Shown here one piece after another: positions 1-64,000 of a stretch of DNA of 64,000 nt. Under the pieces are notes generated by a model. It worked only from the letters and a program-made list of their open reading frames with translations, was not told the DNA's origin and did no database searches. Each line of letters begins with the position of its first letter. Position 1 is the stretch's first letter. The DNA comes from Apostichopus japonicus (Eukaryota; Echinodermata; Holothuroidea; Aspidochirotida; Stichopodidae). The DNA is taken from NCBI RefSeq assembly GCF_037975245.1, contig NC_092579.1:1975001-2039000 (forward strand), in the 5' to 3' direction. A program made the translations under genes and the position numbers.

Positions 1-1754
1 GTCATTCTGGGAGACTCTTACCATATTCTGAAAGGGGGCGCTAATCAATTCCGTGGTCTCGGCGTTCCTTATGATCCATATGATTCCTTCCATCATCTGA
101 ACGTTACCCCGGTAACCGCTATTGTCGTGGAAGCCATCTTGTCCTGTCTGATCTTCACTGTGTACCTGCAGGCTAATATCGACAAGAAGAGCCGATCATC
201 CATGGGCCCGATGGCCTATGGATTCGCCCTGATAGTGGCTATCATATCCGGGTCAGTATAAGCTCGTTGTTATTTTATATTATTTGACAATGAGGCTTAC
301 GCTATATTTAATAGCTTGAGTTCAGAAAAATCCAAGTTAATGTGATTTAGAAAAGAGGATAGTAGTGTACCTTTCTTTTATTCATACAACTATATTTAAT
401 TTGTTTTTCTTTGAAAGGGTGTGTGATCTCTTTCGACTTTTCAAATGTAACATTTTCACATGTACCCCAATTCTTATAAATACGCATCATGAAAAGAAGA
501 AAAGAAAAAAATATCGAAAAAAAAACAAGTTTGTTGTTGTTATAGCAATATTTAATCCCTCACAGTACTTCTTTACTTTACAGTACAAATTTCAATATAG
601 ATGATAATATAAACCGTACTGGCATATAGAAGTATTTAAATGTCACAAATACTTCGACGATGTTTTCGCCTTTCCGCGTCTCTTTCATTTCTTGAATTAT
701 CAAATAGCACCCTCTCTAAACTATCGCGACAAACTTTACAACTATGGAGAGGGCGCTAATTAGGGATCTCTGAATCACAGAAAATGAACTTTCCTATAGA
801 TACCGCCTTGGGCAACTAGAACTGCATTCGGCATGCAATTACGTAATATTGTAGTGCGCATGAGAAATAATTGGGCTCGTAAAACTGCATCGTTGCAGTG
901 AATATATATCTAGGGAAAAATTTACCTGTACAGATATCACTCTGTAACGTGGGCAAATTCATGTTGCACAATTCGCTGGGTGGCCTATTCTTACACAGAG
1001 GGTTTGTTTTATATAAGTTGTGTACTTACATTTGGAGACTTCTCCAGATAGTTGTGACTGCAACTTAATGGGCAGGTTAAGCGGGTGGGGGTGGGGGGTG
1101 GGGGGTTGAGCGATGACAAGAATGTTCCCTTAACATTGAACAGGTGTCAGTGTAGTAAGGAATATTCTCTACCGACCTTTCTTGACAGTTTCCATGTTTC
1201 TGGTGGATCATTCAACCCTGCTCGTAGTTTTGGACCAGCCGTTCCTTCTGGCTACTGGGATCAGCACTACATATACTGGGCTGGTCCATATGTTGGCGCC
1301 CTCGTATCTGGTGTTATGTACAGGTAAATATGATTTCGATTTAATGTATTATAGCTATTTCACCAAGACTGTTTTATCGCAATGTTTTATTTCTTGTTGT
1401 TTTGAAAACATTTAAACTTATCAGAAAAATTGAATCATTTCACACATAAAGTTATCTTTTAATGCAAATGCTTCCTCTTCCATACTCAAGTGTACCCAGG
1501 GGCTGGATATCAACACTAAGCAGCTTTAAAAGATGATTAGAACCATTGCTAACATTACCGTTCAGCTCTTTTCAGTTTTCATATTGTGAAAAGTGTGATT
1601 TTTCAAAAATATTCGAAGTAGATGTATTACCAGCCGTTTTATTAGTTTTGTTGTAAAGAAGGCAATGCCATTCTCAAATTGAACTTTATTTTTCCCATTT
1701 TATTTCAGACTTATTCTTGGTGATGGCAAGAAACGGCTGATCATGCGAGACTAG
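1..1754 (+). CDS. AQP8: Aquaporin-8-like channel, last three exons (5' end outside window)
   Basis: A membrane channel of the major intrinsic protein family; vertebrate AQP8 passes water, ammonia and hydrogen peroxide. Exons: <1-251, 1189-1323 and 1709-1754, joined by GT-AG introns with matching phases (2 nt + 1 nt at both junctions). The visible protein is about 142 residues. Exon 1 encodes a transmembrane helix after HLNVTPVTAIVVEA and the start of the next helix. Exon 2 carries the second asparagine-proline-alanine box, GGSFNPARSFGPAV, including the selectivity-filter Arg, then the last helix YIYWAGPYVGAL. Exon 3 encodes the short tail LILGDGKKRLIMRD and stop TAG. The ending GDGKxRLI matches the vertebrate AQP8 C-terminus (GDGKTRLI), which is why I prefer AQP8 to classical aquaporins. 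The first NPA box and the start lie upstream of the window. No frame damage is visible. Confidence 0.88.
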
Positions 1755-1783
1755 ATTCATGTCAGCAGTTTTCAAACGGATGT

Positions 1784-1789
1784 AATAAA
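1784..1789 (+). terminator. Polyadenylation signal of the aquaporin gene
   Basis: AATAAA lies 30 bases after the aquaporin stop codon, the expected place for a short 3' UTR. Function is inferred from sequence and position only. Confidence 0.6.
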
Positions 1790-1799
1790 ATCATGTTGC

Positions 1800-3448
1800 G
1801 TACAGTAGTGCCCAATTCAGCTTCATTTCGGAATCAATACAGACGCTTTTAATGCAACCATATCTGCAGAAAGTCGCTGGAAGAGTTTTGTTGATGTATA
1901 TAATTGGGTTATTTTAGGGCAGCATGATATAGTTTTTCTGTTTCTTAAAATTTTGTACTTCTTTTCACTCCCGCCTTTTTTTGTTTTGCAAAAATAAATA
2001 TTGTGGATTTGTAGTTCATGAAATAGTATAGGCTCTGTATACTTGCTATTAAGTCTATTTCTCTTATCTGTCTTCTGCCAACCCATGAAAACCAAGATTT
2101 CATTTACTTCTAAAATTTCAACTGCTTACTTTCTTTTTTTGATTATTATTTCTAGCGATGTAGGTCCGTGAGCCGGTGATTTTTAAGGGAGCGTACTGGT
2201 CGAAACGACTTTCGGTACTCCGCAGTTAAACTGGTTAAAAAGGGATAATATTGGAATATGGACTAATCTCACAAAGTTAGGTTTTTTGGATAAACACCAT
2301 GAAAACAACGAGTTCAATTGTATAATAGCCATGGTTATTGTTCTGTGCGACCTTCAGTATGCCACCGTACTTTTCTGCTAATGTAAAATCAGTCATTTTG
2401 TTTACGACCATTTCTCTTCCACACAAATGCCAGCTCCCGAATAGGGCTCATATATTATTAGTTCAAGGTGAAGCTAGCATAACGTTAGATTCATCTATGT
2501 TATAGTATATAGAGCTAACTTTATATTCTCAGCGGCCAATGTTTATCAATTTCCATCCACTTTTTCACGAAAGTTATTTTGCTTTCCCCAAAAAATTTGT
2601 GAAATACAACAGGAAAGAACTATAATGATTATTTCATAACGTTGCCTCATTTGATAAAGACCAATTGATAATTATAAATTCTCGATTCTTTTTTGCAACT
2701 CTCCTCCCCCTCCCCTTCCCCTTCCCCTCCCCAGAAGGAAGTGCATTGGAACTGCTTCAGTGAATTACACTGGAAATGAACTGTTCACATCAAATATGAG
2801 GGGAGGGCAAGAATGTACAGTACTATCATAAGAGTATTGGCTTTTCGGTGTAGTGATCATACAAGTTCTGTATCGACTATCGGTACTGTGTATCATAGCC
2901 ACTGTAGTCTTCCATGTGGGGGTGGGAGGGGTGAGGGGTTGGGTAGATTTGGGCCTATTCAATCGCCATTTGTCGGGTAACAGACTAAAATAGACCAATT
3001 TTTGTAAATTCTATTGATGATTTTCTTTGTGATCCGATGTTCCACGGCTTTTCGCTTTCTTTTATCTGTTTTATTTTAATCAATTAATATGCAAAGTATG
3101 TCGACAGTTTCGCATATATAATCTCAAGATTTTACTTTCTTTCATACGTTAGTCTTCTTGATCAATTTTTCTGCCAAACTTTGAAACAAATACCGTATTC
3201 AATGATTCTCATCCCTTGGTATTCAGAACGATAGAATTGATTATAAAATATATTGTAATTATAGTACATGTGTTGTTCTTTCAAACGCTGAAATTTTTAT
3301 TATTAATTTTGTGTAAATGTCAAAAATAAACGAACCAATAATTATCAGAGTGTGATTAATCATCTATTCGACGATCTTTCTTCCTTGCTGTATCATGTAC
3401 TTGTCAAAGGTCATCGTACTTTAGCCCATGGGGGTAGGAGCCGGGGGC
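1800..3448. other. Intergenic, no gene recognised
   Basis: AT-rich sequence with no convincing exon. A C/T-rich run lies at about 2701-2733 and a G-rich patch at about 2916-2942. The small open frames here show no family resemblance. Confidence 0.5.
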
Positions 3449-4433
3449 GATTTTTTTTTTCCCAAACAGGTTTGCAATTACGGAGTTTTCAGCCAATCAG
3501 ATTGCTCGTGACGTCAGCATAAATATTAGCCATCGCTTGGAGGTTCTGCATCCATTTGTTGCAACGAAGTTATACCCGTTCAAAATTACCCCGTAGCTTT
3601 TCGTACATATATTTAGATATGTTTGGAGTTGGTTTAGACATATTTAGCACACTAGTATTATATGATCTAATTTGATCGAAGTTTTCTGTGAAGGCATTAA
3701 TCGATAACATCGCACAGTGAAAGTTTCGTACAGGGTACATCTCATATGCGCTGTAGGTCTATATGTATTATAACTCTGTACACAATGCAGTGACGGAAAT
3801 ATTTCATACTATACACTATACTGTTTTGCGTATATTTACTGAAGACTCGCGTCGTGAAGTTGATTTTAGTGTAGGCCTACCCATTCCACGAAACGAATTC
3901 TGATTTCAATAGAACGGCTCACGAATCGTGGATAACGTAAACACGAACCAAATAGAAGGTAGCGTATGTATCATAAGTGAGGTCAACATGTTATCCAAGC
4001 ATTTAACTCTGTACACAGTGCAGTGTCGGAAATATATCACACTATACTGTTTTGCGTATATTCACTCAAGACTTGTGAACTCGCGTCGTGAAGTTGCTTT
4101 CAGTGTAGGTCTACCCATTCCACGAAACGAATTCTGATTTCAATAGCACGGCTCACGAATCGTGGACAACGTAAACACGAACCAAATAGAATGTAGCGTA
4201 TGTATCATAAGTGAGGTCAACATGTAATCCAAGCATTAAAAGTAAAGTTAGGGCGTTTGGAGGGAAACCCCTTAACTAGACTCAGTCAAGTGTCAGTGTG
4301 TAACCCAGTATATGTCTTCAAGTCGAACTTCCAAGCGATGGCTATTATTTATGCTGACGTCACGAGCAATCTGATTGGCTGAAAACTCCGTAACTGCAAA
4401 CCTGTTTGGGAAAAAAAAAATCGCGTCCCGTGC
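3449..4433. mobile_element. Non-autonomous DNA transposon with ~95-bp terminal inverted repeats
   Basis: About 95 bases at 3449-3545 reappear in inverted orientation at 4326-4433 with only a few mismatches. Both arms hold a T/A run followed by CCCAAACAGG and a palindromic TGACGTCA (CRE-type) word. No transposase frame lies inside. I could not see a clear target-site duplication, so the superfamily is open. Confidence 0.8.
3771..4238 (+). repeat. Direct tandem duplication (~233 bp x 2) inside the inverted-repeat element
   Basis: Unit 1 at 3771-4003 and unit 2 at 4004-4238 both start TAACTCTGTACACA and end at ATCCAAGCATT. They are about 90 percent alike by eye, with a small insertion in unit 2. 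The duplication fills most of the element's interior. Confidence 0.85.
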
Positions 4434-4554
4434 ACGTCACTTGTATACCAACTCTCATAACGATACTATGACTGTTTTGGGGCGTGTCTGTAAAGCCTAT
4501 GTATAACAGAACTAAGTGAAGAATTATCGATAATTATCGATCGAGGTAGACATT

Positions 4555-5374
4555 CTTTTATTTTTATTTTTTATTATTGTCATCTTTAATGAGGGTAGTC
4601 CTGCTCAGTGCAGAAGCACTGCTTTTCAGAAGAGCCGTCAGTACAAAATATACAATAAATATGCAGAAGAAAAACGGCAAAAAAAGCAAAAAAAAAAAAA
4701 AAAAAAGGACTGCAAAAAGATAGACCTACAAATATCAGACATCTAAACAAAATATATAAGTTTTCATATTGCGTTTAAAGTATTAACATTTGGCAAGCAT
4801 TTCAAATTTGGGGCAAGACTGTTCCACGACCTGCCTCCAGAAAATAGGACCTTTTATATTTCCCAGATCTATTACAGGAGCAAGTGAAACATTATTATAG
4901 AGCAGCTATAGATCTATAGTTCCGTGGGAATCTCTCAGTAGAATAGTACAGTAAGGTAAATCTCGAGCCAGGCCGCGGACACACCTATAGCCTACATTAG
5001 AATATTCCTGAAATATAATGCACGTTGACGGACATATAATTTAGCCACTTTAATTCAGCAAAAATATCTATAAATTAATGTAGGCCTACATCCCGAAGCC
5101 CACACCCCAGGATTAATCTAGCCGCATGATTTTGAAGAACCTGAACCCGGTCAACCAATTTGTTCGTCGCCGTAGTCCAAACGGCAGAACAATAATCAAT
5201 TTGGGGTACAATTAGAGCGTTGTACAGAGTATTACGTGAATGCTGGTCAACACACCAAACGATAAATGGCGTAGTTACTAATAAAACTAGGATTTTTTTA
5301 TTATAACTCTTATATATGATTCGCTGTTGGGGGAGGTTTCTAAATCTCTCCAACTGATATGTAGCTTGGGTCAT
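4555..5374 (-). mobile_element. LINE 3' fragment (CR1/jockey-like), 5'-truncated
   Basis: On the minus strand the frame from 5374 down to 5075 reads like the C-terminal end of a non-LTR reverse transcriptase: YNALIVPQIDYCSAVW followed by VQVLQNHAARLILG, a common signature of CR1/jockey-group LINEs. The 3' end is A-rich around 4555-4575 (minus-strand sense). An unrelated A-run lies on the plus strand at about 4683-4710. Only the last part of the element is present. Confidence 0.65.
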
Positions 5375-5690
5375 GCCTGGAGGCTGGAGCTGTATGAAAG
5401 AAGACCCGGATCAAGAACTTTGTATAGGGGTTACGTGTTCTTATCCCTCCCCGATTAATACATAAAGAAACCGTACAAAGATCGCACCAAACCTCAAACC
5501 TATCGACCCAAAAAGTCTCCTTCCAAGTTCCAGCTTTAGGTATAAGATCTTCGAGAGAGTTATTGACAACCGCACCAGAACCCACTTAGAACCGCAAAAC
5601 AATATCATTCCCCCGTTTCAATAAAGGCTTTCCACTGCACAAATCCACAACCAACCTAACTTTCCGCTTATCCGAAGACATATACGCATC

Positions 5691-5750
5691 GGTTTAACCA
5701 GGGAGTCCCTGGTTAAACCATGGAGGTATAAACAGCTCCATGGTTTAACC
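5691..5750. repeat. Two interlocking hairpins
   Basis: GGTTTAACCAGGGA (5691-5704) pairs perfectly with 5706-5719 around one base. The second arm is reused: 5711-5725 pairs perfectly (15 bp) with 5736-5750 around a 10-base loop. The three arms can therefore form two alternative hairpins. No gene is adjacent. Confidence 0.85.
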
Positions 5751-5856
5751 ACAAAAAAAAAACAAGAAACATACTACTGCCCTTTTTCTTGATGCCGAAA
5801 ATGCGTTTGAGGAAGCATCGCATAACGGAATTAGAATTAAACTCCTCTGCAATTAC

Positions 5857-6195
5857 CAAGGGCGTAGGAACCGGGGGGGGCTGGGGGCGCCAACCCCCCA
5901 GTGAAAAATATGGAGGGGTGGAAGTATCATTCCGCCCCCCCCCCCGCTTCGCAAGGCAGAAAACCCCTTTTCATTTCCAAATGAGAAAAAAATCTCATTT
6001 GGAGCACCAAATTGCATCTAAGACCAGGTGAAAATGCAGAATTATATACAAAATGGAGTGGGTGGGTTGAAGTGTGCTATATTGCACCAAATTGCATCTG
6101 AGGCCACCTGGAAATGCAAAAAAATTCCTCCCCCAGGCCGGCCATCAGTCTTCAGCCCCCCCCCCCCCCACTCAAAGTACCTTCCTACGCCACTG
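5857..6195. mobile_element. hAT-like MITE with GGCGTAGGAA ends
   Basis: Left end CAAGGGCGTAGGAA and right end (reverse complement) CAGTGGCGTAGGAA agree at 12 of 14 positions. Inside are long G and C runs, and no transposase. The flanking 8-mers GCAATTAC and CCAATAGC match at only 5 of 8 places, so a target duplication is weak and the copy looks old. Confidence 0.6.
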
Positions 6196-6381
6196 CCAAT
6201 AGCATCAGACTTTTTTCCTTCTTTTCTTATTGACCGCAATGTAATATCTGTTACAAATACCACGACTCCAAAAATTATATTTTCCTTCATGCTGGTAGGC
6301 CTACTCCACCGGGGGCTCAACATAGAAAACTGAATTTTCTGGAAAAAAAAGAACCCGTTTATGTTAGCCTGCTGAGCGATG

Positions 6382-6401
6382 ATTTTGCTGTGTCATCTTG
6401 A
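6382..6401 (-). promoter_or_regulatory. Antioxidant response element upstream of GST copy A
   Basis: On the minus strand the 20 bases fit the extended ARE consensus TMAnnRTGAYnnnGCRwwww at every fixed position, with core ATGACACAGC (6387-6396). It lies about 125 bp before the ATG. AREs bind Nrf2/CncC with small Maf and were first defined in a rat alpha-class GST promoter. The surrounding block is conserved in copy B. Function here is inference. Confidence 0.6.
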
Positions 6402-6519
6402 CATACCAGATCGCTACATACCAGTACACGCAGGTAGTGTGAACTGGAAAGGAAGAGTGTCAGTTACAGGTTAGGACTTGGCTTGCAGGTAGCGTACGTT
6501 GCAGAAGTTGATTTGAAAC

Positions 6520-9500
6520 ATGGCTGATAAACCAAAAATTACCTATGTCCGCGGACGTGGGCGAGCCGAAGTATCCAGACTTATTTTTGCTGTCAAAGAT
6601 GTGGAGGTAAGCCAAATATTATTTTTTTGAAAGGTTTAATCCAAACGTTATCATATAATATATGCCTAGCTTAGGCCTACGATTTACAGGGTACAAAATA
6701 CGGGCCCAGTAGCATATATATGCATACATCTATGTACAGTAGCTCTCACGTGTGGCTTGTAGGGTGGCATGCTACTGTACTAAAGTATTAGAGTCTATAT
6801 GAATCCCTCCCGAGTGTTCTCCCGTCTCAGGAAATGTGACAAAGAGGATCAGGAGAACATCATTTTTGACCTGTTATCAATCAGGGTCTGTTTTTTTGTT
6901 GCTTGCATGTTGGAGAGCATCAATGGGAGCACGTGTGGTGCACAATTGGGTCAATTGAGGCAATTCTAGACCCCTTATCCCTAGCAGCATACAAGCAGCA
7001 TACAGTACCTGTACAAAATTGTTTTACTACTGCGTGAAGAGGTTTGTTTACAAGTGACGAAAAAATTCGGCTGGGATAGCAAAAAATCTGCATGGCCATG
7101 ATACAGAAAATTGATAGTGCCATGAAAGGCCAACTTGTGAGCTATCCAGTGATGGGTAGCATTTAGCTAGTGAGAACTTTTATCTAGACTTAGAGACCAC
7201 ATTACTTTTGTGATTTTGTGTGTAAGTCAATGGGGCTTATAATGGGCGTATGCTACCATAGTACAGACGGCTCAGTTACTATAACTTAAGCAGCAGGGGA
7301 TCTGGCCTACACTGAATTCACTACATATTGCTGTTTTACTTTCTAATTTCGGTACTAATTTAAAATTAGTTACCAGAAGTATAGAGGTGTCTACTAAACC
7401 TTACCTTGTCGCATGTAAAAAATGTATGAGGTGTACTTAACATACTTCAAGGCACTGATTCTAAATTAGAGCCCTAATTTCTTTGAATACTGTTAGCGTA
7501 CATTTCAGTAGAAACAATGGATTTTAACATGACTTCTACAATCTCAGGTTATTTTAACTCTACATATTATGACTTATTTCAAGTCTGAAGTTAAGTATGC
7601 CTACATTAGACATTGGTCAATTTGAGGTCCAATATCTCATGCTGTTTCAATAAACCCAGTCTACTGTAGTTGAGTCTAGACTGAAGAAGAAATTTTAGAG
7701 CCACATGTCCCCTTACACATATCCCCTGACTTTGTTGTTTTGTCTCTAGAGTAGAGGACAAGTTTAAACATCTAAACTTAGATGTTAGCTTCCAAAGAAT
7801 AATTCAGCATTACAGTTATAAAAAATGCACTCAGCACTATAATTTCAAATGCAATGCATTCAGCCTACTGTTTCAAAGAATGCATTCAGCACTTCAGTTT
7901 CAAATACAATGCATTCAACACTATAGTTTCAAATACAATGCATTCAGCATTAAAGTTTCAAATACAATGCATTCATGTACAGTACAGTGTATAATTTCTG
8001 TATGCACAGTAGTATGAACCTGAAATAGTGTTCTTGGATAAGTTAATAATATCTACATATTTTATCTTTATTGCAGACAACAGAGGAACATATAACAACA
8101 AAGGAAGAGTTTCAGAAATTGAAAGCAAGTAAGTTGGCATACAGTATGTAGCAGGGCCGTCTTAACGCATGGGCCCACTGGGCACTGGCCCAGGGCCCCG
8201 CGATGTCAGGGGCCCCGCAATCGTAGTTACCCTATTTCTTAATCTGGGAGGAAAACTTATTGAATAGGCCATTATGCCTGATTGAATTCGATACTTGACA
8301 ACTTGTGACGAGAGTTGGTGAAACACTTAAGAGTTTGACATTAAATATTCGAATCTGAGTTGGCAATCCTGAAATATACAATGCCCCGAAGGTTTACAAC
8401 ACCAGTTGGTCATAGTTGGTCATAAGAACCTACGCTAGTCTCTCCTACTATTAACAGTACACTCAATTCAGGTGCAATTATGTTTCACCACGAGGAGCAT
8501 GCTATAAGTTCATGTTCTTCGGGCCCTCCCTTAAAAATACTTCAGGTTCTTGGCGACTACGTTGCGTTAGATAGTGTAAAACCGCCTACACCCCCTTTCA
8601 TTTCTATGCATGATGGTTACAAATTGTACTGGGGAACATTCATATTCAAGGTTAAAACTAATCAATAATCTCCGGAACAGAATGGGGCAACGGCGACTTA
8701 ATAGGCTCTCTCTCTCATGTGCATAGAAAGCGACATCGTCAAAAAGATTGACTTTCAGCCAATCATACTACAGTTTAAGATCAAGAAATGCCGCAAGTTC
8801 CGTTAGTTTCCCCAGTTGAAAGACTCAACACAAGGGTGTTACAAATGGTGAGTCCAGTATTGTTAGGGAAGGGATGGAGGGCAACTGGAAGATTACTCTT
8901 CTATCATGTATTTCAGCTTTTAGATATATCACGTATGTTATTCAGATAAAGTTTTATGCTTAATGCGCGACATAGGGAGGGGTGGTAAATGCAGGCATGT
9001 CTATGCTTGAGCGATTGTCAAGGATGTCAATTTTCACGCAACTTTTCTCGAACTCACTTGCTTGAGGGGCCCCGCTCCATTGCCGGGCCCAGGGCCCGGT
9101 AGTCTCTTAAGACGGCCCTGGTATGTAGGGCCAGGGGATGTTCAGGTACTGTATGTACCTGAGTTTTGGAACTTTTGGATAAACAGTAAAATGGTGAACG
9201 TTAACTTCATTTCTGGGTTTTATTGAAGACATATATCCACTCTTGACAAAATTTGCTTAAAACCTCAAGCACATTTGAGATATCAAACCCTGCCTGTGTA
9301 CAGCTCATTAATTAATGTAAAATGCCAAAGTTCATGTAATAAAGGTTAGAGTTCAAATATGTGCCAAAATCATTTCCCAAACTGCTCAGTTAAGGTAATC
9401 GATGAACTTTGTGGGTTTTGCCTGTGAATAGGATATAGTGCCGACTGTTACTTGTGCAGTGCCAGAGGTCCAAGGAAAAGAAAAATTAATGTACAAATAT

Positions 9501-12500
9501 TTTGTCTTTCATGGACATTTCAAAAATGTGAGAATGGCTGAAACAAAAAAAACCTGTAGTAGGTGATCAGTCCCAGCATGATATAAGCTCAATATAGCAA
9601 ACTTCAAAACGTCTAAAATGTTGTAGTCTGCTAACTCTCTAGGAGTACATTGGTCATGATCCGCCTAATTATCTTTGTAAACGAAGAGACTAAACAACCC
9701 AGCTAAAATGGTAAATAGCTATGAAAGAATCCAAATGGGATAAATGCTTTCTAAAAGTGCACAGCAGCTTATCTGCAGGTGATGTAACTCATATTTACTT
9801 ATTTTTCTACTACTTTTTTGCTTCTGAATGTCTCAAGAAAAAACCGTACATGTTTCTTTAACCATCTTTCTTTCTTTCTTATTTTTTTTGTTGGTTTCTT
9901 TCCTCAGCTGGCAAGCTAATGTTTAACCAACTGCCCTTGATTGAGATTGATGGCCTCTGTCTGATCGAGTCTCAAGCTCAAGGAAATTATCTTGGACACA
10001 AGTATAACATGCTTGGGAAAACTGACCTGGAAAAAGGAAGGTAAGACACTGGACAGTGGACAGTGGACAGTGGTCAGTTAAAGCAGCTCTCCTGAGGATA
10101 CACAAATAAGGAACTCATATATTTACATCAAGAATGTATAAATTTACATGTTGATGAAAGAAAACGATACTATATAGAGGGCATCAGTTTGTGTTAGAAA
10201 CAATCAACATAGCAATCACATACAACATAATTTAGTGTACAAATTCTGTGTAGCTTTGAAATTGTGTCTAGCAGAATGCTATTATGGTCACTGTGCATAA
10301 AAGATACTACTCATCTTTGCATATGCATTTAACTATTTGACTAATTTGCATATGATCAGTAGCATGTTGTGATGAGACAATGGATAAATTAATCTCTGTC
10401 AACTGTTTGCCTAGAACAGTTCTGCAGCAGCACATTAAGATGTAGCCTTATTTGGATATTACGATTTCTTGATATCATAAACTTATTTCTCAAATCTCAC
10501 TGTACCATTAAGTAATAATAGAATATCTAGACCATTAAGCTAGTTTACTTAAGTGAGAAATGAAGGAAAAGACACGTGTCCAAATGTTGTTTAACACAAG
10601 CTGTTGCTAGGGTAATTACAGGTGAAAGGTCATTTGATTCAATTGTGTTTACTTACAAGAGATGCAAATGTGACTTTCAACAATAACAATGTCAAAGAAA
10701 GCATGGAAACATGTTTGATATCCTGGTAAGAACTAGTGACTTACTAAGTTACTGATCAACTCAGGCCTGCTAACAGTAACAAAAGAAAAGCAATATTGAA
10801 AGTACTTAGTGTTTGGCATCTACTGGTTCAACTTTAATCTTGATAATTAGCAGTTTTCAATTTCTGAAAGCATACAATTTAATTCAGTTACAGTATGTTA
10901 TTTGGATATGAGTGCTGCTGTATATAGCATAACGTGTATGTCCATATACTCAAGGTTTCAGTTCAGATATATACATATATACAATAAACTTCAACATCCA
11001 GGAATTTGTTACTTCTCTGTTCAATTTTTATGGACTACCATTTTTCTTTGCAGAGTTCAGATGTTATTTGCTGGGTCAAATTCATTTAACGGTGTAAGCG
11101 GACCAAGCTGGTTTTTCATGCCAGCAGAAGCAAGAGCGGATGCAAAGAAGTCTGCAATCGAAAAAGCAAAGACCAGATATTTACCCGTGTTTGAAAAGGT
11201 AAACACATTTCTTGATTTTCTTGTCATTGTAATTAAAGTTGTATGGTACCACTTATGCATCAATTGCTGTTTGAATTGTTTGTAAAATGGAGGAGGGTGC
11301 TTATAGGTGCATAAATGATGCTATATTTTCCAAGGTCTAATAGCAATGCAACTTTTAAAGATCTAACGAACACCAATGAACAACATTGTCATAATCATTT
11401 TAAATAGGCAATAGAAATCATAAAGTAGCTTCATCTCCCAACAAATTCCATCAAAGATTTACCATTTTACAAGTCTTTTCTCAATGCAGGGATGTGGCCA
11501 CTGGGTTGTGCCCCAGGGATGTGCTGGGCGGCACTGGGCGGCCCTGCCCAGCACTAAATATTACCGCCCAGCACTGTCTTAAAAATCGTGAATCCCGCCC
11601 AGCACTATTATCATCTAATATCCCCACATTCCTAACATTGTATTCAACATAAATTGGGCCACATGTATCCTCGTTCCCCCCCCCCCCCCCCATTTGTAGA
11701 AGTCACGTAAACACAGGTGCGGAGATATGGAGTAGGCATGGCTTTAATCTGCAGTATCACACTACACTAGCTTTGTATACAACTTGCCCTTGTCAATGTC
11801 AGGCTGGCAGTTGTAGCGCTAGTGCACCACGTACGTATATATGTCACCCCTCCCCTAAGACCCCTCCCCCAGGACAGGGGATCAATGTACCCGGCGCTCA
11901 GGAAGTCCTGGGCACATCCCTGGGAATGAATGTAACATTTTGTCTGCCAGTGGGGAGATATCCCCCTGATTGTTTTTTTTTGGGGGGGGGGAATGGATGC
12001 ACCCCTGGATGGCTCCATTAATAGTGGATCCGATTTGCACTATACAAGGATGATGGAACATTTCAAACAAGAAGAATCAATGTTGGTGTACAAAACATTA
12101 TTTGCATGCATGTACAGGCATATGTATTAACTTCCCAGTTCGTACATGTAGTACCTTAGGTATGTTGTGTACCTAGTCACCATACCTAGCACCATTTTGT
12201 AATATCTCTGTGTTGCAATACTTCAGGTCACTCTCTTACACTCAGCTAATAAATATATATCAGCAGAGCCAGCCGTTATGGCAAGCCAAATGCCCAATAG
12301 TTCAAGATTCCAACCAAATACTTGCTTTTTCAGTAGAAGTAGATATTCCATGCATGAGTAGGGACTGGATAATTGTGTCTATAAATTGGAATCTGTTATT
12401 CAGCTCTAACAGGCCATAAAATTTGTCTTTCAAGAACATCAGTGTATGATTTCAGAGCTGAACAATTGCAGGATAAGCGTCATTTCATAAGACATTGTTC

Positions 12501-15255
12501 TCACTTTAACCGTTATCTCTTCTTTACCATTTCAGGTCTTAACTGAGAATGGAACTGGTTTACTGGTTGGTAGTGAAGCTACAATTGCTGACTGTGCTTT
12601 GTTCAATACCCTGTCATTCATGAAGGAGATGTCAGAATACAATAATATTCTAGATGATTTCCCAAAATGCAAGGTAGGCACTTTAAGATGATCTGTGGCC
12701 TTTTTGTCTGGTATATTGTTGATTTTAAGACAAGAATTTTTCCTGTTAATGTTATTCTAAATGTTTGCCTGCAAGCAGTGCTTTGTGCAACTGTATCCAA
12801 ATGATTTTCTGGTAACTGAAGTTGATATCCTAGCAAAATTGCCGAAAGTAGAGCTTTTTGCAGCAGGTATCATGAAGATATGAGTTTTCATCTTTTGTGA
12901 CATTTTGTAAACACATCTAGAACAGCAGAATAGATGATTTCATCAGGGTTCTTAAGCTGCAAATGTCTCTACTTTTCTTGATAGTTTGTTGATTATTTAT
13001 ACACAGGGGAAAATAATATTTCTAATAAAAGATATGTTGTGATCAAATTCTTTGTTTAGAGTACTTTGTCCTTTGAAATGGACTATGTTCTTTGAATTAT
13101 GAACTTTGAACTATGTCCAAATAACAGCTAAAGCAAAACATTTCAATGTATCAGGTTTCCAGGATAAATAAACAAACAGTTTTTAAAGCCTTAACATAAA
13201 AGCTGTTGATGAGCATTTGCGCAAATGACATACTATAGACCCCCTACTGGAGTAGTTGAAGTAGATCTGGAGTAGTTGAAGTTAAAGCCAGTCAAGATAG
13301 GTAAGATGCAATCAACCATATGTCAGAGTTAGGAGCATGATATTGAGATGGGGTTTTCAACTAGCAGGGTGGAATATTTTCTTCTTCAGTATTAAAGTTT
13401 CAAATTGTTTGTCCCAGCCTCACAGGAAATCCATTGACTTTTGCTTGGATAAATTGTGTTTGCATAAATTTAAACCCTCAAGTTCCTATAAATCCTAATA
13501 TAGTTTAAAAGAGATATTTTTTGCCCCCTTTTTATTTTGTTTTTGATGTCCTTTATTTGCTTTTAAGGAACTGTGACCCACTGTGTGATATATGGATTAT
13601 AAAACAAAGGAATACATTCCATCATCCTACAACACTGTGTTCTAACAAGTAGCAGATTAGTAGTGGTTTTTGAATGGAATGTATTTAATGTAAAGTGTAT
13701 TATATAATATAAAGCAACTGTTATTGTCCAACCACAATTCCAACGTGCATTGAGGCTTTGATGAAGGCTATGATGTAGTAAGGTATGTCTTTTATTTAGG
13801 AATATAATACTTGAAGATTCTTTTCATAAGTTATCATTCATACAAGACCTTTGATTCCATCCACTGTTATTCTATGTTGAACACTGACATTGATGGATGA
13901 TTGTAACTGACTAGAACATGAATGATGTTGTAGCTCAACTGACTTTTGCAAAGTAAATTGCACGGTCAGTCGTGGTTCATTAATCACACATGTGATATTG
14001 TGTTTGCAATGTTTTCACATTTTCACCTAGAGCTGGTTACTGCAAATGACCTTTGACATACAGTAAAAAACATTATACTTCTTCCACAATATGGTATTAG
14101 TGTACACAGTATGAAATTTGTGGTAACTCCCCTTCTGGAGATACGTATCCTCTACACAAGGCTTGCACATCTTGACCTCTGGTGACCACAAATGACCTTT
14201 GACCTCCACCAAAAGGTATACACTACTTGTGTGCATTGGTTGCAGTTTTCATGTTTCAGAGGTGTCAATGGTTGTTCCACTTGGCAAGTGTTCAATTTGT
14301 AAAAGCTAATCACAACTCGTGGTTGTCCAGTGAGAGAACAAGAAATTGTGTCTTTTATTGTAGATAACAAAGACCCATAAAATATTCCTAATACCTTTAA
14401 GTCTCAATATGTGTTTGCTGATGAATTTTGGAAAACAAATTTCCAAAGCAGATGCAATGTTTCTTATTCTAAATGCACTCTGACCAGGTGGGTTTAATGG
14501 AGAAAAGCTGTCGCAATAGAAAAAAAGAAATGTATTTTCTGTTGCCCTTATGGCGTGAATGATTTACCGTAAAATCACTGTGACAGCCCATGTCAGCATG
14601 TTCATTACACAAACTTAACCTATACAGTACTCGCAGTTGTATCGTACACTATTTTTACCCAATTCCATGAAGGATATGTCTGAAAACACCTGTATATTAA
14701 TTGCAGTGGTAGGAAATGACACAATTTTGCAAGCTACATCAGTTAGACCAAAAGAAAGATACTATTCAAGAGAAGGGACCTAACACAGGCTACCCAGGAA
14801 AGTGAAACTAACGGTCGTAAACAAACAGAGATTTGATTGTCGCATGATCTGTTGGGCAAGGCTTGTAAAGTTTGAATTAAGTTTGTAGAATCTACGGACT
14901 GGTTAATAAATCTGGCAAACTTTATTCAGCTCAAAATGTTTAACGACAGATAACTCAATAAAAATAACTAATATTGATATGGAATGTGCATAGAACGTTG
15001 TCATTTTCACTGAGCTTTTCGTGCAGTAAGCTGGAAAGGTTGAAGTTTAAATGTGGCAAACACGTACTGAGACTTAAACAATAGATTAAGTTGTCTCCTT
15101 TGATTTAACTGTTTGCTTTCTTTTTTTGCTTCTGTTAGGCATTTTTGGATACATTTTCAGCCATTCCAGGTGTAAAGAAATACCTGGAGAGTCCAAGACG
15201 GTTTCCTATACCTGATGATGCCTACGCTAAGGAAGTCATCGCCGCTCTGTTCTAA
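6520..15255 (+). CDS. GSTA: Alpha-class glutathione S-transferase, copy A (six exons)
   Basis: Cytosolic enzyme joining glutathione to electrophiles. CDS exons: 6520-6606, 8077-8128, 9908-10040, 11054-11198, 12536-12673, 15139-15255; every intron is GT-AG and phases join, giving 223 residues (human GSTA1 has 222). The start ATG opens MADKPKITYV, which aligns without gaps to the GSTA1 start. Catalytic Tyr9 and the thiolate-stabilising Arg15 (RGRGRAE) are present. The thioredoxin-fold domain has MFNQLPLIEIDG with cis-Pro56, then Glu67-Ser68 where GSTA1 has Gln-Thr. The helical domain has RYLPVFEKVL, GLLVGSEATIADCALF and IPGVKKYLESP, all typical of the alpha class. Asp101 of GSTA1 is replaced by Ser. 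It is the only one of the three tandem copies with the ancestral active-site Arg. A hAT element lies in intron 2 and a repeat in intron 4; the coding sequence is undamaged. Confidence 0.93.
7800..7980 (+). repeat. 27-bp minisatellite in GST A intron 1
   Basis: Imperfect units around ATGCATTCAGCACTACAG followed by TTTCAAAGA or TTTCAAATAC. The same array lies at the same place in B (about 28384-28480) and, longer, in C (about 54608-54970), so it predates the duplications. Confidence 0.8.
8152..9120. mobile_element. Non-autonomous hAT transposon with perfect 8-bp target duplication
   Basis: Terminal inverted repeats CAGGGCCGTCTTAA / TTAAGACGGCCCTG bound a 969-bp element flanked by GTATGTAG on both sides (8144-8151 and 9121-9128). 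Copies B and C carry the empty site (GGCATATGTAGGAGATG). No transposase is recognisable; a 62-codon frame at 8480-8668 is anonymous. 8-bp duplications are the hAT hallmark. Confidence 0.93.
11487..11922. mobile_element. Short inverted-ended repeat in GST A intron 4
   Basis: The right end is CACATCCCTG and its complement CAGGGATGTG appears on the left at both 11487 and 11514. The interior is C/G-rich with repeated GGGCGGCACTGGGCGGCC-type words. In copies B and C this place holds about 500 bp of unrelated single-copy intron, so the insertion came with loss of the original sequence. No target duplication seen. Confidence 0.6.
14011..14240 (+). repeat. Intronic ~140-bp tandem-type repeat, about 1.5 units, with a perfect DR1 site
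   Basis: Units contain ATGACCTTTGACCTCCAC and CTTCTGGAGATA. TGACCTTTGACCT at 14193-14205 is the reverse complement of AGGTCAAAGGTCA, an ideal DR1 nuclear-receptor site. The same repeat occupies B and C introns with more units. Confidence 0.6.
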
Positions 15256-16620
15256 TAGAAGCTTTTGGGCCGTTTCATTATTTAAAAGCTTCCAACAGGG
15301 TACCTTTGTCTTTTAATGTCTCAATGTTTTGCAGCTGAAAGTAGATAAACAGGGTAATTTACAGTTTCTGAATCGAGTCATATTCTAAATCACCCAACAA
15401 ACATCTAAATCTTGTAGACCGGCATTATTACTAGCCATGGTCAGAATTTGATTTCGTTTTGTTGATTTGTTTCTTCGTAAAATATATACAATGATAACAA
15501 TATAAATACATATAATGTGACATATTTATGAATTAAATTTATGTTACAAAAGGAAGTTTCATTCAACACAGTAACCAAACATCAAGATGAATGTTCGCAA
15601 ATAAATAGCCTCATCACTTTAAAACTAAAATATTAATATATATAGTTACAGAAGTTTGTGATTTGATGAACCTTAATTATATCCCATATAAAATGTGTGT
15701 AAAAGTAAGTTGGCCTGACGTTTCCTTCCTGGCAAGATTTTCTTCAGAGGCTGAATTACAAGTTTAACAGAAAATACAAGGGACATAGTACAAGCAAAGA
15801 AAACAGATAGGTTTCATGAGCAGGGTGAACACAAATAGATAGATGTAAGTGGATTAGTTGACAAAGGATGGAGAGAAGAAAGAAACCAACATGGGGAATT
15901 AGTGAGGTAAGGGACAAGGAGAGGAATTAAGGGAGGAGAGTAGGGAAATCACGTAACTTTCTAAAATGTTGGAACCAGGATTTTCTCAATTATCGGCTAT
16001 ATATATATATATATATATAGAGCATGATCAATGAAGTATCTACATTTGTCTTTTGAGGCTGATATGTTAAGAATGAAACTACCCTTTCAAAACTTGTTAC
16101 AGTTCAGTAATATTTTCAATCCCGAGGCTAACTTTAGAGGCTCTACAGCGACATGTTCTAACAATTGTATGATTGTGTTCTTTACTTATCCATAAGTGAC
16201 AAGGGTGCCTTAAATATTAATACAACCATCATGAATTTTCGTATTTATATGATGTAATTAGCCTATTTTCCCTTCAATACTTTTCTTGATGTCGACTTAA
16301 ATAAAAAGTGTCCGATGGCATTTGTCTCTGTCCTCGTGTTGTTTTCGCTCACTGTCATCAACTTGTTAGTCAGTAAAATCAAAGTTGAGAAGAATATGAG
16401 GAAATGCACTTGAAATTCCACAAATTACATCATTGGCAAAACGAACACAGAATTGAATATAATGATATACCCAGGTGTGATTATTACAATGATGACAAAG
16501 TTCATTGCCCTCTGGTCGTTGATTACAGGTTTTCTCATGTAAGGAATAATCTGCGTAGCATTATAATAGTGCAAAGCAGTGGCTTGCCCAAATAGGAACA
16601 TAGCCAATTACGTCACTGTA
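15256..16620 (+). other. 3' flank of GST A, shared with copies B and C
   Basis: UTR and downstream sequence conserved in all three copies, for example TTGGAACCAGGATTTTCTCA at 15970, 36044 and 61643, and CAGTGGCTTGCCC near 16580 and 36607. It marks the right part of the duplicated unit. An AT microsatellite lies near 16001-16019. Confidence 0.75.
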
Positions 16621-16654
16621 TTTAAGATATGAGAGAACACGACTGTTATCCAAA

Positions 16655-17247
16655 TGTTAGAAGGTTTTGTTGGATGGAGGGGCCTGTTGGACGAAGGGGT
16701 ATGTTGTATGGAGAAGTATGAGAGGTACAGTATGTTGGATGGAGGGGTATGTTGGATGGAGGCCGGGTATCTTGGGTGGAGGCCAGGTATCTTGGGTGGA
16801 GGCCGGGTATGTTGGATGGAGGCCGGGTATGTTGGATGGAGGGGTATGTTGGGTAGAGGGATATATAGGTGAAGGGGTTTGTTGGATAGAGGGGTATGTT
16901 GGATGGAGGGGTTTGTTGAATGGAGTGACATGTTTGGTGGAGGGGTATGAGAGGAATGTTGGATGGAGGGATATGAGAGGTATGTTGGATGGAGGGGTAT
17001 GTTGGATGGAGGGCATGTTGGATAGAGGCGTATGTTGGATGGAGGTGTATGTTGGATGGAGGCGTATGTTGGATGGAGGGGTATGAGAGGAATGTTGGAT
17101 GGAGGAATATAAGAGGTATGTTGGATGGAGGGGTATGTTGGATAGAGGGTTATGTTGCATGAAGGGTATGTTGAATACAGGGGTACCGTATGTTGGATGG
17201 AGGGGTATGTTTGGATAGAGGGGTGTGTTGGATGGATGGGTATGTTG
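16655..17247 (+). repeat. 17-bp minisatellite (about 30 units)
   Basis: The unit is close to GGTATGTTGGATGGAGG, with variants that change TGGAT or add GAGAGG. It fills nearly 600 bases immediately after the homologous GST 3' flank of copy A and is absent from B and C. It keeps long open frames on both strands, which are by-products. Confidence 0.9.
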
Positions 17248-17726
17248 GCACATGCCCCCCCACTTTTCCTCAGGTTAAAAATGTGCCCTTTTTCTACATA
17301 AAATGAACTCTTGATCACCTTATTAGGTCAGCGATATTTCAGTAAGAGATCTAATCCTAGTTTAGAAGTATTAATGAATTTTTGTGGGTTGAACTCAAAT
17401 GCTTACTACCACAAGGCTTCTAAAATTCTGGTGAGTGCCATAATGCATTGGTATATTACATTGTGACTTTGTAATAAGCAGAAGCCATTTATAGCCTAAT
17501 ATGAATAATGAGTTTAGTTTTAATATCCCATAACCTATCCCCTCGTGTTTTGACATATTTCATTTGCTTCCATGCATGTATCGATCGCGTGTGCATGGAC
17601 TTGGTCTTTATAATGATTTCACCTCATTTTGTCTCGAAAGAAAACTTGTTTCTTGTTTCCAATGTGCACATTAGATGTTGCAGTGCTAGTATGCATTTTT
17701 TCCCTTGGGGGGGGGGGGGCAGTGGC
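17248..17726 (-). mobile_element. Inverted, diverged copy of the 20669-21309 hAT-like element
   Basis: Sequence from CACATGCCCCCCC to the G-run at 17707-17719 matches the reverse complement of about 20815-21285 at both ends (for example GTGCTAGTATGCAT-type and CACCTCATTTTGTCTC words), with a poorly alignable middle. The ends are not intact. Confidence 0.6.
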
Positions 17727-18037
17727 GGAGCGTCCATACAGTCCCCCTGACGGACTCAAAATGACTTCGGGTAATTTCGTAATTGACCATCTGGAAAAAA
17801 AAAATCAAAATATAAACAAGAGGGCAATCCCCGGATCTGCATATCGCATCGCCAATAAACTGGGAAATAATAGAATAAAAATGAAAAGAGTTAACTACGT
17901 TCCAGTGAACCAAATATCGCATGTTCAAGTATAAGACTCGATGCATCGTCACAATTAATGAGGGAACATATCTGGTTTGGGTAGTATATGTGCATTAAAT
18001 GTGGGGCGATTACAGTAAACTGTAGTTTGAGTTTAAA

Positions 18038-18393
18038 TTAAAGGTCTGCTGTATAGACCCCGACTATAGCACGCTGTCGTGACAACGTTTCTTGAGATTA
18101 CGTAAACGACCTGCATTGGTCGTAACATGACCTCTTTTTACCAATTAGTCTGCAACGCCTGCCACATATTTGTTCTTGTATGAGGGTCTTTGTGTGAACG
18201 CTGTATGAGTAACTACACTGTAGACATGAACACTACATGCAGTGTTTACACAAAGAGCCTGATGTTGTTAAGAAGCTATGTAGGCTAATTGTAGAGACCG
18301 GTCGATTTACAACCGTGGCAGGTCGATTACGTAATCACAAAACTTTACTAGCTATAGCGTGCTATAACTGGAGCCAATAGAGCAGATCTTTAA
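18038..18393. mobile_element. Foldback MITE (long imperfect palindrome)
   Basis: TTAAAGGTCTGCTGTATAGA at the left pairs with TCTATTGGCTCC / AGCAGATCTTTAA at the right. Matching words such as TATAGCACGCT, GATTACGTAA, CGACCTGC and TTTGTGTGAAC continue toward the centre near 18215, so nearly the whole 355 bp is one inverted repeat. Confidence 0.75.
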
Positions 18394-18585
18394 GCCGGAA
18401 AGTATTAGTGAATTCTACAACTCTTGCGTCACGGTGACGGAGGATCTGTTGCTGTGTCAGTGGAGTTGGAATGAAACCTTCAGTGTGTATCTTTAAGGGT
18501 TGTCTGTTTTCCCTAATCATCGTCCTTTTTTACGAAATGGAAGGGCATTACTAAAAAGAAGTTTGAATTAATTGACCATAGAGGC

Positions 18586-18762
18586 ATGATGATCTGTAAT
18601 TTGGTGAACTATACACTACTGAATTCAAAACCTAGTACATTAGATTACGAACAAACTGAAGAAAATGATGGGACAAAAACATATGCAACATTTAAGGAAA
18701 AGCGAGACAGTGAAGGTACATTATCTGTTGCATCGACTCCTGAAACGTTGGAAATGAAATGA
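18586..18762 (+). CDS. Small unrecognised ORF (58 aa)
   Basis: An ATG ATG start is followed by an acidic, polar frame that includes YATFKEKRDSEGTL and ends TGA; the frame is open upstream to about 18519. Composition is more protein-like than neighbouring noise, and it could be an isolated exon remnant. No family recognised and no splice sites decided. Confidence 0.2.
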   Translation: MMICNLVNYTLLNSKPSTLDYEQTEENDGTKTYATFKEKRDSEGTLSVASTPETLEMK

Positions 18763-19349
18763 CAACTAAGGAGAAAGGGAAAAGTAAACCCTAAGACAGT
18801 GTTCCAACTTTTGAGACAGTGCATTTACAGAATGGGCATTTAATTGTTGTTACCAGAATGGTGTTGCACATTCCTTGCAAATGGCGTGTCTACACGGAAT
18901 GAAGAAACTTGTTTTGTTACAGTCACTACAAATGACACAAAGAAGTGTTGCAGCATCAGATACTTCCGGTTGGAACTTGAACACTACATTACCTGTATGG
19001 TAACCATAAAGATGAACAATTAATCCTACAGTAATTTTTCCATAAGTTCAATGCTATACAAGTTAACATATTACAAATATGAACAATGCTCAGAAGGTAT
19101 GTATAGTCATATTATTTGCTTGATTTGTAACATACTATAATAGCAGTTGAGCCCAGGTTTTTTCCAATACATCTTTTTTACAGCTTTTGATGGACATATT
19201 CACCTTTACAATATGTTCAATGTGAGGAATGTTCCTTTAATGCAATATCTACATGAGTTCATCTCCTGAGTATAGTCCTAATAGTTAATGTTAACACTTT
19301 CTTTAATAATAATATGAAGAAAAGCAAACGTAATTGTAGTCTGTTGTGC
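18763..19349. other. Intergenic, nothing recognised
   Basis: AT-rich sequence without a supported gene or repeat. Confidence 0.4.
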
Positions 19350-20668
19350 TTAAAGAGGTTATGAAATGAAAAATTTTCATGTCTTGGAATGGTTTATCTA
19401 CATTACTACAACACCACCCATGCATAACTTTCCGTAAATACGGCTTCAAACGCCAGAAACACGCTGTCAAAGTATTCCCTAGAGACCTCTCGAGCTGCCA
19501 CTCGTAAAAAAAAGCAAAGCTGCCCACCGCAGTTCATCTGACGTCATCAAAGGAACCCTTTCAGCCAAAGCCGACGTCCCGCTGTTTACCGATACGGCGT
19601 TATACAGTTTACAACATGTAACCACAACACTGTTCTCATCAATTGTCTTCTCCCGAATCTTCCGATTCCGAGGAAATAGGACTTCACCTCTCAGGACATT
19701 CGTAAGCTTTGACTAAAATTATTTTCTTGAGGAAGAAGAGGAGGAAATAGTTTTGAGGGTGATGAAGATAATATCGATGTTTTTCCCTATCAATTGAGCC
19801 CCTTGCAGAAGAATTGTAAAACGATCCCGATGGCCGAGACGCGTCGCTGCCGAGCGAAGTCCCCGAGCAGAACGGTTGGACGACCCTGAACCGAAACTGG
19901 TCGGTTGAGCATAAACAAAACCACCGTTATTAAGACCTTCATATGATTCAAATTATCTCGAATGTCGATGATCCTGCTACTTAACTTCGTAGCGAAGCTT
20001 CTAGAATTTTGTGTCTTACAGTGCAAGGAAAACGTGACATTCTGTTACTGTGCAACCCTATAGTAGAACTGGTAACATGGCCCTAGACCTAACCATAGGC
20101 GTACGGGACCCTTTCAGTTTGGGGGGGGGGGCAGAACTTTTTGTGCCCGAAAGTTCCCGTGACACCATCTAAGCGGAGCGCCACCATCGGTTGGCGCGTA
20201 GCGTACAAGAAATTTTTTGGCACACAATGCCTCTCAGACTGCCGGAAACGGCACTTCTGAGGCCTTGCAAGTTGCATCTAAACGTTCTTTATTTTATAAT
20301 CTCACGTTTTAGAAATTTACACTTCCCCAAAAATTTGGTAAATTAGAAGAAGAAAAAAATGGTAACATCATTTTGAAGGGGAAAAATGGGACAGTTTATT
20401 TTTTAAACTCCTATTTAGTTTCCTTATTTATTATTTTAACACAGTACTCAGCTACCTCCAGAAAAACATACATTGTTCAACGACACGTAGGCGGGATAAT
20501 GTCGCTGTGTCGGATGAGAATGCAATTTGTCTCACAAAAAAAGTATAAAATATTACAAAGAATATGACAAACCTGTACTTCTAGGCTTGTAGACACTCCC
20601 CCCCCCCCCCCACACACACACACAAGAAAACGTTTCTTATAAACACTCATGTCGGGGATGTCCAGGTC

Positions 20669-21309
20669 AAGGGCGGCGGAAGCACTTTTAATCTGGGGGG
20701 GGGGCACCGACATCAAAGGGCACTTTGCAGAAATTCGATTGGACTGATGCAGCCTTATATTTAGTACCCTTTATAACTATTATTGTATTATCTTATTTGT
20801 GTATACACATCACTCCATCAACCCCCCCCCCCCCAAGGAAAATATGCATACTAGCACTGCAATATCCAATGCGCAAATTGGGAAACAAGGAACAAGTTTT
20901 CTTTTGAGACAAAATGAGGTGATATCATGCTAGTTGCTTATGTAGGAATCTTCCGAATTAGAGTTTTATTCTTGTTAATATCTCAACAAATTTTTTCCAT
21001 TCGAAATAGCTTTGAGTTTGACCCACAGAAATTCTTAAAAGTCACTGGCTTAGCCAGGATTTGCAAAGTTGTATGCACGACTATCTGACGCTCCGCGCCA
21101 CCATCAGTTGGCGCGGAGCGTACTAGAAAATTTTGGTTTTACAAACCCCTCAGATGGCCGGAAACGGCCCTTCCCGAGTGTTCATTCTGGTTCCCTGGCC
21201 TCTTGCTAACTTGAGGCACCTCAATTTTTAAGTAGAAAAAAGGCACATTTTTAACCTGAGGAAAAGTGGGGGGGCACGTGCCCCTGTGCCCCCGGTGCCG
21301 CCGCCCTTG
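20669..21309. mobile_element. Nested hAT-like MITE with perfect 8-bp target duplication
   Basis: Ends CAAGGGCGGCGG / CCGCCGCCCTTG (12 bp, exact) flanked by GTCCAGGT at 20661-20668 and 21310-21317. It contains long G and C runs and no transposase. It sits inside the 20094-21679 element, so it is the younger insertion. Confidence 0.9.
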
Positions 21310-21490
21310 GTCCAGGTATACAATTGACTAGTTAGAAAAATATTGATCGTGCAAAAAGCATGGTAGCCCAGATGAACTGCTTACGGTGGTTACACGGAAA
21401 TATTCGGGCATCATGATGCTAAATAAAGAAAATCATGGAATTGTCGGGCAAAAATTGAAAAAAGATTCGGGCAAGCTACTGCATATATTT

Positions 21491-21634
21491 CCAGAGGACA
21501 AGAAATTCGTGCAAAAAGTCCTGAAAAATTCGGGCAGCCTAAAAAAAAGATATATATATATATATATATATTTTTTTCTCCTCTTAGGCTGCCCGAATTT
21601 TTCAGGACTTTTGCCCGAATTTCTTGTCCTCTGG
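21491..21634. repeat. Long hairpin with (TA)n loop
   Basis: About 51 bases at 21491-21542 (CCAGAGGACAAGAAATTC onward) pair with 21584-21634 with only one indel and about one mismatch. The loop is an A-run, a TA microsatellite and a T-run. Confidence 0.85.
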
Positions 21635-22589
21635 AAATTGGGGGGGGGGCAGGGGGGCAGACTGCCTCGTACGCCTATGGATCTAACTAATAGACGTTGT
21701 ATAACAGGCTAGCCCGTGTAATTGTATCATCCAACTGTTACGTAAAATCACAACACAACGCTAGTTTTACCACAAAAGAAAACTTGCAGATCTAGAATTG
21801 ATTGTTCTAAAACCAACTGGCTTTAAGTTTTGTGCAAAATATTAGGTAACCAAGGAGGCCTAGGCTATGGTCATAACAAGTAATTTGGCAACAGTATATG
21901 CCTACAGGCACTCATAACGTTGTGTATGTGTAGTGTTTTGAGCGAGTCGTGTTCAAATTCTTCGATTTCTGTCATCTTTTGGAAAAGCTTGCAGTAGAAA
22001 TCCGTCTTTACTTGTGGTGGAGCAACCTGATACCACATATCGGTTCGGCATATTTAACAGTAACGAGATAAATTTACGTAAAAACAAAACTCCAAACACT
22101 AAATCTCAATTACTATGGAGCGCTGCAACAGTGTAATGTTGTGTGTTCTCAGACGTTTAAGAATGTAAGCATAGCGTCTCGGAAGTGAGCTGAGTTCCTT
22201 GACTGACGTCACGCCGCATTACCGTAAATACAACAATTTTTCGAAAGTTTTTATTACCCTCGAATTTTTGATCGTTTATTCCTCGAGGATGCGAGCTTCG
22301 TTTGACACAAATTGGGTATCATTGGAAAGCTACGAGTGTACAGAATACGATGAGAAAGATTTTTTTTTTCCATTTCATAACCTCTTTAAGTTCTTTTTTC
22401 TGGTCAACTGGTGGCACTTCCAGCAGACTGTTCATAGCTTGAAATCGGAATCATAGGAATGTTATTTCAGCAGATTGCTGCATGTTAATATCTATGATAT
22501 TATCCTCCATCTACCCAATAACTCACACTTGGAGTTCCAGATGATGGGGATGGTAAATCTCTTGTTCATACTTCTGGTGATGCCAACAA

Positions 22590-23010
22590 CTCCTCTGTTA
22601 GGTTCCAAATATTATTTATTTATTTGTTTGCCACAAAAGTTCAAAGTGGAGGAAGTCTTCCATAAAGCTTAAAAGCTTAACAATGTGGAAGACTCCCTGA
22701 AGAAAGGAAAGAAAAGAAAAGAAAAGAAAAAACAAAATATATATATGTGTATGAATACATACATAGATATAAATACAAATTAAATGTTCAATATATATAT
22801 AGTAATTACATACAGGTATAATTTAGTTTTAGTCAGTAACTAGCTATTATTTCCTTACAAAACCACTTCTTAAAGGATGTGACTGACTTTTTACTCTTTA
22901 AATCGTTCATTAGAAGATTCATTAGAAGATCGTTCATTAGAAGATTCATTAGAAGATCGTTCATTAGAAGATTCATTAGAAGATCGTTCTTTAGAAGATA
23001 TTAGGCTGTG
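22590..23010 (+). repeat. Simple-sequence cluster
   Basis: A GAAAA-type run at about 22705-22735, AT repeats to about 22800, and roughly three and a half 27-bp units (TTCATTAGAAGA twice plus TCG) at about 22915-22996. The first part, with paired AGGAAGTCTTCC and GGAAGACTCCC words, resembles the 3' end of a minus-strand LINE, but that is not certain. Confidence 0.55.
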
Positions 23011-24560
23011 GATTTGCTGTCAGGAATTCTTGTGTATTATCCAAGATGAATGGATCACACAGACTATCATTGAACCACACGAGACTTCTGTAGTATTTAA
23101 TGACTGAAAAATGAGAATAAAGTAAAAAAAAAATAAGCAAAATATAACTTTTTTATACTATTTTTAATTTGGTTATTAAATATGACAAGCAATTTGGACC
23201 ACAGCTGTCATTGCCCTTCAAAATAATTTGAAGTGCAAACTGCATCCATCAACTCCTAGAAAATTTGGTGATAAAGATGCTTCATTTGTACAAATATGCC
23301 AGCTCCAATTTTACATTTCTTGCTTTCATAAAACTGTTAACTTTTAATAAGACTACTCTTGAAACAGAGCCATTTTAGTTCTCACATGCCATTATGACAT
23401 CATGCATTAACGTATGTGCCTTTCATCATGATGGCTAAGCTAGCAAAGACAGTGTTTGTAACTTCTGAGTTTTCGAGGAAATGAAGCACAGAGTGGAGAT
23501 CCCTATCTACCTCCTCCTCACAGTCAAATTTGTCAGGAGTTGATTTCTGTTAGCTAATTAGCAACTTTCAGAGATACACACAGCTGTTTTAGTAAACGCT
23601 AATTGTATTGATTGAATCATAAAGTATTTTATTCTGTTTTTGCAATTAATATATGGGTAGGAAATGTTCTGATGCACCAATATGTGCATGTTATAGCTTA
23701 AGTATTGTTTAGTCCCACTAATTGTCGATCTCACTTTTAACAACACCTGAAACAGTGAAACAGAACTGCTGATGAATAAAACATACTTTTAAGGGTAGTC
23801 AGTATAGACCCCAAATTATAGCAGGCTATAATTGATAGAAGTTTCAAAAAGGAATTTCCTGGAGGTCTTTACTCTCCAAATGTTCAAGGAACACACAAGA
23901 TGAATGAATGTCACAGTGAGGAAAATCATTAAAACATACCTGAAGGCTTAATGTCTTTATTTCTTCTCCTCGTTGCCCCATTTCAGCGGTGGCTAAACGT
24001 GAATAACCTCTGCATGTCAGAAGAATTTGTACGGTATCGTTCTGGCCTTCTTCCACCATGTTGCATTCTATATATATTTACCGTTCTTTACTTTACGCAT
24101 GAATCATCTACCGCTCATACACGTCTCTTGAACATTTGGCAGAAAAATATTGAATTGCCGAGATGTGATAAGTTGTCAGTTAAACATTTTGCAGAAAATT
24201 GTTCAATTGCTCAGTTGGAATGAAGTGAAAAATTTAACATTTTGCAGAAAATTGTTGAAATGACGACATATTCTAAGTTGTCAATTAAACATTTAACAGA
24301 CCATTGTTCAAATGCTCAGTGGGAGCAACTGACAAATCTTACATTTTTTTGATTTTGGCTAAGATATTATCTGGTTATCTATACAATTTACTGAAAATAT
24401 TGACTAAATTGGGGCAATTTTTTTTATGTTGAAAGCACTTTTAAGCTTCCATAGACTTCAGGCCTATTCATGGCTTTCTATACAGTGCAATTGTAACAAT
24501 GCTTCATTTATCAGTCATTCCCTGGCTCAAAATAGGCAACTGATCCTTTCAAAAAATAAT
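23011..24560. other. Intergenic before GST B, nothing recognised
   Basis: No exon or repeat family supported. Near 24120-24330 several copies of an ACATTTNGCAGAAAATTGTTNAA-like phrase recur loosely. Confidence 0.4.
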
Positions 24561-24588
24561 TTTATTAGCCTGCTGAAGCGGTGATTTT

Positions 24589-24598
24589 GCTGTGTCAT
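24589..24598 (-). promoter_or_regulatory. Antioxidant-response core upstream of GST copy B
   Basis: The minus strand reads ATGACACAGC, the same RTGACnnnGC core as in copy A, followed by CAAAATCAC-like flank, 132 bp before the ATG. The 5' TMA part of the extended consensus is not kept. The position within the conserved promoter block equals that in copy A. Confidence 0.5.
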
Positions 24599-24729
24599 TT
24601 GTTTCTTCAATGCACGTCGTAGTTTGACATACCAGGTCTTAACACATACAATAAACATAGTGTGTGAACTGGAAAGGAGGAGTAACTAAGTGTTAGTTAG
24701 GAGTTGGCCGATTGTAAGTTGATTTGAAC

Positions 24730-27700
24730 ATGGCCGATAAACCAAAAATTACTTATCTCCGCGGACGTGGGCTAGCCGAAGTAGCCAGACTTATTTTTGC
24801 TGTACAAGATGTGGAGGTAAGCCTATTTTTTTAAGGTTTAATCCAAACTTTATCATGAAATATCAGCCTAGCTTAGGCCTACAGTCTACAGGGTAGAATA
24901 TAGGCCTTAACTAAGATGCATAGCTCTAACATGTGGCTTGTATAGGGTGGCATACCCCTATTACTACTCAGAGTCTATGTGAATCCTCCAGAGTGTACTC
25001 CCGTCTCAGGACAAGTTCCAAAAAGCATCAGGAGAACACCATTTTTCACCTGTTATTTCTGCTTCTGCTTCTGTTATATACTCATTAAAAACCCCTCTCA
25101 TGAATCACAACGAGGATGAATGAACGCAGCGCAGCAGTGCTTGAAGCAATGCGTGGGCAATCTAGTTTTAAACACCTCAAGACTAGGGCTCGTCTTAACG
25201 GCCAAGGATTGCGTATCCCAGTCTTTTATAGTCCTAGGAAAGAAATTACACTTAAAAGCACGATGATTATGTGGATTGTGGAATTTGAGTATAACGGCCA
25301 CGTCTCCCTGGTTTCAAGAAGGGTGATTTGTCTCGTTATGGACTGCAACTAGGCCGTTAATAAATTGATAAAAAACATTAGTCTGGCCCTTTTCCTTCTT
25401 TCTATGAGGGGTTCCCATTTCAAAGTCTTCAGAATCTCGGTGACGCTGGATTGCCTACGGAAATCATGAGTTACAAACCGTGTTGCCTTCCTTTTGTTCT
25501 ATTTATCTTAATCTGAAACCTTATAAGGGTCCCAAATCTGAGCTGCATATTCTGAGCTGCGACACATAGACATATATGCTAATTCACGTTATTCTCGTGG
25601 GCAAGAGTGCAAATTCCCATTCAGGAAGCCAAGGGTTCTGCTGGTCCTAGAGCATATCATATCAATATGTGTAGAGAAAGATAAGTTGTCACTTAACAGG
25701 ATACCAAGAAAGGGTGCGCAGTGACGCACTACAATATTTGATTGTATATGGAGTAAAAAAAATCACAGATTTTGCCCCGCTACGCTTGATCGTCAAATGA
25801 GTGAATCATCCGCAAATAAATAGTTGCGATTTAATGTGATAAGTAATGTCGTTTATATAGCATAATAACAGAACTGGACCAAGACAGGTGCCTTATGGGA
25901 CACCTGAGAGAAAAGGAGAGGATGTTGATGATATTCCATCAATAATCACACTTTGGGTCTGTGTGACAAGAAACTATTGATCCAACAGAAGAGATCTCCC
26001 CGAATTCCACAATGGCCGATCTTGGCCAGCAATTTACGACGAGGGACTACATCAAATGCCTTAGAAAATCAAGAATATTAATATCAATCTGGGTACATTC
26101 TTATCATAATATTGATCTAAATCTGAAATAGTCATGAGAAGCTGAGTAATACATTAACGACTTCTTCTGAAACCATGTTGTAGGTCTGTTAAAATTGCAT
26201 GATTGTTCAAATGATCCATTATGTGTTTCACCACTATATGTTCTAACAACTGCGAACAGACACGTGTAAGAGAGACTGGACGGTAATTGGATGCAAGCTG
26301 TTTATCATCCTTCTTAAAGATTGGAGCGATATTAGCAGTAGGCTAATCAGATATACAGCACCACCACACTGGTTAAACAATGAAACAAGAATTGGAGCAA
26401 GTTCAATAGCTAACTCTTTCAATAGACGGTTAGGAATATTGTCTGGCCCGGACGACTTAGACTCAACAATATTTCACAGCAATTTTTGGACACCAAGTTT
26501 AGTGACAAGTAATGATTGAATATCAGGGTATGGTTCCTCGTGCATATAGGGGATGCTGTCCATGGTATAACGGGTAAACACATAGCTAAACTGCCTGCTC
26601 AAAATGTCCGCGTTCTGCCTGCTAGAACTGTAAAGAGTCCCAGACAACATGAGAGGTGCTACCCTAACCGCATCCTTTCTTTTCTGTTTAATAAACACGA
26701 CTAGAGCAACATCGCGTTCATAACCCACCAGTGGTTTTTGCGAATTCATCGTGCTACCCTTTGGTCTCTGCAATGCTCCGGCAACTTTTGAACGGTTAAT
26801 AGAGAGTGTTGAATGGACTTCACTGGCAGACTTGTCTTCTGTACTTAGACGATATAATTGTCTCTGGTAATACTTTTCATGAAGAGCTAGTTTGTCTAAG
26901 ACAGGTGTTCAACCGCATCAAAGAAGCTGCATTTAAGCTAAACCCCTAGAAATGATGTCTGTTCAGTAAGAAGCACCATACCTGGGACACTTGGTGTCTT
27001 GTTAGGGCGTTTTCAGCGATCCAGCCAAGGTCAAGACAGTGAAAGATTGGCCGACATCGATGACAGTTAATCAACTGAGAAGTTTCTTGGGTATCTGCAC
27101 ATATTACAGGAAGTTTGTAAAGGGGTTTGCCGACATAATCACCAAAAAAGAAAAAGAAATTGCATGGTCAGAGGAATGCGAAGAAGCTTTCCAGAAATTG
27201 AAGACTGCCTTGATCACAGCACCAATACTTGCCTATCCGACAGATGATGGAACCTATACATAATCGATTCCGATGCTAGTAACTTTGGGCTTGGATGTAT
27301 ACTGTCACAATGTCAGGAAGGCCAAGAACAAGTCACGGCATACTTTAGCCGAACATTGTCTTAACCGGAGAGACGTTACTGTACCACGATGAAGGAGCTT
27401 CTGGCTAGTTTGGCATCGGTAAAGCATTTCTACCATTACTTGTACGGTCGACGTTTTAGCATCAGCACAGATCATGGTGCCTTGCGCTGGTTGACATCAT
27501 TCAAGTGGACTGAATGTCAGGTCGTCCGCTGGCTGGAAGTACTCAACACTTACGACTATGATATCCAACGCCGAGCAGGAAGACTCCACGGCAATGCAGA
27601 TTCCCTCTCCCGAAGGCCGTGTAGTGACTGTAACCATGCGTCAAGTTGAAGGAGCAACTTACAACAATCACCAACACTTATGAAGCAAGTTGTAGATCGA

Positions 27701-30700
27701 TAAAAGTTCGTGCCATTGGAGAAACCGATTCCACCAGAGAGGAGTCTAATGTTACGAAACCCCCAGAAGGAATCAGTGAGTATGATTTGCTGAAAGGTAA
27801 TGGTAGCACAGAAGAGAAGGAACAGCGTTGGTTTGGTTGCCTTACGCATGACTAAATCAGATCCAAACAGAAAGTAGATAAAGATTTGGCATTGTGCTAG
27901 GCTGGAAAGATATGGGAACGATAGACCCCTTGAGAACAGGTAGCTGGAAGCCATAATGCTGTAAGAAATTACTGGAATCAATGGCAACAACGTGAAGTGA
28001 AGAATGGTGTACTTTATCGAACGTTTGAATCTTCAACAGGTGAAAAGTTTACATATCAGCTGATAGTACCGGAAGTCATGCGAGAGGACATACTAAAACT
28101 TTCGCACGACCACAAAGTAGCAGGTCATTTTAAAACCAAGATGACCATCGACCGAGTCCGTTACAACTACTACAGGAGTGGCTATCGGAACGATATAGAT
28201 TAATGGTGTTAGAAGTGCGACCTCTGCAGCGCCCGGAAAGACCCCAGTAAGTAGAAAAAGGCCGGTTTGCAGAACTACAAGTCAGGAGAACCGATGCAGA
28301 GATTCATTGGTCCCTTGCCCAAGACAGACCGTGGGAACCAATACATCCTGGTAAATACTTCTCCAAGTGGAAGTAGGCTTTGCAATACCTTGCATTCAAC
28401 ATTACAGTTTCAAATACAATGCATTCAGCACTAGGTTCAAAGAGTGCATTCAGCAAGACAGCTTCAAATACAACGCATTCATGTTCAGCACAGTGTATAA
28501 TAACTGCCAGTGTTTGCCCAGTAGTATGAACCTGAAATAGTGTTCTTAGATAAAGTTATTGAGTATTTACTTATTTTATCTTGATTGCAGACAACAGAAG
28601 AACATATAACGACAAAGGAAGAGTTTCAGAAATTGAAAGCAAGTAAGTTGGCATATGTAGGAGATGTTCCTATGAGAATGTTTGAAGGACAAGAAGAGGT
28701 TGCTGCACTGTACATGAGTTTGGAACTTTTGGATAAACAGTAAAATGGTTAACGTTTCTTCATTTCTGGGTTTTATTGAAGACATATCCACTCTTGAAAA
28801 CATAGCTTAAAACCTCAAGCACATTTGGGATATCAAACCCTGCCAGTGTACATCTCATTAATTAATGTAAAATGCCAAAGTTCATGTAACTAATGGTTAG
28901 AGTTGAAATCTGTGCCAAAATCATTTCCCAAATTACTCAGTTAAGGGAATCGATGAACTTTGTGGGTTTTGCCTGGGAATAGGATGTAGTGCTGACTGTT
29001 ACTTGTGCGATGCCAGAGGTAAAAAAAGGTAAAAAAAAATCAATGAACAAATATTTTAGCTTTCATGGGCATATCAAAATGTGAGAATGGCTGAAACCAA
29101 CCAAACCATATACAGTAGGTGACCAGTCCCAGCATTTTAGACGCTCATTATAGCTAACTTAAAATGCCAAAGATTACATGATGAAAGGAAATCAACATTC
29201 AAAAGTTTGCAAATTTATGGAGTTAAAACATTTTGTGAACTATTGTACTCTTAACTATAAGGCATATTTACTTAAAAGTAAACTGGGCATGGCATCTAGT
29301 TTCCTCCAGGAAGCATTACATCATATGGTGATAATTTACGGCCCTTGGCATGGGATATATCACATACATGACGAATGATGGGTCAAAACTCTCAGTGGTT
29401 ATAGCAAACATTACCCAAAGCAGCAATTGAGCCCTTCCAACTTTCAGAGACCCACGAGCCAGGTACTGTAGAGATATCAGAGTGTAGAAGTTTACCCTAC
29501 GTAAACTTTGCCAAGTTTGTGCACGTACCAAAATGACAAAGTATCAAAAATGTGTGGTAAATTACTTCTAAATTTCAAATGAATACTCTGGTGGCTATAG
29601 TTGATGGTTCAAAACTTGTGCTTGTAACTTAGAGTTAACAATTTCAATGGCTATTGTACATGTGATGCCAAAGCAACAAAATTGCCAAAACTGTCATACC
29701 AATGTAAGAAGTAATGACTGTTTGACTGAATGTTTAGAGCTTATTAACACAACATGTCAACGTAAATGAGGTCGGGAAAGTTCAAGCTTCATGTACCTCA
29801 AACTTGCTGTATCAGAGTGATAAAATGATATGGGTCAAAGAGTTCTGTATACCCAGATTTGGGGATGAGATTTTAGCTGCATGATTGCCTTGTTTTCCTA
29901 CTAGTTAACTAGTGCTATAGGGACCATCTGAATTGATCTCCATCCTAACTGATAGTATATATGATATATCATATGATATATTATATTATATGTTATATAT
30001 AATATATCCGAGTTTATGTGATAGCAAGGTTAGGGCAATTTTTTATCATATCACAATGCATATTTGGAATAATGTAAAAGTGAGAAATGAGGCAAGAGGT
30101 CATTTTCAGTTTAAACCAGAGTCAAACTCAAAATCTCAGAACAAGTTTCTCTTTCAGGGAAAACTAATGGAAGTTTCATCATTTGCAAATATAAAGAGTT
30201 TTTGAGTGTTGTGAAGAGTAAAATGATATCAAAGTGACATATGTACCTCTGTTACTGTCACGGACAGGCAACAATACAGTATACACCCACCAATATACGT
30301 CTAAACTGTTGTAGTCTGCCGACTTTCTAGGAGTACATTGGTCATGATGCGCCTAACTATCTTTGTAAACGAACAGAATAAACAACCCAGTGAAAATGGT
30401 AAACAGCTATGAAAGAATCTAAATAGGATAAATGCTTTCTAAAAGTGCAGAGCAGCTTTAAGTCCAGTTGATATTACTCATATTTACTTATTTGTCTACA
30501 ACTTTTTGCTTCTGAATGTCTCAAAACAGTTTTAAGAACACAGCATACTGTACATGTTTCTTTAACCATGTTTCTTTCCTTTGTTTGTGTTTGTGTTTGT
30601 TTCTTTCCTCAGCTGGTAAGCTCATGTTTAACCAACTGCCCTTGATTGAGATTGATGGCCTTTGTCTGATCGAGTCTCAAGCTCAAGGAAATTATCTTGG

Positions 30701-31076
30701 ACACAAATATAACATGCTCGGGAAAACTGACCTGGAAAGAGGGAGGTTAGGCACTAGACAGTGGTCAGTTAAAAGCAGCTCCCATGAGGATACACAAATA
30801 AGGAACTCATATATTACTTCTTGTATTTACATGACGAAACTGATCCTACATAGAGGGCTTCATTTAGCTTTAGATACAATCAACATAACAATCACATACG
30901 ACATAATTTAGTGTACAAATTGTGTGTAGCTGTTTTGAATGCTTGAAATTGTGTCTAGCAAAGTTCTATCATGGTTACTGTGCATAAAAGATACTACTCA
31001 TCATTGCATATACATAACTATTTGACTGATTTGCATATGATTAGTAGCATGTTGTGATAAGACAATGAATATATAT

Positions 31077-31127
<51 letters not shown>

Positions 31128-34100
31128 TATATATATGTTATATTCTCTGCCACATCTCACGTGCAACAGTTTGTAACATTTTAGAAAGGTTTCAGACAAA
31201 ATGTCATCAACATTTCAACTTTCTGCCCAGAACTGTTTTGCAGCAGCACATCTAGATACATTTTTATTTGGGTATTATGATATCTGGATATCATAAACTC
31301 ATTTCTCAAATCTCACTGTACCATGAAGTAATAATGGAATAGAATATTTAGACCATTAAGCTAGTTTACTTGTACCTGTAAGTGAGAAATGAAGGAAGAC
31401 AGTGTCCAATAGTTGTAACACAAGTTGTTGCTAGAGTAATTTCAGGTGGAAGGCAATTTGATTGAATTGTGTTTATATACAACATATGCAAAAGTGACTT
31501 TCAACAATAACAACATATAAAGCATTGTAAAATGGTTCAACTTTAATCTTCATAATGAACAGTTTCAAATATCTGCAAACATACAAGTTGAATTCAGTTA
31601 TGTTATTTGGATATGAGTTCTGCTGAATGAAGTAAAATCATTATGCATAATTTGCAAGTATGCATGTCCATGTACTCAAGTTTTTAGTTCAGATTTACAA
31701 TCAACTTCAATATCCAGGAGTTTGTTACTTCTCTGTTCAATTTTTATGGACTACCATTTTCTTTGCAGAGTTCAGATGTTATATGCTGGGTCAATTTCAT
31801 TTCGCAGTGTAAGCGGACCTGGCTGGTTTTTCATGCCAACGGAAGCAAAAGCAGACGCTAAAAAGTCTGCAATCGAAAAAGCAAAGACCAGATATTTACC
31901 CGTGTTTGAAAAGGTAAACACATTTTGGTTTTCTTGTCATTGTAATAAAAGTTGTACGGTAACATTTATGTATTGCTGTGTGAAATTGTTGTAAAATAGA
32001 GGGTGCTTATATGTGCAGAATGATTCGATAGTTTGCAAGGTCTAAAGCAATGCAATGTTTATGGGTCTACGAACACCTATACACAACATTGTCATACTCA
32101 CTCTAATAGGCATTATAAATCATGAAAATAGCTGCAACTCCCATCAAAATCCATCAAAGATTTACCATTTTACAATTTTTTTCTCAATTCTAGTTTTATT
32201 TATGATTAAACATTACCACATAATGCACATTGATGATGTACAGGGATGATGATGATGATTTTCTGGTATGTTATCATTTTTTTCCTAACCTTTGTTTCAA
32301 AGACACTGAACACAGGTTCGTGGCCTAAGACGATTTTTTGAATATTTTATTGTCTTCTTTGAAAAGAGGAACATCACATTATTCAAGTAATAAGTGGGCT
32401 TGTAATTAGGGAATCATGTTATTAAGGGTTCAAAGAAGAAATTTGATGAGCGCAACACTCCACATCATACTAGTATGCACATATCTAATGAATTTCCCGA
32501 GATTTATAGAAACTTCAAATGTGCATATCTTGGAAATGAAAAGATCTTTTCGAAATATGTCACATATTTTGAATGTACTGAATATTGACCAAATTGGCTA
32601 GGTTTCTATAGTACTTTAAGGTTATAACATATTCTATAGAAGTTTTTTATTTGTACTGTGCACTAGGAATGAATGTAACATTTTGTCTGCCAGTGGGGAG
32701 AGATCCCCCTGATAATTTCTGGGGGATACAATGAATGCACCCCTGGATGGCTCCATGATATAGTGGATACTATTTGCATTATTATACAAGGGTGATGAAA
32801 AATGTTCAAACAAGAAGAATCAATGTTTGTTTTCCAAACATAACTTGAATGCATGTACAGGCAGATGTATTAACTCCCCACTGCAGTTCATACATGTAGT
32901 ACATTAGGTATGTTGTGCACCCAGTCACCATACCTAGCACCATTATGTAATATCTCTGTTTTTTAATACTTCAGGTCACTCTCTTACACTCAGCTAATAA
33001 ATATATATCAGCAGAGCCAGCCGCTATGACAAGCCAAATGCCCAATAGTTCAAGATTCCAACCCAAAACTTGGACTTTCAGTAGATATGCCATGCATGGG
33101 GGAATGGAATGGAATCAACTGTTCAGCTCTAACAGTCCATAAAGTTGATCTTTCAAGAACATCAGTAGCTAAACAATTGCAGGATAAGCGTCATTTCATG
33201 AGACATTGTTCTCACTTTAACCGTTATCTCTTCTTTATTATATCAGGTCTTAACTGAGAATGGAACTGGTTTTCTGGTTGGTAGTGAAGCTACGATATCT
33301 GACTGTGCTTTGTTCAATATCCTGTCAGAAATGAAGGAGATGTCAGAATACCATAATATTCTAGATGATTTCCCACAATGCAAGGTAGGCACTTTAAGAT
33401 GATATGTGGCTTTGTTGTCTGGTATGTTGATTTTAAGACAAGAATTCTTCCTGTTAATGTTTTTCTAAATGTTTGCATTCAAGCAGTGCTTTGTGCAACT
33501 GTATCCAAATGATTTTCTGGTAACTGAAGTTGATATCTTAGCAAAATTGCCGAAAATAGAGCTTTTTGCAGGTATCATGAAAATATGAGTTTTTCATCTT
33601 TTGTGACATTTGTAAACGCATCTAGCAACAGCAGAATAGATGATTTCATCAGGGTACATAAGCTGCAAATGTCTTAATTTTTCTTTATAATTTGTTGATT
33701 TATACACAGAGGAAAGAATATTTCTAAGAAAAGATATGTTGTGATAAAATTCTTTGTTTAGAGAACTTTGTCCTTTGAAATAGACGTTGGAATGTTCTTT
33801 GAACTATGAACTTTGAACTATGTCCAAATCACAGCTAAGCCAAACATTCAAATGTATCAGGTTTCCAGGATAAATATACAAACAGTTTTTTAGGTCTTAA
33901 TAGTAAAAGCTGTTGAAGGCTATTTGCAAAAATGACATTATAGACCCCCTACTGTGATTGATGGAGCATTGCATCTAACTAGAACATAAATGATGTTGTA
34001 GCTCAACTGAATTTTGCAAAGAAAATTTCATGGTCAGTCGTGGTTCATTTATCACACATGTGATATTGTGTTTGCAATGTTTTCACATTTTCACCTAGAG

Positions 34101-34873
34101 CTGGTTACTGCAAATGACCTTTGACATAAAAGCACTACATTTCTTCCACACAATATGGTATAAGTGTACACAGTATGAAATTTGTGGTAGCTACCTTTCT
34201 GGAGATATCCTCTACATAAGGCTTGCACATCTTGAACTCCGGTGGCCACAAATGACCTTTGACCTCCACAAAAAGCAAAAGCTACTCAATAGGATACATC
34301 GACATGCAAAGTATAAGATTTGGTGGAGATTCATATCCTGAGATACTGTTTACAAGACCTAAACTGACCACTGACCTCAAGAAAAGAGGAATAGGCATCT
34401 TCAACTAAAATATTGGCAAGAAATGTACCAAGTATGAAATTCGTCGAAGGTTCCATTTTGGGGATATAGTGTTTACAAGCAAGGCATCACAACCACCATT
34501 TTTGTGTGCATTGGTAATGATTATCATGTTTCAGAGGTGTTAATGGTTGCACCACTTGGCAAGTGTTCAATTTGTAAAAGCTAATCACAACTTTTGCTTT
34601 TCCAGTGAGAGACCAAGAAAATGTGTCTCTTATTGTAAGAGATTATTCATATTGTAGATAACAAAGACCCATAAAAATTCAAAATACCTTAAGTATAGAT
34701 CAAGTTGTCTCCTTTTATGTAACTGTTTTTTCTTTCTTTATTGCTTCTGTTAGGCATTTGTGGAGACATTTTCAGCCATTCCAGGTGTAAAGAAATACCT
34801 GGAGAGTCCAAGACGGTTTCCTCCCCCTGGTGATGCCTACGCTAAAGAAGCCGTTAACGCTCTGTCACCATAG
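24730..34873 (+). CDS. GSTA: Alpha-class glutathione S-transferase, copy B (six exons)
   Basis: Same enzyme family and exon plan as copy A. Exons: 24730-24816, 28591-28642, 30613-30745, 31769-31913, 33247-33384, 34754-34873, for 224 residues. Tyr9 is kept, but residue 15 is Leu (CTA) instead of Arg, in RGRGLAEV. The loop before Trp110 reads SISFRSVSGPGW, and the tail is FPPPGDAYAKEAVNALSP, one residue longer than A or C; both are substrate-pocket regions in alpha GSTs. The donor after exon 3 is GTTAGG, not the GTAAGx of A and C. Intron 1 holds a LINE and a gypsy fossil, intron 2 an extra ~1.1 kb, and intron 5 is about 1 kb shorter than in A. The reading frame is intact, so the gene is probably expressed; its activity is uncertain. 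Confidence 0.9.
25057..26750 (-). mobile_element. 5'-truncated LINE (CR1/jockey-like) in GST B intron 1
   Basis: The minus strand contains, from high to low coordinates, QNADILSRQFSYVFT, SSGPDNIPNRLLKELA, a fingers segment with SNYRPVSLT, HGFRR, a decayed palm with AFDVV, and the end FFPRTIKDW. These are ordered reverse-transcriptase landmarks. The endonuclease is missing. The coding frame has shifts and stops (between about 26470 and 25300 the pieces fall in different frames). The 3' end is a short (AGAAGC)n run at about 25057-25075. Confidence 0.75.
26755..28381 (+). mobile_element. Ty3/gypsy LTR retrotransposon fossil, internal fragment
   Basis: Parts in order: the end of the reverse transcriptase (FGLCNAPATFE region and onward), the connecting region with FLGICTYYRKFVKGFA, RNase H around 27389-27649, and the start of integrase with its zinc-binding domain and first core residues to about 28370. 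No LTRs are visible and both ends are cut off. The copy is clearly broken, with several breaks, and looks old. It lies directly beside the LINE remnant; homology to the other GST introns resumes at about 28383. Confidence 0.85.
28384..28480 (+). repeat. 27-bp minisatellite in GST B intron 1
   Basis: Short version of the array seen in A and C (GCATTCAGCACT / TTTCAAATACAA words). It starts right after the gypsy fossil. Confidence 0.7.
29164..30299. other. Extra ~1.1 kb in intron 2 of GST B
   Basis: Intron homology with A is continuous up to about 29163 and again from about 30300, so this block is present only in B (or was deleted from A and C). It includes an AT-rich patch at 29945-30010. No element ends or coding signals seen. 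Confidence 0.5.
31066..31137. repeat. AT microsatellite in GST B intron 3
   Basis: Nearly pure (AT)n with two AAATAT interruptions; absent from copies A and C. Confidence 0.9.
34078..34520 (+). repeat. Intronic ~140-bp tandem-type repeat, about 3 units, with a perfect DR1 site
   Basis: Same family as 14011-14240. TGACCTTTGACCT is at 34253-34265. Units carry CTTCTGGAGATA-like and CTACTCAATAGGATACATC words. Confidence 0.6.
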
Positions 34874-37130
34874 TAACTTTTGTGTCGTTTCAAATCTTTA
34901 AGGGCTCCTTAATAGCTAATGTCTATGAAATTTTTGCAGATGAAAGTAGATTTATAGAGTAATTTACGGTTTCTGAATCGATTCATATTCTCAATCTCCA
35001 AACATCTAAAGCTTGTAGATCGTCATTATAACCAACCATGGTCAGAAATTTATTTCATTTCAATTATTGTTTATTCAGTTTTGTTTTATTTGATTAATGT
35101 CTTCGTAATATATACAGGGATAACAATATTTACATATCATGTGACAATGTTTTATTTTACAAAAGGAAGTACTTAATATTTAAAAAAAAGACCTTTGTAG
35201 GCTTGTAAAGCAGATCACTCCGTTTTCTTAAAAGTGGATGAACCAAAAAAAAGGGGGGGGGGAAGATATGTATGTACCAATTGATCAATAAGTGTTCATG
35301 TCAGTGTACTTAATAGTCTTGTTCTTAAAATATCAGAGTGAGTTGCAAATTCGAATTTCATTGGGATTGGCATTCCATGCAAGATACTCGTACAAGTGAG
35401 CTCTACTTTAACAAACATGTGATGTTATGTTATGTTATGTTATGTTAAAAAATGAGTGAAAATGGGGTAAGCGGAGACATCTAGACTGCCTTGTATTATG
35501 GTCATCAAATAGCTGTTTTAATGTAGTCACGTCTTCCAAATGTGTTTCAGAGAGAACTACAAAGCAGGACAGAAATGTCTCGTAATTTTCACTGGGCTTT
35601 GGCGGCATCTAAAATTTTGGGTCCGGTACTTGTGGTGAACTGGTGAATCCAACTAGAACTGCGACCCATTGTCATTCAACACAGTGACCAAACATCAAGA
35701 ATAATGTTCGCAAGTAATTAGCCTAATTACTTTAAAACTAAAATACGATAGTTACAGAAGTTTGTGATTTGATGCATCATAATTTTCTCCCATATAACGT
35801 GTTATACAACTTTGTTGGCCCAAGAATCGCTCATACTTCTATTACCTCGGTAGCAACAGTAGAATACACATTCCCTTGGAGAATGTGAAGATGTTATTTT
35901 CATAACGTTTTGTCGTAGCCTGTCTCAGGACGAATATGAATGGTTGTTCTCACTAAGGAAACCCTACTTAGTGTGAATTCATGGAAAGCTCCTCCTCTAC
36001 CTACAGAAAAAGTAGCCCGAAATCACAAAACTTTCTAAAATGTTGGAACCAGGATTTTCTCAATTATCGGCTATATAGCATAAGTCAGTGAAGTATTAAG
36101 ACATGTCCGTTTGCAGCTGATATGTTAAAATGAAATTCGCCTTCCACGTTTTGTTACCGTATAAGTAATGTTGGCAATCGAGAGGGTAATTTCAGAAGCT
36201 GTACTGCAACATATGCTAACAATGATAGGGAAAAGATGGTGCTTCATCCTGCTTTAAATCTTAATACAACCATCATGAATTTTCGTACTTATAATATGTA
36301 ATTAGCCTATTTTCTCTTGAATACATTGCTTGATGTCGACTGTCATAACAATTGTCCAATGGCATTTGTCTCTGCCCTCGTATTTTTTTCACTCTGTACT
36401 ATCAACCTGTTAGTCAGTAAAATCTAAGTTGAGAAGGAAATGCAGTTGAGATACAACAAATTACATCATTGGTAAACTAATACAGAATTGCAATATGATA
36501 ATATACCCAGGTTTGAAAATTATAACGGTGACAAAGTTCATTACCCTCCGGTCGTTGATGACAGGTCTTCACATGTATAAGGAATATCTGCGTACCAATT
36601 AAAGCAGTGGCTTGCCCAAAAGGAGAATAAGGGCGAAAGTAATAAAGGATTGCATTAATGTGTGACTATAACAATGATCAGTGCGGAAGAACAACGGAGA
36701 AAGTAATAAAGGATATCATTTATACCTATGTGTGACTATAATGGTAACAATGATCAGTACGGAAGAACAATTAGGGAGAAAGTAATAAAGGATAGCATTT
36801 ATACCTATGTGTGACTATAATGGTAATAATGATCAGTGCGGAAGAACAAGCCAGGGAAAAAGTAATAAAGAATAGCATTTATACCTTTGTGTGACTATAT
36901 ATCATGATAATAATGATCAGTAGTCCCGCGTCATTATACATAGTGTAATACCGTCCAGAAGTTTGTAGTTGAAATAATCTATGTAGTCTATTATCAATGC
37001 AAACAGTGGCGGGCGCAAGGGAGAAGAATGGGAAGGGGGGCGGAGTGGGCAGTGGCCACTACCCCAGCCTACATCGTCAGTCCGAAAACTAAATCAATTG
37101 GAGATGTTTATAACATGCAGTCGGGGAAGA
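34874..37130 (+). other. 3' flank of GST B, shared with A and C
   Basis: Conserved downstream block. The segment from CAGTGGCGGGCGC (37006) to about 37110 is shared with C (from 62374) but is not seen after A. A five-base ATGTT repeat lies at about 35420-35446. Confidence 0.7.
36640..36925 (+). repeat. ~80-bp tandem repeat, about 4 units
   Basis: Units run AAAGTAATAAAGGATAGC, then TTATACCTATGTGTGACTAT and TGATCAGTGCGGAAGAACAA. Copy C has a single unit at the equivalent place (about 62232-62295), so the array expanded in B. Confidence 0.85.
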
Positions 37131-38661
37131 ATAACCCCACTCTGCAGACCCCTCCACCCCCCCTCCCCCGGAGCTCCTCGGTCATATCAAGCCCATATGC
37201 ACACAAAGCTAAAAGATATCTTATCATCAGAAATGTTCGGTCTTTTCGAAACTGAATGGGCTATTTTAGAATGTATCTCTCAAACTGGTTATTCGCGGTA
37301 AGTTCAATATCTATGTGAATGCTTAATTCACCCATTTACCTTTAGGCATATAGACAACACACGGCAATATTTTAAAATATAAATATTATTCTTAAAAAGT
37401 GGTTGGACATCCTACACTCTAAAAATGATAGGTATTATTTTCTGGGAAAATGCTTGGTTGGGTAATTTTTTAACAAAATTTGGCAAAATCACTGCTTTAC
37501 GTGTTGACAAACATATAGTGAAAGGGGATTTAGTAAAAGGGTGTGTAAAGTAAATACAATATATTCAAAGTTTTGTAAGCGTCCCGCCAAATCGAAAGTC
37601 ACTGGCACAGGTCGACGCGCACATCTACGATGAAAAAATGAACGTGTCGCCCATACATTTGTGTGTGCTTGTATGGATAAACACAGCACGCTACGTATCA
37701 TCACATAGCTCATACATACAGTGTAGATGAGGAGTGTAGATGAACATATAGAAGATTGGCAGGCCTATCGAAGAAATCCTACAAAAATGGTGGATTGAAG
37801 AGAGCTGATATACACGTTTCAAGGTAAGGATGTACTATTAAAGAGTAGGATAACAACATTGCGAACCTATATTATGTTGATATGAAAATGATGTTTATAT
37901 ATAGATAGTGTAAGGTTAGGTCGAAAAAAGCATAACGAGTGACGTTACTCGTTAGGTCAAACGTAACCTAACTAGGTCCATATTAAGCCTACCCTATGGT
38001 TAAATTGATATAGTAGCTGTAACGATTGAATTGAAAGTGTGATTATTTTAATTTTAACGTAAGGCATTGGGACTTTACTTGACGCCAGGTAACCGTGCAT
38101 GAAATACATTAATGTACAACTTTCTAGGGTACGTAGTCTAGTATTACTACTAGCTACTAACAGTAGTAGGCCTTAGTAATACTAGTGTACTACTACTAGC
38201 CTAATTACTTACTGTACTTGGCCTATGCTACTGGCCAACTAGCACAGGCTTAATGTTAGGCCAGGCCTTATTGGCTAGATCGAATTTGTACAAATTAAGC
38301 TAACAAATACACCCTAGCGTCTAACATTAGGTCTAGTAACCCAGGGATTGTGTCCAGGAATTGTTAGGGGAGGAGTCAAAACGACGGGAAGGGTCAGAGC
38401 AAGCGGAGGGGGACGCAAGTCAAATTAAATTGGCTTTTTATAACTATCACAGTACTATCAGATACCATTACCAGATTATGCTACTCCGTATACGGAGCCC
38501 TTGAAACTGATGATGTCTTTGAATATTTTTCCTCAAACATAATTCCACTTTACAAAGTTTAAGCCTGTATTACCCTAGCCTATACATTGTAACTTGAAAA
38601 AAATGGTCAGATTAAGAAAAAATCCTGTAGGCCTAGGCTAGGGTATAGTAGTCGGACCAGT
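37131..38661. other. Intergenic, no gene recognised
   Basis: Low-complexity TAGGCCTA/CTAGTA-type words at 38140-38350. A strong donor-like AAGGTAAGGATG at about 37822 could end an untranslated first exon, but nothing confirms it. Confidence 0.4.
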
Positions 38662-38934
38662 CCAGCAAACACAAAAACGTTTTAAAACATTATTAAAACG
38701 TTTCGTCTTTTGTTTTGATAGCGTTAATTGTGGTGTAATAAATATGTCACGAAAACGTTTTCAGGCTATTATTTCAAAACATGTATTCGTTGAAACATTA
38801 ATATAACATTAATATAACTTTAATATCTCATACAAACGTTATGCCGACGTTTTTATAACACCACATTTAACGTAATCAAAACATAGTTTAGAGGCTCTTT
38901 TAAAAATGTTATGATAACGTTTTGTGTTTGCTGG
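38662..38934. mobile_element. MITE with CCAGCAAACACAAAA ends
   Basis: CCAGCAAACACAAAAACGTT at the left and its inverse at the right bound 273 bp that repeats the word AACGTT/AAACGTT many times in both directions. No target duplication is clear. Confidence 0.85.
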
Positions 38935-40141
38935 GAGGGCCAAGTTAGTTTAGTTATCATTACATGTGCACCAGCTAACAGCATACTTGCTTGAAGCTAG
39001 CAGCCATTAACAGCAGCCACTAACGAGTAACAGTATTCATCTACGTTATTCGTGGTTGATTTATATTTATACATCAGAGTGCTGTCTGCGCTTGAACTTA
39101 CTGGCTACTAGCTTCAACCTGGCTGATCGCTTGCATATAATCACAAATGCAGAATTCGGATCTCGTAATCAAGTTGTACTACGGTTGCCCTGTTACATTG
39201 TCATGAATCTGCTTTGCGGCAAATAGTAAAGCATACTTAACTACAGTAACGGTATGTAGGTTACGTGCAAAGCTCGCCAACGATAGTAAGCTAAGCCTAT
39301 GTAGGTTAACTATATGAACCGATCACAACAATTTAGAAGTTAAGATTGATTTTATACTTTGCACAGAATTGTAAAATGTAGAATTTCAAAATTTCAATCA
39401 GTAGTTGAATAATATACGTTAGAGATTTGAAGTTTTCTATTCACCAGATGGATATAGTGCACAGTGTGTTTAGCGATTTCTTAATTAGTGCTTGGGTGAA
39501 CATTTTCAGTGCTGGGCGGGGCCAACAGGCATGGGCATCGTACTATATAGTACAACTTAGTGGACTACAATGTACAATACTGAAAGATGGGCCACCGATT
39601 GCAAACTATAAGGGCATGATGGCAAAGCCTTTGGAAGATGTGGGTTATGTCAAGCCATGCATCAGCTATACCTTGATGCAATGAATTTACTGTTGTTGCA
39701 ATTGTTCATGGTTGTATTGATTAATTTTGAATCAAATGGAATTAAATGGGAGGGGGAGGGTCGGGTACTGTTCAATCAGTCGTTATAATGAATACAATAT
39801 AAATTAATATTAAGTGATGTTTAGGCTCCTGCAAATAAATTAAAGCTGCAAATTGTTACTAGTGTAATCACTAAGGATGCTTTGCAGGTTAGACCAGAAA
39901 AAAAATATTGCCCAATATCACAAACTAATGCACATGTGCTAATGGTATATAGAACTTCCTTCAAAACTGACTTTAAAGTTAAACATTTTAAAACAAAAAG
40001 CTTCCAATAGGGCAGCATCCATCAAAATCCAGCCTAGTCCTATTACAGTGGCTCGATGAAGTTGAATGATATAACTCCCAAAGTATTCCAAACTCTGCTG
40101 CCTATGCTAACTCTAGTGGTTAATTGTTTTTTTTTCAACAG
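38935..40141. other. Anonymous interval before the SAM-like exons
   Basis: An open frame from about 39448 follows a possible acceptor (TATTCACCAG) and ends at 39684. It has no recognisable family and may or may not belong to the gene fragment downstream. Confidence 0.3.
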
Positions 40142-41835
40142 AAAATGGAATTGATGTGACTGCATTCGCCTTGTTGGATGAAAAAGTACAAAAGAATTGC
40201 TTCAGTTTCTTCTGTGTGTAATAAACAAAACAAAAACAACAGGTATGTGTATATGGTAACAGAGTGGTGTTGGTTTATTTCTCAAACCTTTTAAATAAAG
40301 GGTAGGAAGCTAAATTAGCTATTCTTATATTGTGATTGATTCAAATGAAACTGAAAAAAAAATGTTAGCTAATACTCCGTACAAGTAGTGCAATCCTTAT
40401 GTTTATATCCTTGATGGTCCTTCTATAGTTTCAGCTTCCCATCCAACCATTACAGTTTCTACCTTTGGATGTTAGTGCCAGTGCCAGTGCCAGTGCCAGT
40501 AGAGGGTCTAGTTGTGTGGATATTGAAGATGGGAGGCACTAGCATAAGCCAAGATGAATCTTTGTGTGACACTGAGGAGAATTTTTTGATCTTAAGTGTG
40601 TTGAAAATCTCTCATAATTTAAATTCTTGTTGGTGTCCACGTAAATACGGGATGTTACTTTAATGTACTGTTTCCCTAGTAATAGTTATGGGGGTGGGGA
40701 ACCATGTCCCTCTGCGCCCACATTTAAGAAAATAATTCCTGGTCTGTAAAGGCCTGGAAATAAATTTTATCACACAATAGTGACCAAACATGATAAATTT
40801 ACCTGTTAAGACTTAAAGACTTGGTCATAATTGTTTTCATTATTCTCTTGTTTGTTTTCATTTAGGACGTGAGAAATATTCTGATTCAAAATGCGAATGG
40901 AAGAAGGGCAATGAAGAATACAGATCAAAACAAATTTGGCAACAAAGCTGATAGATACAGTATTGTAGAGCTGTGCATGAGTAACATGATTTGAATGTCA
41001 TGGTGATAAGTGAGTATTTTGGGCAATTTTCAACCATCCATTGCTCAGATCATATCCATTTGAAGTAAGAAAGACATGAGATTTGTAGTGCCGATGATGC
41101 TACGACAATGCATCAGTCTGTCAATCAGCTCAATCTTCTGGTATGGTGCGACGTTGTGAGAAGAACACACAAAACTTGGTCAATATGTTAGATAAATTAA
41201 TAAACTGAGGTTCTTGGAAATCTTAATGAAATAATTCACCTTTTATGCTTTTCACAGCCCAAGTTCTTTCATCAAAGGAACACTAGCCCAGGCCATCTTG
41301 GTTATGTAAGGTAAATTGTCTTTAATTGAACTAGCTACTCTAAATGTGCCTTATGACAAAACCCAAGGGCTTAACACATCCTATGCTTGGCTTAGAAGGT
41401 GTGCTTATAGGGTAAAGATAGGCTACTTAGGGAATTCATTGCATTCTGATAGATGAGTATTCTGGGTAAGACAATTTGGTTAAGTGTGAGTTCCATCATT
41501 AATAAAGGTAAGCATTGTGGTATATGTAGTTGAGAGCAAAGGGTTATTTGGCCAAACATACCCTAACCAGTTAATTTGACATCAAAGGAATATTGTTGGA
41601 AGAAGAGACATATTTTGTCTGAGTTCTTGAAGTCTATTACTTTCTCTCATTCACGCATGTTTCATTATTTGGAATCATTATTATTGTCAGGAAGCATGGT
41701 ATTGTAAAGGTGCTAAAGGAAGACCAGCAACAGGATACCTGGAGGAACACATAAGAAAAAGAGTACTTGATATGAATGAACCAGAGAAGGAGAAGAAGAA
41801 AGACGTACTCCCCAAACAAGGACCCATACTAGGTT
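40142..41835 (+). pseudogene. Exon-like pieces of a SAM-domain-like protein, probably decayed
   Basis: Five plus-strand pieces follow plausible acceptors. At 40142 the frame reads ENGIDVTAFALLDEKVQK, like the middle of a SAM domain. At about 40433 comes a serine-rich stretch, SASASASASRGSS, then an acidic one, separated by a frame change. At 40866 DVRNILIQNANGRRAM continues through DRYSIVELCMSNMI and meets an in-frame TGA at 40992. At 41258 PSSFIKGTLAQAIL precedes a strong donor, GTAAGG. At 41691 WYCKGAKGRPATGYLEEHIR is followed by a lysine-rich end. From memory these resemble, in order, an uncharacterised SAM-plus-C-terminal family found in fish and invertebrates. Because of the stop and the frame change I call it a pseudogene, but an intact gene with other splice sites is possible. 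Confidence 0.35.
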
Positions 41836-42258
41836 TGTATTTTGGTAGATTTTATAGATCAATCAACCCCTATTCGATAGTGTCCTACTTCTGTAAATTC
41901 ATCCTACAGATCATGTTCAGCTTGATAAAATCTAGAAGAAACAAGCACTGTCTGTATATGTTATTTCACTGAGAATGATGAAGCAGGCATGAATACTGAA
42001 GGTTATGATGAGTGCTTGGTTACCTGCTGAAGGCTGGCATATATGTATGTAGCTTATAAATGCAGTCTACACTGCCAGTGTGTGTAGTGTGTGTGACTTA
42101 AAGCTTGTACTCACAAGATTTCCAGAGGTGTGTAATGAACTGATGCCGACTACTTTCATATAAATGTGCCATGGTGAGTAGAAGATCCCTATGATTTTTG
42201 GACTATTGACATTATTGAGAGAAGTGTGTTTTTAACCTCCATTTATCTTCTTTATTGT

Positions 42259-42347
42259 TGCTGCCACGGGAGTTTGATTCCCGGAACCTCCCGATTCATT
42301 AGCCTCATGCTTTATATGCCACTGCTTTTATCCACTCCGCCACAGCA
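42259..42347 (-). repeat. tRNA-like sequence (tRNA pseudogene or SINE head)
   Basis: The 89 bases on the minus strand have a box-A-like TGGCGGAGTGGA, an acceptor-like pairing TGCTG/CAGCA at the ends and a five-pair T-arm CGGGA/TCCCG with a seven-base loop ATCAAAC. Length suits a long-variable-arm (Ser/Leu) tRNA. The anticodon arm and T-loop are abnormal, so it is not a working tRNA. Confidence 0.35.
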
Positions 42348-42816
42348 CTGGTAACTATGCACAGCTTGCAGTCAAATTGAGAAAATGTCCCAGCTGGATA
42401 CGTATGATACGGTGCGCACTGTGTGCTGCAAACTGGTATTTGCTGTAACTTGTGTGTGCTGGAAGTACTGTACGTAAATTGGCAGATATAGATCATAATT
42501 TACTTATTGAAATCTGCCAACAGCAGGTTTACCAAGCCATTTTGAACCTCTTTCAAGATTTTGAAATCAAATAACAATCCAGTTTTTTAGGCTAAATCAA
42601 TTTATAAACAACATTTGGGTATAGCCTACTGCAAATAAATGACATAATATTCCAGCCAGCTATAGCAAATATATTCAGAAAGTAAGAGAAGTACTTTGAA
42701 AGTTATAGTCTTACTATTTGACAGGTTTAATGTACACATGTTATTCTAAGTGTAGACCATTTGTTCATATTCCCTGATCAAATCGATATTATTGTACATA
42801 TGTGATACAGTTTCTT

Positions 42817-42824
42817 ATGAATAA
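42817..42824 (+). terminator. Possible polyadenylation signal
   Basis: GAATAAAA in an AT-rich setting; it could end a transcript from the 37.8-42.8 kb interval. Weak on its own. Confidence 0.2.
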
Positions 42825-43053
42825 AATTATTTCGAATTTCAATGAAGGATCTGTCTACTTTTTTATCAGCGAACAACTGATGCTGAAAATCAATAGTAAC
42901 CCTGTAGGCTGTAGTGATAAACCCTAACCCCTGCCTAACCATGATGTTTATGGCGGGCCATCAGTCTCAAATCGTGGGAGATCGACTCCTACCGATTTAA
43001 ATCGACATATACCAGTTTAAGTCGACATATCATCGATTTAAATCGACATATAC

Positions 43054-43243
<190 letters not shown>

Positions 43244-43245
<2 letters not shown>

Positions 43246-43411
43246 CAGGCTATGCAAAATCTCCTTTGACGAGACAGATAAACATTCTTGCATTAATTGC
43301 AAACGTGGCAACTCTGGAACTCGCGCAAATCACATGGCATCATCTATAACCTGTCCTCAGTATGTCGATGCGCAGAACAATGTTAAACGACTGATTGCTC
43401 GTTTAAACTAG
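43244..43411 (+). CDS. LINE ORF1, C-terminal end with zinc knuckle
   Basis: The frame ends at TAG 43409-43411. It contains CINCKRGNSG, then HMASSITCPQY, a C-x2-C-x10-H-x6-C zinc-knuckle pattern of the kind found near the end of LINE ORF1 proteins, which bind the element RNA. The N-terminal part is lost at the (AAT)n border. The last two sense codons, TTA AAC, form part of a slippery heptamer (43402-43408). Confidence 0.7.
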
Positions 43412-46326
43412 ACATTAGTTTCCAGGACGGCAATACTAAGACTTATCAGCAATCACAAAGGAAATTTATATTGGAGACTGCTAATGTTCGCTCAGCTCGA
43501 AATAAAACTTCTTTAATCGTTGATCATATTATTCATTCTGGCACTGACTTATGCTGTTTAACTGAAACTTGGCTTAAGTCAAGTGATACTGTTTCCGAAG
43601 CTGCCTTAGCGCCTGAGGGTTATTATTACCTTGGAGTTCCTCGACCGCAGGATAGAATTGGTGGTGGGACTGGTTTAATTGTTCGAGCCTCAATTAAGAC
43701 CAACCTCTTGCATTCTGATGAAAAGTCGTCTTTTGAATATTCTGAATGGCTGGTTGCTATTGACAATCTCAGAGTTCGTTTAATAATAATCTACCGTCCT
43801 CCATATTCCGAAGCCCATCCGGTCACCACTTCAACTTTTTTCCGAGAATTCAGTGACCTCCTTGAAAACTGTGTGCTTTGTCCTGAAAAACTTATTCTTA
43901 CTGGCGATTTTAATATTCATGTGGATGATCACACTAGTACTGATGCGACTAAATTTACTGATATTATGAATACGTTTAGTCTCCAGCAACATGTCTCCAT
44001 TCCAACTCACGACTCCGGACACACGCTTGATTTAATCATCACACGATCCACTAACGATATCGTGTTATCATCTCCACTAGCTGCTTTAAAAGTGTCCGAT
44101 CATTGGTCAATTAGATGTTATCTTGACCTTCCTATTACCAAACATTCAACCAAAGAAATTAAATACCGGAAATATCGAAGTATTCATATTGATCAATTTT
44201 GTACTGATATTTTGCAATCCTCATTATGCACAACTGAATGGCTTGATTTAGAGAGTTTAATTGAATGCTATGATCGTACTTTAACATCTGTCCTTGATAT
44301 CCACGCACCAGTTCTGACCAGAGTAATTACCGTTAGGCCAACAGTTCCTTGGTTCTCCGATCATTTGAAAATTTTACGTTCCGCTTGTCGAAAGGCTGAA
44401 AGAGTTTTCCGCAAATCTGGTCTTGAAACTCACAGACGGGTCCATCGCTCTTTGCGGAATGAGTATTCATTCCATCTGGACTATGCTAAAAAGTCCTTTT
44501 ATACATCAACCATCCGGGACTGTGAAGGCGACACCAGGAAACTGTTTACTGTTGTCAAGTCATTGTGTAATAAAAAGCAAGTTGTTTCTTATCCGCCACA
44601 CCAAAATACTATGGAACTTGTTAATGACTTCGGACAATTTTTTATATCTAAAATTGATAAAATTAATACAAACATTGATTCCATCGCTACTGGTCCTTTT
44701 GAACCTTATGTTCAACAGCATTTCCAATCGAAGTTGACTGGGTTCAAGCCACTTTCTAACGATGAAGTTCGCACAATTATCAAATCCTCCAATACGGCTA
44801 CCTGCAATCTTGACCCAATACCCACTTGGTTACTTAGAAAGTGTCTTGACCCCCTTTTGCCTGTATTGACTACCATGATAAATCTTTCACTTAAAGATGG
44901 TAATGTTCCTGACAAATGGAAGATTGCTACCGTTACTCCATTGTTAAAGAAAGCAGGTTTGGACCCTATCTATTCTAATTATAGACCAATAAGTAATTTG
45001 AGTTATGTTTCTAAGTTAGTTGAACGAGCTGTAGTTAATGAGATTGTCTCACATTGTTCATCACATGCTCCTTTTCCTGATTGCCAATCTGCGTACAGGC
45101 AAAATCACTCTACAGAAACTGCACTTATGAAAATTCATAGTGATATATTGATGAATATGGACCAACAACAATGCACTCTTTTAATCCTGTTGGATTTGAG
45201 TGCAGCGTTCGATACTGTTAACCATGATATTCTTATGAACATATTGCGTACCCAATTTGGTATTGTTAATAATGCACAAAAATGGATTGGTAATTATCTG
45301 TCTTTCAGAAAACAGCATGTATCTATAGAAAATATCTCATCGAAAGATTTTTCTTTGAATTGTGGTGTACCACAGGGCAGCTGTCTCGGTCCTGTTCTTT
45401 TTCTTTGTTATGTTTCTCAGTTGTTTACCATTGTCTCTAAACACCTTCCTAACGCACATAGTTATGCTGATGATACACAGTTATATTTATCTTTCAATGC
45501 TGGTTCTCTGTTATCTGAGGAACGGGCTGTTCTGGCAATGCAATCACTTATATTCGAAATAAGACATTGGATGATCAGCAATAGGCTAATGATCAATGAT
45601 TCTAAGACTGAGTTTCTTTTAATTGGGACTCGCCAACAAGTTGCTAAGACTCGGGTTCAGATGATAAAAGTAGGTAACGTGGATATTAAGCCATGTGATA
45701 GTGCAAAAAATCTTGGGGTTTATCTTGACAGCAACATGTCAATGGACATTCATATTGGAAAAGTTTGCTCAAGGGCATACCATGGACTCTATAATATTCG
45801 TCAGATCAGAAAATTCCTGGATGAGGACTGTACTAAAACTCTTATTAATGCTTTTGTAATTAGTCACATCGACTACTGTAATGCACTCTTGATTGGTTTA
45901 CCTGATTATAAGCTTCGTAGAGTTCAAATGGTACTTAATGGAGCGGCTCGTTTGATTTACGCTCTTCCTAAATTTTGTCATATTACTTTTACTTTACAAT
46001 CTCTTCATTGGTTACCTGTACAGCAGCGCATTGAATTTAAACTAATCTTGCAAGTATTTAAATGTTTAAAAGGTCTTGCACCTAAGTATTTATGTGATAT
46101 GATCTCGGTGAAGTCTAGTTGTTACTCTTTGCGCTCACATTCTCGAATCACACTGCATGTTCCTTGTATCAATCATAATACATTAGGCAATAGGGCTTTT
46201 GCCTACAAAGGACCTCGGTTGTGGAATTCACTTCCGGTGGAATTGATGCGTATCGACTCCCTGACCATAGATGCTTTCAAGATAAAGTTAAAAACATATC
46301 TGTTTAAGCTTGCTTATTCTGATTGA
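43387..46326 (+). CDS. LINE ORF2: AP endonuclease plus reverse transcriptase
   Basis: Enzyme that nicks target DNA and copies the element RNA there. Counting from the TTG at 43471 (951 codons): the endonuclease starts at NVRSARNKT, with TETW (31-34), GDFNIH (145-150) and SDH (209-211); the reverse transcriptase has SNYRPIS (502-508), DLSAAFDTV (575-583), GVPQGS (632-637) and the catalytic YADD (665-668); the C-terminal RT-associated region ends with LWNSLP. All key residues are present. There is no in-frame ATG before the endonuclease; the frame opens at 43387, overlapping ORF1 by 25 bases in the -1 frame, so expression by ribosomal frameshift is likely. Stop TGA at 46324. Confidence 0.92.
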   Translation, partial: TTDCSFKLDISFQDGNTKTYQQSQRKFILETANVRSARNKTSLIVDHIIHSGTDLCCLTETWLKSSDTVSEAALAPEGYYYLGVPRPQDRIGGGTGLIVRASIKTNLLHSDEKSSFEYSEWLVAIDNLRVRLIIIYRPPYSEAHPVTTSTFFREFSDLLENCVLCPEKLILTGDFNIHVDDHTSTDATKFTDIMNTFSLQQHVSIPTHDSGHTLDLIITRSTNDIVLSSPLAALKVSDHWSIRCYLDLPITKHSTKEIKYRKYRSIHIDQFCTDILQSSLCTTEWLDLESLIECYDRTLTSVLDIHAPVLTRVITVRPTVPWFSDHLKILRSACRKAERVFRKSGLETHRRVHRSLRNEYSFHLDYAKKSFYTSTIRDCEGDTRKLFTVVKSLCNKKQVVSYPPHQNTMELVNDFGQFFISKIDKINTNIDSIATGPFEPYVQQHFQSKLTGFKPLSNDEVRTIIKSSNTATCNLDPIPTWLLRKCLDPLLPVLTTMINLSLKDGNVPDKWKIATVTPLLKKAGLDPIYSNYRPISNLSYVSKLVERAVVNEIVSHCSSHAPFPDCQSAYRQNHSTETALMKIHSDILMNMDQQQCTLLILLDLSAAFDTVNHDILMNILRTQFGIVNNAQKWIGNYLSFRKQHVSIENISSKDFSLNCGVPQGSCLGPVLFLCYVSQLFTIVSKHLPNAHSYADDTQLYLSFNAGSLLSEERAVLAMQSLIFEIRHWMISNRLMINDSKTEFLLIGTRQQVAKTRVQMIKVGNVDIKPCDSAKNLGVYLDSNMSMDIHIGKVCSRAYHGLYNIRQIRKFLDEDCTKTLINAFVISHIDYCNALLIGLPDYKLRRVQMVLNGAARLIYALPKFCHITFTLQSLHWLPVQQRIEFKLILQVFKCLKGLAPKYLCDMISVKSSCYSLRSHSRITLHVPCINHNTLGNRAFAYKGPRLWNSLPVELMRIDSLTIDAFKIKLKTYLFKLAYSD
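43402..43408 (+). promoter_or_regulatory. Candidate -1 ribosomal frameshift heptamer
   Basis: T-TTA-AAC lies in the correct phase of ORF1 (codons CGT TTA AAC TAG). A one-base backward slip continues as TTT AAA CTA GAC in the ORF2 frame. U-UUA-AAC is one of the strongest known eukaryotic slippery sites. A modest stem (TTAGT/ACTAA) can be drawn 6 bases further on; a strong pseudoknot is not obvious. Confidence 0.6.
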
Positions 46327-46410
46327 CCCGACTGGTTGGCTTTTTCCTTGTTAAGCGCTTTTGAATGTTTTGTACAAAATTAGCGCTATATAAATGCATT
46401 TACTACTATT

Positions 46411-46467
<57 letters not shown>

Positions 46468-46492
46468 AATAATACTAATAATAATAATAACT
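46411..46492. repeat. (AAT)n microsatellite, shared tail of two LINEs
   Basis: AAT units with two ACT variants. The plus-strand LINE ends into it from the left and the minus-strand LINE from the right. Confidence 0.9.
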
Positions 46493-48540
46493 AATATTTA
46501 TAATGCGCTAATTATAAACAAAGTAGTTGTCAAAAGCGCCATACATATAAATATGAATAGAAAGAAAAGCAAAAACAATAATGCAACAATGAAATATAGT
46601 TACAAATCAAACTGAAAAATGTTTGGCATAGAGGTAGGTTTTTAGTTTAGATTTGAAAAGTGATTTATTAGGTATACATTTTAAATGGTTTGGGAGGGAA
46701 TTCCACAATTTGGGACCAGAAACTGAAAAAGCATGGTTGGCATAAGTAACCCCATTGGTCCCAGGTTCAAGGAGGGTAATAAATTTTGACTGACGGGTGG
46801 CACGCTTGTATTGCTTTACTATTAGAAGTTCTGAAAGGTAGTTTGGAGATAAATGGTTATAAATACAATTGTGGATTAAAATAAGGACTTTGAAATGTAT
46901 ACGCGTTTCAATTGGAAGCCAGTGTAATGCTTTAAGAAGAGGGGTAACATGTGTAAACTTAGTTTGCTTGAAGATAAGTTTGGCAGCCCAGTTTTGAATT
47001 TTTTGCAAACGAATTACCAGATTTTTTGGAAGGCCAATGAAAATTGAATTACAGAAATCAAGGCGGGATGTAATTTATCCATAAAGAACCTCCGTTTCGA
47101 TTCACCAATGATTTTCTGGACACAATGAGTTTTGTTGTAATAAGATGTTTTGTCCTCTGCCGAGTGTGAGCGACGATACTTCTTCTCTGCCTTTCTACGT
47201 GCACGTCTTGCGACAGCTATGTCTCCATTAAACCACGGCTCCTTTTTGGGAGAAAAAGATTTCTTTATCATCGCAGGGGCATGATGATCTAATACAGCTC
47301 GCATAGCACTGTCCATTTCAGAGCAATCACAGCAACCGATGTCAATATCTGGTACTTTGGCACACAATCGTGACAGAATTGATCCAAGTCAACCTCCTTA
47401 ATTTTACGAAACGGGATAGCTTCAGATGGGCCAGGACGAATCATATAGGAATTGCATATTGACCCAGTCATGAAATAATGATCTGAAACGGGCATGTGAG
47501 TGATGACAATATCCTCAATCTTTGAGTTAAGGTTTCATGAAGTATAAACAATTGGGTCTAAAATGTGGCCAGCTTGGTGAGTAGGCTCTGTAACATATTG
47601 CGATAGACCAAACGAATCCAATATTTCTGTAAACAAGTTAACGCTGTATTCAGATTGATTGTCCAAATGAATATTAAAATCACCAAGCAAGAGAACATTT
47701 TCTATACTGGTGCATCGAAGAGACAATAACGTTTCTAGTTCATCCAAAAATTCTTTTATTGAACCAGTGGGCCGATAAATGCAAATGATATGAATGTTCT
47801 TTGGTTTTGTTCGTAAGGTAAATTCCAAAATCTCAAATTCTGAGGCCTCAAACGGTTTACTGTATTTTACTGCAGAAATGGAAGATTTATACAAAACTGC
47901 AATTCCTCCTCCATGTGTGTCTGTGAGTCTAGGGCAATTAAATATGTTATAATTTGCCGGGACAAGATCAAAAATGGACTTTCCGTTTTGTCCATCAGGC
48001 CTTAACAAAGTCTCTATTAAAACACAAAAATCCAGATGAGCATCAAGAATGGCCTCATTTATAATTATAGTCTTATTGTGAACAGAACGTACATTCCATA
48101 AACCAAATGAAATGTTATTAGAAAATTGCGTCTGCTGGGAACATTTAATAGAAGTTAAACATCTAGGGATATTTGCATATTGGGAAACATTACTTTTCTC
48201 CTTATGCAATTTACTAATAGTTTTTAGATCATGAAAACGAGTCTGAATTGTAGAAATGTTCCTTATTTTTGAATGGAATTGAATACCTCCTCGACACCCT
48301 CTGGCTGGTGCACGAATTCCAAGAACTCCAATATAAGAATAAAGCCATTGTGGGAGTTTGCTGTTTCTTGTGTACTTTCTTAGATGCAGCAATTCTCCTT
48401 TTGTGTATTTCAAACTGGGCATGCTTGGCTGCAGATTAACACAATGAGATCTTAACTCAGTCATAATGGCAAGCAGGATTAAAGCTGCTAGAAATGTTGA
48501 AGCCATTGAAAAGTCAGCTCCAACAATGAAATAATTCCTA
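46493..48540 (-). mobile_element. Second L2-like LINE, reverse transcriptase core deleted
   Basis: From 48506 down the minus strand encodes an N-terminal lead with YTKGELLHLRKY and GIRAPARGCRGG, then endonuclease (LWNVRSVHNKT, GDFNIHLDN at about 47680, a SDH motif near 47485) and a post-endonuclease linker to about 47070. It then joins directly to the RT C-terminus (LDFCNSIFIGLPKN, LHWLPIETRIHFK, LWNSLPNHL) ending near 46607. The roughly 1-1.5 kb of RT fingers and palm is absent. There are also stops between 47535 and 47367. Its 3' end AGCGCATTATAAATATTAG faces the same AAT tract as the first LINE. Confidence 0.85.
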
Positions 48541-48619
48541 AGTGTAATAGATGAAGTTGAACTAGGTTGGGTGTTAGGATAGTAGGATAAGAAAAACCTA
48601 CACCCTGCTCTTCAAATAC

Positions 48620-48990
48620 CAGTTCATATACCAGTTTAAATCGATAATATATCGAATTAAATCGGTATATGTCAATTTAATTCGACTTATACCAGTTTAA
48701 ATCGACATATACCGATTTAAATTGACATGTACCAATTTAAATCGATGATATGTAAAATAAATCGATGACTTCTACCAGTTTAAATCGATGATATGTCGAA
48801 TTAAATCGGTAGAAGTCAATTTCCGTGGACTTAAACCAGTTTCTGGCAACTCAAATTGATATATACCTATTTAAATCGACATATCATCGATTTAGCTCAT
48901 TAACATATTCCAAATCCCGATTTCGGTGATAATTGACATGTGAAGATACATCACGTGCAATCACCTGACAAGGCGGGCGAATAATTAAAT
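48620..48990. repeat. Left inner inverted-repeat arm with ~21-bp palindromic units
   Basis: Successive units such as ACCAGTTTAAATCGACATAT and ATCGATGATATGTCGA, ending at GCTCATTAACATATTCCAAA, then an AATCACCTGACAAGGCG block. It is the inverse of 49625-50022. Confidence 0.85.
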
Positions 48991-49279
48991 AGTTCCAAAA
49001 TTACGAAACTAGCAAGGGTGTTCATCATGATTATGTCAATGGTAATTATGAACAATTACTTGCAAAAAGATTTCGGTTTAAAAATGAGGCTGAAAAACTG
49101 ATGTCAATGACGTGCAATTATCTCAATGCAAACTGGGCTTGTCTACTCAAACACGTGGAGCTATAGTATAGGAATACACATGCAACTGCATAGTACATAG
49201 TACGTACACAGATGCAATTATCTACTCCAGTTACACCATAAACAAAGATGATATTGTTCTGCAGTAAGGCCTACTGTAA

Positions 49280-49513
49280 AGCCCGGGTCACATCTGCGCG
49301 ATTCAACACGCGATTCAACTCGCAACTAAAATCACGCGAATCAGAAAAGTTGCTTCTAAGAAGTTGCGCTGATTTGAACATTGCTCTATTGCAAATCGAC
49401 GGCGCAACTTTTATTGCGCAACAAGTTGATACCCGTGTCTAACTACGCGATTCAACCTTCAATTGTATTGCGAGTTGAATCGCGTGTTGAATCGCGCAGA
49501 TGTGACCCGGGCT
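49280..49513. mobile_element. Harbinger-like MITE with TAA target duplication
   Basis: Perfect inverted ends AGCCCGGGTCACATCTGC extend as an imperfect arm of about 45 bp (GCGATTCAACACGCGATT words). TAA occurs on both sides (49277-49279 and 49514-49516), the three-base duplication typical of PIF/Harbinger. It sits in the spacer of the larger foldback element. Confidence 0.8.
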
Positions 49514-49624
49514 TAAGATGCGTTTTACTGTTGCAAAATACATACCTAGGGGATTAACAATTACAGTATTCAAGCTGAAATCCTGCATTCCACTGTGCTC
49601 GTGTTTATTTTCAATTATTCGCGC

Positions 49625-50022
49625 GCCTTGTCAGGTGACTACACGTGATGTATCATCACCGAAATTGGGATTTGGAATATGTTAATGAGCTAAATCGATG
49701 ATATGTCGATTTAAATAGGTACATGTCAATTTGAGTTGCTAGAAACTGGTATAAATCCACGGCAATTGACTTCTATCGATTTAATTCGACATTATCATCG
49801 ATTTAAACTGGTAGATGTCGATTTAAATTGACATATCATCGATTTGTTTTACATATCATCGATTTAAATTGGTATATGTCGACTTAAACTGGTATATGTC
49901 AATTTAAATCGGTAGAAGTCAATTTAGCTGCTGGAAACTGATATAAGTCGAAGGAAATTGGCATATGTCGATTTAAATCAGTATAGGTCGATCTCCCACG
50001 ATTTGAGACTGATGGCCCGCCA
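49625..50022. repeat. Right inverted-repeat arm of the foldback element
   Basis: Pairs with 48620-48990 and with the left terminus 42951-43055. Made of units with CGATTTAAAT separated by ATATGTCG or GTAGAAGTC. Confidence 0.85.
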
Positions 50023-50580
50023 TAGATGTAGGCCTGGGTACTCATAAAGTTATCTAGGTGTACAGTATATAAATACAGGCCCGTATTTTTGTACAATACA
50101 CACACATAACGTTACTAGTGCCTGTGGGCATGAGAAGCTCTTGAGTCCTACACAACTGTAATGTACAACTGTATCCCTACAAAGATGCAGCTCCCTTAGA
50201 CTTTGAGCAATGAGCATTAGCAGTTAACCCTGTCTGTTTATTACTAATACTAGCCTAGTTGACTTACTTCTGTATACTATTACGTATGGTAATTATTTCA
50301 CTTACCTTTCATCATAAGAACGACCTCTAGTTTCGTGACGAACGGTTAAAAGAAATTGAATTATGATTCTAATTACGTTGAAATTTTCTTCGAACTTTGC
50401 GCAACAATAAATGCATTTCTTCCGTATAAATAAACGCTACTAGCCTACCAATAGTAGGCTAGCTGTATTGTTCTTGTACAGAGGTTATGTGCGACGCACT
50501 GTTTCTACATGATTTCGCGCAACTGTAAGGAACTATGTAAACATGTGACGTCACAAAAAGGTCAGTTAGCCAAAAGTTAT
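50023..50580. other. Intergenic, nothing recognised
   Basis: No exon seen. A CRE-type TGACGTCA lies at about 50545, just left of the next transposon. Confidence 0.4.
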
Positions 50581-50740
50581 GCACAGGGGAGCGATTGCTC
50601 CCACTAGTCTAAGAAACGCGAATAGGGCAAATTATTTCGTTGCTAAGTTTAACGGAATTTTATACATCAACGTGAGTTTGAGCAACAGCATGGTAAAACA
50701 GCAGCAACAACTTTAGTTTAGGCAACAACAAACTTAGATG

Positions 50741-50808
50741 AGACAACGAAATCAGTTTGCCCTTTTCGCGCGTGGACGCGCGAAAAGGGCAAACTGATTT
50801 CGTTGTCT
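50741..50808. repeat. 68-bp perfect palindrome
   Basis: Two exact 33-base arms (AGACAACGAAATCAGTTTGC onward to GCGCGT) meet around GG. It could extrude as a cruciform or form a hairpin RNA. Confidence 0.95.
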
Positions 50809-50892
50809 AAACTTACGTTGTTGCCATTGGCGCTGTTCAACAATTGCTTTACCACGTGGGCTTCATATGATTACTATACGCAGGGGTTGGTT

Positions 50893-51842
50893 CTTATGAA
50901 GATCTAGAGAGGACATGGTAAAAAAAATTATTACGTACGTACGTGATATTTATAAGGTACGTACGTAATAAATATTACGTACGTACGTAATATTTATTAC
51001 GTACGTACGTAATATTTATAAGGTACGTACGTAATAAATATTACGTACGTACGTAATATTTATCACGTACGTACGGTACGTGATAATTTTACGTTCTATA
51101 CTGAAGATAGTAAGAAGTGGCGGTTCGCGGTACGTACATACTGTAACATATTTGTCAACATGCAAGATACGTATACCACAGAAGTCAAGCTTATACTTAT
51201 AGTTAACTAAAAAATGCCGGAGACAGACAATTGGTACGTTCGTTCGACTAACACCACAGGAATGTATGTGCTTAGGCTTGCCACAATATAAAAATCTCCA
51301 CATCCACAATGTCTGAATGTTTCATGCGATACAAGAAAATGCTCCTCAGAATGCGCCTGAGATGTCTTTCGCCTAACTATTATCCGATGCTTTGCTGTCA
51401 AAGTAATTAATAAAGGATTTCCTTCTGGCTAAACCCTAAATTAATGTACATACGAACAAGTTCATCCCTCTCCATCTTTGATATGAAGATGTATCACCCG
51501 CAGTATATAACGTAGGCTCGCTTACGTTAGACAAGTGTTAACATAGGCTATATCACTAAACACATACGTATACGTAGGCCTACATTCGTTATAATTATTA
51601 AATACGTACGTGATAATCCCTACATAAGTACGTAGTAATTATTATGTACGTACGTAATAATTATCACGTACGTACGTAGTAATTATCACGTACGTACGTA
51701 GTAATATGACGTACCTACGTGATATTATTACGTACGTACGTAGTATTATCACGTTCGTACGTGATAATTATTACGTACGTACGTAGTATTATTACGTACG
51801 TACGTAATAATTTTTTTTTTTAACCATGTCCTCTCTAGATCT
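50893..51842. mobile_element. Foldback element made of TACGTACGTA arrays
   Basis: GAAGATCTAGAGAGGACATGGT near the left end recurs inverted at the right. Next to each end lies a 150-240 bp array of self-complementary units (ATTACGTACGTACGTAATATT). The unique middle is about 500 bp without a gene. Confidence 0.85.
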
Positions 51843-52474
51843 TCGTACGTTCTTGCTGCCTGGGTTTAGGAAAACAGTCCTGTGGACAAGGCCGCCTTGG
51901 TTCTTCGCATATACGGGAAGTTACTAGAAGAGCAACTGGGCGGGGTCAGCTCATGTATGTAGCATGGTGGAGAGCGTTAACCGGCTTGCAATTGGGTCGG
52001 GATATGTGTCAATCTTACTGACTATTTCGTAATTGGTCAGTAAATTAAGGACGCGTATGTATATACAGCGCAAGTCGAATTTCGCGCGAAATGCCCATAT
52101 TTTTTACATCACGTGATTGGGCAATAACGTTAGTTTAGACAAGTTTAGACAACGACGTAAGTTTAGACAACAACGTAAGCTTAGACGACAATGTAAGTTT
52201 GAGCAACAACATGATAAAACAGCAGCAACAACTTTAGTTTACACAGCGAAATATGGTTGCCCTTTTCGCGTTCCATATTCGCGTTCCATAGACTAGTGGG
52301 AGCTATCGCTCCCCTGTGCAAAAATCGTTAGGCCAAAGTCTGTAAACATACGGGTCTGAGTAAAAGCAGTGTTTGCACAGGAAAGGAGGAGTACGTAAGT
52401 GTTAGTTAGGACTTCGCTTACACGTTACCTCGATTGCACAGTTGTGCAGGTACATTGCAGAAGTTGATTTGAAC

Positions 52475-55400
52475 ATGGCCGATAAACCAAAAATTACCTA
52501 TGTCCGCGGACGTGGGCTAGCCGAAGTATCCAGACTTATTTTTGCTGTCCAAGATGTGGAGGTAAGCCAAATTTGATTGTTTTGAAAAGTTTAATCCAAA
52601 CTTTATCATAACATATAGGCCTAGCTAAGGCCTACAGTCCACAAGTACTTGATGCAAAGCTCTAACATAGTAACAACAGTAACACGTTGCTTGTATAGGG
52701 TGGCATACCCGTATAAGTATTAGAGTCTATGTGAATCCTCCCGAGTGTTCTACCATCCAGGACAAGTGAACAAGAAAGCATCAGGAGAACATAATTTTTG
52801 ACCTGTTTTCAATCAGGATCTGGTTTTTGTTTGCTGCATGTTGTAGAGCATGAATGGAAGCACACGTGGTGCAAAATTGAGGCCATATTATGCCTCCCAG
52901 GAGCTGCGTATGAAAATTGTTAACTACTGAGTGAAGAGGTGTGTTACAAGTGACGAAAACTTCAAGGTTATGGTACATAGTACAGAAGGTTATACAGTTT
53001 TAACGCAGTATAAGCAGCAAGACATACTCGCTTACGCTGAATTCACTATATATAGTTGCTGTTATACTGTCTAATTTCGGTACCAATTTTGAATCAGTTA
53101 CCCTAACCTTTTCACATGTAAACAATGCATGAGGTGTACTTTCCAGGCACTGATTCTAAATTAGAGCCCATATTTCTTCAAATACTGTTGGCGTATTGCA
53201 GTGTTTAAGTAGAAATAATGGATTTTAACACTTCTCCCATCTCAGGTTATTTTAACCCCACATATTATGACTTATTCCAACTTATGCCAACATTAGACCT
53301 TTGGCCTATTCGAGGTCCAATATCTCATGCTTTTTCAATTAACCCAGTTGAGTCTAGTCTGAAGAAGAAATTTTAGAGCTAAGTTGACTATATACTAGCT
53401 TTAAATCAATAATAATCACAGCGATAGCAGTTCTTGAAATTTTATCAAAACTAAAAAAGAAAACAAAGTTGTAATCAGCCCAACTATTTGTGCTTTGATT
53501 GATGTATTACACCACCAGTTTACTTCTTTAATGATAAATTTCCCCCAAAATATGGACACCAAAACAACAAACAACATTATAAATATTTATTGCATGATCG
53601 ACACATGTCCCCCTACATATATCCCCTGACTTTGTTTTGTCTCTAGAGTAGAGGAAAAGTTTAAACATCTGAAGTTAGATGTTAGCTTCAAAAGAACCGA
53701 TCAACTCAGCATTCGGAATGTATGCTTAAAGCACACAGCAGTCTAAACTAGTTACCTTCTGCTATCCCTGTGCACCCCCAGAAACCAATATCACATTTGC
53801 CCACAGACTAGTCCTTGCAGAGCATGAATCTAAAAGAGGCCCCAGCATTAAGGAAAGTGTTGGATGCTCTATTGTACATGTGATATCCAGATTGAAAAGA
53901 AATGCCTCTACACTGAGTCAAGCAGAAGAAATCAGGCAGAAATCCATGTGACATTAATTTTTCTCTGCAGTTGGCTTATCACAAGACTTGAATCGTAGCT
54001 GTTGGTGTGAGAAGATTTCTGAGTTGTCTCGACATACCTTCCCCTGCAACCAGTTTTCAGCAAAGATCTGCTAACCAGTTTAGACCTAAAATAGAAGAAA
54101 TAAATCAGAAAGATATACATGTTTAAGAGCGACAGTTACTCCAAGATGTCATAGAGAATAGGGGTTTGCCTAGAAATTTTCCCTACTCCTACCGAGTTTT
54201 ACAGACAGAACAAAAATCCTCTCCGCAGTGGTCGCAAGAAAACTCCTTTTGCCCGGCCACACAGAGCAGAGATGCATCCTTGTGGAGAATGCTACCAAGG
54301 AAAAAATTTATTGTTGGTTACCGTCAGACTAATACACTCTGTACTAGCAGAAATTCCAGACGAAAACATCATAAGAGCTACTGTACAGTGCCCTAACCAT
54401 GATGCGCAACAACTATACAGTAGGTCGAAGTTATAATATCGGCAATGAACAGGATGGTGTTAAAGTCCTAGTAGAGCAGCGTTTGAAAGGTGAAATTGTA
54501 GCCCTTGCTTCCATGTGGGCAACCGAGTGTATGCCAATTGAAACTCCTCCCAGGGGAAAGCATAGTAGCCCTTGTTTCCATGTGGTCAACCAAGTAGGCC
54601 AACACAAGTGCCCTCATCAAATACAATGCATTCAGCACTATAGTTTCAAAGAATGTATTCAGCACTACAGTTTCAAAGAATGCATTCAGCACTACAGTTT
54701 CATACAGTGCATTCAGCACTACAGTTTCATAGAATGCATTCAGCAATACAGTTTCAAAAATAATGCATTCAGCACAACAGTTTCAAAAATAATGCATTCA
54801 GCAAAACAGTTTCAAAGAATGCATTCAGCACTGCAGTTTCAAAGAAAATTCATTCAGCACTAAAGTTTCAAAGAATTTCAGCACTACGTTTTCAAATACA
54901 ATCCATTCAGCACTACAGTTGCCAAGAAGGCATTCAATTTTACAGTTTCAAATACAATGCATTCATGTAAAGTGTAGTGTATACTTATTGTATGCACAGT
55001 GGTATGAACCTGAAATAGTGTTCTTAGATAAAGTTATTAAGGATTTACTTATTTTATCTTGATTGCAGACAACAGAAGAACATATAACAACAAATGAAGA
55101 GTTTCAGAAAATTAAAGCAAGTAAGTTGGCATATGTAGGAGATGTTTCTATGAGAATATTTGAAGGACAACAAGAGGTTGCTGCACTGTACATGAGCTTG
55201 AAACTTTTGGATAAACTGTAAAATGGTGATCCATTACTTCATTTCTGGGTTTTATTGGAGACATATCCACTCTTGACAAAATAGCTTAAAACCTCAAGCA
55301 CATTTGGGATATCAAACCCTGCCAGTGTGCAGCTCATTAATTCATGTAAAGGGCCAAAGTTCATGTAACTAACTTGGTTTAAGTTCAAATTTGTGCCACA

Positions 55401-58400
55401 ATTGTTTCCCAAACTACTCAGTTAAGGGAATCAATTATATTTCAATCATATTTACTTATTTTTCTACTACTCTTTTCTTCTGAATGTCTAATAAAATAGA
55501 ATTAAAAAAGAATAGAAAAAAAAGAGCGACATGTTTCTTTAACCATCTTTCTTTCTTTCCTATTTTTTTTGTTGGTTTCTTTCCTCAGCTGGCAAGCTAA
55601 TGTTTAACCAACTGCCCTTGATTGAGATTGATGGCCTCTGTCTGATCGAGTCTCAAGCTCAAGGAAATTATCTTGGACACAAATATAACATGCTCGGGAA
55701 AACTGACCTGGAAAGAGGAAGGTAAGGCACTGGACAGTGGTCAGTGGTCAGTTAAAGCAGCTCTCCTGAGGATACACAAATAAGGAACCCATATATTACG
55801 TCAAGATTGTATAAATTTACATTATGATACAAGAAAACGATCCTTTGTAAAGAGCATCAGTTAGTTTTAGAAACAGTCAACATACTGTAGCAATCCCATA
55901 CAACATAATTTAGTGTACAAATTATGTGTCGCTGTTTTGAATGCTTTCATATTGTGTTTAGCAAAATGCTATCATGGTCACTGTGCATAAAAGATACTAC
56001 TCATCTTTGCATATGCATCTAACTATTTGACTAATTTGCATATGAACAGTAGCATGTTGTGATGAACAATGGATAAACTATTCCCTGCCAAATCCCATGA
56101 CCAACAGTTTGTACCATTTTAGAAAGGTTTTAGACAAAATGTCAGCAACATATCAACTGCCTGCCTAGAACAGTTCTGCAGCAGCACATTTAGATGTTGC
56201 CTTATTTGGATATTACGATATCTGGATGTCAGAAACTTATTTCTCAAATCTCACTGTACCATTAAGTGATAATAGAATATCTAGACCATTAAGCTAGTTT
56301 ACTTAAGTGAGAAATGAAGGCAGACACGTTTCCAAATGTTGTTTAACACAAGCTGTTGCTAAGGTAATTTCAGGTGAAAGTTCAATTGATTCAACTGTGT
56401 TTACTTACAAGAGATGCAAATGTGACTTTCAACAATAACAATGTCAAAGAAAGCATGGAGACATGTTTCATATCCTGGTAAGAACTAGTTACTTACTGTA
56501 TGAACTCAGGCCTACTAACAATAGCAAAAGAAAAGCAATATTGAAATTACTTAGTGTTTGGCATCTACTGGTTCAACTTTAATCTTGATAATGAGCAGTT
56601 TTCAATTTCTGAAAACATACAATGTAATTCAGTTATGTTATTTGGATGTGAGTGCTGCTGTATATAGCATAACGTGTATGTCCATGTACTCAAGGTTTTA
56701 GTTCAGATATATATATACAATAAACTTCAACATCCAGGACTTTGTTACTTCTCTGTTCAATTTTTATGGACTACCAATTTTCTTTGCAGAGTTCAGATGT
56801 TATTTGCTGGGTCAAATTCATTTAACAGTGTAAGCGGACCTTTCTGGTTTTTCATGCCAGCAGAAGCAAGAGCAGATGCAAAAAAGTCTGCAATCGAAAA
56901 AGGAAAGACCAGATATTTACCCGTGTTTGAAAAGGTAAACACATTTCTTGGTTTTCTTGTCATTGTAATAAAATTTGTATGGTACCACTTATGTACTGCT
57001 GTTTGAATTATTTGTAAAATAGAGGAGGGTGCTTATAGGTGCACAATGATGCTATATTTTCCAAGGTCTAAAGCAATGCAACTTTTAAAGGTCTAACGAA
57101 CACCAATGAACAACATTGTCATCATCACTTTAAGCGGCATTAAAAATCATGAAAATAGTTGCAACTCCCAACAAAATCCATCAAAGATTGACCATTTTAC
57201 AAGTCTTTTCTGAATTCAATTTTATTTATGAATAAACATTAGCGGATGATGCACATTGATGATATAAAGGGAGTGACTGCTGAATTTTCTGTTATTTTAT
57301 CCCTTTTTTCTTCAAAACCTTTGTTTCAAGGACACTGAACATATGTTTGTGGCCTAAGGTGATTTTTTGAAATATTTTTTCTTCTTTGAAAAGAGGAACA
57401 TCACATTATTCAAATGATGTGTGGGCTTGGAACTAGGGAATCATGTCATAAAAGGCTTAGAAATTTGATGAGCGCAACACTCCACATCATACTAGTATGC
57501 ACATATTTAATGAGTTTCCTGAGATTTATGAAAACTTCAAATGTGTATATCTTAAAAATGACAAGAACTTTCTGAAAAATTTCAACAGATTTTCAATGTA
57601 CTGAATATTGGGCGAATTGGCTAGGTGTCTGTAGTTATAACACTTTCTATACATGTTGTATATTTATGTATTGTGCACTAGGAATGTATGTAACATTTTG
57701 TCTGTCAGTGGGGAGAGATCCCCCTGATTGTTTCGGGGGGGGGGGGGGATAACGTGGATGCAACCCTGGATGGCTCCTTTAATAGTGAATCCGCTTTGCA
57801 TTATTCAAGGGTGATGGAAACTTTCAAACAAGAAGAATCAATGTTTTTGTACAAAACATTACTTGAATGCATGTACAGGCAGATTTATTAACTCCCCAGT
57901 TCATACATGTACAGTAGTACATAAGGTATGTCGTGTACCCAGTCAACATACCTAGCACCATTTTGTAATATCTCTGTTTTTCAATACTTCAGGTCTTTCT
58001 CTTACTCTCAGCTAATTTATATATACTGCAGCAGAGCCAGCCGTTAAGCCAATATATCAAGATTCGAGCCAAAAACTTGCATTTTCAGTAGAAGTAGATA
58101 CGTCATGCATGCAGAGGGACTAGATAATTGTGTCTATAAATTGGGATCTATCATTCAGCTCTAACAGTCCATAAAGTGTCTCTTTCAAGAACATCAGTGT
58201 ATGATTTCAGAACTCAGCATTTGCAGGATAAGCATCATTTAGTAAGACATTGTTCTCACTTTAACCGTTATCTCTTCTTTATCATTTCAGGTCTTAACTG
58301 AGAATGGGACTGGTTTTCTGGTTGGTAGTGAAGCTACAATTGCTGACTGTGCTTTGTTCAATATCCTGTCATGCATGAAGGAGATGCCAGAATACAATAA

Positions 58401-60567
58401 TATTCTAGATAATTTCCCACAATGCAAGGTAGGCCCTTTAAGATGATATGTGCCTTTTTGTCTGGTATTGTTGACTTTAATACAAGAATTCTTCCTGTTA
58501 ATGTTTTAATAAATGTTTGCATGCAAGCAGTGGCTTGAGCTACTGAATCCAAATGATTTTGTGTTAACTGAAGTTGATCGCTTAGCAATATTACCGAAAA
58601 TAGAGCTTTTTGCAGGTGTCATATAGATATGAGTTTTTCATCTTTTATGATATTTTGTAAACGCATCTAGCAACAGCATGATAGAAAATTTCATCGGGTA
58701 CTTAAGCTGCAAATGTCTCTACTTTTCTTCATAATTTGGTGATCATTTGTACACGGAGGAAAAGAATATTTCTATTTCTGTATTTCTATAAAAGATATGT
58801 TGTGATCAAATTCTATGTTCAGAGTACTTTGTCCTTTGAAATGGACTATGTTTTTTGACTATGAACTTTGAACTATGTCCAAATCACAGCTAAAGCAAAA
58901 CATTTCAAATGTACCAGGTTTCCAGAATAAATAAAAAACATTGTTGAAGAGCATTTGCGCAAGTGACATAATATAGACCCCCTACTGTGATCCAACTTCT
59001 TGCCAGAGTAAGAAGTTGAAGTTAAAGCCAGTCAAGATAGGTAAGATTCAATCAACCATATGTCAGAGTTAGGAGCAAGATATTGAGATGGGATCAACTA
59101 GCAGTGTGTAATATTTTCTTCTTCAGTATTGAAGTTTCAAATTGTTTTTCACCAAATAATCTATTGATTTTTGCATGAATTAGTGTTGTTTCCATAAATT
59201 TAAACCCTCAAGTTCCTATAATTCCTAATATAGTGAAATAGAGATATTTTTGCTCCTTTTGATTTTGTTTTTAATGTCTGTTATTTGCTTTTAAGCAACT
59301 GTGACCCACTGTGTGATATATGGATTATAAAACAAAGCAATACATTCTATCACTCTACAACACTGTGTTCTAATAAGTAGTAGATGAGGAATGGTTTTGT
59401 ATGGAATGTATAAAGTAAAGTGTGTTATATAAGGCAACTGTTATCGTCAAACCACAATGCAAAAGTGAATAGGTTTTGATGATGTAGTTAGCTCTATGTC
59501 TTTGATTTAGGAATAGAATACTTAAAGATTCTCTTCTGAAGAAAGCATTGATACCAGACCTTTGATTCCAAAGATGTTCAAAAATAAAATACTCATTCCA
59601 TGTGATAGTGTACGTGTTTACAATGTTTTCGCATTTTCATTTAGAGCCGATTACCTCAAATGACTTTTGACCTCAAAAAACACTACACTTCTTCCACACA
59701 ATATGATATAAGTGTACAAACTATGACATTTGTGGTAACTCACCTTCTGGAGATATCCTTTACACAGGGCTTGCACATCTTGACCTCTGGTGAATACAAA
59801 TGACCTTTGACATCCACCAAAAGATATAAACTTCTTCCTTTCAATGTGGCATCAGCACATCAAGTATGATTATAATGGTACAAGTATCCCTTCAGGATAT
59901 ATCATATTTACATAGTGTCTTCACAATTTGACCTCTGGTGACCTGAAATGACCTTACACCTCTACAAAAAAGAATTGGCTTCTACTCAATAGGATATATC
60001 GACATGCAAAGTATAAGATCTGGTGAAGATTCCCATCTTGAGATACTGTTGATAAGACCTAAACTGACCATCATTGACCTCAAAAAAAGAGTAATAGGCA
60101 TCTTCAACTTAAATATTGGCATGAAATGTACCAAATAGGAAATTCTTCCAAGGATCCGTTTTGGAGATATAGTGTTTACAATCATGGCATCACAACCACC
60201 ATCTTGTGTGAATTGGTTTTGATGATCATGTTTCAGAGGTGTCAATGGGTGCACTACTTGGCAAGTGTTCAATTTGTAAAAGCTAATCACAACTTGTGCT
60301 TGTCCAGTGAGAGAACAAGAAAATGGGTCTTTTATTGTAGAAGATTATTCATATTGTAAATAACAAAGACCCATAAAATATTTCAAATACCTTTAACAAT
60401 AGATTAAGTTGTCTCCTTTTATGTAACTTTTTCTTTTTTGCTTCTGCTAGGCATTCGTGGATACATTTTCAGCCATTCCAGGTGTAAAGAAATACCTGGA
60501 GAGTCCAAGAAGGTTCCCTCCTCCTGATGATGCCTACGCTAAGGAAGTCAGGGCCGCTCTGTACTGA
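52475..60567 (+). CDS. GSTA: Alpha-class glutathione S-transferase, copy C (six exons)
   Basis: Exons: 52475-52561, 55069-55120, 55589-55721, 56790-56934, 58291-58428, 60451-60567; all GT-AG, same phases as A and B, 223 residues. Tyr9 present; residue 15 is Leu (CTA), as in B. The pocket loop reads SNSFNSVSGPFW, so a bulky Phe precedes Trp110 where A has Ser and B Gly. Other private changes include Asn38, Ile44, Gly129, Pro172 and Asn180; the tail is DDAYAKEVRAALY. Intron 2 is only 468 bp against 1.8-2.0 kb in A and B; introns 3 and 5 are close to A. The promoter keeps the 135 bp nearest the ATG but lacks the ARE-bearing block, where the 50581-52320 transposon ends. The frame is intact. Confidence 0.92.
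53400..54600. other. Copy-C-specific part of intron 1
   Basis: Part of this stretch has no counterpart in A or B. Short protein-like phrases occur at 53770-53940 and 54120-54400 in changing frames, possibly an old transposon, but I recognise no family. Confidence 0.3.
54608..54970 (+). repeat. 27-bp minisatellite, expanded, in GST C intron 1
   Basis: About 12 units of GCATTCAGCACTACAG plus TTTCAAAGAAT. Because 27 is a multiple of three, it yields a long frame with repeated IQHYSF, which is a by-product and not a protein. Confidence 0.9.
59623..60230 (+). repeat. Intronic ~140-bp tandem-type repeat, about 4 units
   Basis: Same family as in A and B, here with the most units. The DR1 words are degenerate (TGACCTTTGACAT, TGACCTTACACCT). 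Confidence 0.6.
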
Positions 60568-62480
60568 TAGTAACTGTTGTGCAGTTCAACTCTTTAAGAG
60601 CTGCCAATACCTTCGTCTTTTAATGTCTCTGACATTTTTTGCAGCTGAAAGTAGATTAACAGAGTAATAACGGTTTTTGAATCAATTCATATTCTAAATC
60701 AGCCACCAAAAATCTAATTGATTTGATTCTTCAGTTTTGTTTTATTTTGATTTTTTTCTCCGTAACATATACAAAGATCACAATATTTACATATAATTTG
60801 ACAATATTTGAATTAATTTTATGTTACAAAAGGAAATACTTAATCTAAAATAAACGACCTTTGTAGGCTTGTGAAGCAGATCACTCAGAAAGAAAAGGGG
60901 GGGGGGGGGGGAGAGATAAGTATGTACCAATTGATCAATAAGTGTCCATGTCAGTTTACCTACAGTACAATTCTTGTTCTTAAAACATCAGAGTGAGTTG
61001 CAAATTCGAATTTCATTGGGATTGGCATTCCATGCAGAGGATACTCGTACAAGTGAGCTCTACTTTAAGAAAATGTTATGTTAAAAAAAGTTAGTTAAAA
61101 TTGGGATAAGCGGAGACATCTAGACTGCCTTGTATTTTGGTCATTAAATAGCTGTATGAGCCCAGTGTCTTCGATAGTCACGTCTTCCAATAGTGTTTAG
61201 AGAGAACCACATAGCAGAACAAAAATGTCTCAAATTTTCACTGGGCTTTGGCGACACCTAAAATTCTGGGTCGGGAACTGGTGAATGCAAGTAGAATTGC
61301 GACCCCATTGTCTTTCAACACAGTGACCAAACATCAAGATGAGTGTTCGCAAGTATTTAGCCTAATTACTCTAAAACTAAACTATGAGAGTTACAGAAGT
61401 TTGTGATTTGATGCATCCAAATTTCTCCCATATAATGTGTGATATAATTTTGTTTGGCAGAAACAGTAGAATACACTTAGAGAATGTGATGATGTCATTT
61501 GCATAACGTTTTTTCATAGCTCATAAAGATTAATAATTGGGTTTTTCCTCACGAGGGAAACCCTACTTAGTGAGAATGCCTGGAAATCTCCTCCTGTACC
61601 TACAGACAAAATAGCCCGAAATCACATAAGTTTCTAAAATATTGGAACCAGGATTTTCTCAATTATCAGCTATATTACATCAATGAAGTATTTACACATG
61701 TCCTCTGCAGCTAATATTTTAAGAATGAGATTCGCCTTCCACATTTTGTTACCGTATTAGTAATGTTGGCAATCGAGAGGGTAACTTCAGAAGCTGTACT
61801 GCAACATATGCTTACAATGGTAGGGAAAAGATGGTGCTTCATACTGCTTTAAATCTTAATACAACCATCATGAATTTTCGTACATATTATGTAATTAGCC
61901 TATTTTCTCTTGAATAATTTGCATGATGTTGACTATCATATAAAGTGTCCAATGGCATTTGTCTCTGTCCTCGTATTGCTTTTACTCACTATCATCAATT
62001 TCTTAATCAGTAAAATCTTGAGAAGGAAATGCAGTTGAGATTCAACAAATTACATCATTGGCAAAATAAAACAGAATTGAAGTATGATGATTTACCCAGG
62101 TTTGACAATTATAATGGTGACAAATTCATTACCCTCCGGTCGTTGATGACAGGTCTTCTCACGTAAGGAATAATCTGCGTTGCGTTATACTAGTGCAAAG
62201 CAGTGGCTTTCCCAAAAGGGGAACAAGGAAGACAGTTAAAGAGGATGGCATTTATATCTATGTGTGACTATAATGATAATAATGACCAGTGCTTCCACGT
62301 CATTATACATAGTATAATATCGTTCAGTAGTTTCTAGATGAAATAATCTATATAGTATTTTATCAACACAAACAGTGGCGGGCGCAAAAAAGGGGAAGGG
62401 GGATACGGAATGGGCAGTGGCCACTTCTCCAACCTACATCGTCAATCCGAAAACTAAATCAATTGGAGAAGTTTTGCATG
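60568..62480 (+). other. 3' flank of GST C, shared with A and B
   Basis: Homologous to 34874-37110 almost throughout, including the CAGTGGCGGGCGC block at 62374. A G-run lies at 60896-60910. Confidence 0.75.
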
Positions 62481-63186
62481 CAGTCGGGATAAAATACCCC
62501 CAATCCTGTAGGTGTATCCCCCTCGGCCATATAAAGCCCACACAAAGCTGCAGGATTATGTATAATCAGAATTGTGAGGTTAGACCCAATTATGGACCTC
62601 ACTTCAAATTTTCTTTAAATAAGTGTAACATGCCTCATTTTATTTCTAACCATTAAACCTTTAACGCAGGAGGACATCGAAATGGAGGATACATCCAAGA
62701 GCTAGGTTGAATCCATAGAACAATTACGTCACTGGACCTCCATTAAGTACACTTCATTGTCTATGAAAATGAAACTTTTCTAATCTTGATCCCATAATGA
62801 ATTCCATGGCACCTCTGCTGTAGCCTACGTGACACCTCCCTGTCTCGTGTAGCCGGGCAGGACACTTCGGCGCCTCACCAATATAACCTCATCAGACGAC
62901 ATGTCTTGTTAGTCATAGAACACACGGTGCTTGGAAAGCCCGCCTGCAGTTATCATATGTCACTTTAAAATGTACAAAATGAATAAGTACAATTTAAATA
63001 AAGTTGAAGGGGCTATACAATGAATCCAGCCTAGCAATTAATGTCAGACGCCCTCTATTTTTCTCCAACTTCTGATTCTTTCCGATTAAGGGTTGTACCA
63101 TTGTGTAGGGGGGGGGGGAGCTCAGGCAGTGAAAAGTACTGTTTCACCTCAATCATTGTAGAATGACTGTGGAATGCTGTATAGTC
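62481..63186. other. Intergenic, nothing recognised
   Basis: AT-rich with a G-run near 63110. No supported gene. Confidence 0.4.
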
Positions 63187-63585
63187 CTAGATGTATATGT
63201 TATTGGAGAATGCCAAGGGAGTTGTTATATGTTCTACTTGGAATGACCTGTTACAATTTGTAGTGTCGAACATGTGGGTAATTTTTACACACATTGAAGG
63301 TTCACCTCTGCACTGTGGGCAGACAAATTCATAATTTTTTGGGTCGGCCAAGTGCGTGATGTAATGCTGATTTATATTTTTAGTTATTTTCACTGATGTA
63401 ATACATAGTGGTAATTCAATATGACATATGTATGGGTGTAATATTCTTCACCTTGGAGGGACATATTTTGTTGGGATATGCGTTCCCCTCCAAAGATCAA
63501 CAATTCCGCTTTTGACAAAAGTGTGACACAGTAACAGATTTTTCAGATAATGGTATGGGAGGCAGGCCAATATTAGCTACTAATG
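63187..63585 (-). pseudogene. Unrecognised coding-like stretch
   Basis: The minus strand from about 63585 reads ILACLPYHYLKNLLLCHTF, then DLWRGTHIPTKYVPPR, one in-frame stop, then HPYICHIELPLCITSVKI and EFVCPQCRGEPSMC, ending at 63187. The CPQC box hints at a zinc-binding end such as occurs in some LINE proteins. No family is assigned; it may be an old LINE 3' part or a lost exon. Confidence 0.2.
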
Positions 63586-64000
63586 AAAATTTTTAGAAAA
63601 ACAAAAAGGTGAAAAAGAAACAAAGGAGGTCTGACAAGTGGTTCAATGGTTTTACTTTTTTAATTTCAAATTGATGATTCAGGTGCCAAGGCTGGGGTGA
63701 TTACCAAGTACCCCTGGCAACCAGTCCGGCACTAATTATTGGTACAATTTTCCTACCATATTTTGTCAGAGTATAGCCTACTACAGGAACAGTGTAATGA
63801 GATTGATTGGCCAGGTCTGACTGAAACTTTTTTTTCTATTGTGAAACCTTGCGATGGATCCATTGTGGGAGAGGGAACTGGGTTTCATGCCTCCCCTAAT
63901 CCCCTTATTTATTTTATTTTGTGAACATTTTACAATAAAGACGAGGCTGATATTAGGGTGTGATTGATAAATAATATCCATAAATCATATTTTATTTTGA
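63586..64000. other. Intergenic, nothing recognised
   Basis: AT-rich; AATAAA at about 63936 could be a stray polyadenylation signal. Confidence 0.3.

Follow-up and report, generated by a model that had tools for sequence, protein, structure and literature searches.

A putative −1 frameshift site at the ORF1/ORF2 junction of a LINE family in Apostichopus japonicus

Introduction

It has long been asked how the ORF2 protein, which is scarce, is made from bicistronic LINE RNAs. The question is raised in a particular form by a LINE copy in a 64,000-nucleotide stretch of the Apostichopus japonicus genome (NC_092579.1, positions 1,975,001 to 2,039,000, forward strand), referred to below as the window. 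In this copy, ORF1 ends directly after a heptamer of a type familiar from viral frameshifting, and the enzyme is encoded in the −1 frame. The slippery site of IBV is U_UUA_AAC, and the programmed −1 frameshifting of the coronavirus and retrovirus type also uses sites of the A_AAA_AAC type. A preliminary description of the locus proposed that ORF2 is expressed through a −1 slip at T-TTA-AAC, yielding an ORF1-ORF2 fusion at a low ratio. This reading was made to depend on the other copies of the element: the heptamer, its phase and a 25-base overlap of the two frames should recur among them, whereas copies with both frames in one phase, or with an ATG for ORF2, would speak against it. The proposal is followed here through the copies of the family, a second family with a related ORF1 and other LINE loci of the same genome.

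The junction in the window copy

The last codons of ORF1 in the window are GCT-CGT-TTA-AAC-TAG, with the heptamer T_TTA_AAC placed in the zero (ORF1) frame ahead of the zero-frame stop (Table 1). Reading of the window confirms, in this respect, the earlier account of an ORF1 ending in CGT TTA AAC TAG with T-TTA-AAC in phase. The unbroken −1 frame, reported to run from there into an endonuclease and reverse transcriptase of 951 codons, is equally real; it is open over 979 codons (951 when counted from 43471), and Pfam places Exo_endo_phos at residues 31–239 and RVT_1 at residues 522–777. The combination of endonuclease and reverse transcriptase in ORF2 is that of the APE-type two-ORF LINEs. The absence of an upstream ATG for ORF2 is upheld as well, the first in-frame Met being residue 194, within the endonuclease. 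The element presumably belongs to the CR1/L2 group of LINEs, a label taken from C-terminal and 3′-end features.

The window copy is 5′-truncated. Its similarity to other copies begins at about 43245 (anchor −142), and what remains of ORF1 is its last ~55 codons, in which a CCHC-like knuckle can be recognized by eye. The long frame at 43001–43411, which could be taken for a real ORF1, was rejected as such, since most of it is the in-frame reading of an (AAT)n microsatellite.

Table 1. Features of the LINE copy and its ORF1/ORF2 junction, in positions of the window
Feature	Position	Strand	Remarks
ORF1 3′ remnant	43245–43411	+	last ~55 codons, ends R-L-N-stop; delimited by similarity to other copies
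Putative slippery heptamer T_TTA_AAC	43402–43408	+	in ORF1 phase; kept in copies; A_AAA_AAC counterpart in family 2
ORF1 stop codon UAG	43409–43411	+	immediately 3′ of the heptamer
Overlap of ORF1 and the −1 frame	43387–43411	+	25 nt; length varies among copies
ORF2 open frame	43387–46326	+	979 codons; presumably translated from the heptamer onward; purifying selection
Apurinic-type endonuclease domain (Exo_endo_phos)	43477–44103	+	Pfam, E 7.4e-16
Reverse transcriptase domain (RVT_1)	44950–45717	+	Pfam, E 1.1e-30
Possible stem-loop past the shift site	43411–43488	+	weak; young copies can form an interrupted stem of 15 pairs, without covariation
Short 3′ UTR	46327–46480	+	motif GCGCTATATAAATGCATT, (ATT/AAT)n tail

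Copies of the element in the genome

The same genome (671.6 Mb in 35 contigs) was searched with a segment of 554 bases spanning the junction, and at least 26 matches were obtained, at no fewer than 25 places, the window included. The junction was aligned across 25 copies, namely 20 loci of about 8 kb, four shorter search loci and the window. The copies, called family 1 below, are 83.5–100% identical to the window copy over aligned bases. The heptamer TTTAAAC is kept in 23 of the 25, while one old copy carries TTGAAAC and another has lost the junction by deletion; the codon that follows is TAG in 21 copies, TAA in one, TTG in two and deleted in one. Within 43387–43411, 24 of the 25 copies are free of indels. 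From the heptamer, the −1 frame runs uninterrupted to the start of the endonuclease in 16 of the 25 copies, and in the remaining nine it is decayed, deleted or shortened before that point.

The 25-base overlap fared differently and has to be given up as a conserved feature. Its length is fixed by an upstream −1 stop, TAA, which is present in 12 of 24 copies, the other 12 having a sense codon there; the length of the overlap is thus incidental. The variable base occupies a third codon position in ORF1, where the change is silent. Such a change is expected if only ORF1 is read at this place, and an unconserved overlap length is what would be expected if the −1 frame is left unread ahead of the heptamer.

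Both frames are fully open in two of the 20 copies of about 8 kb (L039 and L041). Their ORF1 extends over 440 codons from stop to stop and 398 amino acids from the first ATG, and overlaps an ORF2 of 979 codons by 25 nt. By eye, the ORF1 protein has a Cys-rich N-terminus and CCHC-like knuckles at the C-terminus; its comparison with Pfam returned 0 families, and that with the PDB no significant match. The first Met of the ORF2 frame is found at residue 193–194 in five of six other copies, the sixth (L048) having a broken frame, and no usable ATG for ORF2 was met with in family 1. Since this first Met falls within the endonuclease, neither a scanning ribosome nor one that reinitiates at an AUG could yield an intact endonuclease from these copies. 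One copy (L043) has ORF1 and ORF2 in one phase owing to an indel inside ORF1, and a stop lies between the two.

Conservation within the family is, taken alone, unremarkable. In a sliding-window test, 41 of 543 7-mers matched the conservation of the heptamer, and 131 of 540 10-mers were as conserved as the heptamer together with the stop. A search of the genome for an exact 12-mer was discarded as evidence, with 61 matches against 197 for a reversed control pattern.

Selection on both frames and the role of chance

The junction could be a product of chance or a relic that supports no functional frameshift, left by the decay of a fusion or by a mutation that became fixed in a single master copy. 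The small number of copies, many of them broken, would agree with such an origin, as would the identity of more than 97% between the window copy and 14 of the 24 others, which points to a recent common ancestor. Against it stand the existence of open copies and the selection on both frames across the older copies. For the test of selection, ten older copies (nine of them alignable to ORF1) were set against one open copy, and a substitution was counted when three or more of the ten shared it. In ORF1, 32 common substitutions are synonymous and 17 nonsynonymous (omega 0.147); in ORF2, read from the heptamer in the −1 frame, the numbers are 79 and 52 (omega 0.187). The four wrong-frame controls gave omega values of 1.15–2.31. 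Low omega in both frames, and not in the wrong ones, leads to the conclusion that ORF1 and ORF2, as judged from the substitution pattern, were both translated in the master lineage of family 1. Single young copies, with few changes each, gave an omega of 1.11 (L047) and 0.83–0.84 (L040, L043) for ORF1 and of 0.92 for ORF2 (L035). The chance or relic reading, already disfavoured on these grounds, is further opposed by a second family with the same arrangement and another heptamer, described below, and is regarded as highly improbable.

The part of coincidence was estimated with sequences drawn at random from the codons of family 1 ORF1 itself. In-phase TTTAAAC turned up somewhere within an overlap of this kind in 0.02% of trials. 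The share was 2.6% for any canonical heptamer and 0.4% when the canonical heptamer had to adjoin the stop. The last figure bears on the idea that ORF2 is initiated independently and internally, by an IRES-like or non-AUG start, and that the heptamer is incidental. An unconventional, AUG-independent start has been considered for mammalian LINE ORF2, according to PMC5009743. An incidental heptamer would nevertheless have to be one of these rare coincidences, and one that recurs in the second family, and we regard internal initiation as hardly probable.

A second family with a different heptamer

A search based on ORF1 led to a second family in the same genome (family 2), whose ORF1 is 38% identical to that of family 1 over residues 194–395 (E 2.6e-36), and whose endonuclease is 30–32% identical to that of family 1. 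The family 2 ORF1 ends in TCA-AAA-AAC-TAG, in which A_AAA_AAC stands in the local ORF1 frame, UAG adjoins it and ORF2 follows at −1. Ten junctions were examined (L075, L076, L078, L079, L080 and L091–L095). The exact A_AAA_AAC-UAG arrangement is present in eight of them, including two in which ORF1 is broken by an upstream indel (L078 and L094), and a longer A-run is present in the other two. The copies are damaged, with no open pair of ORF1 and ORF2 among them, and closely related to each other, for which reason they are counted as one family.

Between the two families, all three X bases of the heptamer differ and Leu is exchanged for Lys, and the heptamer is canonical in both. On mammalian ribosomes, A_AAA_AAC and U_UUA_AAC are among the most shift-prone sites, as stated in PMC5009743. 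A strong slippery heptamer is retained although its bases and the encoded residues differ. This heptamer at the homologous place of family 2 is the strongest evidence for the frameshifting proposed here.

The same family gives its due weight to termination at the UAG followed by reinitiation a short distance downstream. In family 2 the restart would use an AUG, and in family 1 a near-cognate codon such as UUG, codon 29 of the open frame. In all ten family 2 junctions, an in-frame ATG is located 32 nt past the stop, at the start of the endonuclease, and therefore reinitiation could serve this family. In our own reading, with the codon checked, the family 2 AUG aligns with a UUG of family 1. In SART1 and L1, ORF2 depends on the translation of ORF1, and reinitiation has been proposed for them (PMC2881922, PMC5972666). 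However, the ORF2 frame of family 1 contains no AUG near the stop, and reinitiation accounts neither for a canonical in-phase heptamer adjoining the stop in both families nor for the choice of the −1 frame and the open linker. As a general explanation of the junction, it is considered unlikely.

Related LINE loci and ORF1 relatives

For 20 related loci that have a long ORF2 frame, several of them of the same family, the 760 nt upstream were examined. Their endonucleases are 31–45% identical to that of family 1, and some of these loci are closer to family 1 in the endonuclease (up to 45%) than family 2 is. Unlike family 1, each of them carries one or more in-frame ATGs ahead of the endonuclease. 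Neither these loci nor five further LINE loci (L097–L101) showed an upstream −1 frame of at least 60 codons ending at an in-phase heptamer. In this sample, the slippery arrangement follows the family 1-type ORF1, not the nearest ORF2.

Other in-phase heptamers are present in several of the related LINE loci. L065 contains in-phase heptamers inside a −1 frame of 61 codons, the nearest about 70 nt before the end of that frame, and has an ATG of its own. L097 is open for about 240 nt before the endonuclease, with no in-frame ATG. Within the group L097–L101, two loci resemble families already sampled, and L098 is degenerate.

Among the candidates obtained through ORF1, seven (L077, L081, L083, L084, L086, L087 and L088) had no LINE junction in 241 nt. 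The heptamer is absent from a degenerate and from a damaged ORF1 relative (L082 and L085, respectively). One further locus, L096, was rejected as a relative, being non-homologous.

RNA structure downstream of the heptamer

The RNA downstream of the junction does not fold clearly better than its shuffled versions. The z score is +0.95 for 114 nt in the window, −0.6 to −1.2 for 63–100 nt in the open copy L039, and +0.5 to +1.4 in family 2. In young family 1 copies, an interrupted stem of 15 pairs can form directly past the stop; followed copy by copy into the older members of the family, its pairs are broken, with no compensation or covariation. A scan for H-type pseudoknots and stems found a best single stem in the window that just one of 200 shuffles equalled. 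For the window, no H-type pseudoknot came out of the same scan, and six of seven other copies gave rough and provisional candidates. Because of the unexceptional folding and the broken pairs of the older copies, a structural stimulator, for which the usual place is 5–9 nt downstream, is treated as unproven. If frameshifting happens, the stop codon next to the heptamer, or a distant element, may assist the shift.

Proposed mechanism

Programmed −1 ribosomal frameshifting, by which the family 1 LINE would make ORF1p and a minor ORF1p-ORF2p fusion, is the reading favored here, with a probability of roughly three in four on the evidence of sequence comparison. The junction has the properties of a −1 frameshift signal: a canonical heptamer in zero-frame phase before a stop, a −1 frame that leads without a stop from the heptamer to a conserved protein under selection, and a heptamer type conserved across diverged homologues, the last in two families only and with L082 and L085 lacking it. 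The slip at T-TTA-AAC put forward in the preliminary description is thus retained in its main part, on account of the heptamer preserved in nearly all copies, the lack of a usable ATG and the counterpart in family 2; the overlap, constant in half of the copies, is the part that did not stand.

The events can be pictured as follows. ORF2 of family 1 would have no initiator of its own, and ribosomes translating ORF1 would arrive at U_UUA_AAC with UAG as the next codon. A fraction of them would slip one base back with both tRNAs, UUA/AAC being re-read as UUU/AAA, and go on to translate ORF2. The pause may be aided by the adjoining stop codon rather than by RNA structure. Two products are predicted. 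One is ORF1p of 398 amino acids; the other is an ORF1p-ORF2p fusion, with a linker of ~25 residues between the endonuclease and the zinc-knuckle-like end of ORF1. The fusion itself would probably be the working protein.

If this is true, the ratio of ORF1 to ORF2 would be set by a canonical −1 site resembling those of viruses. The fusion would carry the RNA-binding part along with the enzyme, and such covalent linkage could explain cis-preference. The junctions of families 1 and 2 are a good test object for the production of LINE ORF2 protein. A wider suggestion is offered tentatively, as a possible rather than a probable one: the ORF1 tail and the slippery junction might form an inherited, "Gag-Pol-style" LINE module, in which a strong −1 heptamer is kept across families with distant ORF2 and the stop replaces a structural stimulator, and which may have moved with ORF1 between lineages.

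Relation to known systems

The arrangement shares with coronavirus and retrovirus −1 frameshifting the in-phase canonical X_XXY_YYZ heptamers, the polymerase frame at −1 and the short overlap. It differs from those sites in that it belongs to a LINE, that UAG adjoins the heptamer, and that no convincing pseudoknot or hairpin was found downstream. As in LTR retrotransposons, a Gag-like RNA-binding ORF precedes a reverse transcriptase ORF that would be reached by a −1 shift, whereas here the element is non-LTR, the endonuclease is of the APE type and the fusion would be to the endonuclease. The gag-pol junction lies in the −1 frame in 28 of 51 animal LTR elements, in a survey cited in PMC5009743.

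The proposed dependence of ORF2 on ORF1 translation is shared with SART1, a member of the R1 clade that uses UAAUG coupling, and with human L1, for which the reinitiation is unconventional. Both of these have an ATG at or past the ORF1 stop, while in family 1 the first one falls in mid-endonuclease. An ORF2 AUG overlapping or beside the ORF1 stop, as in the UAAUG of the SART1 type, was not found at these junctions; the family 2 AUG stands 32 nt downstream.

With regard to L2/CR1 LINEs, the family 1 ORF1 looks by eye like their type IC proteins, in the Cys-rich N-terminus and the CCHC-like C-terminal knuckles, and its ORF2 likewise joins APE and RT. Type IC comprises a PHD, an RRM and three CCHC motifs and occurs in the subgroups L2_2 and CR1_3, according to the main text of PMC4120745, which in its account of L2/CR1 ORF1 types mentions frameshift 0 times. 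Among the open-access papers listed in a literature search, as judged by title, opening of the abstract and selected passages, none reports an L2 or CR1 LINE whose ORF1 and ORF2 meet at a canonical −1 heptamer. Among non-LTR elements, the Drosophila telomeric element HeT-A needs frameshifting for the expression of gag, as reported in PMC5009743. The HeT-A shift serves gag in an element with no reverse transcriptase of its own, whereas the shift proposed here would take place at the junction of ORF1 and ORF2.

Flanking sequences and a possible target preference

The longer copies of the LINE family found in the window (family 1) are flanked by TA-dinucleotide repeats. In the copies L036, L039, L041, L042 and L047, a (TA)n stretch lies immediately 5′ of the element start. 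On the 3′ side, a short (ATT)n tail is followed again by (AT)n in L036, L038, L043 and L047, and the (AT)n following this tail is short in L041. The presence of TA repeats on both sides suggests a microsatellite target preference of the family 1 LINE, unless the 5′ repeat is a part of the element itself.

Related loci in the genome

The LINE locus L070, which is related to family 1 but different from it, carries a 2A-like StopGo motif, GDVHPNPGP, in an N-terminal extension of the ORF2 frame. PMC5972666 reports 2A sequences from non-LTR elements in sea urchin. At another LINE locus, L068, a 139-codon -1 frame and the ORF2 frame overlap by 22 nt, and the overlap contains an ORF2 ATG; judged by this arrangement of frames, L068 is a possible candidate for stop-start coupling.

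For two adjacent degenerate ORF1 relatives (58-64% identical), L077 and L081, no LINE junction was found in the 241-nt downstream stretches read. One endonuclease match (contig C22) lies within an open frame of 2514 codons, much exceeding the other listed LINE ORF2 frames in length.

Other features of the window

The second LINE of the window is broken, belongs to another family and is oriented tail to tail with the family 1 LINE. The repetitive stretch is Pro/Ile/Gln-rich, with PSNIPLHPTY-like units.

Coordinates of window features and of related loci in the searched assembly (G000; C, contig)
Feature	Position	Strand
Second LINE	window 46500-48611	minus
Frames of second LINE	window 46607-47074, 47014-47388, 47535-48611	minus	
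Repetitive stretch, three overlapping open frames	window 16608-17327	minus
L070	C3:16312567-16313367		
L068	C8:35683601-35684401		
L077 and L081	G000:C12:13649-13670 kb		
Endonuclease match	G000:C22:26353635-26354249
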